64,000 nucleotides of DNA, taken from the NCBI GenBank assembly GCA_040754075.1, contig JBFMDH010000001.1, positions 428,903 through 492,902 of the forward strand, read 5' to 3'. The notes below the pieces were generated by a model. The model was not told the DNA's origin, made no database searches, and saw only the letters and a list, made by a program, of their open reading frames with translations. The stretch is from Acidobacteriota bacterium (GTDB lineage: Bacteria > Acidobacteriota > Blastocatellia > UBA7656). Positions 1 through 64,000 of the stretch are shown piece after piece (position 1 is the first letter of the stretch; every line of letters begins with the position of its first letter). Position numbers and translations under genes: made by a program.

Positions 1-2
1 TT

Positions 3-713
3 TTCTTAACCGTCGTGGGATTTGGCACAGGCAATCTGAAGGACTCAAAGATGGAACAACTCGCCGACAAAGGCAACGGCAATTATGCTTATATCGATTC
101 GGTGCAGGAGGCGCGCAAAGTGTTCATCAACGAAATGGGCGGCACGTTGTTTACTATCGCCAAAGACGTAAAGATTCAAGTCGAATTCAACCCGACGCGG
201 GTGCAGGCGTATCGGTTGATTGGCTATGAAAACCGTCTGTTGAAAGCTGAAGATTTCAACGATGACAGAAAAGATGCCGGTGAACTCGGCGCAGGGCATT
301 CGGTGACGGCGCTCTATGAAATCGTGCCAGCGGGCGCGAATGCCAAACTGCCGAAAGTCGACGCGCTCAAGTATCAGGAAAAAATGACCAAACTGGAAGC
401 TTACGCGAGCAATGAAGTGATGATGATCAAACTGCGTTACAAAGCGCCGCAGGAAAGCGACAGCAAATTGCTTTCGCGCGCGGTAGTTGATGACCGGAAA
501 AATATCGAATCGGCTTCGGTGAATTTCAAATTCGCCGCGGCGGTTGCCGAATTCGGATTGTTGCTGAGAGATTCACGTTTCAAAGCCAATGCCTCGCATG
601 AGCGTTGCCTGGAGTTGGCAAATCAGTCGCGTGGCGAAGATGAAGAAGGCTATCGCAGGGAATTCATCAGCCTGGTTGAAAAGAGCAAAGATTTGTTAAG
701 GAAAAATGGTTAA
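3..713 (+). CDS. YfbK-like von Willebrand factor A domain protein, 3' part
   Basis: This is the C-terminal part of a vWA-domain protein. The reading frame is open to the left edge of the window (residues read FLTVVGFGTGN before the first possible GTG start at 15), so the N-terminal part and start lie outside. The stretch GFGTGN, then MEQLADKGNGNYAYID and EARKVF, matches the end of the vWA fold and the start of the DUF3520 tail of YfbK-type proteins. These proteins are usually secreted or periplasmic and their role is not settled. No membrane segment is visible in the part present. Family assignment is fairly sure; function is not. Confidence 0.8.
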   Translation, partial: FLTVVGFGTGNLKDSKMEQLADKGNGNYAYIDSVQEARKVFINEMGGTLFTIAKDVKIQVEFNPTRVQAYRLIGYENRLLKAEDFNDDRKDAGELGAGHSVTALYEIVPAGANAKLPKVDALKYQEKMTKLEAYASNEVMMIKLRYKAPQESDSKLLSRAVVDDRKNIESASVNFKFAAAVAEFGLLLRDSRFKANASHERCLELANQSRGEDEEGYRREFISLVEKSKDLLRKNG

Positions 714-818
714 AGAGAGGTTTGGACAGGAAACCTTGCGGGGCTTTTCAAAAACTGCCGGGGGATTATGGGAAACCGCTTGATCGAGGAGCAATTGATG
801 GGAAGGCGGTTGATTGAA

Positions 819-2447
819 TTACCGTGTCGGATGAGATGCCAATATATGCTGGCACATTTCGATGCCGCGTCGGGCGCGTGATTGATAACTTTCGGGCGGG
901 TTCATTTTCAAAGCATTCTCGAAAAGTTTCAACGCCCGGCTTCTATCATAAGCCGAAAGCGCCGCTTCGCCGCCCTGCACACAGGCTCTCGCGGCAAGCG
1001 CGTCCTGCGTGTTGGTATCAGCCAATCGTTCGTATTCGATGGCGGCTTCGCGGTTTCTCCCGGTAGCGCGCAGGTAATCGCAAATCATCATCCAGTTGCT
1101 CGTGGTGATTTGCGGTTGCAACTGGGCTGATGAAAGCACGCTGAGTAAATCCATGTAAACCAGAAGCGCCGCATTTTTATCGCCCGCTAACAGATATTGA
1201 TTAATCAGTCTGTCTGAACAGTAGTTGAATTGCTGAAAATCACCGATCAGTTTGCTGGTGTGCGCCAGCAATTTGATCGCTTCGCTGTCGTAAGGATTGG
1301 TGACGACATAGTATTTTAATTTGTACTGCGCTTTGAGAGCTTCGCCGCGTTGTAACATCTCCATTGCCTGAACCACCACAGGGCTGGCGATGGTTTCGCC
1401 ATCATCATTTTTTACCACAGGTTGCAGGGCATAATTGCGCACCTCCAGTTTTTTCTTGATCGGGTTGAACGATTCATAAATCAAGGCAAAGAAAACCCCG
1501 AAGAAAAATCCCGAAACGTGCGCAAGATAAGCCACGCCACCCATCGCCTCTTTATCGATTCTTGAGGTAATCAATGACGAGTAATCGGCGATGAAATATA
1601 AACCTAAAACGATATAAGCCGGGATGCGAATGATGCCGAAGGGTTTCTTTTTCATCAGCAGAAAAAAGATGGCAAGCGGTATCGAGAGCCAGCCGACTTT
1701 GATTCGGGTTTTCGACATTGACGCGGCAAACGCCCCCATCACGCCGCTGATTGCCCCCGATGCGCCGATCAATGGCAGGTGGTCGGGTTTGATTAAATAA
1801 GGCAAACAGGCGCACCAACCGATGAAGATATAAAAAACGATAAACAGTCCGCGTCCCCAGCGTTCTTCCAACGCGCCGCCCAGCGCAAAAAAGAAAAGCA
1901 TATTGCCGACCAGATGCATGATGCCGCCATGCATGAACATATGGGTGATGAGTTGCGGGAATTTCCATTTTCCATTTGGCGCAAGTCCGAATTGGTAATA
2001 GACATGCTCAGACACGGCTTTTTCATAACTTGCGAATTCGCTATTGAATTTTTCCACCAGCGCATCGGCTCGGCTTTTACCGAAACTTCGGATGGCGGTT
2101 TGTTCATCAATCAGGTCAACCGAATAACTGTCTTCTTCAGTAACCAGGCGGTTATTTTGAACCCAACCGGCATCCACTAACTTTTGTTTCACCGCGTTAA
2201 TGGCGAGCAACCCCGGGTCTCTCTGGAGAATGTCAATAACCCGATTTCTGGCTTTCTCAATCTGGGTGTCCTGCCAGTCGGCAAACGGCATGGTGAGGGT
2301 AAAAGCGACGACGTTTAAAATAATGATGATGCCCGTAACCAACGGCAATTTTTTGAGACTCAGGCGATCATTTCCCAACGGAATGCAGGTGAACAGCATT
2401 TGAAAAATGATGATGAGGAGAGTGATTAATGAAAAAAGACTTTCCAT
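819..2447 (-). CDS. Rhomboid family intramembrane serine protease with C-terminal TPR-like region
   Basis: Predicted rhomboid protease of 542 aa, cutting membrane proteins inside the bilayer. A first membrane helix (about residues 5-20), a second at 35-52, then a soluble insert to about 160 precede the rhomboid core. Visible core motifs are HMFMHGGIMHLVGN (about 169-182), the nucleophile motif GASG with Ser230, and the catalytic His310 in AHVSGFFFG. The last 200 residues are helical and repeat-like (ALLVYMDLLSVL, EAAIEYERLADT), consistent with TPRs that could bind partners or substrates. The large soluble insert between helix 2 and the core is unusual. It converges with the vWA gene on its left and its start has no strong ribosome binding site. 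Substrates are unknown. Confidence 0.9.
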   Translation of the reverse strand: MESLFSLITLLIIIFQMLFTCIPLGNDRLSLKKLPLVTGIIIILNVVAFTLTMPFADWQDTQIEKARNRVIDILQRDPGLLAINAVKQKLVDAGWVQNNRLVTEEDSYSVDLIDEQTAIRSFGKSRADALVEKFNSEFASYEKAVSEHVYYQFGLAPNGKWKFPQLITHMFMHGGIMHLVGNMLFFFALGGALEERWGRGLFIVFYIFIGWCACLPYLIKPDHLPLIGASGAISGVMGAFAASMSKTRIKVGWLSIPLAIFFLLMKKKPFGIIRIPAYIVLGLYFIADYSSLITSRIDKEAMGGVAYLAHVSGFFFGVFFALIYESFNPIKKKLEVRNYALQPVVKNDDGETIASPVVVQAMEMLQRGEALKAQYKLKYYVVTNPYDSEAIKLLAHTSKLIGDFQQFNYCSDRLINQYLLAGDKNAALLVYMDLLSVLSSAQLQPQITTSNWMMICDYLRATGRNREAAIEYERLADTNTQDALAARACVQGGEAALSAYDRSRALKLFENALKMNPPESYQSRARRGIEMCQHILASHPTR

Positions 2448-2502
2448 AAACGATCACACGACGAATTAAAAAATGCTTGCTCAATACCGGTTCGTCTCGT
2501 CG

Positions 2503-3486
2503 CTAATTCACAAAGGTATTTTTCACGCGCAACGATTTATTGAAATACGATACCCAGAGGGCGCAGGAACTCACGGCAAAAACCAGCGACGGAACTTCGG
2601 AATCGCCCGATGTAGGGGGCGCAATCGGCTCGTATAAAAATTTTAATAACAGAATGTCGAGGGTGATGATAACTACCTGAATGAACAGGAGGACAACGTA
2701 CAATTTTGGCGCGTTGGCTTTTTTGCGGAAAAAGCGGATGGCGACATAAATCGAAAACCCCACCATGAAAAGATTGGCAAGGAGTTCAAAGCCGACAATC
2801 GGTCTCAGTTGGACATAAGCGCGCAACCCGATATTGGCAATGATGGCTTCAGCCGCTCCGAAAAAAGCCAGACAGCCAAATGCCCCGAATAAAGCAATCA
2901 GCGGTCGCAGAACGATACCGATTGCCGGAAGAATCAACCAGCCGCCAAGCCCGCTAAGTTCGGATTGCTGCGTCCATTGTGTGGGTGGCGTGGCTGCGTA
3001 AGCCGGCGGTTGCCCGTATCCCGCAACATATGCCGGAACCATTTGCGGATTTTGCCACTGTTGTTGAGGCGCAGGGGTTGGTTGCGAATAATAGTGCGGC
3101 GCTTGCGGATAATATTGCGGCGGTGGCGCTTGCCACTGTTGATTCAATGGCGCACTTGGCGGTTGAACCGTTTGTTGACCCGGATTCGGGGTTGCCGGTT
3201 CGTTGCCTTGCCAGATGGAAGGCAGCGGTTGCGAAGCTTGCGTTTGGAGCGGTTGATTTGGTGGCGGCGCTTGCCAGGCTTGCGGATTCACGTATGGATA
3301 ATTCGGCGGCATTTGAGGATTTGTGCCCTGCCAGTTTGCTGGCGGCACCGGCGCAGGTGATTGAGGTGAACTTGCCGGTGATGAATAGAATGGCGGTGGA
3401 CTACTCAGCAACTGACCACAGCGTCTGCACTCCTGTGCAGTAACAAAATTAACCAGTCCACAACTGGCACATTTCACATTTGCCAT
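2503..3486 (-). CDS. Zinc-ribbon, Pro/Gln-rich, DUF2569-like membrane protein
   Basis: A 327-aa protein in three parts. Residues 5-24 form a zinc ribbon (CASC and CRRC). Residues 30-175 are a low-complexity Pro/Gln/Ala/Tyr linker. The rest, from the LGGWLILPAIG motif on, holds four hydrophobic helices and looks like the DUF2569 family of small membrane proteins, whose function is unknown. The upstream AAAGGT supports the ATG start. Long antisense ORFs across the linker are artefacts of its biased composition. The same zinc ribbon plus linker plus membrane design recurs at 34-35.4 kb. Confidence 0.75.
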   Translation of the reverse strand: MANVKCASCGLVNFVTAQECRRCGQLLSSPPPFYSSPASSPQSPAPVPPANWQGTNPQMPPNYPYVNPQAWQAPPPNQPLQTQASQPLPSIWQGNEPATPNPGQQTVQPPSAPLNQQWQAPPPQYYPQAPHYYSQPTPAPQQQWQNPQMVPAYVAGYGQPPAYAATPPTQWTQQSELSGLGGWLILPAIGIVLRPLIALFGAFGCLAFFGAAEAIIANIGLRAYVQLRPIVGFELLANLFMVGFSIYVAIRFFRKKANAPKLYVVLLFIQVVIITLDILLLKFLYEPIAPPTSGDSEVPSLVFAVSSCALWVSYFNKSLRVKNTFVN

Positions 3487-3884
3487 GATGGTCTACCTTT
3501 GCGGGTTCTGGTTTGCGCGTATGCTGACAGGAGTTACCAGAATGCCGTTGACAAGCAAAATGATGAGGGCAGAATGCTTTGACGACGTATCTATAACTTA
3601 TCAAAGGTTTGCTTATCTTCAAGACTAAATTTCAAACCCTGCCGCTCACTAAGAAGCAAGAAATGCCGGCATAGATTAAGTTTTCTCAAGATAACGGAAC
3701 CAACGAAAATAACCGAACCAACGGAAAACTAATTTTTGTTCATTCCGCTTTTATGCGGTTGGTTCGGTGGTTAATCAGGTTTCCGGCGATGGGGGAGACA
3801 ATCAGCAAAACCCGCTTGTCTCATCGCCGGTTATCAGGCAAACTGCGCTATTTGAAAGTCAAACTCCACACGGCAAGAGGCGAA
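3487..3884. other. Intergenic spacer with an inverted repeat
   Basis: A spacer of about 400 bases between a minus-strand gene and the hexosaminidase, so it should hold promoters for both. No promoter was assigned. A directly repeated ACCAACG block and its inverted copy lie at 3712-3768 (listed separately). Confidence 0.5.
3712..3768. repeat. Inverted repeat ACCGAACCAAC / GTTGGTTCGGT
   Basis: Perfect 11-bp arms at 3712-3722 and 3758-3768 around a 35-nt loop. The left side also has an imperfect direct copy (GGAACCAACGAAAAT) 18 nt upstream. GTTGGTTCGGT appears again at about 9043-9053, inside another repeat element, so it is a dispersed sequence. It could act as a hairpin in the hexosaminidase leader. 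Confidence 0.65.
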
Positions 3885-5942
3885 ATGAAAAAGAACTTAT
3901 CTTTGCTTATGATTCTGGCAATGCTTTCTTTATTGCAAATTTTTGCGCAAGCTTCACAAAAAACTTATCAACATCATTTGATGCCGGTGCCGGCATCGGT
4001 TGAATTCACCCAAGCGAAACTCGCCATCACCCCCGCATTCACTTATGCCATCAAAAGCTTTTCCGATGCGCGATTGCAAAAGGGAATCGAGCGCGCTCTG
4101 CGCCGCCTGGAAGGACGCGCGGGCTTTACCTTTAAACGCGGGGCAAATCCCGACGCCCAGTCCGCAACCTTGATGGTTGAATGCGAAAGCGCGGGAAGCG
4201 CGGTGCAATCCATCAACGAAGATGAATCCTATGAACTCGCGATTGCTGAAAAACAGGCGAATTTACGGGCGAAAACCGTCGTCGGCATTCTGCGCGGACT
4301 CGAAACTCTCTTGCAACTACAGGAAGCAGACCGCGACGGCTATTTCTTCGTCGGCGCAAAAATTCAGGATAAACCGCGATTTCCGTGGCGCGGTTTGTTG
4401 ATTGATGTCGGGCGGCACTTCGAGCCGGTCGATGTCATCAAACGCAATCTTGACGGCATGGCGGCGATGAAATTGAATGTCTTCCACTGGCATCTGACCG
4501 AAGACCAGGGCTTTCGCGTCGAGGTGAAAAAATATCCCAGGCTGCACGAGATGGGTTCCGATGGATTGTATTACACGCAGGAAGAGATTCGCGAAGTGAT
4601 TGCTTATGCGCGTGAGCGCGGCATTCGCGTAGTTCCCGAATTCGATATGCCGGGACACGTGACCAGTTGGTTGGTCGGGCATCCTGAGCTTGCAGCAATT
4701 CGTCAGGACTACATAATCGAACGACGATTCGGCATCTTCGATGGCGTCTTCGACCCGACGCGGGACGAAGTTTATAAATTCCTCGATAACTTTTTTAAAG
4801 AGATGGCGGCGCTTTTCCCTGATGAATACCTGCACATCGGCGGCGATGAAAATAACGGCGTGCATTGGTCGAAGAGTGAAAAAATTGTCGCCTTCAGAAA
4901 AACCAAAAACCTTGCCGACAATCACGCTTTGCAATCTTATTTCAATCAACGCCTCTTGAAAATTTTGATGAAGTACAAAAAGAAGATGGTCGGCTGGGAT
5001 GAAATTCTGCATCCCGATTTGCCGAAAGATATTGTCGTGCAATCTTGGCGGGGCAAAAAATCTTTAGCCGAAGGCGCGAAACGCGGTTATCAGGGCATCC
5101 TCTCGAACGGCTATTATCTAGACCACATTCGCGCGGCTGAATATCATTACGCCAACGCCCCCGTTGATGAACAAAGCGGCATGAGTGAAGAAGAGGCAAA
5201 GCGCGTGCTTGGCGGCGAAGCCTGCATGTGGGGCGAGCACGTTAATGCGGATACGATTGATTCGCGCATCTGGTCGCGTATGCCAGCGGTTGCCGAACGC
5301 TTATGGTCGCCGCGTGAAATCAAAGATGTGCAGGATATGTATCGTCGGCTTGAAGTCGTCAGTGTGCAGCTTGAAGAACTCGGCTTGCTGCATGAAAAAA
5401 ACGCGCAGATGATGATGCGCCGCCTGGCTGCGGGGAGAAGTATTGCGCCATTGCAGACTTTGGTTGAAGTGATTGAGCCTGTCGATTTCGGTACGCGGGC
5501 GCAGACGCCGCCGCCGACTACGCAGGAAACGCCGCTTACCAAACTCGTAGATACGGCGCGACCCGACCCCGCGAGCAAAAGACATTTTGCAGCCCTGGTT
5601 GACGGATGGCTCAGTGACCAGCCGCGTTTTGCGGAAAATCGCGAACGCCTGATGCAGACCTTAATGGGTTGGCGCGATAATCGTGAGCCGTTTGAAGCGT
5701 TGGTTGCGGGTTCTCCGGTCTTGCAGGAAGCCGAGCCCTTGGCGAAAAATCTGTCGGACATCGGCGCAATCGGGTTAGAGGCGATGAATTATTTATTGTC
5801 CGGCACGCCGCCGCCTGTGGCTTGGAAAGACGCGAAACTGGCTGTGTTAGATGAAGCCGCCAAACCCAAAGCCAAAGTTAAACTGGTGATTATCCCGGCG
5901 ATGAAAAAATTAGTTACGGCTGCGGCAGAGGCGAGAAAATGA
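3885..5942 (+). CDS. Beta-N-acetylhexosaminidase, glycoside hydrolase family 20
   Basis: A secreted 685-aa GH20 enzyme that would remove terminal N-acetylglucosamine or N-acetylgalactosamine from chitin-type or glycan chains. I chose ATG 3885 rather than the upstream GTG-type start because a GAGG site lies just upstream and the product then starts with a clear signal peptide (MKKNLSLLMILAML, cleaved near AQAS). A GH20b-like domain comes first, then the catalytic barrel with GLLIDVGRHFEP, FHWHLTEDQGFR and HIGGDENN; the catalytic Asp-Glu pair is D321-E322. Late barrel motifs GGEACMWGEHV and WSRMPAVAERLWSP are present. A helical C-terminal extension of about 150 residues is unassigned. It stands alone, followed by a good intrinsic terminator. 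Confidence 0.95.
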   Translation: MKKNLSLLMILAMLSLLQIFAQASQKTYQHHLMPVPASVEFTQAKLAITPAFTYAIKSFSDARLQKGIERALRRLEGRAGFTFKRGANPDAQSATLMVECESAGSAVQSINEDESYELAIAEKQANLRAKTVVGILRGLETLLQLQEADRDGYFFVGAKIQDKPRFPWRGLLIDVGRHFEPVDVIKRNLDGMAAMKLNVFHWHLTEDQGFRVEVKKYPRLHEMGSDGLYYTQEEIREVIAYARERGIRVVPEFDMPGHVTSWLVGHPELAAIRQDYIIERRFGIFDGVFDPTRDEVYKFLDNFFKEMAALFPDEYLHIGGDENNGVHWSKSEKIVAFRKTKNLADNHALQSYFNQRLLKILMKYKKKMVGWDEILHPDLPKDIVVQSWRGKKSLAEGAKRGYQGILSNGYYLDHIRAAEYHYANAPVDEQSGMSEEEAKRVLGGEACMWGEHVNADTIDSRIWSRMPAVAERLWSPREIKDVQDMYRRLEVVSVQLEELGLLHEKNAQMMMRRLAAGRSIAPLQTLVEVIEPVDFGTRAQTPPPTTQETPLTKLVDTARPDPASKRHFAALVDGWLSDQPRFAENRERLMQTLMGWRDNREPFEALVAGSPVLQEAEPLAKNLSDIGAIGLEAMNYLLSGTPPPVAWKDAKLAVLDEAAKPKAKVKLVIIPAMKKLVTAAAEARK

Positions 5943-5972
5943 ATAGCTGCCAAATCAATCAATGGAAAGGAA

Positions 5973-6012
5973 GAGGCTTTTTCTGCATTTCGGCTAAAGC
6001 CTCTTTTCTTTT
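5973..6012 (+). terminator. Intrinsic terminator after the hexosaminidase gene
   Basis: GAGGCTTT (5973-5980) pairs with AAAGCCTC (5996-6003), followed by TTTTCTTTTCT. It lies 30 nt past the stop codon on the same strand. Confidence 0.7.
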
Positions 6013-6083
6013 CTATCTTCAATCCACCATAGAGTCGGTCGCTTCCAATGAATTGTCTTCAATAAAATCCTTTCAATGAATTG

Positions 6084-6103
6084 CCTCCAACTTTAGTTGG
6101 AGG
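6084..6103. repeat. Palindrome CCTCCAAC-TTTA-GTTGGAGG
   Basis: A perfect 8-bp stem with a 4-nt loop in the spacer between two convergent genes. Just before it, CAATGAATTG occurs twice (about 6047 and 6075). It resembles the short hairpins of the array at 11.95-12.2 kb in form. Confidence 0.6.
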
Positions 6104-6178
6104 ATAAAAGGAAAAAGGAAACAGGCTTTAGCCAAATTTCAAAAAGTTTTCTTTGAGTGTTAGCACAAAAAATAGAAA

Positions 6179-6907
6179 TCACACATCAGGGATTTGCCAG
6201 TCGATGGGGTCATAGCCGTGCTTGATTAACTTCGCGTTGATTTCCGAAAATGGTTTAGTGCCGGAAAAGTCTTTGAAAAAACTCATGGTCGTCGGATGGG
6301 AACGTTCGACCACTTGGTGACGCGCCAGGTCAATCAATTTTTTCTTGGCTTTCGCAGGATTGCCCCATAACACGAATACTACCGGCGTTTTTTTCGCGCT
6401 CACTTGGCGAATCACTTCATCGGTGAAGGTTTCCCATCCTTGACCGCGATGCGAAAACGGCACGGGATTGCCGCCCGCGACTTTTGGTCCCACCGTAAGC
6501 ACGGTGTTGAGCATCAACATGCCTTGTTTTGCCCACGGCGCAAGGTAGCCGTTATTGGGAATTTTACAACCGAGGTCGCTTTGCAGTTCTTTGAAAATAT
6601 TTCTCAGCGAATCGGGCGATCTCAGTTCCGGTTTGACTGAAAAGCATAAACCGTGCGCTTCGCCAACGCGCTCGCCATTGGCTTTTTTCTGGATTCCCGG
6701 ATAGGGGTCTTGTCCGATGAGCAGAACGTTGACTTTGTTAAATGGCGTGAGCTTGAATGCGGTGAACACTTCATCATCAATCGGAAAAACTTTACCGGGA
6801 TGTTTTTTTCGTTCGCCATCGACGAAGGCTTCGAGGCGTTTGAAATAATCTTTCTCGAACTCTTCGCCGATGACTTTTAACCATGACGAGGGTAAATCAA
6901 TTTTCAT
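6179..6907 (-). CDS. ung: Uracil-DNA glycosylase, family 1, with variant active-site motif
   Basis: A 242-aa base-excision repair enzyme that removes uracil from DNA. The fold signature is clear: LLIGQDPYP (GQDPYP at 65-70, catalytic Asp67), EAHGLCFSV, LRNIFKEL, LMLNTVLTV (131-139), VFVLWG (177-182) and the DNA-binding loop starting at His204 (HPTTMS). Two departures from classical Ung stand out. The normal GQDPYH is GQDPYP, followed by an insertion of roughly ten residues before EAHGL, and HPSPLS is HPTTMS. The catalytic Asp and His are kept, so it is probably active. Single gene, convergent with the hexosaminidase. Confidence 0.9.
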   Translation of the reverse strand: MKIDLPSSWLKVIGEEFEKDYFKRLEAFVDGERKKHPGKVFPIDDEVFTAFKLTPFNKVNVLLIGQDPYPGIQKKANGERVGEAHGLCFSVKPELRSPDSLRNIFKELQSDLGCKIPNNGYLAPWAKQGMLMLNTVLTVGPKVAGGNPVPFSHRGQGWETFTDEVIRQVSAKKTPVVFVLWGNPAKAKKKLIDLARHQVVERSHPTTMSFFKDFSGTKPFSEINAKLIKHGYDPIDWQIPDV

Positions 6908-6950
6908 GGGATTTCCTTACGATACCAACGGTAACGCAATCCGCAGTTTA

Positions 6951-7835
6951 TTAATTCTTCTTTTTATTCTGCTGTGAGGTGATGGTCACATAAACGCCGC
7001 CATCTTGTTCATTTGCGCCGACGACGACGAATCGTGTGTAATCACCGTCATTGGCTGAAAGGTTCATGTATTGCTTTCCGTTTATTTCCGAAGTCGTCTT
7101 AGTGGTTTTAAACCCTTGAGCTTTCAGTTTGTCTTCAAAGAAACTGATAACCTGTTGCAGGGAATCGTTGGTCTTAAAATTACAACCTTTGGCAATGCTT
7201 TCACCGGATACGCTGGAATAAGTGCCCTCCATTTTTACACCGGGATATTGCGGCACCCAATCCGGGAGCGTTGAATCGGCGTTTGCGCCAATCACGGTTT
7301 TACCATCAGGCGAAGTGACCTCAACTTTATCTTTGCCGACACTCACGGAAGTCTCTTTGCCGCTGGCATCTTTTTCTTTAAAGGTGATGTTGCCGTTGCT
7401 GTCCTGTTCAAAGGTAAGCGTCAGCACCTTCCCGCTCTTTTTATCTTTAACCGTCAGCGTGTTGGTTTTTTCATCAGCCGAAATGAGTTCTTTGTCGGGG
7501 TCCAAGTTGATGGCGAGTTTCGCAGCCGCAAATGCAGGATTGCGTTTTGCCAGGTCAGGGTCAAAGCCGATTTGCTTGGCTTTGTTGTAACCATACCAGA
7601 CGACACCAACCGCAGCGATACCGCCAATCAGGATGAACCCGATGCAGCCGATGAGCACCCATTTCACTGCCCCGCCCTTTTTCTGCGGTTGATTGGGCGG
7701 CGGAAACGGTGGTTGTTGATATTGCCCCTGCTGATAAGGGTTTTGTTGATAAGGCGGTTGCGGATTCATGGGGCGGGTCGGCACCCCTTCCGATGGCGGA
7801 AAAGGCGGCTCGCCCGGCGGCGGATAATTCGACAT
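6951..7835 (-). CDS. Proline-rich single-pass membrane protein, unknown function
   Basis: A 294-aa protein not recognised beyond its layout. Residues 1-52 are rich in Pro, Gln and Tyr. A single membrane helix follows (about 57-80, KWVLIGCIGFILIGGI). The remaining roughly 210 residues are probably exported: a segment rich in short beta-hairpins (TNTLTVKDKKSGKVLTLTF) and then a compact domain with ISFFEDKLKAQGFKT. The layout resembles the zinc-ribbon/linker/membrane proteins in this window but without the ribbon. AGGAG 9 nt upstream supports the start. Confidence 0.6.
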   Translation of the reverse strand: MSNYPPPGEPPFPPSEGVPTRPMNPQPPYQQNPYQQGQYQQPPFPPPNQPQKKGGAVKWVLIGCIGFILIGGIAAVGVVWYGYNKAKQIGFDPDLAKRNPAFAAAKLAINLDPDKELISADEKTNTLTVKDKKSGKVLTLTFEQDSNGNITFKEKDASGKETSVSVGKDKVEVTSPDGKTVIGANADSTLPDWVPQYPGVKMEGTYSSVSGESIAKGCNFKTNDSLQQVISFFEDKLKAQGFKTTKTTSEINGKQYMNLSANDGDYTRFVVVGANEQDGGVYVTITSQQNKKKN

Positions 7836-7900
7836 AACATGTTCTCCTTTTAGTGCAAATTACTTGGCTTGGTGATTATGACACAGAAGAAAAATTCAAT

Positions 7901-8914
7901 CTATTCGCGTTTGAGCGGACGCCCCATCAACTCATTGGCAGCCTCGGTCGCCGGTTTATCTTCGTAAAGCAGCGCATAAATACTTGCGGTGATCGGCATA
8001 TCAACATTTAATTGTTTACTGAGTTCGTAAATCGCCCGCGTGGTTTTGACGCCTTCGGCAACCTCACGCATCTCTGCGAGAATGTCCGCCAGCTTTCGCC
8101 CTTTGCCGAGTTCAACACCCACATAACGATTGCGCGACAGTTCCCCCGTGCAGGTCAACACCAAATCACCCAGTCCCGCAAGCCCCGCCATAGTTTCCGG
8201 TTTTGCGCCGAGCCTGAGCGCCAATCTTGTGACCTCTGCCAGTCCGCGTGTGATGATGGCGGCAACGGCGTTGTAACCAAGCCCCAGCCCGCGCACCACG
8301 CCCGCGCCAATGGCAACCACATTTTTCACCGCGCCGCCGATTTCCACACCGACCACATCATCATTGGTGTAGATGCGAAATGAATTGCAACTCAAATCAA
8401 ACTGCGCCTCTTCGCGACAAGCTGAATCCCGGCTGGCGACGACAATCGCTGTCGGTTCGCCGCGCGCCACCTCTTTGGCGAAACTCGGTCCCGATAATAC
8501 CGCAATGCGCGGCACAAATTTATCTTTCATCACATCGGCAATCACTTCCGACATGCGCATGAGCGTCTGATTTTCAACGCCTTTGGTGGCGCTCATTAAA
8601 ATGGTGTCTTCGGTGATGTGGTCGCGCATTTGGGTGATGACTTCGCGCATCGCATGCGAGGGCACCACGATGATGACAAAACGCGCATCCTGCAAGGCTT
8701 CCGCCATCGAAGTCGTAGCGGTGATGTTATCCGGCAACGCTATATCGGATAAATAAAACGGATTGCGATGGTGTTGTCGGATGGACTCAGCAACTTCGGC
8801 TTCGCGTGCCCAGATGCGTACATCGTGGTGATTGCGCGCCGCAGCCAGAGCCAGCGCGGTTCCCCAACTCCCCGCGCCAATTACGGCTATGCGTTTTTTC
8901 TGAAAATCACTCAT
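7901..8914 (-). CDS. gpsA: Glycerol-3-phosphate dehydrogenase [NAD(P)+]
   Basis: Reduces dihydroxyacetone phosphate to sn-glycerol-3-phosphate, the backbone of phospholipids. The 337-aa protein has the NAD(P)-binding motif IGAGSWGTALA (about 12-22), LMSATKGVE, LSGPSFAKEVARGEPTA, the catalytic lysine region EIGGAVKNVVAIGAG, and AGLAGLGDLVLTC. Length is normal. It lies next to plsY on the same strand, separated by a repeat-filled spacer. The two catalyse consecutive steps, though the spacer of about 145 nt makes co-transcription uncertain. Confidence 0.97.
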   Translation of the reverse strand: MSDFQKKRIAVIGAGSWGTALALAAARNHHDVRIWAREAEVAESIRQHHRNPFYLSDIALPDNITATTSMAEALQDARFVIIVVPSHAMREVITQMRDHITEDTILMSATKGVENQTLMRMSEVIADVMKDKFVPRIAVLSGPSFAKEVARGEPTAIVVASRDSACREEAQFDLSCNSFRIYTNDDVVGVEIGGAVKNVVAIGAGVVRGLGLGYNAVAAIITRGLAEVTRLALRLGAKPETMAGLAGLGDLVLTCTGELSRNRYVGVELGKGRKLADILAEMREVAEGVKTTRAIYELSKQLNVDMPITASIYALLYEDKPATEAANELMGRPLKRE

Positions 8915-8955
8915 AGGATATAGGGATAAGAACTGAGGATAGAATTTTTTTAACC

Positions 8956-9013
8956 ATGAAGTATGAACGATGAAGGATGAACCGAAGAATTAAAACGTCG
9001 TTCATCGTTCCGC
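8956..9013. repeat. Heptad element A in the gpsA-plsY spacer
   Basis: Four tandem 7-mers of the form ATGAANN run from 8956 to 8983 (ATGAAGT, ATGAACG, ATGAAGG, ATGAACC). After a short gap the inverted form GTTCATCGTTCC follows at about 9000-9011, so the region can fold as a hairpin. It fills most of the spacer between gpsA and plsY. Confidence 0.8.
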
Positions 9014-9060
9014 CTGCTTACTGCATCATTCATCAATTTGTTGGTTCGGTCATCTTTATT

Positions 9061-9687
9061 TCAACTCACCCGCTGACCGATTCTGTTTTCCGTGCCGTTC
9101 CATAATCGCGCGATGTTTTCATGATGTTTGGCGACAATCAGGGCGCAACCGAGAACGCCAACGGTGAGCATCGCCAGCAGATGCGGATGCGGCATCAGCC
9201 ATCCGTAATAGAGCAGTGTCCACAGCGGCACAGCGGCGGTGGCTATGATTGAACCGAGCGACACATAACGCGAGAAATAGACAATCAGCACCCATAAGAC
9301 AAGCGTCGAGAGCACCGAAAGCGGCGCAAGCGCCAGATAAACGCCGACGCCTGTGGCAACCCCTTTGCCGCCGCGAAACCCTAAAAATACCGGGAAAATA
9401 TGACCGATGATTGCCGCAACCGCCGCCGCTCCTATCCATAGATAGTCATCCGGCGCAACCATTTTCATAAGTAAAACCGCCGCCACGCCTTTTAAAACAT
9501 CAAACACATAGGTCATCAGTCCCGCCGCGCGCCCTGCGCGTCGCGTCACATTGGTTGCGCCGATACCGCCCGATCCGACCTTGCGAATATCTTCGCCCTC
9601 AGTGAATACAAATTTAACCAGCAGATACCCGAAAGGAATAGCGCCAAGCAAATAAGCGATGAATACAAAAAGAATTTTAATAGCCAC
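9061..9687 (-). CDS. plsY: Acyl-phosphate glycerol-3-phosphate acyltransferase PlsY
   Basis: Integral inner-membrane enzyme that moves an acyl group from acyl-phosphate to glycerol-3-phosphate, giving lysophosphatidic acid. The 208-aa protein has several hydrophobic helices and the family signatures AIPFGYL, GSGGIGATNVTR (about 38-49), GHIFPVFLGFRGGKG (about 94-108, phosphate-binding loop) and a late AKHHENIARL. Length is normal. It is upstream of gpsA in transcription order; the product of gpsA is its acceptor substrate. Confidence 0.97.
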   Translation of the reverse strand: MAIKILFVFIAYLLGAIPFGYLLVKFVFTEGEDIRKVGSGGIGATNVTRRAGRAAGLMTYVFDVLKGVAAVLLMKMVAPDDYLWIGAAAVAAIIGHIFPVFLGFRGGKGVATGVGVYLALAPLSVLSTLVLWVLIVYFSRYVSLGSIIATAAVPLWTLLYYGWLMPHPHLLAMLTVGVLGCALIVAKHHENIARLWNGTENRIGQRVS

Positions 9688-9780
9688 CTTTAAAAGCCTC
9701 GCCAGGATTGAGTGAGAAATTTTTTGCTTATGGCGCGAAGAATATAGCAGAGGATGTTTTTCGTAGCCAGTATGTGAATC

Positions 9781-9911
9781 AAGGATTCAGGGGAGAAGAA
9801 ACGATGAAGGCTGAAGGATGAAGGATGAACAACTACAAAACGCTTTCGGTTCATCGTTCATCGTTCCTACTTCATACTTTCCTTTCCCTGAATCCTGACT
9901 CCTGAATCCTA
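9781..9911. repeat. Heptad element B, nested inverted 7-nt repeats
   Basis: Left inner arm: GATGAAG, GCTGAAG, GATGAAG, GATGAAC at 9803-9830. Right inner arm, inverted: GTTCATC, GTTCATC, GTTCCTA, CTTCATA from 9849. Right outer arm: TGAATCC, TGACTCC, TGAATCC at 9889-9909, whose inverted partner GGATTCA sits at 9783-9789. The whole is therefore two nested hairpins, each built of heptamers. It occupies the spacer between divergent plsY and acs. Confidence 0.85.
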
Positions 9912-9988
9912 CGCTTTCATTGAGTCCCTGCTTTTTGATGTGTTAATTTTTGACTTCCGATTTTTAATCCTGCGGAGGAATCCTTTTC

Positions 9989-11935
<1,947 letters not shown>

Positions 11936-11952
11936 TAAGTCGGTGAGCTAAA

Positions 11953-12194
11953 TAATCTAAGTTGCCAGTTAAAAATGCCACGAAGTGGCAAAGGAGATTA
12001 GCCTGTGGTAACGCCACAGGAAACCAAACCCAAAAATTGTTTCGCCGCTCTGAAAGAGCGATGGATGGAAACAATTTCCTGCGCCCCGTCAGGGCGCGAT
12101 AATTGTTTGATGCTCTACGACTACCAGTGGCTTCACCACTGGCTAATTTCCCTTGCGCCTCCGGCGCATTCAGCAAAACGAGCAACTTAGATTA
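11953..12194. mobile_element. Compact multi-hairpin element with 13-bp terminal inverted repeats (MITE-like)
   Basis: A discrete 242-bp non-coding unit. The ends TAATCTAAGTTGC (11953-11965) and GCAACTTAGATTA (12182-12194) are perfect reverse complements. Inside are six short perfect hairpins: 11976-11990 (stem TGCCAC), 12002-12020 (CCTGTGG), 12046-12060 (CGCTCT), 12081-12097 (GCGCCC), 12124-12142 (CCAGTGG) and 12154-12168 (TGCGCC), with loops of 3-5 nt. AAATTGTTT and AAACAATTT enclose the third as a further stem. No transposase is nearby, so mobility would need one in trans. Calling it mobile is inference; the structure is plain. Confidence 0.65.
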
Positions 12195-12299
12195 AATAAA
12201 CGACGACATTTCAAACGCTGCCATTCGCTGTTTTAACAAAATCGCTACAGGCGATGCTTAGCGAAAACCGAGGTAGGATGTTCAACCTGTATGAATTCA

Positions 12300-14057
12300 T
12301 CAGCGTTGACCGCTTGCCGAGCGTTGTCTTTTCAGTACATAAACTTTTGCGACTTCGGTTTGAAACATTTCGCGGGTGGTGAATTCCTCATCGCTGACCG
12401 GTTCGAGCGCGAGGTCTGTATACTCGAACCGTCGCGGGTCGTGTTTGATGGCGCGATAGATGAGGCGCAAGCGCAAGTAGAGCGAAATCCAGCGAAATTG
12501 TTTGCTGAGAGTTTCAAAAAAATATTTCGGATAGAACTTCCATATCGGCTCGCGTCGAAAAGTCGGGCGACGGTCTTGGCGAAATTTGCGTCGCAGGAAT
12601 CCGCCTTCGAGCGGATGAATCTTTTCAATGCCAATGCAGCCTTTGAACCAGACCACGAAAAACAGAATTTTGCCGGGACTGGTTCCCGTCACCATCGCGC
12701 GTCTCAGCAAAGTTTCAATGTGCTCGATGGTGTAATAGATTTCCCAAGCCTTCTTATAAGTTTCTTCCCATTCCTTTTTCGACATACGCGGGTGCGCGGT
12801 GGTGAGGTGATTGAGGTCATACTTGTTCAAATCCCCATCCAGTTCAACTCCCGATTCGCTCAAGCGGCGATGGTCTTCGGAACCGGGAAGCGGCGTGAGG
12901 TAAAAAAATTCCAATAAATCCACCGGCAATTCTTTTTTGATGATTTGAATATCGTGCAGAATGGATTCCGGCGTATCACCGGGAAAACCGAGAATGTAGC
13001 CGCAATAGGTGACGATTTTCGCTTGTTTCCAGGCGAGCAACATTTTGCGATATTCGGTGATTTTATTCTGTTGTTTTTTCGCGCCAAGCAGGTTGTCAGG
13101 ATTGATATTTTCAAGCCCTATGAAGACGCGCTTGACGCCGGCGCGCGCCGCCTTTTCGATAAAATTCGGTAACTTATGGCACAAGGTGTCCACCTGAATG
13201 ATGAAACTCATCTTGAAGTTTTCGACTTCGCGTAGATAAATCAGGCGGTCAAGGATGGCTTCCCAGTTTTGATTGCGAGCGAAATTATCGTCGGTAATGA
13301 AGAAGGAATGCAGCCCCTGCGCGATATTTGCCCGCACAATGCGTTCAATGTCTTCGGGCGAACGGTAGCGCGATTTGCGCCCCTGCACATTGATGATGGT
13401 GCAAAACGAACATTGATAAGGGCAGCCGCGCCCCGCGTCCAGACTGGTAGTTGCTCCGGCGGTCAAATGCACACGCTCGGCAGGTAGCAACGGCAGGGTC
13501 GCGCCTTCAAGATGCGGCAAATCATTTAAGTAGTTATAGAGCGGTTTGAGGTTTCGGTTATACGCATCAATGAGCACTTCTGCCAGACGACCTTCGGCTT
13601 CGCCTGCGAAAAGCGCGATGCCCATCTCTTCGGCGCGACGGACATGGGCATCGCGTTCAGTCAGCATGGCAAGCGTGCCGGAAACATGAAAGCCGCCGAT
13701 GGCAACCTGAATGCCGCGTTCGCGCAGGGGGCTTGCTATATCCAAGGCTCTCGGAAATTGATTGGATTGCACGCCAACCAGCATCACCATTCCGGCTCCG
13801 GCTTTTTCGATAAGCGAAGCGATGAGTTGCGGGCGAATGCGGGTGTTGGTTTCATCGAAGGCGTGAATGTCTATCTCAACATCCTCACCAAAAATTTTTT
13901 GCTCGGCACAATCGAGCGCCAGCCCGTAAAGCACGGCTAATGAATTCGAGGGAATTGCCGAGCGAAACCATTGAATGACATAGCCGTCATCGTCATAGTG
14001 CGACGGTTTGATGAGTACCAGACAAAACCGATTGTGATTTAAATTCGCGTTGCGCAT
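12300..14057 (-). CDS. B12-binding domain radical SAM protein
   Basis: A 585-aa radical SAM enzyme of the cobalamin-binding class. The N-terminal 40-165 region fits a B12-binding Rossmann fold (AGAGMVMLVGVQSNQFPRAL, GIQVAIGGFHVSG), though the classical DxHxxG is not evident. The iron-sulfur motif is C212-PYQ-C216-SF-C219, followed by SRYRSPEDIERI, FFITDDNFARN and GVKRVFIGLENINPDNL. A C-terminal region of about 130 residues is basic and family-specific. The substrate is not predictable; related proteins methylate or rearrange lipids, hopanoids or tetrapyrroles. It stands alone. Confidence 0.85.
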   Translation of the reverse strand: MRNANLNHNRFCLVLIKPSHYDDDGYVIQWFRSAIPSNSLAVLYGLALDCAEQKIFGEDVEIDIHAFDETNTRIRPQLIASLIEKAGAGMVMLVGVQSNQFPRALDIASPLRERGIQVAIGGFHVSGTLAMLTERDAHVRRAEEMGIALFAGEAEGRLAEVLIDAYNRNLKPLYNYLNDLPHLEGATLPLLPAERVHLTAGATTSLDAGRGCPYQCSFCTIINVQGRKSRYRSPEDIERIVRANIAQGLHSFFITDDNFARNQNWEAILDRLIYLREVENFKMSFIIQVDTLCHKLPNFIEKAARAGVKRVFIGLENINPDNLLGAKKQQNKITEYRKMLLAWKQAKIVTYCGYILGFPGDTPESILHDIQIIKKELPVDLLEFFYLTPLPGSEDHRRLSESGVELDGDLNKYDLNHLTTAHPRMSKKEWEETYKKAWEIYYTIEHIETLLRRAMVTGTSPGKILFFVVWFKGCIGIEKIHPLEGGFLRRKFRQDRRPTFRREPIWKFYPKYFFETLSKQFRWISLYLRLRLIYRAIKHDPRRFEYTDLALEPVSDEEFTTREMFQTEVAKVYVLKRQRSASGQR

Positions 14058-14446
14058 CCTGATGCCTCCGCACCCTCAAACGTGCAGATAGTTACGGTTC
14101 GCGGTTAAACAGCATTCTCGAAAGAATGGTTTTACATTAGGGGAATGATTCTGCACGGGATGTCAATTTTTCATCCTTTTGACGGGGAACGCATCATAGC
14201 GGCATTTTTTTCGGGTTTCAAACGATTTTTTCACGGATAGCGGTATTGGAACTGCTCACCCTGAAAATCATCAGGTTGAGCAAATTTTCAATTTTCCCTG
14301 TGGTTGACGCGAAACCCCTGCCTCTTTATGCTGAACGGTGAGTATAAAAAGGTTGTCGAAAAATAGTTTTATACCGCAGCGATTATGGATTTGTCAGTGT
14401 GTTGCCTGTCGATGGGCATTACTGAATAAAGGGTTAATGAGAAAAA
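14058..14446. other. Intergenic spacer between divergent genes
   Basis: About 390 bases between the divergent radical SAM and phosphatase genes; both promoters should be here. The only structure I see is a small hairpin, CATTCT-CGAA-AGAATG at 14113-14128. The segment 14200-14440 is AT-rich and holds nothing recognisable. Confidence 0.4.
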
Positions 14447-15112
14447 ATGTATTCAGTTCAATTCATGTTGTTCGATTTAGATGGGACGTTGATTGATTCA
14501 CGAGCCGACCTGGCGCGCTCTGTGAATTTAATGCTTGCTGATTTAGGTCGCCCGCAACTATCGGAAGCGACGGTTGCAAGTTTCGTTGGCGACGGAGTGC
14601 CGACACTGACGCGCCGTTCACTAATTGCCACGAGTCCAACAGGCGAACCGCCCGATGCGCAACTTCATCAACGCGCCATAAAAGGTCTGCTCGCACATTA
14701 TAAAAACCAGATGTTTATTTCAACGGCGCTTTATCCGCGCGTCAAAGAGACGCTTGCGCATTTCAAAGAGAAACGCAAAGCCATCGTCACCAGCAAAGAG
14801 TCACAGTTCGTTACGCCACTGCTGAAACATCTGGGAATCGCCGCTGATTTCGATTGCATCGTCGGCGGCGACAGCGTAAGCGCCCGTAAGCCCGACCCCG
14901 CGCCGGTTCTTGAAGCCGTGAAATTGCTCGGCGGCACCATTGAACAATCGGTCATGATTGGCGACAGTGAAAGCGATATTCTTGCCGGGCGTAACGCGCG
15001 AATGCTGACCTGTGGCGTCAGCATCGGTTTTCGCACTCACGAGCAACTCAAAGCATACTCTCCTGATATTTTGATTGAGCGGTTCGATCAATTAACCGAA
15101 GTTTTCTTTTAG
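14447..15112 (+). CDS. HAD-superfamily phosphatase, phosphoglycolate phosphatase-like
   Basis: A 221-aa HAD hydrolase. Motif I is FDLDGTLIDS with nucleophile Asp10 and acid/base Asp12. A helical C1 cap follows (about 16-85). Motif II is in AIVTSKES, motif III Lys in ARKPDPAPVLEA, and motif IV is MIGDSESDILAGRNA. This is the layout of Gph (phosphoglycolate phosphatase), which recycles 2-phosphoglycolate, but the superfamily is broad and other phosphomonoesters are possible. The next gene, KdsC, is a second and unrelated HAD type. Confidence 0.85.
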   Translation: MYSVQFMLFDLDGTLIDSRADLARSVNLMLADLGRPQLSEATVASFVGDGVPTLTRRSLIATSPTGEPPDAQLHQRAIKGLLAHYKNQMFISTALYPRVKETLAHFKEKRKAIVTSKESQFVTPLLKHLGIAADFDCIVGGDSVSARKPDPAPVLEAVKLLGGTIEQSVMIGDSESDILAGRNARMLTCGVSIGFRTHEQLKAYSPDILIERFDQLTEVFF

Positions 15113-15115
15113 CCC

Positions 15116-15177
15116 GTAGTTTGTAGTCCGTAGTCAGCAGTAAGAACGGCGGACGATAACTACGGACTACGGACTTA
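15116..15177. repeat. Heptad element C between the two HAD genes
   Basis: Four 7-mers at 15116-15143 (GTAGTTT, GTAGTCC, GTAGTCA, GCAGTAA) face inverted copies ACTACGG, ACTACGG, ACT at 15159-15175. The element fills the 73-nt spacer and ends about 10 nt before the kdsC start codon. Confidence 0.8.
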
Positions 15178-15185
15178 GAGCTGAG

Positions 15186-15713
15186 ATGAAGGAAATTTTA
15201 GAACGCGCGCAAAAAATCAAACTGTTAATTCTCGATTGTGACGGGGTCTTAACCGACGGGCGCATCCAGATGACCGCAAGCGGTGATGAATCGAAAACCT
15301 TCGATGTGCGTGATGGGCATGGCTTGGTGATGTTGCACCGCGCAGGGCTGCGTTCGGCGATTATTTCGGGTCGCAAATCTATTGTCGTGCAACGCCGCGC
15401 CCAGGAACTCGGCATCGCCCACGTTCACGAAATGGCATGGATAAAACTTGAACCTTACCAGCAGATTTTAAACGAAGAAAATTTAAGTGATGACGCCGTC
15501 TGTTACGTCGGCGATGATGTCGTCGATATTCCCTTGCTCAGACGCGCAGGTTTAGCGGTTGCGGTTGCGGATGCCGTCGAAGAAGTCAAAGCTCAGGCGC
15601 ATTATGTGACACGGGCGACCGGCGGACGCGGCGCGGTTCGCGAAGTGGTTGAGTTGATCCTGAAAGCGCAGGGCAAGTGGGATGAATTGATGCTGCGCTA
15701 TACAAGTGATTGA
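15186..15713 (+). CDS. kdsC: 3-deoxy-D-manno-octulosonate 8-phosphate phosphatase (KdsC type)
   Basis: Removes phosphate from Kdo-8-phosphate in the synthesis of Kdo, the inner-core sugar of lipopolysaccharide. The 175-aa length and lack of a cap domain are typical of the KdsC tetramer. Motif I is LILDCDGVLTDG with Asp17 and Asp19; then FDVRDGHGLVMLHRAG, AIISGRKS, and motif IV CYVGDDVVDIPLLRRAGLAVAVADA. It implies a lipopolysaccharide-bearing outer membrane. No other Kdo genes are near. The upstream spacer is repeat element C. Confidence 0.93.
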   Translation: MKEILERAQKIKLLILDCDGVLTDGRIQMTASGDESKTFDVRDGHGLVMLHRAGLRSAIISGRKSIVVQRRAQELGIAHVHEMAWIKLEPYQQILNEENLSDDAVCYVGDDVVDIPLLRRAGLAVAVADAVEEVKAQAHYVTRATGGRGAVREVVELILKAQGKWDELMLRYTSD

Positions 15714-15770
15714 TGATTGCAACGCCTCATTCATCAAGCATAGAATGTTTGCCAAGCGAGGAATCAAACC

Positions 15771-16379
15771 ATGGCACAATCAATTGCCAGCCTGGGTAAA
15801 ACATCAGACCATCAACTGTCGCTCAATATTAAATCGGTTGGTTTAACCAACGAACAGTTACATCGTTTGTGCAGCGACAATCCTGAACTCAAATTTGAAG
15901 TGACGGCAGAAGGAGAATTGATCGTTATGTCGCCAACCGGCTCAAAAACCGGCATTCGTAATAGCAAGTTGACAACTCGTTTATTGAATTGGGCTGAAAC
16001 GGATGGGACGGGCGTTTGTTTCGATTCATCCACCTTATTTGCTTTACCAAATGGGGCGAAACGCTCGCCTGATGCTTCATGGATTCATCTCGATAGATGG
16101 AATGCTTTATCGGAAAACGAACAGGAAGACTTTGCCCCGATCTGCCCGGATTTTGTGGTCGAACTGCGTTCTAAAAGCGACAGGCTCAAACCTCTGCAAA
16201 AGAAAATGGCGGAATATATCAAAAACGGCGCACAACTCGGATGGTTGATTGATCCCGAAAATCGCCGCGTTCACATTTATCGCCCGAATCAGGATGTCGA
16301 AATTTTGGACAATCCTGATAGCTTAAATGGCGAAACCGTGTTGCCGGGATTCGTGCTGAATTTGTCGGACATCTGGTAA
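15771..16379 (+). CDS. Uma2 family (DUF820) endonuclease-like protein
   Basis: A 202-aa member of the Uma2/DUF820 family, which has a PD-(D/E)XK nuclease fold and is abundant in cyanobacteria, Chloroflexi and acidobacteria. The family pattern is visible: TAEGELIVMSPTG, SPDASWI with Asp101, PDFVVEL with Glu131, and the lysine region KKMAEYIKNGAQLGWLIDP. Its role is not established. GAGGAA upstream supports the ATG. It is followed after 2 nt by a small gene, so the two are probably translated together. Confidence 0.85.
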   Translation: MAQSIASLGKTSDHQLSLNIKSVGLTNEQLHRLCSDNPELKFEVTAEGELIVMSPTGSKTGIRNSKLTTRLLNWAETDGTGVCFDSSTLFALPNGAKRSPDASWIHLDRWNALSENEQEDFAPICPDFVVELRSKSDRLKPLQKKMAEYIKNGAQLGWLIDPENRRVHIYRPNQDVEILDNPDSLNGETVLPGFVLNLSDIW

Positions 16380-16381
16380 GT

Positions 16382-16735
16382 ATGCCTAAGACGATAACCC
16401 TGTTTCGCCCGGTTGGGCATAACGAACTCGAACTGATTCGAGAAAGCGGCTTTCGCAAATTTCCGCCAAGACTCGCTGAACAACCGATTTTTTACCCCGT
16501 ACTCAACGAAGCTTACGCCACGCAAATCGCCCGCGATTGGAATGCGAAATACAACCGGGACAAGGTCGGTTATGTCACGCGCTTTCAGGTGAACGCCGAT
16601 TATCTTGAAAATTTTGAAATACACACTGTCGGCGCAGCGCATCATCAGGAGTATTGGATAGCCGCTGAAGAACTTGACGAATTCAATCGCCGGATTGCCG
16701 GTCTCATCGAAGTCATCGCCGAATATCGCGGCTAG
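16382..16735 (+). CDS. Small conserved protein, possibly ADP-ribosylation/crystallin J1-like
   Basis: A 117-aa protein starting 2 nt after the Uma2 stop codon. Its pattern TLFRPVGHNELELIRESG, FPPRLAEQPIFYPVLNEAYA and ARDWN is one I know from small database proteins labelled ADP-ribosylation/crystallin J1; that label is from memory and the activity is not demonstrated. The protein is short, soluble and has no signal peptide. Pairing with a nuclease-fold gene could mean a toxin-antitoxin-like or defence pair, but it may simply be a cluster of common accessory genes. Confidence 0.55.
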   Translation: MPKTITLFRPVGHNELELIRESGFRKFPPRLAEQPIFYPVLNEAYATQIARDWNAKYNRDKVGYVTRFQVNADYLENFEIHTVGAAHHQEYWIAAEELDEFNRRIAGLIEVIAEYRG

Positions 16736-16750
16736 ATAAATTTTAATGAT

Positions 16751-16780
16751 TTGAAAAATCTTTTGTTTATGCAGTAGTAT
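16751..16780 (+). promoter_or_regulatory. Possible sigma-70-type promoter for the sulfate operon
   Basis: TTGAAA (16751-16756) and TAGTAT (16775-16780) are 18 nt apart and about 20 nt ahead of the riboswitch. Transcription would start near 16787, so the aptamer would be at the very 5' end of the message. A second TTGACA at about 16788 lacks a good -10 box. Confidence 0.4.
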
Positions 16781-16799
16781 TGCCACGTTGACAATTTGT

Positions 16800-16947
16800 C
16801 TGCCTAAGTCATTCGCTTTTCCTAATGGCGAATGGCACGGGGGAACCAACGCTCTCAATAAAAAGAGCACGGGGCGTATCGCAAATTATTGCGTAGGGTA
16901 CTTCCAGCCCAAGCCCGTCAGCTAACCTCGTAGGCGCAAGGGAAGGG
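16800..16947 (+). promoter_or_regulatory. Cyclic di-AMP riboswitch (ydaO/yuaA class)
   Basis: The segment carries the highly conserved core of the ydaO/yuaA aptamer in the right order: CGGGGGAACCAA (16838-16849), GGGGCGTATC (16871-16880), GTAGGGTACTTCC (16893-16905) and CCCGTCAGCTAACCTCG (16914-16930). The closing stem can form from GCCT (16802-16805) and AGGC (16932-16935). ACTTCC near 16900 can pair with GGAAG at 16941-16945, as in known members. This class binds c-di-AMP and in Bacillus turns genes off. It is followed after 30 nt by an intrinsic terminator and then the sulfate-transport operon. Confidence 0.92.
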
Positions 16948-16976
16948 CAGTAACGCCGCTATCATAACTTTTGATT

Positions 16977-17009
16977 GAGCGCGGAGTGTTTTGCTCCGCG
17001 CTCTTTTTC
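16977..17009 (+). terminator. Intrinsic terminator of the riboswitch expression platform
   Basis: A perfect 10-bp stem, GAGCGCGGAG (16977-16986) with CTCCGCGCTC (16994-17003), a 7-nt loop and then TTTTTCT. It lies between the c-di-AMP aptamer and the first gene, about 97 nt before its ATG, so read-through must be controlled. I could not identify a convincing antiterminator pairing by eye. Confidence 0.85.
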
Positions 17010-17106
17010 TATCTGCACAAAGCCGGCGTCCTCCCTGACCAACAACTCAATAAAACAACCTTGATGCAGCCAGCGGTTGGTCTGTGTCAAAGCGGAGGAC
17101 TATGCG

Positions 17107-18174
17107 ATGAATCTCAAACGAAGTAATCGATTGGGCAGGAGTCTATTCTTTTGCCTTGTATTGACGCTCTTCTTTAGCCTCGTCTTTTTACAAGGATGTA
17201 GTAGTGGCAGCAACAAAAGCGCGAATAAAGTGACCTTGATTCTTGGCGCTTACACCACGCCGCGTGAAGCTTACGGCAAAGCCATCCTTCCGGCGTTTAA
17301 AAAATATTGGCAAGAGAAAACCGGACAGGATGTTGAGTTTCAGGAATCCTATCAAGGCAGCGGCGCGCAATCACGCGCCATCATCGGCGGCTTTGAAGCC
17401 GATATTACGGCGCTATCACTGGAAGGCGATGTCGATAAAATCAGTGAAGCCGGTTTGATTACCCATGACTGGAAAGCGCAACCCCATCGCGGCATGGTCA
17501 GCACGTCGATTGTAGTAATTGCGGTTCGCCAGGGCAATCCCAAAGGCATTAAAGACTGGGCGGATTTAGCGCAGGCGGGACTCAATGTTTTAACCCCTGA
17601 CCCGAAAACTTCGGGCGGCGCGCAATGGAACATCAATGCGATTTATGGCGCGGCGCTCAGAGGATTTGCTGGTACGCCGAAAGACGATAAAGCGGCGGCT
17701 CAGGAACTCCTGAAAAATATTTTTCGCAACGTTTCGATTATGGATAAAGGGGCGCGCGAATCCATCACCACCTTTGAAAAAGGCGTCGGCGATGCCGCCA
17801 TTACTTACGAAAACGAAGTGCTGGTCGGCAGAAAAGCCGGGCAGACTTATGAGTATGTGACACCGCGTTCGACTATTTTAATTGAAAACCCTGTGGCGTT
17901 GATTGACAAACATGTTGATAAACATGGCGTGCGCGAAGTCGCCGAAGCCTTCGTGAATTTCTTATGGTCGCAGGACGCCCAACGCGCCTATGCCGAATAC
18001 GGTTTGCGTCCGGTTGACCTGAAAATTAGTGAAGAAGTGAAAAAAAACTTTCCGCCGGTTGATGACCTCTGGCGCATTGATTATCTGGGCGGCTGGAAGC
18101 GCGTGACCGAAGAGATATACGGCGCGCAAGGCGTCTATACGAAAGTCATAGAGGAGTTGCAAAAAAACCAATGA
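17107..18174 (+). CDS. sbp: Sulfate/thiosulfate-binding lipoprotein of an ABC importer
   Basis: Periplasmic-face solute receptor for sulfate. I chose ATG 17107 over an upstream TTG because GGAGGA precedes it by about 8 nt. The 355-aa product starts with a lipoprotein signal ending in the lipobox LQGC (Cys31). The mature protein shows the Sbp/CysP pattern: LGAYTTPREAYGKAI, ESYQGSGAQSRAII, VVIAVRQGNPKGIKDW, LTPDPKTSGGAQWN and the late YENEVL. It opens the operon sbp-cysT-cysW-porin-cysA and overlaps cysT by 4 nt. Thiosulfate could be an alternative ligand. Confidence 0.93.
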   Translation: MNLKRSNRLGRSLFFCLVLTLFFSLVFLQGCSSGSNKSANKVTLILGAYTTPREAYGKAILPAFKKYWQEKTGQDVEFQESYQGSGAQSRAIIGGFEADITALSLEGDVDKISEAGLITHDWKAQPHRGMVSTSIVVIAVRQGNPKGIKDWADLAQAGLNVLTPDPKTSGGAQWNINAIYGAALRGFAGTPKDDKAAAQELLKNIFRNVSIMDKGARESITTFEKGVGDAAITYENEVLVGRKAGQTYEYVTPRSTILIENPVALIDKHVDKHGVREVAEAFVNFLWSQDAQRAYAEYGLRPVDLKISEEVKKNFPPVDDLWRIDYLGGWKRVTEEIYGAQGVYTKVIEELQKNQ

Positions 18175-19040
18175 GCGCCATCGCTCAATCGCAAAAAAAT
18201 AGTCGACCCGTTGCGCGCGCGAAGCCTTGGTTTGCGTGGGGTAAATGGGGCTTGCGCGTGGTAGCGGTTAGTTATTTGTTTTTGATGATTGTGCTGCCGC
18301 TTTCCGCGATATTTCAAAACGGCTTCAGTCAGGGACTCGCGGCTTTCTATCAGGAGTTGATTGCCCCGATAGCTTTTGATGCGCTCAAGCTGACATTGAT
18401 GGTCGCGCTCATCGTCACCGTGATTAACGCGGTGATGGGAACGCTCACGGCTTATGCACTGGTGCGTTATGACTTTCCCGGCAAGAGTCTGTTCAACGCC
18501 ATGATTGATATGCCGTTTGCGATTCCAACATTGGTAACGGGGGTGATGCTGGTGGCGCTTTACGGGCAGCAACGAACGCTCGGCGCATGGCTTGGCGCAC
18601 AGGACATTCAGGTTATCTTTGCCACGCCGGGCATTGTGCTGGCGCTGCTGGTGATTACTTATCCGTTTGTCATTCGCGCGGTGCAACCGCTATTGATGGA
18701 AACCGATATCGGGCAGGAAGAGGCGGCTTATACGATGGGCGCGTCAAAATGGACGACTTTTCGCAAAATACTACTGCCGACAATTTTCCCGGCAATCGTG
18801 ACCGGCGCGCTGCTCAGTTTCGGCAGAGCGCTTGGTGAATTCGGTTCGATTGTCGTCGTCGCCGGAAACATTCCCGGTCGCACACTCACCGCGCCGGTTC
18901 ACATTTATGGACAAATCGAATCGCAGAATCAACACGGAGCAAGCGCCGTATCAATCTTGCTGTTGTCGATTTCATTCCTGTTGATTCTGACGGTTGATTG
19001 GTTGCAAAGCCGCAAACGGAGTACCTATGTCGCAAACTGA
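18171..19040 (+). CDS. cysT: Sulfate ABC transporter permease CysT (CysU)
   Basis: First membrane subunit of the sulfate importer, 289 aa. After a basic N-terminal tail (to about residue 28) come about six membrane helices. The EAA loop that contacts the ATPase is visible as EEAAYTMGASKWTTFRKILLP (about residues 183-203). GRALGEFGSIVVVAGNIPG is a strong CysT signature. Its start overlaps the sbp stop (ATGA), and its end overlaps cysW by 14 nt, so the three genes are translationally coupled. Confidence 0.95.
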   Translation: MSAIAQSQKNSRPVARAKPWFAWGKWGLRVVAVSYLFLMIVLPLSAIFQNGFSQGLAAFYQELIAPIAFDALKLTLMVALIVTVINAVMGTLTAYALVRYDFPGKSLFNAMIDMPFAIPTLVTGVMLVALYGQQRTLGAWLGAQDIQVIFATPGIVLALLVITYPFVIRAVQPLLMETDIGQEEAAYTMGASKWTTFRKILLPTIFPAIVTGALLSFGRALGEFGSIVVVAGNIPGRTLTAPVHIYGQIESQNQHGASAVSILLLSISFLLILTVDWLQSRKRSTYVAN

Positions 19041-19881
19041 AGCTGCTTTTACGCAAATTACTTTGACGCGCAGAAAACGCTTTCGCGTGGGCGAGAGTTT
19101 AATCGTTTTGTTCGTTTTAGGCTACGCTGCGTTTTTATTGGTTGGACCGCTCATCGCCATTATTTTGGGCGCATTTGCGGATGGTTTTGGGGCGTTCATC
19201 AACGCGGTTACTTCCGAAGAAGCAATTTACGCCTTGAAACTCACTTTGATACTGGCGGTTGCCGCAACCCTCATCAATACGATTTTCGGGATGTGCATTT
19301 CCTGGGTTCTGGTGCGCGATGATTTCAAAGGCAAGAGCATTTTAAACGGGCTGGTTGATATGCCGTTTGCGGTGTCGCCGGTTATCGCTGGTTTTATGTT
19401 GATTCTGCTGTTTGGTCGAACCGGTTGGTTTGCGCCTTTGATTGACCGGCTCGGAATCAAAATGGTTTTTGCAACGCCCGGTATGTTAATCGCCACGATT
19501 TTTATCTCTCTGCCATTTGTAATTCGTGAAGTGGTGCCGGTGCTCAAACAGGTCAACCTCGATCAGGAGCAGGCGGCTTACACCATCGGCGCAAGTAAAT
19601 GGCAGACCTTCTGGCGCGTCACACTGCCTGCGATTCGCTGGGGATTGTTTTACGGCATCTCGCTTACGTTTGCCCGCGCGGTCGGGGAAATCGGCGCGGT
19701 CTTGGTGGTAAGCGGCGGCGTGAGCAAATTAACCGAAACCGCAACTCTATTTATTTTTCGTTCACTCGATGATCGCAATTATGTCGGCGCATATGCGATG
19801 TCCGTCGTTCTTGCGGCAATTTCATTCGTCATTTTGATGCTCATCGAACTTTTCAAAAAACGCACAACAGAAAATCACTGA
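19027..19881 (+). CDS. cysW: Sulfate ABC transporter permease CysW
   Basis: Second membrane subunit, 284 aa from ATG 19027, chosen because GGAG lies just upstream and the alternative start would run deep into cysT. It has about six membrane helices, the EAA loop EQAAYTIGASKWQTF and the CysW signature ARAVGEIGAVLVVSGG. It pairs with CysT to form the transmembrane channel. The stop is followed by a 100-nt gap before the porin gene. Confidence 0.95.
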   Translation: MSQTEAAFTQITLTRRKRFRVGESLIVLFVLGYAAFLLVGPLIAIILGAFADGFGAFINAVTSEEAIYALKLTLILAVAATLINTIFGMCISWVLVRDDFKGKSILNGLVDMPFAVSPVIAGFMLILLFGRTGWFAPLIDRLGIKMVFATPGMLIATIFISLPFVIREVVPVLKQVNLDQEQAAYTIGASKWQTFWRVTLPAIRWGLFYGISLTFARAVGEIGAVLVVSGGVSKLTETATLFIFRSLDDRNYVGAYAMSVVLAAISFVILMLIELFKKRTTENH

Positions 19882-19984
19882 ATGAAATCATCGGAACCTC
19901 GTCATAACCTGCAAGGATTTTTCTGCTGTGATGGCATCAGGCAGATTTAAACACCCTCACCGGTAGCAATATCAGGGAGAGTTT

Positions 19985-21490
19985 ATGAATATAAAAATTC
20001 GTTCGTTTACACATAGTTTCATCGTGATGTTGATGACAGTTGTCATTGCTCAGGCACAGGCAGGCGACCAATTATCACTAAAAGCCGATGACGGCAAAGC
20101 GCCTGAATCAACCATTACAGAAGTCGAGCGCCTGAAAAGCGAAATGGAAAAATTGCAAATGGTTGTCGAACAACAGCGGCAATTGCTGCTTGAAATGCAA
20201 AAGCGGCTTGTAATGATGGAAGCGAGTTTGCCGCAAAAAACTTCTGCGCCAAATGATAAATCCGTAGTCGCAAATGCTACTGCGTCGCAAACGCCATCGC
20301 TTGGTGATGGAACCACAGTGACAAAACCGCCTTCAGCACAAGAGAAACCGCCAGCAGTTGCCGGGTGGGATAAAAATCATGCCTTTCTGCGAAGCGCCGA
20401 TGGCGCATTTGAAACCACCATCGGCGGCTACGCTCAACTGGATTTTCGCGGATATGCATCGGGCAATCATCCGCCCAACACTTTTCTCATCCGACGGGCG
20501 CGATTGATTCTCGAAGGCCGTTTGCACCGCTACTACGACTATAAAATCGAAGGCGATTTTTCTGACACCAACAACACCATTTTGCGCGATGGTTTTGTGC
20601 GCATTCATCGCATAGAGGCATTGCAACTCACCTTCGGACAATTTCGCGTGCCGATTTCGCAGGAAGAAATTCGCTCTGACAACACACAGGATTTCATCGA
20701 GCGTTCCCTGGTCAATAATCTGGTGCCCAGTCGCAGTCCCGGCTTGATGGCATCGGGCGTGATAAGCCGAGGTAAATTTGCATATCAGGTTGGCGCGTTC
20801 AATGGCAAAGGATTGCTTGCCGGTAACAATAGCGGCACGCCTGAAATCGCTTTGCGTCTGCGATTCAGTCCGTGGAAACAAGAGAAAATATTTTTAGCGA
20901 AAGGCTTGAGTTTCGGCGGCGCGATTACCCAAGGTCGAAATGTGAACGGGCAGAGTGTTCGCGGGCAAACCGAAAGCCGCAGCTTTACGTTCTTCGCTCC
21001 GGAAACGGTTAATGGAAAATACACGCGGGCGAATGCTGAGTTGACCTGGTTGTTGGGGAGTGCGGCGTTTCGCGCGGAGTATGTGCAAACGCATCAGCAG
21101 CGGCAAAGCTTAGGCGCGGGCGGCACCAATCTTCCGGGCGTCATCGCCAAAGGCTATATGGCGCAGTTCACTTATCTGCTCACCGGGGAAGCTAAACCCG
21201 AAGCGGCAACCGTTACGCCGAAACGCGAACTGTTCAGCAACGAAAATGGCAGGCGCGGATTGGGCGCTTTTGAACTCAAGTTCCGTTATGCCAATTTGCA
21301 AATCGCTGACGGAACGCCGCGAAGCAATCGCGCCGAAACGATTTTCTTTGGTCCCAACTGGTATTTGAATCGTTTCGCGCGTTATCTGCTCGATCTGGGA
21401 TTTGAGCGATACAAAGACCCATCGCGTTCACCTAGTCCACACGATAAAAATTTCTTCGTGGTTCTCAGTCGCCTGCAATTCACGCTCTAA
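19985..21490 (+). CDS. Phosphate-selective porin O/P-like outer-membrane protein
   Basis: A 501-aa outer-membrane beta-barrel of the OprO/OprP family, which forms anion-selective pores. It has a signal peptide (cleaved near AQAQA), then a coiled coil (about 40-82, VERLKSEMEKLQMVVEQQ) that likely mediates trimer contacts, a Pro/Thr linker, and a barrel from about 135 with GYAQLDFRGYA, FLIRRARLILEG, DYKIEGDFS, LTFGQFRVPISQE and a final strand ending in Leu. Its place between cysW and cysA suggests it brings sulfate or related anions across the outer membrane for this importer. That is inference from context; the family is best known for phosphate. Confidence 0.85.
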   Translation: MNIKIRSFTHSFIVMLMTVVIAQAQAGDQLSLKADDGKAPESTITEVERLKSEMEKLQMVVEQQRQLLLEMQKRLVMMEASLPQKTSAPNDKSVVANATASQTPSLGDGTTVTKPPSAQEKPPAVAGWDKNHAFLRSADGAFETTIGGYAQLDFRGYASGNHPPNTFLIRRARLILEGRLHRYYDYKIEGDFSDTNNTILRDGFVRIHRIEALQLTFGQFRVPISQEEIRSDNTQDFIERSLVNNLVPSRSPGLMASGVISRGKFAYQVGAFNGKGLLAGNNSGTPEIALRLRFSPWKQEKIFLAKGLSFGGAITQGRNVNGQSVRGQTESRSFTFFAPETVNGKYTRANAELTWLLGSAAFRAEYVQTHQQRQSLGAGGTNLPGVIAKGYMAQFTYLLTGEAKPEAATVTPKRELFSNENGRRGLGAFELKFRYANLQIADGTPRSNRAETIFFGPNWYLNRFARYLLDLGFERYKDPSRSPSPHDKNFFVVLSRLQFTL

Positions 21491-21505
21491 ATTTGGTGAT
21501 TAATT

Positions 21506-23386
21506 ATGTCCATTATTCTCGAAAATCTGACCAAGCGATACGGCAATCAATTCGTGGTTGATAACCTATCGCTTGAAATTACCGATGGGGAATTATTCGT
21601 TCTGCTGGGTTCAAGCGGCAGCGGCAAAAGCACCATCCTGCGATTGATTGCCGGTCTCACAGAACCAACCGAGGGTCACATATTGCTGCATGGCAAAGAT
21701 GTGACTTACCTGACGCCGCAGGAACGCGGCACCGGTTTCGTCTTTCAAAACTACTCCATCTTTCGTCACCTGAGCGTCAGCGAAAATATCGAGTTCGGCT
21801 TGAAGATTCGCAAAACGCCGCGCGCCGAGCGTGTGAAAAAACGCGAACAATTGCTTGAAATGGTTGGACTCGCGGGACTCGGCAGCCGTTATGCGCATCA
21901 ACTTTCGGGTGGGCAACAACAGCGCGTGGCATTAGCGCGGGCGCTGGCTTATGAACCGAATGTGTTATTGCTTGATGAACCTTTTGGCGCGCTCGATGTG
22001 AAGATTCGCGCGCAATTGCGCCGCAGCCTTAAAGAGATTCAACGTCGACTCGGAGTGACGACAATTCTGGTGACCCACGATCAGGAAGAGGCATTTGAAC
22101 TGGCGGACAGAATCGGCGTGCTTGAACGCGGCAGATTGCTTGAAGTTGACACCGGCGAAAATTTATATGCGTGTCCGAGGACCTTATTTGCGGCGACCTT
22201 TCTGGGCGCAGGTACGGTGCTTGTGGGTAGAGTTGAACAGGGCAAAGCGAAATTCGGCACGCTGAATTTGCCTTTGTCGCCGGAAATTGAGCACAAAGAA
22301 GGCGAACGTGTGCAAGTGTTATTTCGACCCGAACAGGTCAAATTATTTACAGATGAACCGAATGCGGATTTGCCGGTAATCGGCAAAGGCGAAATTATTG
22401 AAGACAATTTCACCGGCGCATTGCGACGATTGCGCCTCAGATTGCCGCATTTGACGGGCACGCGGCAACTTTCCCCTGTGGTGCCGTTCGGTGAAGAGGA
22501 TATGCTGGTCGATGCCGCGGTTGCGCCGGAAAGCGGTTTTGCAGAGAAAGCGGTTTATGTCGGTCTGCGCGATTGGACGATTCTCAAACCTTCGATTCCG
22601 CGCCTGCTGGTTTGTGATTTCGGTGAAGGATTAACGGTTTCGCTTTCGGCGGCGAAAATTCTTGCACAGCAGATGGGCGCGTTAATTACTGTGCTGGCGG
22701 TTGCCGATAACCCCGAAATTGGTGAACGTTTCCGCAGTGTGATTAGTGATGCCATCGAACAGCAGGGATTGGCGCAGGCAGATGTGCATATTCGTTATGG
22801 CAACTTGCTTGAGCAGCTTGCCATTGAGCAGGCTGAATCGTTTTATGAAATGTTGATTGTCTCGGCGAAATCACGAATTAAAAATTTCATAAGCGGCAAT
22901 CGCGAGTCAACGAGCAGGCAGCCCGGCGAATTGTTGCTGAATGAATTGAGTCGTTCGGATATGCCGATTCTGGTGGTGAAAGAAGAACTCACAACCATCA
23001 GGCATCTGTTGATTTGCACGGCGGCAGGCGAACCCGGAAAAAGTGATGTGCGCGTCGGCGGACAACTGGCGCGCCGGCTTGGCGCGACGGTTACTCTTTT
23101 TTATGTGACCAGAGGGGCTGCGGAACCCGATACCTTGGTGCGTAATCACCTGGAACGCGCGGCGGCAACGCTTCGCACCTACGATGTCGAAAGCCGTGTG
23201 CGTTATCGCCAAGCCCACCGACCCGCCGAAGGTATCGTTGCTGAGGCTCACGCCACCGATTATGACCTGATTGTAATGGGCAGTTCCGGTGCGCGTAAGC
23301 GCGCTTTTTTCGGAATGAATAATGTGACGAAAGAGGCGTTTGCAGGAACGCCCAAACCGGTTTTGATTGTTCCTGCTGAAGAATAA
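21506..23386 (+). CDS. cysA: Sulfate ABC transporter ATPase CysA fused to two universal-stress-protein domains
   Basis: ATPase subunit of the importer with an unusual tail; 626 aa against about 350 for ordinary CysA. Residues 1-235 are the ABC domain: Walker A GSSGSGKST (35-43), signature LSGGQQQRVALARAL, Walker B VLLLDEPFGALD and the His switch VTHDQEEAFELADR. A TOBE-like regulatory region follows (about 240-350). Then come two Usp-like domains (about 365-490 and 497-626): LLVCDFGEG and AEQAESFYEMLIVSAKS in the first, LLICTAAGEPGKSDV and DYDLIVMGSSGARKRAFFG in the second. The nucleotide motif G-2x-G-9x-G(S/T) is incomplete in the second (ends Asn-Asn). The fused domains probably sense a cellular signal. 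Confidence 0.92.
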   Translation: MSIILENLTKRYGNQFVVDNLSLEITDGELFVLLGSSGSGKSTILRLIAGLTEPTEGHILLHGKDVTYLTPQERGTGFVFQNYSIFRHLSVSENIEFGLKIRKTPRAERVKKREQLLEMVGLAGLGSRYAHQLSGGQQQRVALARALAYEPNVLLLDEPFGALDVKIRAQLRRSLKEIQRRLGVTTILVTHDQEEAFELADRIGVLERGRLLEVDTGENLYACPRTLFAATFLGAGTVLVGRVEQGKAKFGTLNLPLSPEIEHKEGERVQVLFRPEQVKLFTDEPNADLPVIGKGEIIEDNFTGALRRLRLRLPHLTGTRQLSPVVPFGEEDMLVDAAVAPESGFAEKAVYVGLRDWTILKPSIPRLLVCDFGEGLTVSLSAAKILAQQMGALITVLAVADNPEIGERFRSVISDAIEQQGLAQADVHIRYGNLLEQLAIEQAESFYEMLIVSAKSRIKNFISGNRESTSRQPGELLLNELSRSDMPILVVKEELTTIRHLLICTAAGEPGKSDVRVGGQLARRLGATVTLFYVTRGAAEPDTLVRNHLERAAATLRTYDVESRVRYRQAHRPAEGIVAEAHATDYDLIVMGSSGARKRAFFGMNNVTKEAFAGTPKPVLIVPAEE

Positions 23387-23991
23387 TCCGGTCGTTTTGG
23401 TTTTCTGGCAGAAGTGAAGGGATTTCAGTTTGTGCCCTTATCAAAACTTCGTGAAGGCTATAGGAAAACGTGAATATTCAGGTGAAGCCGGGAAGGCATA
23501 GTGGGAAAAAGCTTTGGCAAAGTTCTTAAAATCCCTTGCATAAAACTGCAAATCATTATATTTTTCATACCCTTCAAGTAATAATGATCAGGCTTGGTTG
23601 TTCTATGGATCATATTCTCAATAATTCTTAATACAAGATGCCTGCTTGACGCCCAAAGGCACAATTTTCAAAATCAGTGGAAATTAGATATGAATGAGGG
23701 GCTTTTCTGTTGACAGAGAAAGCCGCTCGAAAGTGCCCGCCTTTAAGGACCGTAAGGCTTCCGCGTGTTAGGTAATTTCAATATTTTGACGTTTTTGCCG
23801 TAGTCAATTCCTAAAGGAAGCATCAACCTAAAACGGAACGCTAATTGGGTAGCGTGAGGAAATCTCAGGCTGCGCTACCGCATCAGGATTGATGATTCTT
23901 TTCAACGATTAATAGCATCACCTAGCATTTTAAACAAACGATGCTATGGCGATTCTATTGATCAGGCATAAACAATCTTAGGAGGATTTAC
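23387..23991. other. Long leader/intergenic region before the TonB receptor
   Basis: About 600 bases without a supported gene. The last 300 bases look structured: GGTAGCG (23848-23854) pairs with CGCTACC (23873-23879) around an inner TGAG/CTCA stem. The segment 23700-23830 has several G/C-rich tracts set in AT-rich DNA. AGGAGG sits just before the receptor ATG. I recognise no known riboswitch class here. Small ORFs on either strand show no family features. Confidence 0.4.
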
Positions 23992-26900
23992 ATGAGACGA
24001 CTCACTTCAATTGTATTGGCGCTTCTCATCCTATCAAACGTTGCAGTCTTTGCGCAGACAACCCGAGGAAGTTTGTCGGGGAATATCAAAGACCAAAATA
24101 ACGCAACCATCGTAGCCGCCAATGTAACCATAAAAAATGTTGCAACCGGCGAAGAATTTCGCACGACGTCTGATTCTCAAGGGGCGTTCATTTTTGCGTC
24201 GATCCCACTGGGAAAATATTCCATTGCCGTAGAGGCGACCGGATTCAAACGCACCGAAGTAACCGAGGTAGCGATTGAGGTTGGCACCCCTGCGAAAGTT
24301 GATGTGGTGCTGGAGGTCGGAGCCGTCACTGACCAGGTCACCGTCACTGCCGGAGAAGCGCAGGAAATCATCAATACGACTAACCCCACGCTTTCAAAAA
24401 CCGTCACTGCCAAACAGGTTCAGGATTTGCCGCTGCTATCGCGCAATCCCCTTGATTTAGCGCGCTTGCAAGCCGGTCTTGCGGTCAACGGAACCGATGT
24501 TCGCAATGCTTCTGTGCAAGGTCTGCGCGGCAATGCCACCAACGTCACGCAAGATGGCATTAATGCGATGGACAACTTCGTCAAAGGCAGTTCGTTTTTT
24601 GCCATCAGTTCGCCATCGCTTAACGCCACCAGCGAATTCAGCATCACCGTCGGAACGGTTGGTTCGGATGCCGGTCGCGGCGTGGCGCAGGTCACACTGG
24701 TTACGCCGTCAGGAACCAATGAATTTCACGGCGGCGTGTTTTATCAACATCGCAATGATGCGCTAAATGCCAACACCTTTTTCAATAATGCGACAAAAAC
24801 TGAAAAAGCCTATCTGCGGCAACATTTCTTCGGGGTCTCATCATTGGGTCCGGTGTGGATTCCCAAGGTGTATGACGGGCGCAACAAGAGTTTCTGGTTC
24901 TTCTCTTATGAAGGATTTCGCGAGCCGTTCTCGGCAACCCGCAATCGCACAGTGCTGACGGACGATGCGCGCAAAGGAATTTATCGCTATGTGGGTGCGA
25001 ACGGTCAACTGACAACCGTCAACCTGTTGTCGCTTGGCAATTTCCGTTCGTTGAATTCACTGACCACGACGCAACTCAATGCCATGCCGACGGCTAACAA
25101 TACGCTGTTGGGTGATGGGTTGAACACCGCAGGTTTTCGCTACAATGTGCCGGGCGAAGACCCCAGCGACCGCTATAACCTGAGAATCGACCAGAATCTG
25201 TTCAGCAGCGAAAAATTGGGAACCCACAAACTTGAAGCGGTCTGGCATTACGGCGAATTTTTGCTGACTCCTGATACTTTCAATGGTCTTGAATCGCCCT
25301 TCCCAGGCGGCGTTAATGCTTTCCAATCTTCCAGAAGAACCCTGTGGAGCGCCGCGATTCATTCAACCTTTGGCGCTTATGCGACCAACGAGGCGCGCTT
25401 TGGTCATCAGGAAGCGCCAGTAGGATTTCTGCGCGAATCGCAACCTGACACACCCTTCATCACTTTCGGGTCGGTCACCAACTTTAACAATACCTTTATG
25501 TCACAAGGGCGCAACACCAAACTCAATCAGTTTGTTGACAACTTCTCTTTGATTCGCGGGAAACATACTTTCCGTATGGGAATCGATGTACAGAATGTTT
25601 TTGCCTACAGCTACAATGATGCGGGCATTAACCAGACCATCGCCATTGGAACCAACAGTGCAAATCCCGATGGGTTGGTGACGGCCAATTTTCCCAATTT
25701 GCCTTCGGGGCAAGCGGGAACCGATATTTTTAACCGGGCGCGCGCGATCTATCGTGACCTGACCGGTTCGCTAGGTTCGTCATCACGAACCTTCAATGTC
25801 AACAGCCCGGATTCGGGATTTGTGGCGGGCGCAACACGCGGTCGCCGCTTCCTCTACAGAGACGTCAGCTTGTATTTTCAGGACGCCTGGCGCGTAAAAC
25901 GCAACTTCACATTTAATTATGGGGTGCGTTGGGAATATCTGGGGGTGCCGAGTTTGCCTGACGGATTGGGATTGCAAGTAACCAACTTTGACGATATTTT
26001 CGGCGTTTCGGGTCCTGGCAATCTCTTCAAACCTGGTGTGACCGGCGGCAATGCGGCGGCGACGCTTGATTTCGTGAGCGGCACGACCGGCAAATCGCTT
26101 CACCAGAAAGACTACAACAACTTCGCGCCGTTTATCGGGTTTGCCTGGAGTCCGAATTTTGAAAGCGGGATTCTCAGTTGGATACTCGGCAAAGAAGGCC
26201 GTAGTTCGATTCGTTCAGGCTTTTCCATCAGCTATCTGCGCGATGGCTTCACGGTTATCAGCAATGCGCTTGGCGTTGGCACGACCAACCCCGGATTGAT
26301 TCAAACGGCAGCAAGCACAGTGCCCACTGGTGTCCTTACCAGTGCCGGTGTGCCGCTGACGACGCCCATCTTCAAAGTGCCGATTACCTCGGCGGAAAAT
26401 TTCGCCATCAATTCCGGTAACGGGCTATGGGCGATTGACCCGAATTTGGCGACGCCATATGTTCAGCAATGGTCATTCGGTATTGAACGCGAACTTACGC
26501 AAAACATGGCTTTGGAAATTCGTTATGCCGGAAACCATGCGGTTAAAATCTTCCGCGCCGTTGACTACAACGAAGCCAATATTTTTGAAAACGGCTTCTT
26601 GCAGGAATTCCTCAACGCCCAGAGGAATCTGGCGATCAACCAGGCAGCCGGTTCAAATAGCTTTGCCTCAGGAAGACCGGGAACCGTTGCCTTGCCAATC
26701 TTCACGGCGCTGTTCCAAGGCGTTTCTAACGCCAACGGCTTCGGCAGCACGGGCTTTATCTCGAACCTCCAGCAAAACAACATCGGCACGATGGCGAACA
26801 CTTTGGCTTATAGCCCGACCTACAGAACCGGTCGCGGCAATGTCGCGCCGAATTTCTTCGTCGCCAATCCGAATGCCGCTTTTGCCCGCGTTCTGGGCAA

Positions 26901-27726
26901 CGGTTCCTATTCAAATTATCATTCCTTGCAGGTGGAAATTCGCCGCCGCTTTGCCGCTGGTTTGCAATTCCAGGCGAATTACACGCTCAGCCGAACCCTC
27001 AATGATGGCACCACGATTGTCAACAACCAAAGCACGCTTGAGTCCTATCGGACACTGAGAAACCTGCGACTGGATTATCAGAATTCCGATCAGGATCAAC
27101 GCCATCGTTTCGTTGCCAATACGGTTTACGATTTACCGTTTGGCACCGGACGGCGATTCCTGAACAATACTTGGGCGCCACTTCGCAAAGCCCTTGAAGG
27201 CTGGACGCTGGGAACGATTGTCACGATTCAGAGCGGTTCACCTTTTTATATCACTTCAAACCGGACGACGTTTAACAACTTCAACGGCGGAAGCAATCCG
27301 GCGGATTTGGTGGGACTGTCGTTTGATGAGTTCAAGAAAAACCTTGGGGTGTTCAAAACAGCGGCGGGGGTTTTCTTTATCAACCCGACGCTGCTGACTT
27401 TGAATATCAATCCGACGACCGGGCAACTCAATAGTTCCAGAATCAAGGACGGCATCTTTGCTGCGCCGGCTCCCGGAACTTTTGGCAACTTCCCGCTCAA
27501 CTCGCTCTACGGACCGAGCTTTACGCAAACCGATTTCAGTGTGGTCAAACGCACCTATTTCAGTGAGCGTGGCAATGTCGAATTGCGGGTCACAGCATTC
27601 AATGTCTTTAACCATGCCAATTTTACTTTCGGCAGTCAAACCTTCGATAGCGCAAGCTTTGGTCGAATTACCGGCACACGCGGTATCGAGCGTCAATTCC
27701 ATTTCGCTCTCGGCGTCAACTGGTAA
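23992..27726 (+). CDS. Oar-like TonB-dependent receptor with N-terminal carboxypeptidase-regulatory domain
   Basis: A 1244-aa outer-membrane transporter of the large type abundant in acidobacteria. After a signal peptide (cleavage near FAQTT) comes a CarboxypepD_reg-like beta-sandwich (about 25-105: GSLSGNIKDQNNATI, ATGFKRTEVTEV), then the plug domain (LPLLSRNPLDLARLQAGL, ATNVTQDGINAMDNF) and a long 22-strand-type barrel ending in Trp (ALGVNW). C-terminal motifs SGSPFYITSNR and NVELRVTAFNVFNHANF are typical of Oar-like proteins. Cargo is unknown. AGGAGG lies 5 nt upstream and a strong terminator follows. It stands alone. Confidence 0.92.
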   Translation: MRRLTSIVLALLILSNVAVFAQTTRGSLSGNIKDQNNATIVAANVTIKNVATGEEFRTTSDSQGAFIFASIPLGKYSIAVEATGFKRTEVTEVAIEVGTPAKVDVVLEVGAVTDQVTVTAGEAQEIINTTNPTLSKTVTAKQVQDLPLLSRNPLDLARLQAGLAVNGTDVRNASVQGLRGNATNVTQDGINAMDNFVKGSSFFAISSPSLNATSEFSITVGTVGSDAGRGVAQVTLVTPSGTNEFHGGVFYQHRNDALNANTFFNNATKTEKAYLRQHFFGVSSLGPVWIPKVYDGRNKSFWFFSYEGFREPFSATRNRTVLTDDARKGIYRYVGANGQLTTVNLLSLGNFRSLNSLTTTQLNAMPTANNTLLGDGLNTAGFRYNVPGEDPSDRYNLRIDQNLFSSEKLGTHKLEAVWHYGEFLLTPDTFNGLESPFPGGVNAFQSSRRTLWSAAIHSTFGAYATNEARFGHQEAPVGFLRESQPDTPFITFGSVTNFNNTFMSQGRNTKLNQFVDNFSLIRGKHTFRMGIDVQNVFAYSYNDAGINQTIAIGTNSANPDGLVTANFPNLPSGQAGTDIFNRARAIYRDLTGSLGSSSRTFNVNSPDSGFVAGATRGRRFLYRDVSLYFQDAWRVKRNFTFNYGVRWEYLGVPSLPDGLGLQVTNFDDIFGVSGPGNLFKPGVTGGNAAATLDFVSGTTGKSLHQKDYNNFAPFIGFAWSPNFESGILSWILGKEGRSSIRSGFSISYLRDGFTVISNALGVGTTNPGLIQTAASTVPTGVLTSAGVPLTTPIFKVPITSAENFAINSGNGLWAIDPNLATPYVQQWSFGIERELTQNMALEIRYAGNHAVKIFRAVDYNEANIFENGFLQEFLNAQRNLAINQAAGSNSFASGRPGTVALPIFTALFQGVSNANGFGSTGFISNLQQNNIGTMANTLAYSPTYRTGRGNVAPNFFVANPNAAFARVLGNGSYSNYHSLQVEIRRRFAAGLQFQANYTLSRTLNDGTTIVNNQSTLESYRTLRNLRLDYQNSDQDQRHRFVANTVYDLPFGTGRRFLNNTWAPLRKALEGWTLGTIVTIQSGSPFYITSNRTTFNNFNGGSNPADLVGLSFDEFKKNLGVFKTAAGVFFINPTLLTLNINPTTGQLNSSRIKDGIFAAPAPGTFGNFPLNSLYGPSFTQTDFSVVKRTYFSERGNVELRVTAFNVFNHANFTFGSQTFDSASFGRITGTRGIERQFHFALGVNW

Positions 27727-27756
27727 TCCGGGTTTTTAATTATGGAAGTGTTTTTT

Positions 27757-27788
27757 AGGAGCGGTGATTTTCAGCCGCTCCTTTTTTT
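27757..27788 (+). terminator. Intrinsic terminator after the TonB receptor gene
   Basis: AGGAGCGG (27757-27764) and CCGCTCCT (27775-27782) form an 8-bp stem followed by a T tract, 30 nt past the stop. Confidence 0.85.
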
Positions 27789-27813
27789 AGAGCTGAAGGG
27801 ATGTTGAGGGGGT

Positions 27814-27858
27814 GGTCTAAAGACCGCGCTTTAATCAACGACGCGGTCTTGAGACCGC
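27814..27858. repeat. Palindromes GGTCT-AA-AGACC and GCGGTCT-TG-AGACCGC
   Basis: Two perfect hairpins, at 27814-27825 and 27843-27858, followed by GTTCAACA. The same core appears at 29946-29997 after ilvE, also followed by GTTCAAC. Both copies lie just after a gene end. Confidence 0.65.
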
Positions 27859-27994
27859 TTGTTCAACAGCAGTTGTGCAAGGCAGGTTAATCAGCACAAA
27901 CGGGTTGTCGGGCTTGAATAATCCGCTCGGCGAAAATTCAACCTACGGCAAGCCCACCGCGCAAATGCCGGGGTGACGCCGGAAGGTTACGAAC

Positions 27995-28726
27995 TCAATA
28001 TTCCAACTTTCCTTCGTACATCATATCTTTCACCTTGTAACGTCTATCGAGGCGATAGGTGTTGTTGAGTTCGGTGAAAAAATGGATTTCCTCGCTCTCC
28101 GGCGTGATGAACGGTTTGCCATCAACCAGGCGCTGAAAAATGAATCGCGCGCCCAAGCCATCCGGTTTTGGCGGTTGATATTCGTGTAGAAAAATGCGCT
28201 TTCCGCCTTTAATTTCAAGATAGGTGTTATTTTTTAACACCGCTGTGCCACGCGATTGTAATAGCCCATAAGCTTCCTGAACATTGGAGCCGACCTGTTG
28301 CGAATCAACCGAAACCGTGATGACGATGTATTCCAAAAACTCACCCTCAACGATTGATTTCAGGTGCGCCGCCAGTTCATTGCTGAGCGATTGTTTCTGT
28401 TTAACTTCCAACAACCGCGCGATGGCTTGGCGAATGGGTTTGGCAGAAAGGAAACGAATGCGAAAATTCAAGTGTGTCGCCGTATCAGTGTTTGCCGAAG
28501 TGGGCGAATTGACGCCGACTCTGCCGGAGGTCGGACCTCTGAAAAGCGAGACATTGGAGGTGTATACCTGGGTTCGTCCCCAGGGCGAATCATTGAGTAA
28601 TTTCTGCGCCTCTTTTTCCGTCCACTCCGTATAAGGTTTTTTATCCCATTGCGCGAAGGCTTGAAAAGGGATGATTAAAGATAGAAGGGCAAGAAGCAAA
28701 GTTACCCGGTTTTTTAAACACCTCAT
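27995..28726 (-). CDS. Secreted protein of unknown function with WTEKEAxKLL..SPWG motif
   Basis: A 243-aa protein with a signal peptide (MRCLKNRVTLLLALLSLI, cleaved near FAQWD). The mature start has YTEWTEKEAQKLLNDSPWG, a pattern I associate with secreted proteins of acidobacteria that have no assigned function. The middle is alpha-beta (LNFRIRFLSAKPIRQAIARL), the rest beta-rich. No catalytic motif is visible. It is convergent with the TonB receptor and divergent from ilvE. Confidence 0.6.
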   Translation of the reverse strand: MRCLKNRVTLLLALLSLIIPFQAFAQWDKKPYTEWTEKEAQKLLNDSPWGRTQVYTSNVSLFRGPTSGRVGVNSPTSANTDTATHLNFRIRFLSAKPIRQAIARLLEVKQKQSLSNELAAHLKSIVEGEFLEYIVITVSVDSQQVGSNVQEAYGLLQSRGTAVLKNNTYLEIKGGKRIFLHEYQPPKPDGLGARFIFQRLVDGKPFITPESEEIHFFTELNNTYRLDRRYKVKDMMYEGKLEY

Positions 28727-28952
28727 GGTTTATCTCCCTTGGCGAATTGTTAGCAGTTGGGTGATAAGTAAATGACTTGAGCCAAAGATTGTCAACCCCG
28801 CAAGGTGATTCCTGCTGAAATTTCACTGATGCTTGACCATTGTTTGCAGCGACTCGTATCATATCGCTTGTTTTTTACTCGTCACAAAACTCGGTATCCT
28901 TTGGCGATAGTTATCGCACATGACTTACATCAAATCAGGCAGGAGAATATTA

Positions 28953-29915
28953 ATGGCATATCAAGAAGCGGGAAAATTCATTTGGCATAATGGCAACGTC
29001 GTCCCCTGGCAGGAAGCTACCATCCACGTCATGTCTCACGTGGTCAATTACGGTTCATCGGTGTTTGAAGGCATCCGTTGTTATGAAACCAAACGTGGTT
29101 CGGCAATCTTTCGTTTGCCCGAACACATCGACCGCCTGGTCAATTCCGCGCACATCTATCGCATGAAACTCGCATACAGCCGGGATGACTTGATGAGTGC
29201 CTGTCATCAAATGGTCAGCGCCAATGATTTCAAACATTGTTATTTGCGCCCGCTCATCTTTCGCGGCTATGGACCGTTTGGCGTAGACCCGTTTCCCGCG
29301 CCCATTGAGGTTTACGTTTGTTCGTGGGTCTGGGGCAAGTATTTAGGACAGGAAGCCCTCGAACAGGGGGTTGATGTTTGCGTATCAAGCTGGACGCGCA
29401 TTGCGCCGAACACTTTGCCGTCGATGGCGAAAGCCGGAGCCAATTACATGAACTCGCAACTCATCAAGATGGAAGCAAAAATCAACGGCTACGTCGAAGG
29501 CATCGCGCTCGACCCGCAAGGCTACATCAGCGAAGGTTCCGGCGAAAATATTTTCCTGATTAAAAACGGCGTAGTGATGACGCCGCCACTGTATTCAACG
29601 ATTCTGCCCGGCATCACGCGGGATTCGATCATCAAGATTTGCAAAACGCTTGGTCTTGAAGTGGTCGAACGCGCCATTCCGCGCGAAATGCTTTATCTCG
29701 CGGATGAAATTTTCTTTACCGGCACGGCTGCCGAAATCACCCCGATTCGTTCCGTAGATAAAGTGCAAGTCGGCGTCGGTCATCGCGGTCCGATTACCAA
29801 GATGTTACAGGATAAATTCTTTTCGATTATCGAAGACGGCGATGATGAATTCGGCTGGTTGAGTTTTGTGGAAAGCTCAAAATTCGCAACCCAGAGCGAA
29901 CAACCGGTGAGTTAA
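28953..29915 (+). CDS. ilvE: Branched-chain amino acid aminotransferase
   Basis: PLP enzyme of fold type IV that interconverts leucine, isoleucine and valine with their 2-oxo acids. I chose ATG 28953, with AGGAGA upstream, over the first ATG at 28920; this gives 320 aa. Motifs: [38 protein letters not shown], the catalytic Lys in [12 protein letters not shown], and the cofactor phosphate loop [16 protein letters not shown] with [12 protein letters not shown]. Length and motifs fit the IlvE type I family. Single gene with its own terminator. Confidence 0.95.
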
Positions 29916-29945
29916 ATATTCAAAATAACTTTAGTTTGTTGAGAA

Positions 29946-29971
29946 GGCGGTCTCAGACCGCCTTTGTTTTT
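29946..29971 (+). terminator. Intrinsic terminator after ilvE, palindrome GGCGGTCT-C-AGACCGCC
   Basis: Perfect 8-bp stem with a 1-nt centre (29946-29962) followed by TTTGTTTTT, 30 nt after the stop. It belongs to the same palindrome family as 27814-27858; a second member, GCGGTCA-A-TGACCGC, is at 29983-29997. Confidence 0.7.
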
Positions 29972-29982
29972 GCGCGAATGGC

Positions 29983-29997
29983 GCGGTCAATGACCGC
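29983..29997. repeat. Palindrome GCGGTCA-A-TGACCGC
   Basis: Perfect 7-bp arms. It is the second member of the GCGGTC palindrome family at this locus and is followed by GGTTCAACG, like the copy at 27.85 kb. Confidence 0.6.
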
Positions 29998-30026
29998 TGG
30001 TTCAACGGTGATTTTTATATTTTGGT

Positions 30027-30455
30027 TTACTGAAAAATCGCTGATGGGGCGCGGTATTCTTTATCCCAGCCTTCATAGACCACATCGGTTGCGCCGATGA
30101 CGTATCTTATGACTCGCCATTTGCCGTTTTGCTTTTTCAGCAGAGCGCAAATCCAATCATCGAAAATCCCATCTTTGATGGCTTGTTGATAAGCGGTGCC
30201 GCGATAATCCATGCGCTTGCCGCCGGGTTGTTGCGGCACGCCGCGCATAAACGCCCAGTCGCCTTGCAATTTCAAATGGTCAACTTTGAAGACCACCTGT
30301 TTGCCCAACTCCTTTTCAACCGGCGCGCGCAGCGCGTCCATAATCGCTTTGCGTTCGGGCGTGCCTGCTTTCGGCGTATAAGTTTGCGCCAACGTCGCAA
30401 CGCAAAACCCCAGGAGGATTAAAAATAACCAATAAACACGGGCTTTTTTTAGCAT
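30027..30455 (-). CDS. Small secreted protein of unknown function
   Basis: A 142-aa protein with a signal peptide (to about residue 23, VATLAQ). The mature part reads RKAIMDALRAPVEKELGKQVVF, GDWAFMRGVPQQPGG, DDWICALLKKQNGKWRV and ends IGATDVVYEGW. It looks like a small NTF2-like or cystatin-like fold that recurs in acidobacteria and Bacteroidetes; that is a weak impression. It lies 15 nt downstream of cysS on the same strand, so it may be read through from it. Confidence 0.6.
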   Translation of the reverse strand: MLKKARVYWLFLILLGFCVATLAQTYTPKAGTPERKAIMDALRAPVEKELGKQVVFKVDHLKLQGDWAFMRGVPQQPGGKRMDYRGTAYQQAIKDGIFDDWICALLKKQNGKWRVIRYVIGATDVVYEGWDKEYRAPSAIFQ

Positions 30456-30470
30456 AACGAATCCATGAAA

Positions 30471-31865
30471 CTATTTATGTTTCCATTTGGTGCCTTGCGG
30501 CGTGTCTTCCAAAATAATACCGCGCGCCGCAAGTTCGTTGCGGATTTCATCGGCGCGGGCGAAGTTGCGTGCTTTGCGCGACTGGTTGCGCTCTTGAATC
30601 AAGGCTTCGATTTCCGCATCAAGCGACACCGCTTTCTCTTCGCCTAAAATGCCGAACACGCTGTCGAGTTTTTCAAGTAGCGCAAGCGCCGCCATTTTAT
30701 CGTCTTCGCCAAACGCGCCTTCGTCCATTGCCGTGTTGATGTCGCGGCGAAAATCGTGAATGGCAGCAAGCGCGCTCGCGGTATTCAAATCATCATTCAT
30801 GGCGTTTTCAAAATCGCTTTGCGCGCGACGAATGATTTCATTAACCCGTTCGTGCGAACCCGCTTTGCCGGTAAAGTCTTTGACACGACGGCGGAAATTG
30901 CGGAGTTTTTCAATTGCGGTTTCTGCGCCGCGCAGACCATCCAGCATGAAATTGAGTTGTGTGCTGTAGGGCACTGAGACGAGCAGATAACGAATCGCCG
31001 CAGGCGAAAACCCTTTATCAAGCAAATCGCGCACGGTGTAAAAATTGCCCTTTGATTTGGACATTTTTTCGCCTTCGACCAACAGAAACTCAACGTGAAA
31101 CCAGTGTTTGACGAAGGGCTTTCCGGTTGCGCCTTCCGATTGCGCGATTTCATTTTCGTGATGCGGGAAAATCAAATCGACGCCGCCGCAATGAATGTCG
31201 AACGATTCGCCGAGATACTTCATAGACATCGCCGAGCATTCGAGATGCCAGCCCGGACGACCGATACCGAAAGGCGTTTCCCAGCGCGGTTCATCCGCTT
31301 CTTTCGGCGCTTTCCACAATACAAAATCCCGCGCATCGTCTTTTTCATACTCATCAACATCGACGCGCGCCCCTGAAAGATTGCCTTCAACTTTAAGTCC
31401 CGAAAGTTTGCCGTAAGTGGGCAGCGTGGCGATGCTGAAATAGAGCGACCCTTCGCTTTCGTAGGTGTGACCGTTGGCTTGCAAACGCTTCATGATATCG
31501 ACCATTTCGGAAATGTGATGCGTGGCGCGTGGAATGATTTCCGGGCGTTCGATATTCAAGGTGTCCACATCTTGCAAAAATTCGTCGGTATAAAATTCGG
31601 TGAACTCCTGCAAACTTTTTCCTGACTTGCGCATATCGCGAATGATTTTGTCTTCGATGTCGGTGATGTTCATAACATGCACGAGGTCGTAGCCGAGATA
31701 TTTCAAATAGCGGCGCAAAATATCGACGGAGACAAAGGTTCGGAAATTGCCGATGTGCCCGAAATCGTAAACCGTCGGGCCACACGCATACATCCGCACC
31801 TGATTATTTTCGAGCGGGTGAAATTCTTCTTTGGCGCGGGTGAGCGTGTTCCTGAGTTTTAACAT
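30471..31865 (-). CDS. cysS: Cysteinyl-tRNA synthetase
   Basis: Class I aminoacyl-tRNA synthetase that charges tRNA-Cys; 464 aa, full length. The zinc/ATP site shows MYACGPTVYD and the HIGH-type motif YDFGHIGNFRTF. Further motifs are WHLECSAMS, DIHCGGVDLIFPHHENE and the KMSKS loop GEKMSKSKGNF. The C-terminal helical anticodon region ends with ELAARGIILEDTPQGTKW, as usual. No tRNA genes are near. Confidence 0.97.
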   Translation of the reverse strand: MLKLRNTLTRAKEEFHPLENNQVRMYACGPTVYDFGHIGNFRTFVSVDILRRYLKYLGYDLVHVMNITDIEDKIIRDMRKSGKSLQEFTEFYTDEFLQDVDTLNIERPEIIPRATHHISEMVDIMKRLQANGHTYESEGSLYFSIATLPTYGKLSGLKVEGNLSGARVDVDEYEKDDARDFVLWKAPKEADEPRWETPFGIGRPGWHLECSAMSMKYLGESFDIHCGGVDLIFPHHENEIAQSEGATGKPFVKHWFHVEFLLVEGEKMSKSKGNFYTVRDLLDKGFSPAAIRYLLVSVPYSTQLNFMLDGLRGAETAIEKLRNFRRRVKDFTGKAGSHERVNEIIRRAQSDFENAMNDDLNTASALAAIHDFRRDINTAMDEGAFGEDDKMAALALLEKLDSVFGILGEEKAVSLDAEIEALIQERNQSRKARNFARADEIRNELAARGIILEDTPQGTKWKHK

Positions 31866-31963
31866 AAATGGTCGTTATCCTTTGTTAGCTTTCTATCGTT
31901 GAAATTAAAGCCGTCATGGTAGCGAAGCAAAAAAGCAGTTGTCAACGAAAGCCAAATTGCCGG

Positions 31964-32006
31964 AAATAAAAACAGCAGCGAGAAGTTAATATCTTCTGCT
32001 GCTGTT
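31964..32006 (-). terminator. Intrinsic terminator after the TIG-like gene
   Basis: Read on the minus strand, AACAGCAGC (complement of 31998-32006) pairs with GCTGCTGTT (complement of 31971-31979), with extra AGAAG/CTTCT pairs inside, followed by TTTTTAT. It separates the 32.0-32.7 kb gene from cysS. Confidence 0.75.
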
Positions 32007-32030
32007 TCCTTCGATGATGAATGATGAAAA

Positions 32031-32684
32031 CTACTCAATCTTGATATTAACTTCCAGTTGAATGGATGGCAGTCCACACTGAATATCAAGGTTTGGACAA
32101 GGGTCGCCAACGATGAAGAGTTTGGTCAAACCGGCGCGGACGGCTTGAAATACGGCTTGCGCGCCTTCGACTCTTTCGGCATCGGGCAGTTTGACCAGGA
32201 TGGTTTCATCCGGCGAACTGGGAATCCACTCATAGGGTTTACTGCTTTTGATAAACACCTGAACTTTTTCGCCGATGGCTAAGGTGATGGTTTTTCCTGC
32301 GTCTTCAAAGGTAATGGTTTTTCCGACAAAGAACGGAAAAGTTTCAGAGACCTGCCCGGTGGCGTTTTGTGCCTGAATATCGGCAACCGTGCCGGGCGCG
32401 ACTTTCTTGAAGGCTTTTTTAATCACCAGCAGATTGGGTGATGTGGGGTCAAACCTCGGCGTCAGCAGACGACCATTGACCATCACCATCGTACTGCTGT
32501 CAAAATTTTCACCGGTAAGCAACAGTTTGTTACCCTTGATTAAACCCTCAACAATTTTGGGTGCAGTAGATTGTTGAATTGCGGGAAGCGTCGGTTGGTA
32601 TGCTGTAACCGATTGATTTGAGCCTGCCAATAACAAACTCAAACAGACGACCGAAAAAAATGCTATGAATCTCAATTTGCCCAT
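32031..32684 (-). CDS. Secreted protein with an IPT/TIG-like domain
   Basis: A 217-aa protein with an N-terminal hydrophobic signal (to about residue 25). Residues 40-125 resemble an IPT/TIG immunoglobulin-like domain: KGNKLLLTGENFDSSTMVMVNG and then NATGQVSETFPFFVG. The rest is another beta-rich segment with EKVQVFIKSSKPYEWIPS and a Cys-containing end (DPCPNLDIQCGLPSI). It may bind other cell-surface components; nothing catalytic is seen. It ends the minus-strand cluster that begins at 36.8 kb. Confidence 0.55.
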   Translation of the reverse strand: MGKLRFIAFFSVVCLSLLLAGSNQSVTAYQPTLPAIQQSTAPKIVEGLIKGNKLLLTGENFDSSTMVMVNGRLLTPRFDPTSPNLLVIKKAFKKVAPGTVADIQAQNATGQVSETFPFFVGKTITFEDAGKTITLAIGEKVQVFIKSSKPYEWIPSSPDETILVKLPDAERVEGAQAVFQAVRAGLTKLFIVGDPCPNLDIQCGLPSIQLEVNIKIE

Positions 32685-32783
32685 CTTACTTGACCTCCGA
32701 TAAAACAGCTTGGGGCTAGAGGTTTTCGTCGCAATCGCTTTCCCGCTTCGACTCCATTCAAAAATTTAACTCATCATACGCCT

Positions 32784-33890
32784 TTATGCAGGCGTGCCGC
32801 AATTGGCGCAGAATTTCGCGCCCGCCTGCATCGGCGACTGACAGTTTTTACAGGTTTGCGGCAGCATCGATTGTCCGCAATTGGCGCAGAACTTCGAGCC
32901 TTCCTGTACAGGCGTCTGACATTTCGGACAAGGGACGGTTGCCACTTGTGCCTGTTGCGTCGCGCCACAGTTCGAGCAGAATTTCGCGCCCGCTTGCAAG
33001 GCAAATCCGCATTTCAGGCAAGGCACGGTTTGCGCTGCGCCGCCGCCTTGTTGCGGTCCTTGCCCGAAAGCTCCTGCCATCATCTGACCGTAGCCCATCC
33101 CTAAGCCGAAACCCATGCCGGTTCCGGCAGCGCCGCCGGGATTTTTTGCGGCGTCTTGAATGGATTGCGCAGCTTTGTATTGCATATAGGCGCTCATATC
33201 GCCAATCGCTCCCATGCTTGAGCGTTCATCAATCATCTTTTGAACTTCTTCGGGCGGCGTGATGGCTGAGATGATGAAGTCAACCAGTTCAAGACCCTGT
33301 TTGGTGAAATCATCGGCGACGCGAGCTTTGACGCCTGCGGAGATTTCATCGTAATAAGCCGGCAAATCAAAAATCGTTTTGAGGTTTTCGCCGAGCAAGT
33401 CATTCAAACGGGCGACGATGATGTCGCGCATAAACGAGTTGATGGCTTCGGCGGAAACAATGCCGCGAGTGCCGACAACCTGCCCGACAAACAGTTGTGG
33501 GTCGGCGACGCGCAGCGAATATTTACCGAACGCCCGCAATCGCACAAACCGCAATTCGGAATCGCGAAAGGTAATCGGCTCTTTGGTGCCCCATTTCAAA
33601 TCCTGAAAGGTTTGCCTGCCGACAAACATGACACTGGCTTGAAAAGGCGATTTGCCGCCGAAAGGAATCGACAGCAGCGTGGTCAGCAGCGGCAGATTCT
33701 GCGTGGTCAGCGTGTGCCGTCCGGCAGTGAAGGTATCAAGCGCCTTGCCGTCGCGGAAAAAGACCGCCGTCTGATTTTCCTGAACGATTAATTGCGCCCC
33801 CATCTTGATGGCATCCGAACCGGCTTCCGGTATGCGATGGACGATTTCCTGTCCCGAATTATCGAAATACTGTAATACTTCTATTGCCAT
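32784..33890 (-). CDS. SPFH-domain protein with three C-terminal zinc ribbons (YdjI-like)
   Basis: A 368-aa SPFH/band-7 protein of the type often annotated virion core protein or YdjI. The SPFH core spans about residues 25-240, with [39 protein letters not shown] and [20 protein letters not shown] Gly/Met/Gln-rich linker (about 245-290) leads to three zinc ribbons, each CxxC...FCxNCG. Such proteins assemble membrane-associated scaffolds and in Bacillus relatives function in the membrane-stress response; the role here is unknown. AGGAG upstream supports the start. Neighbours also carry zinc ribbons. Confidence 0.85.
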
Positions 33891-33908
33891 TCTTTCTCCT
33901 CTTAACCG

Positions 33909-33932
33909 TCTGGAATCTGGAGTCTGGAGTCC
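33909..33932. repeat. Heptad element D upstream of the SPFH gene
   Basis: Three 7-mers, TCTGGAA, TCTGGAG, TCTGGAG (33909-33929), followed by TCC. Unlike the other elements, no clear inverted partner is visible before 34020. It sits just upstream of the SPFH start on the minus strand. Confidence 0.6.
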
Positions 33933-34020
33933 TGCGATGAATAATTTCGCGTCGAATCAACATTCAAAAAGATTCACGCAACCCTTCACAAAACGGATGC
34001 CGGACACCGAACCTCAGACT

Positions 34021-35397
34021 TTAAGACCGTTTCGTAACTTTGATGCTTCCTGACACAGTTTTAATTTTGAGTGCTTGTCCGCCTGTGCCAACCGTGCCGA
34101 TGGCTTCAGCATGACCGGGCGATTTAGCGACCTGAACTCCCAAGCTTTTTACATCAATTGAACCTGCGGTGGTTTGCGCATCAAGCTCGGCATTTAAATC
34201 CGATTTAAACGATAGGTCAACGTCGCCTGTAACAGTTTTAAAATTCATTTCGTCAATGGACGAGGTATTTTCAAAATTGGCGCTGATGTCGTTTGATGTT
34301 GCAGTTACATCAACCGCTCCCCTCACGTTTGTCAGTTCTACGCTGCCGGTTTGCGAATTGACGCGAACGCTGCTGTCGGCTTGTGCAATAGCGATATCGC
34401 CGCTTTGCGTTTTGACGGTGACTGCGCCTTGCACTTTTGCCAGGTCAACCTTGCCGCTTTGCGAGTTGATTTCGATGTCCGCATCAATGTTGTTGAGTTC
34501 AATATCCGAACTCTGCGCGTCGACTCGCACGCTGCCGAGACTGCGCGGCAATTTGATTTGATAGCGCACCTCTATATCGTCCGCATTATTCATTTGCGTT
34601 TCAAGGGTGAGATTGCCACCGGCAGTTGAATAACGAATCTCGACCTCGCGGCGGTCATTTGCATCACCGCCGCTTTTAATCACGGTGATTTCTGCCGAGG
34701 TACTATCCGTGCCTTCAATAGAGATGTTGCCGCTCGGATTCTTCAACGAAAATTTAGCGGTGTTGCTCAGCGGAAATTTCTGGGTAATCGTCGTTTCACC
34801 AGCGTTCACCACTGCGCCTGCTTCACTGAGTACGCCTGTCCCGGGTCTTGGCACATCACCGGGCTTAGGTGTCGCTGGCGCAGCAGGAGGTGGCGGCGGG
34901 AATCTTCGCGACGATCTTGAGGCGCGACTGATGAAAATTGCCATGAAGAAAATGACGCCAACCAGAACCAGTGCGCCGATGCCAAGCAACCACCCCAGCG
35001 ACGAACCTGATTTCGTCGGCGGTTGATAGTACGGCGGTTGCCCCGCGTACATCGCCGGTGGGGTTTGCGGAACCTGATAATTCACCGGTTGATTGAATAG
35101 ATGCGGTGGGGTGTTGCGGTCAAACCCGGCGGTTGATGCGCCGGTTGGTGGCGCATCCATAAATCGCGTGGGTTGACTTTGAGTATGCTCGTTATAGGTT
35201 GCGTGAGCGTTGGTTTGCGCCACCGGATTGGTATTGGGGTTTTGCGGCGCAGTATTGGCATTGCGTGGCGCATCCGTCTCATCCGGCATCATTTGTGTAG
35301 GCGCAAAGGTGCCGAGACTTTCGCTGGTCGGCAATCCGCACTTGCGGCAAAACCGTTGTTCCGGGACAAACTCAGCACCGCACCGTAGACATTGCAT
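34021..35397 (-). CDS. Zinc-ribbon membrane protein with DUF4097 beta-repeat domain
   Basis: A 458-aa protein from ATG 35397, chosen because GGAGAG precedes it and the product then begins directly with a zinc ribbon (MQCLRCGAEF and FCRKCG). A Pro/Asn/Thr/Gln-rich linker follows, one membrane helix (WLLGIGALVLVGVIFFMAIF), another Pro-rich stretch and then about 250 residues of repeated short beta strands (VRVDAQSSDIELNNIDADI, VTVKTQSGDIAIAQADSS). The last region is the DUF4097 fold, a right-handed beta-roll of unknown role often linked to cell-envelope stress sensors. The layout suggests a cytoplasmic ribbon and an external beta domain. Confidence 0.8.
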   Translation of the reverse strand: MQCLRCGAEFVPEQRFCRKCGLPTSESLGTFAPTQMMPDETDAPRNANTAPQNPNTNPVAQTNAHATYNEHTQSQPTRFMDAPPTGASTAGFDRNTPPHLFNQPVNYQVPQTPPAMYAGQPPYYQPPTKSGSSLGWLLGIGALVLVGVIFFMAIFISRASRSSRRFPPPPPAAPATPKPGDVPRPGTGVLSEAGAVVNAGETTITQKFPLSNTAKFSLKNPSGNISIEGTDSTSAEITVIKSGGDANDRREVEIRYSTAGGNLTLETQMNNADDIEVRYQIKLPRSLGSVRVDAQSSDIELNNIDADIEINSQSGKVDLAKVQGAVTVKTQSGDIAIAQADSSVRVNSQTGSVELTNVRGAVDVTATSNDISANFENTSSIDEMNFKTVTGDVDLSFKSDLNAELDAQTTAGSIDVKSLGVQVAKSPGHAEAIGTVGTGGQALKIKTVSGSIKVTKRS

Positions 35398-35414
35398 GAC
35401 GACTCTCCAAATCT

Positions 35415-35517
35415 GTGCTTGGTGCCTGGCACTTTGTGCTTTGCCAGTAATTGAGCAACCGTTGAATTGAAATCTTAAATAGCAAATCAACGACTAAGCA
35501 CAAAGTATCAAGCACAA
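35415..35517. repeat. Heptad element E
   Basis: Left arm of four 7-mers, GTGCTTG, GTGCCTG, GCACTTT, GTGCTTT at 35415-35442. Right arm, inverted: AGCACAA, AGTATCA, AGCACAA at 35497-35517. The spacer between two minus-strand genes consists almost wholly of this element. Confidence 0.8.
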
Positions 35518-35521
35518 CCAA

Positions 35522-36058
35522 CTATCCAAATAACGGCTTGCCTTGCGGCAAGTCATTGCCTTGACCGAATTCATTGATGGTTTTGTAGCGGTCATCGAAA
35601 GCGCGGTCGAATGCATCAATCGCACTGGTTAAATTAGCGCCACCGATTTTCAATCCGTCGGCGGTTCCTGCCTGCGCTTTTAATTGATTGGCGGCGGCTT
35701 CGATAGCTTCAACCTTTTCCACCAGCGCCAGATCGAAGCGATAAATCATGTCGAGTTGCGCTTCTTCGATTCTCACGGCATCGAAAAAGCCCGCATAACC
35801 GTAGCTTGCGAAGCGCACCCGGTTTTCAATTTTATCGAGCCTTTTCAAAGGCGTATCAATTGCGCCGGTTTCAAATAAACGCCCGCTTGAAGTCAAATCA
35901 TTCATCACATCAAGAAGCGGCGATTTAACCGCATGCAGCCGATTTGCCAATCCTTCGCGATGGAGTTTATCCACATCGCGACGGCGCTCTTTATCATGAT
36001 AGCCACTATAGCCCGGAATTTTACTTGAGATTTTATCAATCCAGTCTCTGATGCTCAT
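35522..36058 (-). CDS. Helical protein of unknown function in the zinc-ribbon cluster
   Basis: A 178-aa protein from ATG 36058; GGAGG precedes it, whereas the longer frame to 36106 begins inside the repeat element. It is largely alpha-helical (DVDKLHREGLANRLHAVKS, DLALVEKVEAIEAAANQL) and has no signal peptide or membrane helix. I do not recognise the family. Its place between the DUF4097 gene and the PilZ-like gene suggests a shared role with the SPFH protein, but only by neighbourhood. Confidence 0.6.
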   Translation of the reverse strand: MSIRDWIDKISSKIPGYSGYHDKERRRDVDKLHREGLANRLHAVKSPLLDVMNDLTSSGRLFETGAIDTPLKRLDKIENRVRFASYGYAGFFDAVRIEEAQLDMIYRFDLALVEKVEAIEAAANQLKAQAGTADGLKIGGANLTSAIDAFDRAFDDRYKTINEFGQGNDLPQGKPLFG

Positions 36059-36088
36059 TCGTCCTCCAATGCAGAATGCCGGATAAAA

Positions 36089-36155
36089 AGTATGAAGTAG
36101 GAACAATGAAGGATGAACATTTTAAAATTCCTCCTGTTCATCCTTCATCGTTCCT
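36089..36155. repeat. Heptad element F
   Basis: Four 7-mers, AGTATGA, AGTAGGA, ACAATGA, AGGATGA at 36089-36116, then the inverted form in GTTCATCC-TTCATCG-TTCCT at 36136-36155. The arms match in 19 of 20 positions (36099-36118 against 36136-36155). TGAATCCTG follows, a heptamer also used in element B. Confidence 0.8.
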
Positions 36156-36246
36156 GCCGCCCTGAATCCTGTTAAAAAAACGCCGCTCCCAGACGACTCA
36201 CCACTTTACTTCTGACACGACGTAAAGCTCGCAAAATTTTTCGCTG

Positions 36247-36759
36247 CTAGGCATTCGATGAAACTCTGCTTGATGGCGTGGTCAGGGTTTGCAAATATTC
36301 ATCATAGGCTTTGCGGTCTGCCGCAGACATATCGCGAATATAAACGCCGACATTCCAATTGATGCCATCGGGTTTGTACCACGCGGCAAACCCCGTGACC
36401 TTAATCATCTGCGCAGGCAACTCAACTTCCAGTTCCAGTTTATTTTTAAAGGCTACGGTATGGTCACGAATGATATTGAGTTCACCCGTTTCAATGGTTC
36501 CGGTTTGAATTCTCAGTCCTTGCGAACCGGCATCTAAAACCAGACCTTGAATGACCCTTGAACGGTTGCCTTCATCGCTTTGATCAATAATTGTGAGTCG
36601 CATCGGTAGTGGTTGTGGGGGTGGCGAAACCAAACGATGCTCTTTCTGAGCATCCAGATCGGCGGTGCTTTGCACGCTTTCAACCAATCGCGAGCCGTCA
36701 ATGCTACAGAAGCGATTCGTGTCGGGGTAAAATTTATGGCACTCAGGGCATTCTTTCAT
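36247..36759 (-). CDS. Zinc-ribbon protein with a PilZ-like domain
   Basis: A 170-aa protein. Residues 4-24 form a zinc-ribbon-like segment (CPECHKFYPDTNRFC). After a linker, residues 52-155 look like a PilZ beta-barrel (MRLTIIDQSDEG, SRVIQGLVLDAGSQGLRIQT, then VTGFAAWYK and VGVYIRDMSAADRKAYDEYL). The exact RxxxR and DxSxxG c-di-GMP motifs are not intact, so binding is uncertain. It is the first gene of the minus-strand cluster. Confidence 0.5.
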   Translation of the reverse strand: MKECPECHKFYPDTNRFCSIDGSRLVESVQSTADLDAQKEHRLVSPPPQPLPMRLTIIDQSDEGNRSRVIQGLVLDAGSQGLRIQTGTIETGELNIIRDHTVAFKNKLELEVELPAQMIKVTGFAAWYKPDGINWNVGVYIRDMSAADRKAYDEYLQTLTTPSSRVSSNA

Positions 36760-36790
36760 ATCTTCACCTGTATGACGATTATAACAGGGG

Positions 36791-36910
36791 ACAGTTTACA
36801 GGAAACAGGTTACAGTAAGAAAACGGCAATGAAAGAATAAGAGTTCCTTTGAAAAGACAAATGAAATTAAAATTGTCCGAAACTTCTAACCTGTTCCCTG
36901 TAACCTACAA
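36791..36910. repeat. Heptad element G
   Basis: Left arm ACAGTTT, ACAGGAA, ACAGGTT, ACAGTAA at 36791-36818. Right arm, inverted, in AACCTGTTCCCTGTAACCT at about 36888-36906. The right arm abuts the 3' end of the acyl-CoA carboxylase gene (stop at 36905), so the repeat touches coding sequence. Confidence 0.8.
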
Positions 36911-38479
36911 AGGAATATTGCCGTGTTTTTTCGGGGGATTGCTGTCGCGTTTGTTTTCAAGCAACGCAAGCGCATGAATCAATTTCGGGCGCGTCTGCTT
37001 AGGTTCAATCACTTCATCAATGAACCCGCGCTCGGCGGCAATGTAGGGCGAAGCGAATTTATCGCGAAATTCATCGGCGCGACTTTTGGCTTCAGCCTGC
37101 GGGTCTAAAGCTTTGCCAATCTCGCGGCGATAGAGAATTCCGACCGCGCCTTCTGCGCCCATCACCGCGATTTCTGCCGTCGGGTAAGCGAAATTCACAT
37201 CGGCGCGAATGTGCTTCGATGCCATCACGCAATACGCGCCGCCGTAAGCTTTGCGGGTGATGACAGTAATTTTCGGAACCGTCGCCTCGGCAAAGGCGAA
37301 TAAGAGTTTCGCCCCATGTCGAATAATCCCACCGTGCTCCTGGTTGACGCCCGGTAAAAATCCCGGCACATCTTCAAAAGTAATTAGCGGTATATTGAAA
37401 CAATCACAAAAACGCACGAAGCGCGCAGCTTTCACCGAAGCGTCAATATCTAAAACGCCGGCTAAAAATGCCGGTTGATTGGCAACGATGCCAACCGCGC
37501 GCCCGTCGAGTCTGGCAAACCCTACAACAATATTTTTCGCATAGTGTTCGTGGACTTCAAACAGGTAGCCTTCATCAACCACCGCGTGAATGATGTCGCG
37601 AATGTCATAAGGGATGTTGGCTTCTTCGGGCACCACTTTGTTCAATCGCTCATCCATTCGGTCTGCCGGGTCAAGCGTCGCGTGGCGCGGCGGGTCTTCG
37701 AGATTATTTGACGGAATGAAAGAGAGCAATTCGCGGATGAGTTGCAAACACTCTTCATCATTTTCCGCAGCAAAATGCGCCACCCCTGAAACCGTATTAT
37801 GGGTCATTGCGCCGCCGAGTTGTTCTTTGCTGACCTCTTCATGAGTGACGGTTTTAATGACATCGGGACCGGTGATGAACATATAAGAAGACTCTTTGAC
37901 CATCACATTGAAATCGGTGATTGCCGGTGAATAGACCGCGCCGCCGGCGCAGGGTCCCAAAATCGCGGAGATTTGCGGCACCACGCCCGATGCCAGGGTG
38001 TTTCGTAAAAAGATGTCGGCATAACCGCCTAAGCTTACGACGCCTTCCTGAATGCGCGCGCCGCCCGAATCATTGAGTCCGATGACCGGCGCGCCGACCT
38101 TCATCGCCATATCCATGACCTTGCAGATTTTTTCGGCGTTGGTCTCAGAAAGCGAACCGCCAAATACCGTGAAATCCTGGGCAAATACGAAGATGCGCCG
38201 CCCGTCAATCAATCCGTGCCCGGCAATCACGCCATCGCCGGGATACTGCTGGTCTTGCATGCCGAAATCGAGACAGCGATGTTTTTTGAAGCGGTCGAAC
38301 TCTTCAAAGCTGCCATCATCAAGCAGGAATTCGATGCGTTCACGGGCGGTGAGTTTACCTTGCGCGTGCTGTTTTTCAATGCGCGCTTTGCCGCCGCCTT
38401 CGAGTGCTGCTGTGTTTTTTTCTTCAAGCAGTTTTAACTTATCCGGTTTCACTTCAATCATCTTTTCCGACGTAGCCAT
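36905..38479 (-). CDS. Acyl-CoA carboxylase beta subunit (propionyl-CoA carboxylase type)
   Basis: Carboxyltransferase subunit that moves CO2 from carboxybiotin to propionyl-CoA or another acyl-CoA. The 524-aa length and motifs fit PccB/Mmd[20 protein letters not shown], the N-half oxyanion region [43 protein letters not shown], and the C-half [20 protein letters not shown] with [11 protein letters not shown]. It ends with the family's usual GNIPL. No biotin carboxylase subunit is next to it. Substrate range (propionyl-, acetyl- or methylmalonyl-CoA) is not certain. Confidence 0.92.
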
Positions 38480-38557
38480 CGTTGCTCATCCTTAATTCGT
38501 GCTGCTTAATTTTTGAATTTGTATAACCAGACCACAGTCTATCAAATGGCGCTGAGG

Positions 38558-39100
38558 TTAAGCGGCAATAGAAGACAGAAAACTGTTGAGACTGGTGACC
38601 AACGGATGTCGCCTTAACGCTTTGATTGCCTGCTCATCAAGGTCTTTGACGAGTTGTAAGCGCTTACCGCCGGTTTGGTTGGATTCTTCTAACGCATCAG
38701 CTAAAAATTTTCTTGGGTGAAGTTTTGCCAGTCGCAATTCCATTTTTGAAAAATGTTTTTTAGTCAACTTCTCTATGATTGATGGCGTTTCAACAAGTAA
38801 TGCCTCCATTTCAGGCTCAACCAAAAAAACTTCAAATTTGGTATCGGATGCCGCTTGTCGTAACAACTCTTCTAAAAAATCTTTCTGTTCTTGAATGTTC
38901 TTTTCATTGGTTGTATCCGCGTCCAGAACCAACGCTACCGGAATTTGCCGATTGGCAAGTAAAGTGCGCGCCAAAGATTGCGCCGAGTAGCGACCGGAAC
39001 CTACAACAAATTCAATATCACGGGTTTTATTTTTAGGCAGAAGTTTCTTTAAAAGTTCCGCATCAAATGACCCTTCAGTAATGATGTAGGCTTTTTTCAT
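38558..39100 (-). CDS. TOPRIM-like protein partnered with a PD-(D/E)XK nuclease
   Basis: A 180-aa protein of unknown family. The start KKAYIITEGSFDAELLKKLL places Glu9 like the TOPRIM glutamate, and ALVLDADT gives Asp60-x-Asp62, the second TOPRIM motif; the arrangement resembles OLD-type and related nuclease domains. The rest is helical (KFEVFLVEPEMEALLVETPS). Its ATG overlaps the stop of the upstream nuclease gene by 4 nt, so they form a tight two-gene unit. It may act as a nuclease, a regulator or an antitoxin. TOPRIM assignment is from motif spacing only. Confidence 0.6.
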   Translation of the reverse strand: MKKAYIITEGSFDAELLKKLLPKNKTRDIEFVVGSGRYSAQSLARTLLANRQIPVALVLDADTTNEKNIQEQKDFLEELLRQAASDTKFEVFLVEPEMEALLVETPSIIEKLTKKHFSKMELRLAKLHPRKFLADALEESNQTGGKRLQLVKDLDEQAIKALRRHPLVTSLNSFLSSIAA

Positions 39101-39645
39101 GGTATGTCCTCAACGGTGATATTATAATCACGCAATCCCTTCTCAATGCAATTGCGATACTTGGAAATCAAGGCGCGACAGATGAAATGTTTTCTTAAAC
39201 AATAGTCAATCTCTTCGCCTGTCCATAACAAAATGGTCTGTGGCGCAGTAAACATTGCCAGTGTGACTGCCGGAGCGGTGAATCCTTCACGACTGAAAAC
39301 ACAACCAATAACTTGACCGGGTCTGCGCAATAATTGATTCCTCAATTTAGCAATCGGTTCAATATTAATGCTGGTGTTTTGATCCTTACATTCAATCAAA
39401 CAAGCGATACCGTCATAGTAAACGACGCCATCTATTTGCTCCAATTCGTCGCCATCAAGACGTACACTATATGGGTAACGGACATCTGCCTTATCCAGTT
39501 GAAATGCTCGAATCACTAAATATTCAAAGGCTTTTCCAGCTTTCCATCCCGGCGTTTTCCCTTCTTTAACGGCTTCCCATAATCCGAGCAACGCTTCCCA
39601 GCCATACTTCATTATTTTCTTTTCATAAGTTTTTTCCTGAAGCAT
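39097..39645 (-). CDS. PD-(D/E)XK restriction-endonuclease-like protein
   Basis: A 182-aa protein with the signature of a Mrr/type IV-like nuclease fold: Glu41 in KAFEYLVIRAF, Asp72 in QIDGVVYYDG and Glu85-x-Lys87 in LIECKDQ. The pattern D...E-x-K is complete, so it is probably catalytic. It is the first gene of a pair with the TOPRIM-like gene (4-nt overlap). M1 (39645) and M12 (39612) are both possible starts; neither has a strong ribosome binding site. The pair has no methylase or ATPase next to it, which sets it apart from ordinary restriction systems. Confidence 0.7.
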   Translation of the reverse strand: MLQEKTYEKKIMKYGWEALLGLWEAVKEGKTPGWKAGKAFEYLVIRAFQLDKADVRYPYSVRLDGDELEQIDGVVYYDGIACLIECKDQNTSINIEPIAKLRNQLLRRPGQVIGCVFSREGFTAPAVTLAMFTAPQTILLWTGEEIDYCLRKHFICRALISKYRNCIEKGLRDYNITVEDIP

Positions 39646-39718
39646 ATTTTGGTTGCCTAGCTTTTTTACAGATCAACAAGAATCCGGTAATTCTTGCTGC
39701 GTGTGCGGCGTCAAGCTT

Positions 39719-41038
39719 CTATCGCTTATTACCCATCAAAGCCAACAAGCCATCAACGAGTGTGCCACGCCAGTTGACATATTCATGTCCGCCGTTGAAT
39801 TCGGCGTAATGCACGAAATAACCTTTGGATTTAAGAATCTCGCGCAGGTGGCGGTTGGCAATAACCATGCTCGGACCTTTGCCCGGTGTCGGGTCGCTTT
39901 CCATCAGTCCTACATCCATATAAAACCGCACAGAGAGTTTCGGGCTTGCGGCAAATTGTTTGGTCAACCATTCGTGTTCTTCATCTTCTCTGCCTTCCGG
40001 TCGCCACCAATATGAACCCGATTGCGACAGCACATTGCCGAAAACTTCCGGGTGACGAAAAGCCGCATAAGCCGAAGCCAAGCCGCCATAGCTTGACCCT
40101 GCAACCACGGTTTGCTGAGCGTCTTTGCTGACATTGTATTTTTCCCTCAGCATCGGCACCAACTCTTTCGCCAGGAAATCGGCGAACTGCGGGTTGCATG
40201 GGAGTTCAACGCCGCGCGCCGCTTGCGATACATTATCAACGGTGACGGCTACCATCGGCGGAATTAAATTTTTGGCGATGAGGTTATCGAGAATATGTTG
40301 CGTCGGCACCAGCGACAGATAGGTGAAGCCGTCGAAGACCACCAGCAACCCGTAAGGTTTGCCGTTCGTTTGATAATCGGGCGGCGTATAAACCCAGATG
40401 TTACGTTCATTGTTTAAAATCGCGCTTTTAATGCGTTGTTTTTCAACCGTGCCTTTTTTGATATTCGCTTGTTCGAGGTGATAGGTTTGTGCCGGAGCAT
40501 CAGGCATTTCGACAAGCGAAGGCGTGAAGCCCGGAAATTTTTTCGGATTGAGCGGGTCGGCTTTAAACGTCGAAATCCGTTGCATCATCGCTTTGAAATC
40601 GTTCAACGGCAATTTATCGAATGATACCAACGAATCGTTAATCGAAAAGGCATAAGTGAATCGCGCATCTTTACGAACCCGAAAGGTTTTGTACCAGACA
40701 TCGGAATTGGCGAGATTTGCCATCCGGCATTTTTCAACGTCGGTGCCTGCTATGCCGCCGAATATCAACACATTTTTGACATCATCTTTGCCGCGATACA
40801 CGAAAGTCACCAGCGCGAATTTGTCGTCAACGGCAATCGGTTCAATGAGCGGCGCGGTATTTGTCGTCATCCCTTGCCAGAAGTTTTCAAGCGCCGCGCG
40901 ATTGCCCGCCGCCAGTTCTTTCTGCAATGCGGCAAGGCGCGGACTGAGGATTTCATCTTGCATCGCGCGGACAGCAGCGGTGCAGGCGAGCAGGCAAAGC
41001 GCGGTTGCAATCAGCAGCGAAAGTTTTTTACTTGGCAT
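39719..41038 (-). CDS. Secreted alpha/beta-hydrolase esterase, enterochelin-esterase-like
   Basis: A 439-aa esterase of the Fes/putative esterase family. I start at ATG 41038 rather than TTG 41044. A signal peptide (KKLSLLIATALCLLACTAAV) leads to a beta-sandwich domain of about 150 residues (DKFALVTFVYRGKDDV, VWYKTFRVRKDARFTYAF) and then the hydrolase with LLVVFDGFTYL and nucleophile elbow GSSYGG. The late His is in FNGGHEYVNWR. It may hydrolyse siderophores or carbohydrate esters. It stands alone on the minus strand. Confidence 0.85.
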   Translation of the reverse strand: MPSKKLSLLIATALCLLACTAAVRAMQDEILSPRLAALQKELAAGNRAALENFWQGMTTNTAPLIEPIAVDDKFALVTFVYRGKDDVKNVLIFGGIAGTDVEKCRMANLANSDVWYKTFRVRKDARFTYAFSINDSLVSFDKLPLNDFKAMMQRISTFKADPLNPKKFPGFTPSLVEMPDAPAQTYHLEQANIKKGTVEKQRIKSAILNNERNIWVYTPPDYQTNGKPYGLLVVFDGFTYLSLVPTQHILDNLIAKNLIPPMVAVTVDNVSQAARGVELPCNPQFADFLAKELVPMLREKYNVSKDAQQTVVAGSSYGGLASAYAAFRHPEVFGNVLSQSGSYWWRPEGREDEEHEWLTKQFAASPKLSVRFYMDVGLMESDPTPGKGPSMVIANRHLREILKSKGYFVHYAEFNGGHEYVNWRGTLVDGLLALMGNKR

Positions 41039-41131
41039 AACCAATCCTTTAATTTTTTTGTTTTACGATGGAATCGACGCAAAGTTTTATGGTCAGGAAG
41101 TTTTAATAATCAGGTTGTTGCTCGGCGTTGT

Positions 41132-41977
41132 TTACCAGCGCAGTTTTTCAGGTAAAAATTCAGCCACCAACGCTTCATAGTATGGGCGCAGGGCGTCGAT
41201 ATCCGGGCGCTGCTCGCCCTTGGAATACAGGTCATAGGGACTGAAGGCACGCACCCAGTCAAACATGTGCTTGTCCTGTCCATTCATCAAATGCGCATAT
41301 TCGTGTTGTTGGTGGATGACATAACAGGAATGATAGCGAATCATGTATAAGCTCTCTTCGGGCAGATAAGCTTTCATCACCTGATAAAGATATTCATCGT
41401 GTCCCCATGAAAAATGCACATTATCCAGACCGCAGCCTTCTGCGTAGATACCGGTTCGGGTTTGATAGAGCGGATTTTGACTGTCGGGATTGGCAGCAAA
41501 AAGTTCCGGGTAAACAATTTTTTGCGAATAAGCACAACCAACCGGAAAGGTATCGCCGACCACTGCCCATTGCGGTTCGCCGAAAAACGACAAGATTTTG
41601 CCGAGGTCGTGAATCAACCCGGTGAGGATGAACCAACGCGGATGCCCGTCACGGCGTATGGCTTCGGCGGTCTGGAGGTTGTGTTCGATTTGCGGCACGT
41701 CGGTGTCCGGGTCGCTGTCGTCAACCAAAGTGCTCAACTGTTCGATGGCTTGCCAAACGCCCATCTCGATTTTCGTTTTTGTGCGATAGGCTGCTTTTTT
41801 GTGGAGTACGAATTCGACAGTTTGATTGGCGTGGTTCATCTGGTAAAGCTCTTTTACCGTGCTGCGCGTTTTGGTCTGATAGTCACGAAAAGACTGAGCA
41901 AACTTATTCCCCCTGCCAGCCCCGAATAACTTTTCAGATGATGGTGTTGAATTCATCGTTGAATCAATTTCACCCAT
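41132..41977 (-). CDS. Myo-inositol oxygenase
   Basis: Di-iron enzyme that cleaves myo-inositol with O2 to D-glucuronate; 281 aa, close to the animal and plant enzyme (about 285 aa). All six known iron ligands can be matched by motif: His99 in [13 protein letters not shown], His123-Asp124 in GLIHDLGK, His193 in WGHDEYLY, His216 in MIRYHSCY and Asp249 in SPYDLYSK. The substrate-site segment [12 protein letters not shown] is also kept. The enzyme is best known from eukaryotes and is less common in bacteria. No inositol or glucuronate catabolic genes flank it. Confidence 0.93.
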
Positions 41978-42340
41978 AACAGGAACCCGTATAAACGTAT
42001 TGATACTTTAAATGCGTATTGTGAGGATGCAGCCCCGGTCATCAGGGCAACCGATGACCAAAACCTCGATATGAATTATAGGGTGCTGTGAAACGCCCGG
42101 ATTATAGCACGACAAGTCAGGCAATTCTACGCGCTCATCTTCTAGCGGGAGTGAGCGCCATAAATTAAGAAAAATTTTTGTGGATTTTGCGTGAGGGCAC
42201 ATTTTCCACAAAGATTATAGGAATACTCAAACTCATCACGCTTCAAGATGAGCATCTGATTAAGCGAGGCTTTTGGTTATCGCTCAACGCGATTCCTTAT
42301 CAGTGAAAACAATCGTAATCGCTTTAGCCGATTTCCTGAC
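41978..42340. other. Intergenic spacer with one hairpin
   Basis: About 360 bases between the inositol oxygenase start and the end of the dipeptidase fusion. A 7-bp hairpin, GGTCATC with GATGACC (42037-42059), is the only structure seen. It probably holds the inositol oxygenase promoter. Confidence 0.4.
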
Positions 42341-44770
42341 TCATTTGATTTTCTCGAACGGCACATTGCCGATGCGATAGGATTTCCAGTCTTGATAATC
42401 GAAATGCCACCACTCAGCTTCGTAAACCGTAAAGCCTTCGGCTTCCATCGCGTTGCGCAATAAACGACGAAGCCAGCGTTGCAAAGCTGTGCCGCCCGGA
42501 TAATCCGGGTAAGCGCGGTCTGTGGTTTCATCATAAGTGCTGACCATCTCAACGGCTTTGCCGGTCTTTAAATCATAAAGCGTCAAATCCACCGCGCAGC
42601 CGCGATTGTGACGTGAACCATTGGCAGGATTGGCGACAAAGATATGCTTGTCTTCGGGCGTGGCATCCCAGAAAACTTTGGTCACATACCAGGGGCGATA
42701 GCCATCGTGAATCAGCAATCCGTAACCGTACACTTGCAATTTTTGACTGGCTCTGACGAGCGCTTCAGCAGCCGGGCGTTGCAGAAAAGCCCGTTCCTGT
42801 TGATAGAACACCGAACTCAAAAAATTGTTGGTGGTGGCGTAACGAACTTCGAGTTTGATGGTCGGGTCGAGTTTCGTCAGTTCCGTCAGTTCCGGCTCGC
42901 GGAAATTGCCGGTCTCTTTTGGTGGTTGTTGGTTGATGGCTTCTTTGAGAAGCTCTGCCACCGGGCGCACCGGTTTGATTTTCAGTTGTGAAGCGCCCGC
43001 GCCGGGTTCAATGTTGCGCCGTTTGAACACTATGCCTGCGGCGGTAACTTGCGTAGCGCGACCTCTGGCATCACGTTTGAAAATCAATTTTTCGCCATCG
43101 TATAAACCGTGATTCGGGAATTTGAAAACCTCGGACGAGACCTCTTCGAGCGGGTCAAATTCGTACCATTCAATCAAACACCAGAGTTTCTTGTCTTTTT
43201 CAAAGAGGTAAAGGATGTCGTGATCCCAACCATATTCGCCGATTAATCCTTTGAAAGGTTCCGGCGCAGGTAACGGTCTTTCAATCGGGACACGCGAATA
43301 AGTTTCATTATTGACGACTAGTTTATCGTTATGCACTGTGAGTTTTTGCCCGAAACCTAACCGGTCGTCAACGATGAGTTCTACCCCAACCGTTGGCGAA
43401 GAGGCTCTTTCACCTTCTTTGAGCCTGACGCCTGCCACCCTCAGTTGCAGCGGTTCGCCACCTTCGCTACTCCATAGAGCCAACTTACCTGCACTCTCCA
43501 CTAACTCAAGATGCTTATTAGCCGCCATATATCGACCGGCTAATTCTTTGGCGATTGCGACATTGAGTGGCGATGTTTTTTCCGGTGCTTGTATGAGTTT
43601 ACCTTCACGCGCCGCGAGCATCATGCGCAATGCGTAATTGGCGATGCGATTGGTCACGGCATTCACCGAATCTTTCGTTGCCACTACGACCACGCCGAGT
43701 TTGTCGTCCGGTAAAGCATTGAGCGTTGTCGCAAATCCGTAAATCGCGCCGCCATGCCCGACGCGACGATGCCCATCCAAAGTGCCTAAGCCGAAGCCAA
43801 TTCCATAAGGCGTTTTGTTGCCTTGCGCGTCGGTTTGCGGCGTCCACATCTGCTCAAGGGTTTCGCGTTTAAGTATTCGACCATTCTTGCCTTCGCCGCC
43901 GGCAAACAAGGCGCTCATAAAATGCGACAAATCCGCAAGCGTAGTGTACATACAACCGGCGGGCGCAATCCCCAACTCAAAAGTCGGCGCATCAAACACC
44001 CGTCCATCAAGCGTCCACATCTGCGCTTTCGCCAGATGTTTTTTGATTTCCGGCGTCGGCTCGAAATTGCTGTCGCGCATTGCGAGCACATCAAGGACGC
44101 TACGTTTCAAATACTTCGCAAACGGCATTTTCTGCGTGCGCTCTAAAACATAGCCAACGGTGGCAATCGCCGCATTGGAATATTTGGTGCGGGTTTCCGG
44201 TTCATAAACCAATGTTGTGTTGTTTAAACTCGCGATGGTTCGCGCCAGGGTCGGCGGCTGCGGGTCGAAGTAACTGCCAATCGGAGTTTCGCGCACCAGT
44301 CCCGAACGATGCGACATCAATTGTCTGAGGGTTATCGCTTTTTTATACGGATTGCGCGGGCGAAATTCGGGAATGTATTTTGTCACCGGCGCGTCTAAAT
44401 CGAGTTTGCCTTGTTCGACGAGTTGCATTACCGCGATGTCGGTAAAAAGTTTCGACACCGAGCCGACGCGATAGATGGTCTGCTCAGTTGGCGCGAGTTT
44501 CGCTTTTGGGTCGGCATATCCGAAACCTTTTTGCCAGACGATGTTTTGATTATCGACGAGGGCAATCGAAATCGCCGGTAATTCTTTTTCAAGCAATTGC
44601 TCATTGATAAATTCCGAAAGTTTCTCTATGACTTCCGAGTAATCGGTTCCGGCAATCGCTTGAGGGATGACGACGGGTTGATTTGAATTTTCATTTGCAG
44701 AAACCAGTGGCAAATAACTTTGCAATAAACAAGCCAGCGATAAGAGCAACGCGAGCGACAATCTTTTCAT
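42341..44770 (-). CDS. Class C beta-lactamase-like serine hydrolase fused to a VanX-type D-Ala-D-Ala dipeptidase
   Basis: An 809-aa secreted fusion. After a signal peptide (to about 25) comes a beta-lactamase/DD-peptidase domain (about 40-390) with the nucleophile motif S104-V-S-K107, the second motif YSN, and HGG in RVGHGGAIYGF. A linker domain of about 200 residues (beta-rich, GEYGWDHDILYLFE) follows. The last 190 residues (about 620-809) are a metallo-dipeptidase of the VanX/DdpX (M15D) type: GSRHNRGCAVDLTLYD and EAEWWHFDY carry the zinc-binding His-Asp and Glu-His. It may process D-Ala-D-Ala from peptidoglycan or a related dipeptide. Followed by another serine hydrolase gene on the same strand. 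Confidence 0.9.
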   Translation of the reverse strand: MKRLSLALLLSLACLLQSYLPLVSANENSNQPVVIPQAIAGTDYSEVIEKLSEFINEQLLEKELPAISIALVDNQNIVWQKGFGYADPKAKLAPTEQTIYRVGSVSKLFTDIAVMQLVEQGKLDLDAPVTKYIPEFRPRNPYKKAITLRQLMSHRSGLVRETPIGSYFDPQPPTLARTIASLNNTTLVYEPETRTKYSNAAIATVGYVLERTQKMPFAKYLKRSVLDVLAMRDSNFEPTPEIKKHLAKAQMWTLDGRVFDAPTFELGIAPAGCMYTTLADLSHFMSALFAGGEGKNGRILKRETLEQMWTPQTDAQGNKTPYGIGFGLGTLDGHRRVGHGGAIYGFATTLNALPDDKLGVVVVATKDSVNAVTNRIANYALRMMLAAREGKLIQAPEKTSPLNVAIAKELAGRYMAANKHLELVESAGKLALWSSEGGEPLQLRVAGVRLKEGERASSPTVGVELIVDDRLGFGQKLTVHNDKLVVNNETYSRVPIERPLPAPEPFKGLIGEYGWDHDILYLFEKDKKLWCLIEWYEFDPLEEVSSEVFKFPNHGLYDGEKLIFKRDARGRATQVTAAGIVFKRRNIEPGAGASQLKIKPVRPVAELLKEAINQQPPKETGNFREPELTELTKLDPTIKLEVRYATTNNFLSSVFYQQERAFLQRPAAEALVRASQKLQVYGYGLLIHDGYRPWYVTKVFWDATPEDKHIFVANPANGSRHNRGCAVDLTLYDLKTGKAVEMVSTYDETTDRAYPDYPGGTALQRWLRRLLRNAMEAEGFTVYEAEWWHFDYQDWKSYRIGNVPFEKIK

Positions 44771-44889
44771 GCGAATTCTCCGAATGGTGGATTTGACAGT
44801 TGAAGCGAAAAGAATACTACTCGCTCAGATTGTTTATGCAAATGGTAAGGCACATGACTTTCGTTAAATCAACTTTCGGTTTGCGCGGT

Positions 44890-46281
44890 TTATTTGATTT
44901 TCTTTGCAGGAATATTCTGCCCGCCCTGATGCAACACCATTTGCGTCACTTCACCATTCTCATTTTTGACGAAAGTAATCTGCGCATCGACGACTTTGTA
45001 AAAGAATAGGTTTTCCTTTTCGGCATAGATTTGAAAGCGCGGTTGGTCTGTGGCTTGAGCAAATAACTGGTCGCCTTCCTGTGTGACGGTGATTTTGAAA
45101 TGGGGCGCGAGTTGATATTCGCCGACATAGGTGGCAAGCACTTTCGGGTCAACTTTGATTTCCGGGCGTTGGTTCGGTTGCGCGAATTTCTGCAAAGGGA
45201 ACTGGCTTTCGAGAATATGCAGTCCGATGTCATCCTGTCCGAGTCCCGAATTGGAAAGCACCACGACACCCGCGCGTTTTTTATTATCAAAACCGGTGAA
45301 GGTGCGATAGCCGCCGGTGCCGCCATTGTGCCAGATGATTTCGCCGCCAAAACGTTTGTTGATGTGCCAGCCAAGCGCGATGTCCATATCCGCCGAATCG
45401 GTTTTGCGCTGCATCTGATGGCTCATCTGCAAAACCGGATAGAGTTTGGTTTTCGTAAGCCCCACGTTTGCCGCTACAAATTTCAACATATCGTTTACCG
45501 TCGAACGCAAAGCTCCTGCGCCTGCCAGTACATCGATGTCCCAGTTCGGCGTCGGTTGCAAACCCGATGTGTGACCGGTTGCCAGTCGGGTTTTCTGTTC
45601 ATCAGAAAGCGTGATGCGCGTGTCATTCATCTTGAGCGGTTTGCAGATGCGTTCAATCACTAAGGTTTCATAATCTTTTTTGGCTTTCAAACTGATGAGG
45701 TGACCGAGAAGCCCCATGCCGACATTCGAGTATTCATATTTGCTGCCGATGTCGAGCAGCAGTGTATAGCTTGAGAGAAATTCATAAAGCTGGGTGGCGG
45801 TGTAATCCGCAAAAGGATTTTTCGCATCTTGGGGTTTAAAATTGGTCGGCATGCGCGGCAAGCCCGAAGTATGCGTAGCGAGATCAAGCAAAGTGATTTC
45901 CTTGCCGTTGCGGGTTGGCGCTTTCACACCTGCGGGCAGGTATTTCGCAATCGGGTCATCGAGTTTCATGTCGCCGCGTTTGACCATATCGGCAAGCAGG
46001 ATGCAGGTGAAGACTTTAGTAATCGAGCCGATTTCAAAAATCGAATTGCTATCGACTTCGCGGGCTTCATTGACCTGCATTTTGCCGTAGTTGATGAGCT
46101 TGATGCCCTTGTCGTTGATGATGCCGACGGCAACCCCGACGCCTTTTTTATCGGTAGTGATGCGTTGTTCAAGAATTTTTTTAACTTCGGCTTCATCCTG
46201 AATGGATTGCGCGAAAGTGAAAGGTGGTAAGAGAGCCAAAAGCGCGTATGCAATAAAGCGGCGTTGAATCAATTTTTTCAT
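44890..46281 (-). CDS. Class C beta-lactamase-like serine hydrolase
   Basis: A 463-aa penicillin-binding-protein-type serine hydrolase with a signal peptide (cleavage near FAQS). Catalytic motifs are S86-I-T-K89, YSN in EYSNVGMGLL and HNGG in WHNGGTGGYRTF. The extra C-terminal domain of about 110 residues (beta-rich, YVGEYQLAPHFKITV) is typical of the AmpH/EstB-like group and often binds non-antibiotic substrates. It is upstream in transcription order of the fusion gene, separated by about 120 nt. Function (esterase, peptidase or lactamase) is not predictable. Confidence 0.9.
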   Translation of the reverse strand: MKKLIQRRFIAYALLALLPPFTFAQSIQDEAEVKKILEQRITTDKKGVGVAVGIINDKGIKLINYGKMQVNEAREVDSNSIFEIGSITKVFTCILLADMVKRGDMKLDDPIAKYLPAGVKAPTRNGKEITLLDLATHTSGLPRMPTNFKPQDAKNPFADYTATQLYEFLSSYTLLLDIGSKYEYSNVGMGLLGHLISLKAKKDYETLVIERICKPLKMNDTRITLSDEQKTRLATGHTSGLQPTPNWDIDVLAGAGALRSTVNDMLKFVAANVGLTKTKLYPVLQMSHQMQRKTDSADMDIALGWHINKRFGGEIIWHNGGTGGYRTFTGFDNKKRAGVVVLSNSGLGQDDIGLHILESQFPLQKFAQPNQRPEIKVDPKVLATYVGEYQLAPHFKITVTQEGDQLFAQATDQPRFQIYAEKENLFFYKVVDAQITFVKNENGEVTQMVLHQGGQNIPAKKIK

Positions 46282-46432
46282 AGAGATCGCCTCCCGATAG
46301 TGTTGGGTTAATGCGCAGTTAAAATATCACCGCGCTGTAATGCAGACAAGAAAGTGCGAGTGACGGTAGGTTTATGGATGCGTAGATAAACCTTGTTGGG
46401 GTTGCGAATCGCGCATATCTTAAAACCGAATC

Positions 46433-49294
46433 TTAAATTTTTTGAACACCGTTGCCATTATTAAATATCTTTTGCAGGAATTTTCCAGTGTGTGAAGGTT
46501 CACAGGCGGCAATCTGTTCGGGCGTGCCGGTCGCCACCACGTTGCCGCCTTCGTAACCGCCTTCCGGTCCCAAATCAATAATCCAGTCGGCGCTTTTTAT
46601 TACATCGAGATTATGTTCGATGATGATGATTGACCCGCCCGCTTCGATTAACTGACGAAATGCCGCGAGCAGCTTGTTAATGTCATCGAAATGCAAACCG
46701 GTCGTCGGCTCATCAAAAATATAAAGCATGCGTTCGCTTTCGCGTTTGGCTAAATACGATGCCAGTTTGACGCGCTGCGCTTCGCCGCCCGATAGCGTCG
46801 TCGCCGATTGTCCAAGTCGCAGATAACCGAGTCCGACGTCATCGAGCACTTGCAATTTCGAGGCGATGCGATTGATGTGCGAAAAGAACAATAAGCCTTC
46901 GCGCACCGTCATATTCAACACGTCGTGAATCGACCGACCTTTATATTTGATATCGAGGATGCCCTGTTTGAAACGGCGACCTTTGCACTCTTCGCAAATC
47001 AATTCGACGTCGGCAAGAAACTGCATCTCTTTAATCTCGACGCCATTGCCTTCGCAGCGTTCACAACGTCCGCCGGGCACATTGAAACTGAAATGCGAAG
47101 CGTCGTATCCGTGCGCCTGCGCTTCGCGAGTCTGCGCAAAAGCTTCGCGCACCGCGTCATAAACTTTGATGTAGGTAATCGGATTGGAACGCGGCGTGCG
47201 ACCAATAGGCGATTGGTCAACCAACACGACATCGGAAATCAGATTGCCTCCGCGTAGCTCGGCAAACGCCCCGACGTGCCCTGTCCATTCGCCGCGTTGT
47301 TTTTTGAGTCCCGCATAAATAATGTCGTGAACCAGGGTGGATTTGCCTGAACCCGAAACCCCTGTAATGCAGGTCATCATTCTCAGGGGAATGTCTATAT
47401 CAACTTTTTTCAGATTGTGTTCGCTCGCGCCGCGAATTTGCAAAACCTGTTTGGGATTGAAGACACGGCGTTCACGCGGCATTTTGATTTTTAAATCGCC
47501 GCGCAGGTATTTCCCTGTGAGCGACCCGTTGCCGTTGAGTAATTTTTCTTTCGTGCCTTGAAAAACCACCTCGCCGCCGAGTTCACCTGCACCGGGTCCA
47601 ATATCAATGATGCGGTCTGCCGCCAGCATCATCTCAGGTTCGTGTTCGACGACGAGCACAGTGTTTCCAATATCGCGCAGATTTTCGAGTATGCGAATCA
47701 ATCGCTGATTATCGCGTGGATGCAGCCCAATCGATGGTTCATCCAAAACATACAATGCGCCGACCAGCGAGGCGCCGAGATTGGTTGCCAGTTGAATGCG
47801 TTGCGCTTCGCCGCCCGATAGCGTCGAAGCCAGGCGATTGAGCGTCAGGTATTCAAGCCCGACATTGATTAAAAATTTCAAACGCGAACGGATTTCATAA
47901 AGCAATCGTTCGGCGATTTCCAAATCGGCTTCGGCAAGTTCGAGTTGCTTGAAAAAGTCTGCGGCTTCGGCGGCGGTCATCGCGCAAACTTCCGGCAGAG
48001 ATTTTCCGGCGATTTTGACGATACGCGCTTCCAATCTTAAACGCCCGCCATCGCATTCGGGGCAGCGCGTATAGCCGCGATACTTCGACAGGAAAACGCG
48101 AACGTGAAGTTTATATTTTTTGGTTTCGAGATAATCGAAAAATCCCTGCACGCCTTCAAATTCATTGTTGCCGTACAAAAGGGTTTTTTGTTGGTCGCGA
48201 GAGAGGTCGCTAAACGGCACATCAACCGGGATGCCTGCGGCTTTGCAGTATTTCAGCAACTCTCTTTGCGCGTGTTGATATTGCGGTTTGGTGAACGGGT
48301 CAATCGCGCCGCGTGCAAGCGACAACTCATGGTTTGGCACCACCAGGTCATAATCCAGCCCGATGGTATTGCCGAACCCCTGGCAGGTCGGGCACGCGCC
48401 GAACGGATTGTTGAAACTGAAAAGTCGCGGTTCGGGTTCGGCATATTTGATGCCGCAACGCTTGCACTCGAAATCTTCTGAGAAAGAGAGGTGAATAGGA
48501 TTTTCGCCGACGGTTTGAATTATTGCCTGTCCGTGTCCGTCCTGATAACAAATTTCTATTGAATCAACCAGACGGGCGCGCACATCCGGGCGCACCACCA
48601 GGCGGTCAACCAGAACAAAGGTGTTGTCGAAATTGTTTGCCGTGTAACTGTCGGGGGTTGCGAGTTCGATGATTTCGCCATCTTTATAAAGTCGCGTAAA
48701 ACCGCGTTGCATCAAACTCATCAAATGAGCTTTGACTTTGGTGTCGTCGCTTGCCGTTGATTTCTTCGAGGATTTTTTCGATTTCGTTGGGGGGGCGCTT
48801 GGATGCGTCTCCTCAAAACCGGCGCTTGCCGGGAACAGCACATAAAAGCGTGTGCCTTCGAGGATGTTTAAAACTTCATCGGCGATGGATTCGGGCGTAT
48901 CGCGAAACACCTGATTGCCGCAACGCGCGCAAAAGGTTTTACCAATGCGGGCGTAAAGCAGGCGCAGGTAATCGTAAGTTTCGGTTTGCGTAGCGACGGT
49001 CGAACGCGGATTGCGCGTGGAATTTTTCTGACGAATCGAAATCGCCGGACAGATGCCTGAAACTTCATCGACATCAGGTTTATCCATGCGTTCGAGGAAT
49101 TGTCGCGCATAGGCGGAAAGCGATTCGACATAACGGCGTTGCCCTTCGGCATAGATGGTGTCGAAGGCAAGCGATGATTTGCCGGAACCGGAAACCCCTG
49201 TGATGACGGTGAGTTTGTTGATGGGAACTTCGACGCTGACGTTTTTTAAATTGTGAACCCTTGCACCTTTGATGCTGATAACTTCGTTTGACAT
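46433..49294 (-). CDS. uvrA: UvrABC excinuclease subunit A
   Basis: DNA-damage recognition subunit of nucleotide-excision repair; 953 aa, full length. Two ABC modules: Walker [11 protein letters not shown] (first) and [13 protein letters not shown] (second), with signatures [14 protein letters not shown] and [14 protein letters not shown]. Zinc ribbons are visible in [10 protein letters not shown]...CPTC, in CPECDGG, and in CERCEGNG...CEEC. GGGAGAG upstream fits the ATG. Monocistronic here, without uvrB or uvrC. Confidence 0.97.
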
Positions 49295-49480
49295 GCTCTC
49301 CCGCTCGTAACTTTAGAGATCTGCTCGTAGCAGCTTTTTTGCCCCAAAAGTAAAGAATTCATCATAGCACTCGAATGCGAAGCGAATCAAAGTGGTGATG
49401 AAATCCGGCTTGCTTGACAGTGATTTGGTGCGAACCTATACTGCAAACCACTTCCAAAAACGAATGGAGACAGCAGCAAA

Positions 49481-49945
49481 TTGGCTAAAACGTTACAAGG
49501 AAAATTGAGCGCCGAAGGCTTGCGTGTGGCAATCGTTGCAAGCCGTTGGAATGATTTCGTGGTGAGCCGGTTAATCGGCGGCGCGATAGACGCGCTTGAA
49601 CGATTGGGCGCATCCGAAGATGCGATAACCATTATTCGCGTGCCCGGTTCATTTGAATTGCCGCTTGCCCTCAAGCGCGCGGCGCTGAGCGGCAATTATG
49701 ATGCATTGATTGGCGTGGGCGCGATTATTCGCGGCGAAACTTCGCACAATGAACACATCGCCAGCGAAGTGTTCAAAGGCATTGCGCAAATCTCGCTCGA
49801 TACGCAAAAACCCATCGCCCTGGGCGTGGTCACCGCCGACAATCTCGAACAGGCGATTGACCGAGCGGGCGCGAAATCCGGCAACAAAGGTTTTGAAGCG
49901 GCGATGTCTGCCGTTGAGATGGCGAATCTGTTTCTGGAATTTTAA
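49481..49945 (+). CDS. ribH: 6,7-dimethyl-8-ribityllumazine synthase
   Basis: Penultimate enzyme of riboflavin synthesis, condensing a pyrimidine with dihydroxybutanone phosphate; 154 aa, normal length. Motifs: VAIVASRWNDFV, IIRVPGSFELPLALKRA, ALIGVGAIIRGETSHNEHI (about 87-105) and IALGVVTADNLEQAIDRAG. The start is TTG at 49481 with GGAGA upstream; no in-frame ATG fits. RibH commonly sits next to nusB, and here they are separated by one gene. Confidence 0.95.
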   Translation: MAKTLQGKLSAEGLRVAIVASRWNDFVVSRLIGGAIDALERLGASEDAITIIRVPGSFELPLALKRAALSGNYDALIGVGAIIRGETSHNEHIASEVFKGIAQISLDTQKPIALGVVTADNLEQAIDRAGAKSGNKGFEAAMSAVEMANLFLEF

Positions 49946-50017
49946 AACGATTTGAATTTTTGTTTTTCAGAAGTTTTCAGAAGTTTTGAGCGTTTCTGAA
50001 AGGTTCCCCCTAGAACG

Positions 50018-51922
50018 ATGAAAAAAAATAAAGGTTCCAAGCTGAGGGACACGCTTGCCCCTATCAAGGGGGTTCTATACTTTTCTGCCTTTCAAATTTT
50101 TTTCAGTCTCGCCTACATCATTTTTTTCAGTATTCGTTTTCGCTTTCAAAAAAGCCTGATTATGGTTCATTTTATTCTGGTTTTAAGCGTGCTTGCGCTG
50201 ACGACTTTGTTGATGAGCCTTCCGTTAAGTTTTACATGGTTTCGTCGGTTGCGCATCGCCAGGCATCTGCTCAGCCTGTTTCCGGCGCTCACCTTTTTAG
50301 CATTGCTGTTTATTTATGTCTCCAATTTTCTCAGCAATAGTTTCTGGGGCAGCAATATTAATTACACCCTGGTTGCCGATTACGCTTTTCACTTCGGTTC
50401 GATTTTGAAAGCTTTGCCGGTCAATGCCAACTGGGTTTACCTGGTGTTAATCGGATTGTTGGTATTCGTCATTGTGGTTTACCAGTTTTTTTCCGGCGCA
50501 ATTTTCAAAAGCCTGCAACAGATGCTTCTGCCTGAGCACCCGGTGAGCCTGTTTAACAACCGCTTGCGAGGCTTGAAATCCGCTCTGGTGATAGTGTTGT
50601 TTATGGTTGCGATGACGACGCTCATATCTGCGCTGTGGAGTAAGCGTGAGCACTACGAAGCCGCCTGGCGCGACCCCATCATCAGCTTTTTTATGCCGAC
50701 GATTACCTATCTGGAACCCAATCCGCACCGGTTGAAAGTTTATTATGATGACCAGCGCTCACGTTTTGAATACCCGCGAAGTGAACAATTTCAAAAGAAG
50801 AATGTGATTTTGATTATTGCCGATGCGCTGCGTGCAGACCATATGCAACTTTATGGGTATGACCGACCGACGACGCCGTTCTTATCAAAACTTCAACATA
50901 ACGGTTCGCTCAAGAGAGTCGATTTCGCGGTCTCATCGTGTGCCGATACGGTGTGCGGCATTATGTCAACCATGTCGTCGAAAAATTTAAAGAATGTCTG
51001 CAATCAAAATTTCACCCTCTATGATTTGCTCAATGACCAGGGGTATGAATCCTATTTCATTTTGTCAGGCAGTCATTCGTGGTATGGATTGAGAGAGTAT
51101 TACGGCGAGAAAAATTTAAAGCTTTATTTCGATGGCGAGAGTTCGCAAAAATACACCCTCAATGATGACCGGCTGATTTTTGAAGGGCTGGAACAAGTTC
51201 AGAACTTTAATAACACGCCATCATTTTTCTATTTTCATTTGATGTCGCCACACTATTCAGGCGCGAAATTGGAAAAATTCTCGAAGTATGCGCCCAAGGA
51301 TAAAAAGCTCGAAGTCTATGCTTTTCTTGGCGGCGATTATGACACGTCGCTTGTCAAAGACAACTACGACGATAAAGTGATGCAGACCGATGCGATGATT
51401 CAACAATTGTTTGAAAGCCTGAGACAGAAAGGTTATTTGAAAAACAGCCTGGTGGTAATTATCGGCGACCACGGTGATGGGCTTGGAGAGCATGGACATT
51501 TCGGGCATGTGCATTATCTCTATCAAGAGCAATTGCGGGTGCCGTTTTTAATTTATGATGAAGAGAAGGCGCGCTATGCCAATCTGCGATTTGCTTCGCA
51601 ACTCGATGTTGCGCCGACCATTGTTGATCGGTTGGGACTACGGATTCCTGCCTGCTGGGAGGGCGAATCCCTGTTGCAATCGTCGAGCAATCCTTACACT
51701 TTCCATCAATCGTTTGGTAATCCATTGCGCTATGCCGTGCTGTATCGCACGGGGAAAGAAATTTTCAAATACATACGAACCGGCAATGGCGAAGGTGAAG
51801 AGATTTATGAACTGCTGAGCGACCCTGACGAACAACATAATATTTTTCAGAGTGCTGATGCGTCACTGGTTGAAAATCTGCAAGGGAAGTTGCGTCAGCA
51901 TTTTGAAACTCAAAATAATTAA
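50018..51922 (+). CDS. Membrane alkaline-phosphatase-superfamily hydrolase/transferase (sulfatase-like)
   Basis: A 634-aa protein with about five N-terminal membrane helices (in the first 215 residues) and a periplasmic catalytic domain of the alkaline phosphatase superfamily. Metal and nucleophile motifs: IIADALRADHMQLYGY with Asp269, the likely nucleophile Thr311 in SSCADTVCGIMS, and IIGDHGDGLGEHGHFGH. A Thr nucleophile with a membrane domain is the pattern of phosphoethanolamine or LTA-synthase-type transferases rather than true sulfatases. The likely substrate is an envelope lipid or glycan head group. It lies between ribH and nusB. Confidence 0.8.
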   Translation: MKKNKGSKLRDTLAPIKGVLYFSAFQIFFSLAYIIFFSIRFRFQKSLIMVHFILVLSVLALTTLLMSLPLSFTWFRRLRIARHLLSLFPALTFLALLFIYVSNFLSNSFWGSNINYTLVADYAFHFGSILKALPVNANWVYLVLIGLLVFVIVVYQFFSGAIFKSLQQMLLPEHPVSLFNNRLRGLKSALVIVLFMVAMTTLISALWSKREHYEAAWRDPIISFFMPTITYLEPNPHRLKVYYDDQRSRFEYPRSEQFQKKNVILIIADALRADHMQLYGYDRPTTPFLSKLQHNGSLKRVDFAVSSCADTVCGIMSTMSSKNLKNVCNQNFTLYDLLNDQGYESYFILSGSHSWYGLREYYGEKNLKLYFDGESSQKYTLNDDRLIFEGLEQVQNFNNTPSFFYFHLMSPHYSGAKLEKFSKYAPKDKKLEVYAFLGGDYDTSLVKDNYDDKVMQTDAMIQQLFESLRQKGYLKNSLVVIIGDHGDGLGEHGHFGHVHYLYQEQLRVPFLIYDEEKARYANLRFASQLDVAPTIVDRLGLRIPACWEGESLLQSSSNPYTFHQSFGNPLRYAVLYRTGKEIFKYIRTGNGEGEEIYELLSDPDEQHNIFQSADASLVENLQGKLRQHFETQNN

Positions 51923-52054
51923 AAATTATTTTCACCAAAAGCGCATATTGGCGAAATCAGAATTGTTTTTTACGGCTTGATTTGGCAATCTGTAAAGGGA
52001 CGCTTAATTGAATTAGTGGAATTCATATTTTGATATTTTTAGTAGGTGGTTATT

Positions 52055-52507
52055 ATGGGTGCAAGACGTAAGGCGAGAGTTTGTGCCTTACAAATGCTCT
52101 TTCAATTCGATGTGGCTCAACCGCGAGTGGACGAACTGGTTGAAACCTACTGGGGGGAATTCGGCGACGAATTCGGTGAAGTTGACCGGGAATTTTCCAA
52201 TCGGCTCGCATTGGGCGCAGTGTCACATCTGAAAGAAGTTGATGAATTAATCCGAAGTCGGGCGGAAAACTGGCGTATCTCGCGCATGGCAATCGTTGAT
52301 CGGAACATTTTGCGGCTTGCCATCTATGAATTTCTTTTTGAGCCGGAAACGCCTAAGACCGTGGTGATCAATGAAGCGTTGGAAATCGCTCGGAAATTTT
52401 CGACCTTTGAGGCGACGCAATTCATCAATGGTATTCTGGATGCGATAAAACGAGACCTTGAAAACGAACAGAGTGTTTCAAGCGCATCAAGCTCCAATGG
52501 GAATTGA
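52055..52507 (+). CDS. nusB: Transcription antitermination factor NusB
   Basis: Binds the boxA RNA with S10 and promotes rRNA antitermination. I chose ATG 52055, with AGGTGG upstream, over GTG 52046, giving 150 aa. The helical family pattern ARRKARVCALQMLFQFD, LLIRSRAENW-like RSRAENWRISRMA, DRNILRLAIYEFLF and TVVINEALEIARKF is clear. The tail is Ser-rich. It begins after the membrane hydrolase and precedes cheA by 72 nt. Confidence 0.95.
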   Translation: MGARRKARVCALQMLFQFDVAQPRVDELVETYWGEFGDEFGEVDREFSNRLALGAVSHLKEVDELIRSRAENWRISRMAIVDRNILRLAIYEFLFEPETPKTVVINEALEIARKFSTFEATQFINGILDAIKRDLENEQSVSSASSSNGN

Positions 52508-52579
52508 GGGATGAGTTGAACACCACTGATCTCTCAAACCAACAATAACGGTTTTTTGTCGCTCACTCATCATTAGCCT

Positions 52580-54679
52580 ATGATTGAAGACAAGGCATTA
52601 TTGAGTGAATATCTCTCTGAGTCCGAAGAACTGCTGGATTCACTGCTCACCGACCTTGATTCTCTCACGCCACAACCGCACATCAATCTCATCAATCGCA
52701 TTTTTCGCACCGTTCATTCTCTGAAAGGGTTAACCGGAATGATGGGGCTTGCCGAGGTGCAGGCGCTCACTCACGAATTTGAAGATACGCTTGATGACCT
52801 TCGCCTGGGACAATTCAAGCTGGATGCCGAAGATTCGGTTCTTCTATTACAGGAATGCGGTGCCGGACTTGCCGCGCTGGTTTCAGGCGCAGCGCGCGGC
52901 TCCGCAAATGAAGAAGATTATGAACGCCTGCGCGATTTGCTGATTCGCATTGCCGCGCGTCCGCGCACCCGCATCAAAGAGGAAGAAGGCGAGCTTGAAT
53001 CTTTGGGGCTTTCGGAAAGCGAACGCCGATTGCTCACCGATTATGAACGCCATCGCATCAGAGAAAATTTTAATGCCGAACGCGCTTTCTATGCATTCAG
53101 CGTGCAGATAAAAATCAGCGATATTGATACGAAGTATCGCGCCTTCACCAACCAGCTTGCCGAAATCGGCGAACTGATTACCACATTGCCTGAGCCGGCA
53201 AAATCTGCCGAGACCGTGGGCTTTAAATTGTTGCTGGCGACGCTTGGTAAAGAGAGTGAAATCAAACCGATTGCCGATAAATTTAATGCGCGGTTGTATC
53301 GCGTCGGGCGTTCGACCTGGCGCATTGCCGGGGAAGCGTTGCGGGTTGTGGGGCGCAGAAAATCGAAAACCGCAAAGAGCGATAAACCGACTGAAAATTT
53401 ATTGCCGACCGCTTTCGCGCAGGAATCCCTGCAACCGCTGTCGCCAAATGTGCGGGTGGATTTAACTAAAATCGATGAACTATCGGGCATCGCGCATGAA
53501 CTTTCCATCGAAGCGCAAAAACTCTCTTCGATGGCGAATAATTTTTTGCAAGCCGCAGGGCTTGGCGCGCGTGAGCGGTTCGATTTGAAATCGAGCATTA
53601 AAAAACTCGAACGCGAATTCCTCGAACTCGAAGAGCGACTGGTTGAATTGCGCATGGTTTCATTGGCGCAAACTTATACCCGCGCAGCAAGGCTTGCGGG
53701 TCGTCTGGCGCGTGAATTAGGGAAATCCGTATCGGTGGAAATCGCCGGACGCGATACCTTGCTCGATAAAATGATTGTTGACCGCATCGCCGACCCGCTT
53801 TATCACATCCTGCGTAATGCCATTGACCACGGATTGGAACTGCCGCAGGAACGCCGAATCCTCGGCAAAAATGCGCGCGGCAAAATTAAACTGGATGCCC
53901 GGCTTGAAGGCACACGCGCCAGCATTTCGATTAGCGATGACGGGCACGGCATCGATTTACAACAGGTGCGCCGCCGGGCGATTGAAATTGGCGCTATCGA
54001 CGAGAACGATAATTTAGCCGATGAAGAATTGCTGAGAATGATTTTTCATTCGGGCTTTTCAACCGCCGGACAAATTTCATCGGTTTCGGGACGCGGTGTC
54101 GGATTGAATGCCGCAGAGCGCGTCGTGCATGAATTGGGCGGCGAAATTCGCGTGACTTCCGAACCGGGCAAAGGCGCGACATTTGAAATTGCCGTGCCCA
54201 CCACGCTGGTGATGATTTCGGCTTTTGTGGTCGGCGTGGGCGAATGGCGTTATGCGATTAATGTTGGGCAAATCGTCGAATTGGTTTATCTGCATTCGGA
54301 CGATGTGCTCGGTCGCGATGGTCGGCGCAACGTCGAATGGCGTGGGTTTATTGTGCCGCTCATTGAATTGCGTTATTTGTTGGGGCTTGGCGGCGCGCGC
54401 CTGCTGCATCAGGCAGAGCACGAGTCGGCAAATGGCAAAGCCACCAAAGCCGGGCAAACTCAGGAGCGTGTGCCGATTTTTATTACTCGGGTTAATGAAA
54501 AGTATGTTGCCATCGCGGTTGAACGATTTTTCGAGCAACGTGAAATTGTTGTGAAATCGTTAGGCTCGCTTGGGCGAAAAATCAAAGGCGTCATTGGCGC
54601 GGTTGACCTCGAAGGCGGCGATGTGGCGCTGGTTTTGGATTTACCGAGTCTGTTGATGCTGAGAAGCATGCGGGTGTAA
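52580..54679 (+). CDS. cheA: CheA-type chemotaxis histidine kinase
   Basis: Two-component kinase of 699 aa. The N-terminal Hpt domain has the phospho-His46 in RTVHSLKGLTGMMG. A middle region without strong motifs (about 110-290) may replace the P2 domain. The dimerisation and ATPase domains follow: HILRNAIDHGLELP (N box), ISDDGHGIDLQ (G1) and SVSGRGVGLNAAE (G2). The last about 140 residues are a CheW-like domain (YAINVGQIVELVYL). It is followed by cheW. No cheY, cheR, cheB or receptor is next to it, so what it senses is unknown; such kinases can also control functions other than motility. Confidence 0.93.
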   Translation: MIEDKALLSEYLSESEELLDSLLTDLDSLTPQPHINLINRIFRTVHSLKGLTGMMGLAEVQALTHEFEDTLDDLRLGQFKLDAEDSVLLLQECGAGLAALVSGAARGSANEEDYERLRDLLIRIAARPRTRIKEEEGELESLGLSESERRLLTDYERHRIRENFNAERAFYAFSVQIKISDIDTKYRAFTNQLAEIGELITTLPEPAKSAETVGFKLLLATLGKESEIKPIADKFNARLYRVGRSTWRIAGEALRVVGRRKSKTAKSDKPTENLLPTAFAQESLQPLSPNVRVDLTKIDELSGIAHELSIEAQKLSSMANNFLQAAGLGARERFDLKSSIKKLEREFLELEERLVELRMVSLAQTYTRAARLAGRLARELGKSVSVEIAGRDTLLDKMIVDRIADPLYHILRNAIDHGLELPQERRILGKNARGKIKLDARLEGTRASISISDDGHGIDLQQVRRRAIEIGAIDENDNLADEELLRMIFHSGFSTAGQISSVSGRGVGLNAAERVVHELGGEIRVTSEPGKGATFEIAVPTTLVMISAFVVGVGEWRYAINVGQIVELVYLHSDDVLGRDGRRNVEWRGFIVPLIELRYLLGLGGARLLHQAEHESANGKATKAGQTQERVPIFITRVNEKYVAIAVERFFEQREIVVKSLGSLGRKIKGVIGAVDLEGGDVALVLDLPSLLMLRSMRV

Positions 54680-54691
54680 GCAATAATTCAG

Positions 54692-55210
54692 ATGCCAAAA
54701 GGACGAACCACTGCGACCATCAATTCACTGCTGAGACTGGCGGCAAGGTCTTTGCGTTTGAATGAAGAACAGGTTCAGGACGGCGACCACGATAAACTTT
54801 CATTTCTGGTTTTTGAAATTGATAATGAACCGTTGGCGATTTCAGTTGAACAGACCGAAGGCGTCGTTGATGCGCCGCGCATCACGCCATTGCCGCATTC
54901 GCCATCCGGCATCATCGGGGTAGCGAGTGTGCGCGGGCGCATGACATTGGTCACCCATCTGCGCGCCGAAGAGGCGCAATTAAAACATAAACAACGGTTG
55001 ATTTTGCTCAAAGGCGATTCGCAACTCGGGTTGCTTGCAGACCGGATTGATGATGTCATCACCCTATCGACCAAAGATGTCCTGAGAACCGAGAACTTAA
55101 AAAAAGAGCGACCAACTGAAGGTGATGCGCTGGCTTTCAGTAAATTTTTTTTTAAACGAAAAGACAGGTTAATTCCCATTATCGATGCCGAACAGATTGG
55201 CGAATCTTAA
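54692..55210 (+). CDS. cheW: CheW-like adaptor protein
   Basis: Adaptor that couples receptors to CheA. The 172-aa protein has a basic N-terminal extension of about 25 residues (GRTTATINSLLRLAARSLRL) and then a CheW fold: FLVFEIDNEPLAISVEQ, ITPLPHSPSGIIGVASVRG, GLLADRIDDVITLS. It starts 12 nt after the cheA stop, so they are co-transcribed. Confidence 0.9.
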   Translation: MPKGRTTATINSLLRLAARSLRLNEEQVQDGDHDKLSFLVFEIDNEPLAISVEQTEGVVDAPRITPLPHSPSGIIGVASVRGRMTLVTHLRAEEAQLKHKQRLILLKGDSQLGLLADRIDDVITLSTKDVLRTENLKKERPTEGDALAFSKFFFKRKDRLIPIIDAEQIGES

Positions 55211-55264
55211 AATTTGCCGATTAAAGTTGAAGTTTACGCGCATCGAATTTACACTATTGAGCTT

Positions 55265-56242
55265 ATGAGCGGAATGAAATTTCGGAGAACTTGTACGGTT
55301 TGCGGAACTACCTTTTTTTCGCCCGACCGAAAAGCGGCTTATTGTTTAAAGTGCGTTAAGAAAAAAATCGTCAAGCACGTTCCCACGACGCCAAAGCCTA
55401 TTGTGGTTCATAAGGCTTCGGCACCGGTTCGTGCCGTGCCGCGTCCCGCACACCATTCCTCGCGCTCAGCCGCCGCGCCGCGCAAGCAAAAGCAACCGCG
55501 TGCGCCGCGAGTTGATGCGCTTACCCCTGAAATTCGCACACGAATCATTGAGTGCTATCAAACGGAGTTTGTCGGTAAGGAAAGCGCTTTGCGTGAAGTC
55601 AATTCGCAAATCGCAACGAAACTCTGGGTCAAGCGCAAAGTGGTTGCCGATGTGCTGCAAGAGTATCTGAATTCCAGCAAAATTGACATCACGCCGGACC
55701 TCAGAGACAAAGCCATTGATATGTACCGGCGGTTTGTTGAAACCGGCTATCGCCCGGACGGTGGACGCCGACATGCCATCAGTAAAACACTCGGCGTACC
55801 TTATAAACAGACGATGAAAATCATTCGCGATTGGGCGAAATCGGAATATGAACAGTCGCCAACGCCTGAGCCGACCCGTTTGCAGTTATTCGAGATTGAA
55901 AAACTCTATTGGAAAGAGATGGACGCGCAACAGTTTCGGCTGATGGAATTGCCGGAAAAAATGGCCGAACAACTCGGTTATGTGACGCGCTGGCAAATTT
56001 TGCGCTGGCTCGATATTTTGCATGATGATGAACGCGCCTTTTCAAACGTGCCGGATCCGTCACCCGAAATTCAGGAACAGATTCTTAAAGCCTATCAAGA
56101 TTATTTAGCCGCGCCTGAACCCCCTGAACATGGATTGCACTACACCATCGCCAATTTGATTGAAGGCATCACCCCGCGTCAGGTTCACAAGGTTCTGCAA
56201 AGCTACCGTCATAAACGACGCATGGATTATCCCCTCTTATAA
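55265..56242 (+). CDS. Zinc-finger protein with four degenerate HTH-like repeats, unknown family
   Basis: A 325-aa protein I do not recognise. I start at ATG 55265; a TTG at 55214 is possible but gives an odd extension, and 55274 is a further choice. Residues 10-30 form a zinc ribbon (CTVC ... CLKC). Residues 33-83 are basic and Pro/Ala/His-rich. Four repeats of about 53 residues follow, at about 86-138, 143-194, 204-256 and 266-319. Each starts with a TPEIRxxI-type helix and ends with a V/I..VLxxW/Y helix; the second contains SKTLGVPYKQTMKIIRDW, which looks like a helix-turn-helix. It follows cheW closely, so it may be part of that operon. DNA or RNA binding is inference. Confidence 0.6.
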   Translation: MSGMKFRRTCTVCGTTFFSPDRKAAYCLKCVKKKIVKHVPTTPKPIVVHKASAPVRAVPRPAHHSSRSAAAPRKQKQPRAPRVDALTPEIRTRIIECYQTEFVGKESALREVNSQIATKLWVKRKVVADVLQEYLNSSKIDITPDLRDKAIDMYRRFVETGYRPDGGRRHAISKTLGVPYKQTMKIIRDWAKSEYEQSPTPEPTRLQLFEIEKLYWKEMDAQQFRLMELPEKMAEQLGYVTRWQILRWLDILHDDERAFSNVPDPSPEIQEQILKAYQDYLAAPEPPEHGLHYTIANLIEGITPRQVHKVLQSYRHKRRMDYPLL

Positions 56243-56243
56243 A

Positions 56244-56323
56244 AGTCAATAGTCAGTAGTTTCCAGTCTGTAGTTATTGACAAATTTCTACTGACTACTG
56301 ACTACTGACTACTGACTACTGAC
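56244..56323. repeat. Heptad element H, ends in five perfect TACTGAC copies
   Basis: Left arm of five 7-mers: AGTCAAT, AGTCAGT, AGTTTCC, AGTCTGT, AGTTATT (56244-56278). Right arm: five exact tandem TACTGAC copies (56289-56323), inverted relative to the AGTCAGT units. It stops 4 nt before the next gene's ATG at 56328, so it occupies the position of the ribosome binding site. Confidence 0.9.
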
Positions 56324-56327
56324 TGTG

Positions 56328-58499
56328 ATGAAACAAGTCGTTCAGAATTACCGCACCGGCGAATTAACCGTAGAAGAATTGCCACCCCCAGCTTTGAAAG
56401 CCGGAGGACTGCTGATTCGCACCGCCTGTTCGCTGATTAGCGCCGGTACGGAACGCACGATTGTTGAAACCGCGCAAAGTTCTCTGGTTGGCAAAGCCCG
56501 CTCACGCCCAGACCTCGTGCGCCAGGTTTTCGATACCCTTAAACGCGAAGGCATTCGCTCGACTTATGAAAAAGTCACCGCCAAACTCAATCAGATAAAG
56601 GCGCTCGGCTACAGCGCCTCGGGAACCGTGATTGCCGTTGGCGAAAACGTCAACGGTTTTCAGGTTGGCGACCGCGTGGCTTGCGCCGGCGCGGGTTATG
56701 CTTCGCACGCCGAAGTGTTATTCGTTCCGCAAAACCTCTGTTGTAAATTGCCGGATGCCGCTTCCTTTGAATCTGCCTGTTACACAACCGTCGGCGCCAT
56801 CGCCATGCAGGGCATTCGCCAAGCCGATGTGCGACTCGGCGAAGCGGTCGCGGTTATCGGGCTTGGACTCATCGGGCAACTGACGGTGCAGATGTTGAAA
56901 GCCGCCGGTTGTCGCGTGCTGGGATTCGATATTGATCCGCTTGCCGGTGAACTCGCGAAAAAATCCGGTGCCGATTTTGTCGCCGCAACCGAAGAGGGCG
57001 TGCGCACCGCCTGCCAAATTCTCACCGAAGGGCGCGGCGTTGATTCGATAATTATTACGGCAAGCACCAAATCGGATGCGCCGGTTGAACTCGCTGCCGA
57101 CCTTGCGCGTGACCGCGCGCGCATCGTTGCCGTTGGCCTTATCGGCATGAACATTCCGCGCAATGCCTATTACCTGAAAGAACTCGAGGTGCGGTTGTCG
57201 CGTTCTTACGGACCTGGACGTTACGACCCCGAATATGAAGAGAAGGGCAATGATTACCCGATTGCCTATGTGCGTTGGACGGAGCGGCGCAATATGGAAG
57301 CCTTCGTGCAACTGATCGCCGAAGGCAAAGTGAAAACCGATTTGCTGACCACCCATCGCTTTTCGGTGGCGCAGGCGATGGACGCTTACGAGTTAATCAC
57401 CAACAAAGGCGGTGAGCGTTATTGCGGCATTGTGCTTGAATACCCGCAGGCGGAGATTGCAAGCGGCAAGGTTGTTAAAACCTCACACGCCAAAAAAACT
57501 TCTGAAGGTGCGTTAGGTGTGAGTTTCATTGGCGCGGGAAGTTTTGCCAGAGGCGTCTTGCTGCCGATTGTTAAACGCGCCGCAAAAGTTCAACTCGAAG
57601 GGGTTGCCACGGCGACCGGCATTAATGCGAAAAATACCGCAGAGATGTTCGGCTTTGTCTATTCAACGACCGATGCCGATGAGATTTTAAATAATGAAAA
57701 GAGCGAAGCCCTATTCATCGCCACGCGCCACGATTCACACGCCGATTTAGCCACCAGAGCTTTGCGGCAAAACAAGGCGGTGTTTGTTGAAAAACCGTTG
57801 GCAACCACTCTTGAAGGTTTACGCGAGGTTATCCTTGCAGCGCGTGAGACAGCGGGTGTCCTGACCGTCGGCTACAATCGCCGGTTTGCGCCGCTTGCCG
57901 TAGACCTTAAAAAACATTTCGCGAATCGCGCAGGCGTCCTCACGGTTTTGTATCGCGTCAACGCCGGGCAAGTGCCCGCAGAGCATTGGACGCATGATGC
58001 AACAGAGGGTGGCGGGCGCATCATCGGAGAAGTCTGTCACTTTGTTGATTTCGTGCAATTCATCACCGATGCTTTGCCTGTGCAGGTGAGCGCGGCGCTC
58101 GTGCCGCAAAAACGCACAGCCGGTTTTGTTGATGACAGCGTCACGGTTTCAATGACCATGAGCGACGGGTCGGTTGCTTCGATTGTTTATACGGCAAGTG
58201 GCAGTAAAGCGGTTGCCAAAGAGCGCGTCGAAATTTTTGGCGAACGTGAGGTCGCCATTTTAGATGATTTTAAAAAAGCGGAAATAATTTCCGACCGCAA
58301 AACGATTAAACTAGGAGGCAGCGCACAGGACAAAGGGCACGCGGCGGAAATCGCGGCGTTTTTGGATGCAGCGCACGGAAAAACCGCTTTGCCCATTAGC
58401 CTTGAATCGCTGACGGCGACCAGCCTTGCTTGCCTGGCGATTATCGAAAGCGCAAAGCAGGCAAGCGTTTGTTCGATAGATATAAATTCGGTATTTTAA
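56328..58499 (+). CDS. Two-domain oxidoreductase: zinc-type dehydrogenase fused to Gfo/Idh/MocA dehydrogenase
   Basis: A 723-aa bi-domain oxidoreductase. Residues 1-370 are a medium-chain dehydrogenase: SLISAGTERTIVETAQ, GYSASGTVIAVGENV, AVIGLGLIGQLTVQMLKAAG. Residues about 395-723 are a Gfo/Idh/MocA domain: VSFIGAGSFARGVLLP, then VEKPLATTLEGLREV and VGYNRRFAPLAVDL. Such fusions usually sit in surface polysaccharide or glycan clusters and act on nucleotide sugars or sugar-alcohols. The gene has no normal ribosome binding site; repeat element H runs to 4 nt before the ATG. The polyprenyl glycosylphosphotransferase follows two genes later. Confidence 0.88.
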   Translation: MKQVVQNYRTGELTVEELPPPALKAGGLLIRTACSLISAGTERTIVETAQSSLVGKARSRPDLVRQVFDTLKREGIRSTYEKVTAKLNQIKALGYSASGTVIAVGENVNGFQVGDRVACAGAGYASHAEVLFVPQNLCCKLPDAASFESACYTTVGAIAMQGIRQADVRLGEAVAVIGLGLIGQLTVQMLKAAGCRVLGFDIDPLAGELAKKSGADFVAATEEGVRTACQILTEGRGVDSIIITASTKSDAPVELAADLARDRARIVAVGLIGMNIPRNAYYLKELEVRLSRSYGPGRYDPEYEEKGNDYPIAYVRWTERRNMEAFVQLIAEGKVKTDLLTTHRFSVAQAMDAYELITNKGGERYCGIVLEYPQAEIASGKVVKTSHAKKTSEGALGVSFIGAGSFARGVLLPIVKRAAKVQLEGVATATGINAKNTAEMFGFVYSTTDADEILNNEKSEALFIATRHDSHADLATRALRQNKAVFVEKPLATTLEGLREVILAARETAGVLTVGYNRRFAPLAVDLKKHFANRAGVLTVLYRVNAGQVPAEHWTHDATEGGGRIIGEVCHFVDFVQFITDALPVQVSAALVPQKRTAGFVDDSVTVSMTMSDGSVASIVYTASGSKAVAKERVEIFGEREVAILDDFKKAEIISDRKTIKLGGSAQDKGHAAEIAAFLDAAHGKTALPISLESLTATSLACLAIIESAKQASVCSIDINSVF

Positions 58500-58529
58500 T
58501 TTTATAAACGTTCGATTGACGGAGGAATT

Positions 58530-59000
58530 ATGAAATTGAGTAAAGCGATTTGTTTATTCGCCGCAATAATTTTATGCAGCGCCACCGCGATGGCGCAGAA
58601 TTCAGCAAGTGTCGTCAAAGTTTCTGCCGCAAATGTCACGGTGAAAAAAGGTGGCGCGGGTACGGCTACGGTGACCTTGGATATACAGGGCGGCTATCAC
58701 ATCAATTCCAATCGCCCGTCGGAAACCTATTTGATTGCCACGGCGCTCAAACTCGAAAAGTCCGCCGGGTTGACGCTCGGCGGCGTGATTTATCCGAAAG
58801 CCAAAATGCAGAAGTTTTCGTTTTCTGAAAAGCCGCTTTCGGTTTTTGAGGGACGAACCGTATTGAAATTCACGGTTCGCGCAGGCGCGGCGGCGGCGAG
58901 TCAAACCGTGAAAGGCAAATTAACCATTCAAGCCTGCAATAACGAGCAATGTTTGCGCCCTCAAACCGTAAATGTTAGCATTCCCGTTGAAGTGAACTGA
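58530..59000 (+). CDS. Secreted DsbD N-terminal (alpha) domain-like protein
   Basis: A 156-aa protein with a signal peptide (cleavage near AMAQN). The mature part is a single immunoglobulin-like domain like the periplasmic alpha domain of DsbD: GGYHINSNRPSETYLI, VIYPKAKMQKFSFSEKPLSVFEG and TIQACNNEQCLRP. The two Cys in C-N-N-E-Q-C match the redox pair of DsbD-alpha, although other parts of DsbD (membrane and thioredoxin-like) are absent. GGAGGAA upstream. It may pass electrons to periplasmic thiol proteins. Confidence 0.75.
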   Translation: MKLSKAICLFAAIILCSATAMAQNSASVVKVSAANVTVKKGGAGTATVTLDIQGGYHINSNRPSETYLIATALKLEKSAGLTLGGVIYPKAKMQKFSFSEKPLSVFEGRTVLKFTVRAGAAAASQTVKGKLTIQACNNEQCLRPQTVNVSIPVEVN

Positions 59001-59006
59001 ATTCCG

Positions 59007-59127
59007 GTCAATTGTCCGTTGTCGTTCGCCAATGGTTATCCCGTTTGTTGTTTGAATGCCGCTCAATTCAACTGCCAACCCTTTGCCAATAACCAATGAT
59101 AACGGACAATTGACCAATGACTGAGAA
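59007..59127. repeat. Heptad element I
   Basis: Left arm GTCAATT, GTCCGTT, GTCGTTC, GCCAATG, GTTATCC (59007-59041). Right arm CCAATAA, CCAATGA, TAACGGA, CAATTGA, CCAATGA from 59086. GGTCAATTGTCCGTTGTC (59006-59023) matches the inverse of GATAACGGACAATTGACC (59098-59115) at 17 of 18 positions. Confidence 0.85.
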
Positions 59128-59206
59128 CCGACCCGTGTGTTATCCTTTCTCACTAGATTTGAACCGCTGTATCTCTCCCTATAAATTTTGATTGATTGAA
59201 AAATAA

Positions 59207-60781
59207 ATGGTTCAACAAGCTGCTACAGTCGAAGCGATAAAAACCGGAGCCAATCGATACAGTCTGGCGTCGAACGCCGTAATGGTCATCTCCTTAATTT
59301 TTGTAGATGTCCTGCTTGCCGTTTTAGCCTTTGTGTTAGCCTACGAAATTCGTCAGGATGCGCCGATTTTTTTATGGGAGCGATGGAAGACCTTACCCGT
59401 CGGCATTGCGCCCGATTTCAAACCTTATTTCAGCATTTTATTATTCGTGCCTTTCGTAAAACTTTACGCGCTCCATCATTACAGCTTTCATAAACTGCGT
59501 GGCGAATTCTCTTTTTCCGGCGATTTTTTCCGCATCATTAAAGCCGCCACGATGTCGTTCATGATTTTGGTGGTCATCGCTTTCCTGTTTCGCCAGGGGT
59601 TTGCGATTCGTGATGGCGAAATTGTCAAACAGGATTTTTCCTATTCGCGTCTGGTGTTCATTTATGACTGGGTGCTGTCGATAGGACTTTTCTGGATGCT
59701 CAGAATATTTGTGCGGACTTTGCAAATCGTGTCGCGCAATAATGAGCGCAATCTGATTCGCACGGTGGTTGTCGGGTCAGGCGAAATGGCAGATGTTTGC
59801 ATTGCCGAAATGTCTGAAAAACCGCGCCTCGGATACAAACTGGTCGGGGTAGTGACGGCGCGAAAAAATCAAACCGCATCGGGTATTGAAAAACATGGTA
59901 TCCGCAAACTCGGCTCATTCGATAACCTCCCTGACCTGGTCAAACGCCACGGCATCGAAGAGGTGTTAATTACCGATTCGAGCATCAGCCCCGCGAGAAT
60001 GTTTCACGTATTGATGGAATGTGGGCGTGACCATCACATTAAATATCGGGTGATTCCCGATTTGTTTGACTGTATGCCGGGCAAAACCGAAATTGCCACT
60101 ATCGGGTCGTTGCCCATGATTAAGCTCTACGAAGAGCCACTTCGCGGCTGGCAACGGGTACTCAAACGTGGGGTAGACATCGTGGTCGCCACCTCTGCCA
60201 TCATTTTGACCTCGCCGTTCTGGATGGTGCTGGCGTGGTTGATTAAACGCGAATCGCCGGGTCCGGTATTTTTAAAACAGGAACGTGTCGGCATGGATGG
60301 CAAGGTTTTTCTGATGTACAAATTTCGTTCGATGATTGATGGCGTCGACGATCAGGCGCACCGGGAACTCATGGAAAAAATGATTAACGGTGAACATGCC
60401 AATCAGGGAACCAGTGATGAACCGATTTATGGCAAGGTCAAAGATGACCCCAGGCTTACGCGCATCGGCAGTTGGATGCGCCGTTATTCGATTGATGAAT
60501 TGCCGCAGATGTTCAATGTTTTACTGGGCGAGATGAGCGTCGTCGGCCCGCGTCCGCCGATTCCTTACGAAGTCGTGCATTACAAAGACTGGCATCGCAA
60601 TCGCTTTCATATCAAACCGGGAATTACCGGACTGTGGCAGGTGAGCGGGCGCAATCGCCTGCACTTTGAAGAGATGGTCAGGCTCGATATTTTCTATCTG
60701 GAAAACTGGTCGGTGTGGCTGGATTTGAAGATTATGTTTAAAACCCTTCCGGTGATGCTGCGCGGCGATAACACTTATTGA
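59207..60781 (+). CDS. Polyprenyl glycosylphosphotransferase (WcaJ/WbaP type)
   Basis: Inner-membrane enzyme that starts an exopolysaccharide chain by moving a sugar-1-phosphate from a nucleotide sugar to undecaprenyl phosphate; 524 aa. Four to five N-terminal helices precede a CoA-binding-like middle domain (VVVGSGEMADVCIAEM, VEEVLITDS-like EEVLITDSSISPARM) and the C-terminal transferase: LKRGVDIVVATSAIILTSPF, FLKQERVGMDGKVFLMYKF, RLTRIGSWMRRYSIDELPQM, SVVGPRPPIPYEV and PGITGLWQVSGRNRL. The stretch 60614-60682 is repeated exactly at 61389-61457. Confidence 0.93.
   Translation: MVQQAATVEAIKTGANRYSLASNAVMVISLIFVDVLLAVLAFVLAYEIRQDAPIFLWERWKTLPVGIAPDFKPYFSILLFVPFVKLYALHHYSFHKLRGEFSFSGDFFRIIKAATMSFMILVVIAFLFRQGFAIRDGEIVKQDFSYSRLVFIYDWVLSIGLFWMLRIFVRTLQIVSRNNERNLIRTVVVGSGEMADVCIAEMSEKPRLGYKLVGVVTARKNQTASGIEKHGIRKLGSFDNLPDLVKRHGIEEVLITDSSISPARMFHVLMECGRDHHIKYRVIPDLFDCMPGKTEIATIGSLPMIKLYEEPLRGWQRVLKRGVDIVVATSAIILTSPFWMVLAWLIKRESPGPVFLKQERVGMDGKVFLMYKFRSMIDGVDDQAHRELMEKMINGEHANQGTSDEPIYGKVKDDPRLTRIGSWMRRYSIDELPQMFNVLLGEMSVVGPRPPIPYEVVHYKDWHRNRFHIKPGITGLWQVSGRNRLHFEEMVRLDIFYLENWSVWLDLKIMFKTLPVMLRGDNTY
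60614..60682 (+). repeat. 69-bp direct repeat, copy 1 (within the glycosylphosphotransferase gene)
   Basis: Identical over 69 bp to 61389-61457. It encodes the KPGITGLWQVSGRNRLHF part of the transferase. Confidence 0.95.
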
Positions 60782-60829
60782 AATCTCACTTGCGATTGTG
60801 AGAAAGTGACAGAGAAAGGAACAGAGATT

Positions 60830-61033
60830 ATGGAAGAGAAATTGCTAATTGAGGTTCCTGAATCAAAGCGGAAAGAGTTTGAGAAGTTACTCGACGAGTT
60901 GATCAAAGGGATTAAACACACGGTAAAGCAAGGTGAAATTCAAGCCGCCAAATTCGCAGAGCATCAAACGGAGTTTCAGCGGATAATGAGAGAAATCGAG
61001 GCGCGAAGAAAGAATGTGGAAAAAGCTGCTTGA
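60830..61033 (+). CDS. Small coiled-coil protein, possibly the front half of a broken gene
   Basis: A 67-aa, highly charged helical ORF (LLIEVPESKRKEFEKLLDE, REIEARRKNVEKAA) from ATG 60830. It has an AGGA-type site 12 nt upstream. Another frame (frame of 61119, open from 61047) continues with a similar coiled coil, DALKKEIHQLSEALRDT and ETKDETRQLSQTL. The two parts may come from one gene with a frameshift and a stop. No family is recognised. Confidence 0.45.
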   Translation: MEEKLLIEVPESKRKEFEKLLDELIKGIKHTVKQGEIQAAKFAEHQTEFQRIMREIEARRKNVEKAA

Positions 61034-61046
61034 AATTGCCAAATAA

Positions 61047-61307
61047 ATTTTTGCGCTGAACCTTACCGTTAATCGCCATACCGAACAGATAGACGCTCTT
61101 AAAAAAGAAATCCACCAATTGTCTGAAGCTTTGCGCGACACCACCAATGAAGTTTATCGAGTGATTGAAACTATACGCGAGACGAAAGATGAAACCCGGC
61201 AATTGTCTCAAACTTTGCGAGAGACAAAAGATGAGGTTCGGAGAAACGCCGAGCGCGAAGAATTTGAACGTGAACGGCTGCTCCACAACTCGAAAACATT
61301 TTGCTAA
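61047..61307 (+). pseudogene. Coiled-coil reading frame without a start, probable gene remnant
   Basis: An open frame of about 86 codons after an in-frame TAA at 61044. It has no ATG and only TTG/CTG starts (for example 61119), yet its product is a regular Glu/Arg/Lys-rich coiled coil (RETKDETRQLSQTLRETKDE is a direct repeat). It is likely the decayed continuation of the ORF at 60830-61033. Confidence 0.45.
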
Positions 61308-61388
61308 AGGCTCAAATCAAACCGCCAAAACAACGGAAACTCTCCTCGAAACGCCCTAAAGCAAACCCCAATCGGGATACACAAGAAT

Positions 61389-61457
61389 AAACCGGGAATT
61401 ACCGGACTGTGGCAGGTGAGCGGGCGCAATCGCCTGCACTTTGAAGAGATGGTCAGG
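61389..61457 (+). repeat. 69-bp direct repeat, copy 2
   Basis: Exact copy of 60614-60682, 775 bp downstream. The flanks differ on both sides, so only this core was copied. The copy is not part of a functional transferase gene. Confidence 0.95.
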
Positions 61458-61525
61458 AAGGCAGGAATTCAGGCAGAAATACTGGGGCGAAACTTTAGGG
61501 GAATATTGACGAGCGAGCTTTTGCT

Positions 61526-61717
61526 TTATTTTGACGTCGTGGGATTGGTGTCCTCTAAAATGATTTGCGAACCGTGCTCAATAATTAAATTTGCCTTTTC
61601 TTCTCCAACCCGGACGATTAAATCTCGAAAAATTTTAAGCTCTTTAATAAGCTCTTTGGATTGCTGATTGACCTTTACGTTTTCAATGTCTAAGCGAACC
61701 ATTCCATTTACTGACAT
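61526..61717 (-). CDS. Small protein (63 aa) after the phosphoesterase-GAF gene
   Basis: A short acidic-basic alpha/beta product: GMVRLDIENVKVNQQSKELIKELKIF and NLIIEHGSQIILE. I chose ATG 61717, with GGAAGG about 10 nt upstream; starts at 61735 or TTG 61741 are possible and would overlap the neighbour's stop at 61738-61740. Tight coupling to the phosphoesterase gene suggests a partner protein. No family is recognised. Confidence 0.5.
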   Translation of the reverse strand: MSVNGMVRLDIENVKVNQQSKELIKELKIFRDLIVRVGEEKANLIIEHGSQIILEDTNPTTSK

Positions 61718-61737
61718 CAGATGATTTCCTTCCATTA

Positions 61738-64000
61738 TCAATTAACGAGTTTATCTATAATGAGACTGCCCCATGTTTGTGTCAAGGCTTTCAAATCGCT
61801 TCTTTCTTGTTGTTTCTGTGCTTCCGTCAGGTCAAAAACCGGCAGCAGGCGAGAATATTCTTGGGTAGAAGAAACGTTTAGTACGCCCATCGCTATGCCT
61901 GATTGGTCAATCCAGGGAATGGAGAGAAGAATATTACAAGGAACCCAAGAGGAAGGCTTTCCGCTGAATGCCGCCATTTCATCAGGACTGATATAGAGTT
62001 CGGTTTTATCTGCAAGCGGATTGTAAAAGACCGCTTCGCCGGTTTCAAAAGCCGACCCTTGGCAACCTTCACCGGGCATGAAATATTCGTCAAATAAATT
62101 TTCAATGTGACCGAAGTTTGAAAGCACACACCTCAAGACGGAATGCTGATCATCGAAAATCGCCAGACTGATTTGCAAGGTTTCTCGTAAATTCCTCGCC
62201 GGATATTTTTTGTGAAAATACTCAAGCAACCCTTCCAGAATATGAACCAAATCGGCATAGTCACCGGCAGATGATTCCTGACGCTTTTGGGCAATCATTA
62301 ACAATTGCTTTCTCACAAACCGCAATTTCTCCATCACCTCTTGACTAGCGGATTTATCAGGCGCAGTTGCTTTGTAGCTCCACTGAATTCGATAGCGAAA
62401 ATAACTCACCGGAGAAGGCACATCCAATATCAGACTTCTTCCCTGACACTTGAGTTTATTTTGGATTCTGAAGCTCTCTTTGTCGTGTTGAATGAATTTG
62501 CGGTCATTGGACTTGACGGATGTGGTTTTTGGCGCATACTGGGCAATCGCATTGAAATCTTTTATCGTGCCCATGTCGAATCCGTCAGGAAAATTAACCT
62601 GGAGTCTGAGGTAATCGGCAGGTCGTTCACATTCGATAGTGGCGATTTCCCACTTTAATTTTTCTCCCATGAAATTAATCGGATATCTTCGTTGAAATTC
62701 TTTCAAGCTGAGCGCATGACCATTCATCAAGCGGTAAGTATATTCCAGGTCGAAGGTGGGGTGTTCTTTCAGGCGTTTCTGAAAAGTGATTTGTCCTTTG
62801 GTATTCCAGGGAGTGCTGCCGGGTTGAATATTCATAAACGCATGGTCAGGAGAGGTATCCGTTTCCTGGAGCGCCAACCCTCTGATATAGACCGGCCTGT
62901 CGGTTTCTAAATCCTCAATCGGATAAACATCCTTTCCGTCTCTGGTGAGAACTTTACAATCCTGTAGTTGAATCAACACCTGACTATAGCCCTGGCGCGT
63001 GAGGGAAATCACCTTGGCAATGTGACCGATGGATAGCCCGAGTTTTCGCTGTTCAAAATTTTTTCGGCGCTCTCTTATATCGTTTAAATCATAAAGGTCA
63101 TAATGCGGACTTTTCGGGTTCGGCTTGCCATCCTCTGCGTAAAAACTTTGTTCCACTTCAACCGTATCATCATCATAAATCTTTATAATGTTGAAACCAT
63201 TGCCGAGCGGGTCAGAAGGGTGCTTATGGGTTGTGGAACCCGCAGCCAGTACGGCGATGCTGTGCCTGGTTCCGTCCTCAAAATCATAGGTTATTCGAGA
63301 AAAACCGGAACGGTGTTTATGCCCATGAAGAATCAAATCCACTCCCTCTTTCACAGCGTGGTCAAGGAAAAGACCGGCGTTATGAAAAACCATGAAACTG
63401 TTAAACAGACCGCTCTCTTTGTCCTGGATTATTGGCAACGGATGATGATGCACCACGACGATTTTAAAAAAATCGCTTTCCCCAAGTTCGGCGTTTATTT
63501 TCGTCGAAAGCTTTCTGATTTGATCGAAACTGACTCTGCCCGTAGCCATACCGAACCATTCAAACAAGGGGGTTGAATTCAATCCGAATATTGCCAGTTG
63601 GCGACCTCTGTCAATCAGGGTTTGAACCGCATCCGCATCACGCAGGGCTTTCCCTTTGGGCAACAGCGCATTGCCTGCCAGTTTCAAATAGCGACCAAGG
63701 CGTTCGAGTCGATTGATTCTGAAATGTTCCAATCGCTCATCCCAAGATGCCTCACCATTCCATTGTTTTCTGAAGTAGATTTCAAACGGAATGCGGGTCA
63801 AGCGCCAGAATCCCACAAGCCCCATGCGTTTGTAATCGTGGTTTCCGGGAATGACCAGCACATTAGCCGGAGCGATACCGGATTGCTTAGCCAGGGTGCA
63901 GATAAATTTGTGGGCTTCAAACATGGCAAAGGGCGAAGGGTGTTCCGCCACATCCCCCGAAGCGATTAAGAAGTCAGGCGTTAGCTTGTGGGTTTCAATC
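61738..64000 (-). CDS. Calcineurin-like metallophosphoesterase with C-terminal GAF domain, 5' end beyond the window
   Basis: At least 750 aa; the frame is open to the right edge, where LTPDFLIASGDVAE is the GD motif of the phosphoesterase, so the first metal motif (DxH) lies outside. Further metal motifs: LVIPGNHDYKR (GNHD), VVHHHPLP (H-x-H-like) and DLILHGHKHRSGF (GHxH). A beta-rich region of about 300 residues follows (YTYRLMNGHALSLKEFQRR, VNFPDGFDMGTIKDF). The final about 190 residues are a GAF-like domain: ISLAIFDDQHSVLRCVLS, PGEGCQGSAFETGEAVF, LLSIPWIDQSG and AMGVLNVSS. GAF domains bind small ligands, so the enzyme may be ligand-controlled. The substrate may be a nucleotide or a nucleic acid. 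Confidence 0.85.
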   Translation of the reverse strand, partial: IETHKLTPDFLIASGDVAEHPSPFAMFEAHKFICTLAKQSGIAPANVLVIPGNHDYKRMGLVGFWRLTRIPFEIYFRKQWNGEASWDERLEHFRINRLERLGRYLKLAGNALLPKGKALRDADAVQTLIDRGRQLAIFGLNSTPLFEWFGMATGRVSFDQIRKLSTKINAELGESDFFKIVVVHHHPLPIIQDKESGLFNSFMVFHNAGLFLDHAVKEGVDLILHGHKHRSGFSRITYDFEDGTRHSIAVLAAGSTTHKHPSDPLGNGFNIIKIYDDDTVEVEQSFYAEDGKPNPKSPHYDLYDLNDIRERRKNFEQRKLGLSIGHIAKVISLTRQGYSQVLIQLQDCKVLTRDGKDVYPIEDLETDRPVYIRGLALQETDTSPDHAFMNIQPGSTPWNTKGQITFQKRLKEHPTFDLEYTYRLMNGHALSLKEFQRRYPINFMGEKLKWEIATIECERPADYLRLQVNFPDGFDMGTIKDFNAIAQYAPKTTSVKSNDRKFIQHDKESFRIQNKLKCQGRSLILDVPSPVSYFRYRIQWSYKATAPDKSASQEVMEKLRFVRKQLLMIAQKRQESSAGDYADLVHILEGLLEYFHKKYPARNLRETLQISLAIFDDQHSVLRCVLSNFGHIENLFDEYFMPGEGCQGSAFETGEAVFYNPLADKTELYISPDEMAAFSGKPSSWVPCNILLSIPWIDQSGIAMGVLNVSSTQEYSRLLPVFDLTEAQKQQERSDLKALTQTWGSLIIDKLVN

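Follow-up and report, generated by a model that had tools for sequence, protein, structure and literature searches.

This acidobacterium has only one sulfate ABC importer, and the mRNA that encodes it probably begins with a canonical c-di-AMP riboswitch, which would shut the importer off when the ligand is abundant. The riboswitch and its operon lie on the forward strand of the 64,000-nt stretch analysed here (the window). What appears to be new is the target, a sulfate importer, and not the RNA. Described c-di-AMP riboswitch targets are mainly potassium, osmolyte and cell-wall genes (PMC7266159, PMC3766115), and no report of a sulfate gene among them was found in the literature searched, the founding gene tables lying outside its scope.

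The single gathering-level Rfam match in the whole window (cmscan) is the c-di-AMP (ydaO/yuaA) riboswitch aptamer RF00379, located at 16791-16951 (+) with a score of 74.9 bits (E 1.5e-15; gathering threshold 38). It is complete, covering model positions 1-134 without truncation, and the covariance model thus gives a high score to the region in which a sequence-only reading of this DNA had recognized a full ydaO/yuaA aptamer. The window aptamer retains all columns that show no variation across a set of 34 acidobacterial aptamers, including the core elements GGGG-ACC, GGGG and A-CCG-CAGCTAACC. The window RNA is an ordinary member of the c-di-AMP riboswitch class, and from its sequence c-di-AMP is its expected ligand.

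A sigma-70-like promoter (TTGAAA, 18-nt spacer, TAGTAT; 16751-16780, +) ends approximately 10 nt before the aptamer and puts the predicted transcript start close to the aptamer 5' end. A matching -35/-10 layout, with 17-18 nt spacers and at an equal distance from the aptamer, was found in the sulfate-operon leaders of G002, G004, G005, G006 and G261 and before the second riboswitch of the window genome; the leader of G081 has a looser promoter-like layout. Considering this position and its retention in relatives, the aptamer would be transcribed first. Downstream of it lies an intrinsic terminator (16977-17008, +), which forms the putative expression platform and consists of a stem-loop at 16977-17003 (-22.2 kcal/mol) followed by TTTTT (U5) at 17004-17008. 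This sequence motif was present in 0 of 100 dinucleotide shuffles of the window. A dispersed repeat was considered as the origin of the hairpin and rejected, the genome holding just one further copy. Of 74 aptamers of this class in Acidobacteriota, 39 are followed by a strong terminator-like hairpin when a simple criterion is applied. No terminator common to all seven sulfate leaders described below was found: a clear U-tailed one occurs in two of the seven (the window and G002), so the expression platform is not conserved and the remaining sulfate leaders may use a different one.

Members of the c-di-AMP riboswitch class that carry a separate terminator have proved to be OFF switches when tested (PMC6488665, PMC9337991). 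Because the experimentally tested members of the class work in this direction, the window riboswitch is, by analogy, most likely a transcriptional OFF switch that would stop sulfate import at high c-di-AMP. When c-di-AMP is scarce, the nascent leader would fold without the terminator at 16977-17008 and sbp-cysT-cysW-porin-cysA(USP) would be transcribed; when it is plentiful, the ligand would hold the aptamer, the terminator would form and sulfate uptake would be turned off. In the ligand-free state of a studied member, the left arm of the terminator is base-paired to the 3' side of P1 and the pseudoknot (PMC9337991). In the window, a weak candidate for an anti-terminator strand is CGCTCTCAATAAAAAG (16850-16865, +), which could pair with 16968-16983 in the MFE fold of a partial transcript. 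This predicted 14-bp alternative helix would occupy the left terminator arm. Its duplex energy is no better than chance, being equalled by 39% of shuffled aptamers, and the anti-terminator is therefore treated as unproved.

The first gene after the terminator is sbp (17107-18174, +), preceded by GGAGG at 17094-17098. It encodes a sulfate-binding lipoprotein of the SubI-like branch (TIGR00971, 242.7 bits, cut-off 155.5) that matches PDB entries 5um2, 1sbp and 6ddn (SubI) and is the sole TIGR00971 match in the genome. It overlaps by 4 nt the sulfate ABC permease gene cysT (18171-19040, +; TIGR02139, 265.6 bits, cut-off 246.1). The second permease gene, cysW (18994-19881, +; TIGR00969, 308.1 bits, cut-off 240), has its ORF start at 18994 and probably its true start at 19027. 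The next gene encodes an outer-membrane porin of the Porin_O_P family (19985-21490, +; PF07396, 109.4 bits), a type also present in other acidobacterial sulfate operons. The last is a fusion of a cysA-type ATPase with a C-terminal USP region (21506-23386, +; PF00005, and PF00582 at aa 499-623). Aptamer, intrinsic terminator and sbp thus follow one another as the sequence-only reading had them; the span that it gave, 16751-18174, does begin at the -35 box and end with the stop codon of sbp, but the operon continues to 23386.

To follow the arrangement across Acidobacteriota, RF00379 matches and the DNA downstream of them were gathered from 58 relatives and from 297 phylum genomes. The Sbp, CysT, CysW, (porin), CysA-USP block lies behind the riboswitch in seven acidobacterial genomes, namely the window genome, four others of its family (G002, G004, G005 and G006) and two that belong to other parts of the phylum (G261 and G081). 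On a tree of 35 Sbp proteins, the label 'has riboswitch' needs three changes, two of which are forced by well-supported branches, and the link between riboswitch and sulfate operon falls into two or three separate lineages. The Sbp of G081 is canonical (484 bits, over the stricter PRK10752 cut-off), with a branch 2.7 substitutions per site from the window-type Sbp. In that genome, the riboswitch sits behind a gene for an Rrf2-family regulator, and the first gene after it is DUF2292 (YezD) according to Pfam. YezD and the Rrf2 regulator CymR are linked with sulfur genes.

In the phylum sample, a riboswitch and Sbp occur together in approximately 15 genomes. Assuming some 2,500 transcription units per genome, a rough estimate gives fewer than 0.01 chance coincidences, against four seen in the phylum sample. 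Chance adjacency is ruled out by the seven genomes in two or three lineages, which also bear out the proposed tie between riboswitch and sulfate-uptake operon. A degenerate or fortuitous leader, in which the aptamer came to lie before sbp by chance or has lost its switching, is very improbable: the unconserved expression platform and the chance-level anti-terminator pairing speak for it, but the full aptamer core is kept, the promoter layout is conserved and the recurrence just described stands against it. Beyond Acidobacteriota, the link was not found in 80 SubI-like Sbp loci from many phyla, where the riboswitch was retrieved solely in already-known acidobacterial contigs, and 16 further Sbp loci had no riboswitch. 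SubI-like Sbp loci without riboswitch occur in sister lineages (Pyrinomonadaceae MGR_bin354, G049, G031, G011, G276, G227 and gp7 AA6) and in Chloroflexota, Nitrospirota, Heliobacteria and Myxococcota. The riboswitch-sulfate link is no general property of sulfate importers; it arose two or three times as an innovation of particular clades.

Sulfate is the likely substrate of the importer, judging from protein family, binding-site residues and neighbouring genes. Seven residues of 1SBP (D11, S45, S130, G131, G132, A173 and W192) are what we take to be its sulfate contacts. Five of the seven (S45, S130, G131, G132 and A173) are identical in the window Sbp, while D11 is changed to T50 and W192 to Y234. 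These two changes could instead point to an importer of another oxyanion (thiosulfate, molybdate/tungstate or phosphate), in which case the switch would not control sulfate. The same could be said of the score of the window Sbp (243 bits vs about 480-515 for canonical Sbp), of CysA and CysW, which fall under the strict cut-offs (TIGR00968, 309.6 bits vs 342.75; equivalog TIGR02140, 284.6 bits vs 329.1), and of the porin, whose family name is phosphate-selective. We nevertheless consider this alternative improbable. Besides the five contacts kept, the aligned segment of M. tuberculosis SubI also has Y at the place of W192 and shares the Y-E-N-E change, the ModA score is far under its cut-off, and in G081 an unambiguous canonical sulfate operon with YezD lies behind the same riboswitch. 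The ATPase of that canonical operon likewise scores under the TIGR00968 cut-off of 342.75 (314.6 bits).

In the named collection searched, genes of the window have their matches among Blastocatellia (Acidobacteriota). The window genome (7.58 Mb, 100% complete) contains one diadenylate cyclase gene (PF02457, 149.1 bits), the enzyme whose presence the proposed c-di-AMP control calls for. The product of this gene carries a membrane part at its N-terminus and the DAC-domain motifs DGA and RHR, and a YbbR/CdaR-like gene comes next, features that together we take to be the CdaA arrangement. A PgpH-type gene is encoded elsewhere in the genome, as are two genes of the PAPS-reductase family. Together with the sole Sbp, these genes show that the machinery for both c-di-AMP and sulfate assimilation is present.

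A full-sensitivity search of the seven genomes of the window's family detected six riboswitches, all of which precede sulfur genes: five of the six lie before the sbp operon and one before a gene for a SorA-like sulfite dehydrogenase. Riboswitch and Sbp are both present in five of these genomes and both absent in two (G001 and G003). The SorA-like gene lies behind the aptamer at C24:41905-42056 (locus L049 5944-8057, C24 ~39900-42060), which is the window genome's second riboswitch. The product of the SorA-like gene contains PF00174 and PF03404 and scores best as a SorA-type sulfite dehydrogenase, although at 127 bits it is far under the equivalog cut-off of 600. Neighbouring genes encode a metallo-beta-lactamase/rhodanese fusion and an ArsR protein that weakly matches the sulfite sensor BigR. 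No close counterpart of the SorA-like gene was found in relatives, and no clear terminator was seen adjoining this second aptamer.

Elsewhere in Acidobacteriota, the gene directly behind the aptamer encodes AA_permease_2 (KimA-like) in 15 of 48 cases and Kup in 4 of 48, the next commonest targets being SPFH proteins, D-Ala-D-Ala ligase and M23 peptidases. The targets there are the classical regulon, and they agree, as does the literature cited above, with the earlier statement that this class controls mainly potassium, osmolyte and cell-wall genes.

Several other patterns were observed among the acidobacterial riboswitches. SPFH (band 7) proteins recur as the first or second gene after the riboswitch in several families (L071, L107, L110, L121 and L053). 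An unusual target, conserved in one genus, is an FAD/NAD(P)-binding protein together with a very large AMP-ligase/acyltransferase fusion (L055, L057, L069, L075, L078 and L080). In genus g11 and a relative, there are aptamers without a co-directional gene of at least 90 aa (L052, L059, L062, L063, L065, L077, L088, L096, L106 and L112), mostly showing about 90 nt, a strong terminator and then a convergent gene. These orphan aptamers may be stand-alone c-di-AMP-binding RNAs.

As to why sulfate import should answer to c-di-AMP, we infer two possible signals that would change c-di-AMP in this host. In terms of ionic physiology, sulfate would be one more solute whose uptake is reduced once c-di-AMP signals that K+ or turgor is adequate, an explanation that rivals the other on why the operon is switched and not on how. 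Most of the targets known for c-di-AMP riboswitches transport K+ or osmolytes (PMC7266159, PMC3766115, PMC6488665), and K+ transporter types are also the commonest first gene in the rest of the phylum (the 15 KimA-like and 4 Kup of 48), which gives this explanation a substantial chance, if somewhat short of an even one. It is at odds with the window's family, where no riboswitch was found on a K+ or osmolyte gene and sulfur genes follow six of six; a sulfite dehydrogenase, moreover, does not import osmolytes.

Alternatively, and more tentatively, c-di-AMP might be a signal of sulfur or adenylate status in this clade, with the riboswitch closing a feedback loop on sulfate import. One set of DHH/DHHA1 enzymes would act on both pAp, a by-product of PAPS reduction, and pApA, to which c-di-AMP is broken down, and could in this way couple sulfate flux to c-di-AMP. 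In other bacteria, pAp, c-di-AMP and pApA are shared substrates of DHH/DHHA1-type enzymes (PMC5207132), and the genome has PAPS reductases. The use of the same riboswitch for K+ transporters in other members of the phylum argues against such a signal. It is the exclusively sulfur-related targets of the family that make us lean towards a sulfur or adenylate signal over the ionic explanation. It is conceivable, though doubtful, that the regulon of this family has shifted wholesale from K+ and cell wall to sulfur oxyanions, that separate lineages arrived at the same link and that c-di-AMP acts as a sulfur-status signal, possibly via pAp/pApA turnover.

Our results suggest that, in this host and several of its relatives, c-di-AMP, a signal best known from the control of potassium and turgor, regulates the uptake of sulfur as well. 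Work on this nucleotide, done mostly in Gram-positive bacteria, presents it as a regulator of potassium, osmolytes and the cell wall. A riboswitch link that is conserved, has evolved repeatedly and reaches the one sulfate importer of a Gram-negative clade would widen the remit of this messenger. A single RNA and its ligand suffice for testing the link in vitro, and it offers a concrete place to ask whether sulfate assimilation (pAp) and c-di-AMP breakdown (pApA) are coupled.

The USP region of CysA recalls KdpD, whose USP domain binds c-di-AMP via an SxS-x20-FTAxY motif (PMC4686210) and likewise belongs to a c-di-AMP-regulated ion-uptake system. Unlike KdpD, the window CysA-USP lacks this motif, as do all seven CysA-USP proteins; the ATP loop is also absent from the USP part in seven of seven. 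A search of the PDB retrieved no relative of the region at E up to 0.01. Since both the KdpD motif and the ATP loop are missing, we do not claim a second c-di-AMP input through CysA. CysA-USP fusions, without the usual ATP loop, are widespread in SubI-like operons of Chloroflexota and Acidobacteriota (many loci, L132-L211), and in Chloroflexota operons they widely occur without a riboswitch, a further difference from KdpD.

Among known riboswitch leaders, that of B. thuringiensis kdpFABC (RF00379, PMC6488665) resembles the window leader in its aptamer, in its place right after the promoter, in the terminator before the gene and in the predicted OFF logic. It differs in that the target in the window is a sulfate ABC importer with an outer-membrane porin, in Acidobacteriota. 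The KimA and Kup leaders found elsewhere in the phylum have an aptamer of the same family, many of them with a strong terminator, but they precede potassium transporters whereas the window leader precedes sulfur genes. The importer itself shares gene order and protein families with Sbp-CysTWA and with mycobacterial SubI-CysTWA (PDB 6ddn), including a SubI-like binding-site motif; to these systems, the window operon adds the outer-membrane porin, the CysA-USP fusion and the leader riboswitch.
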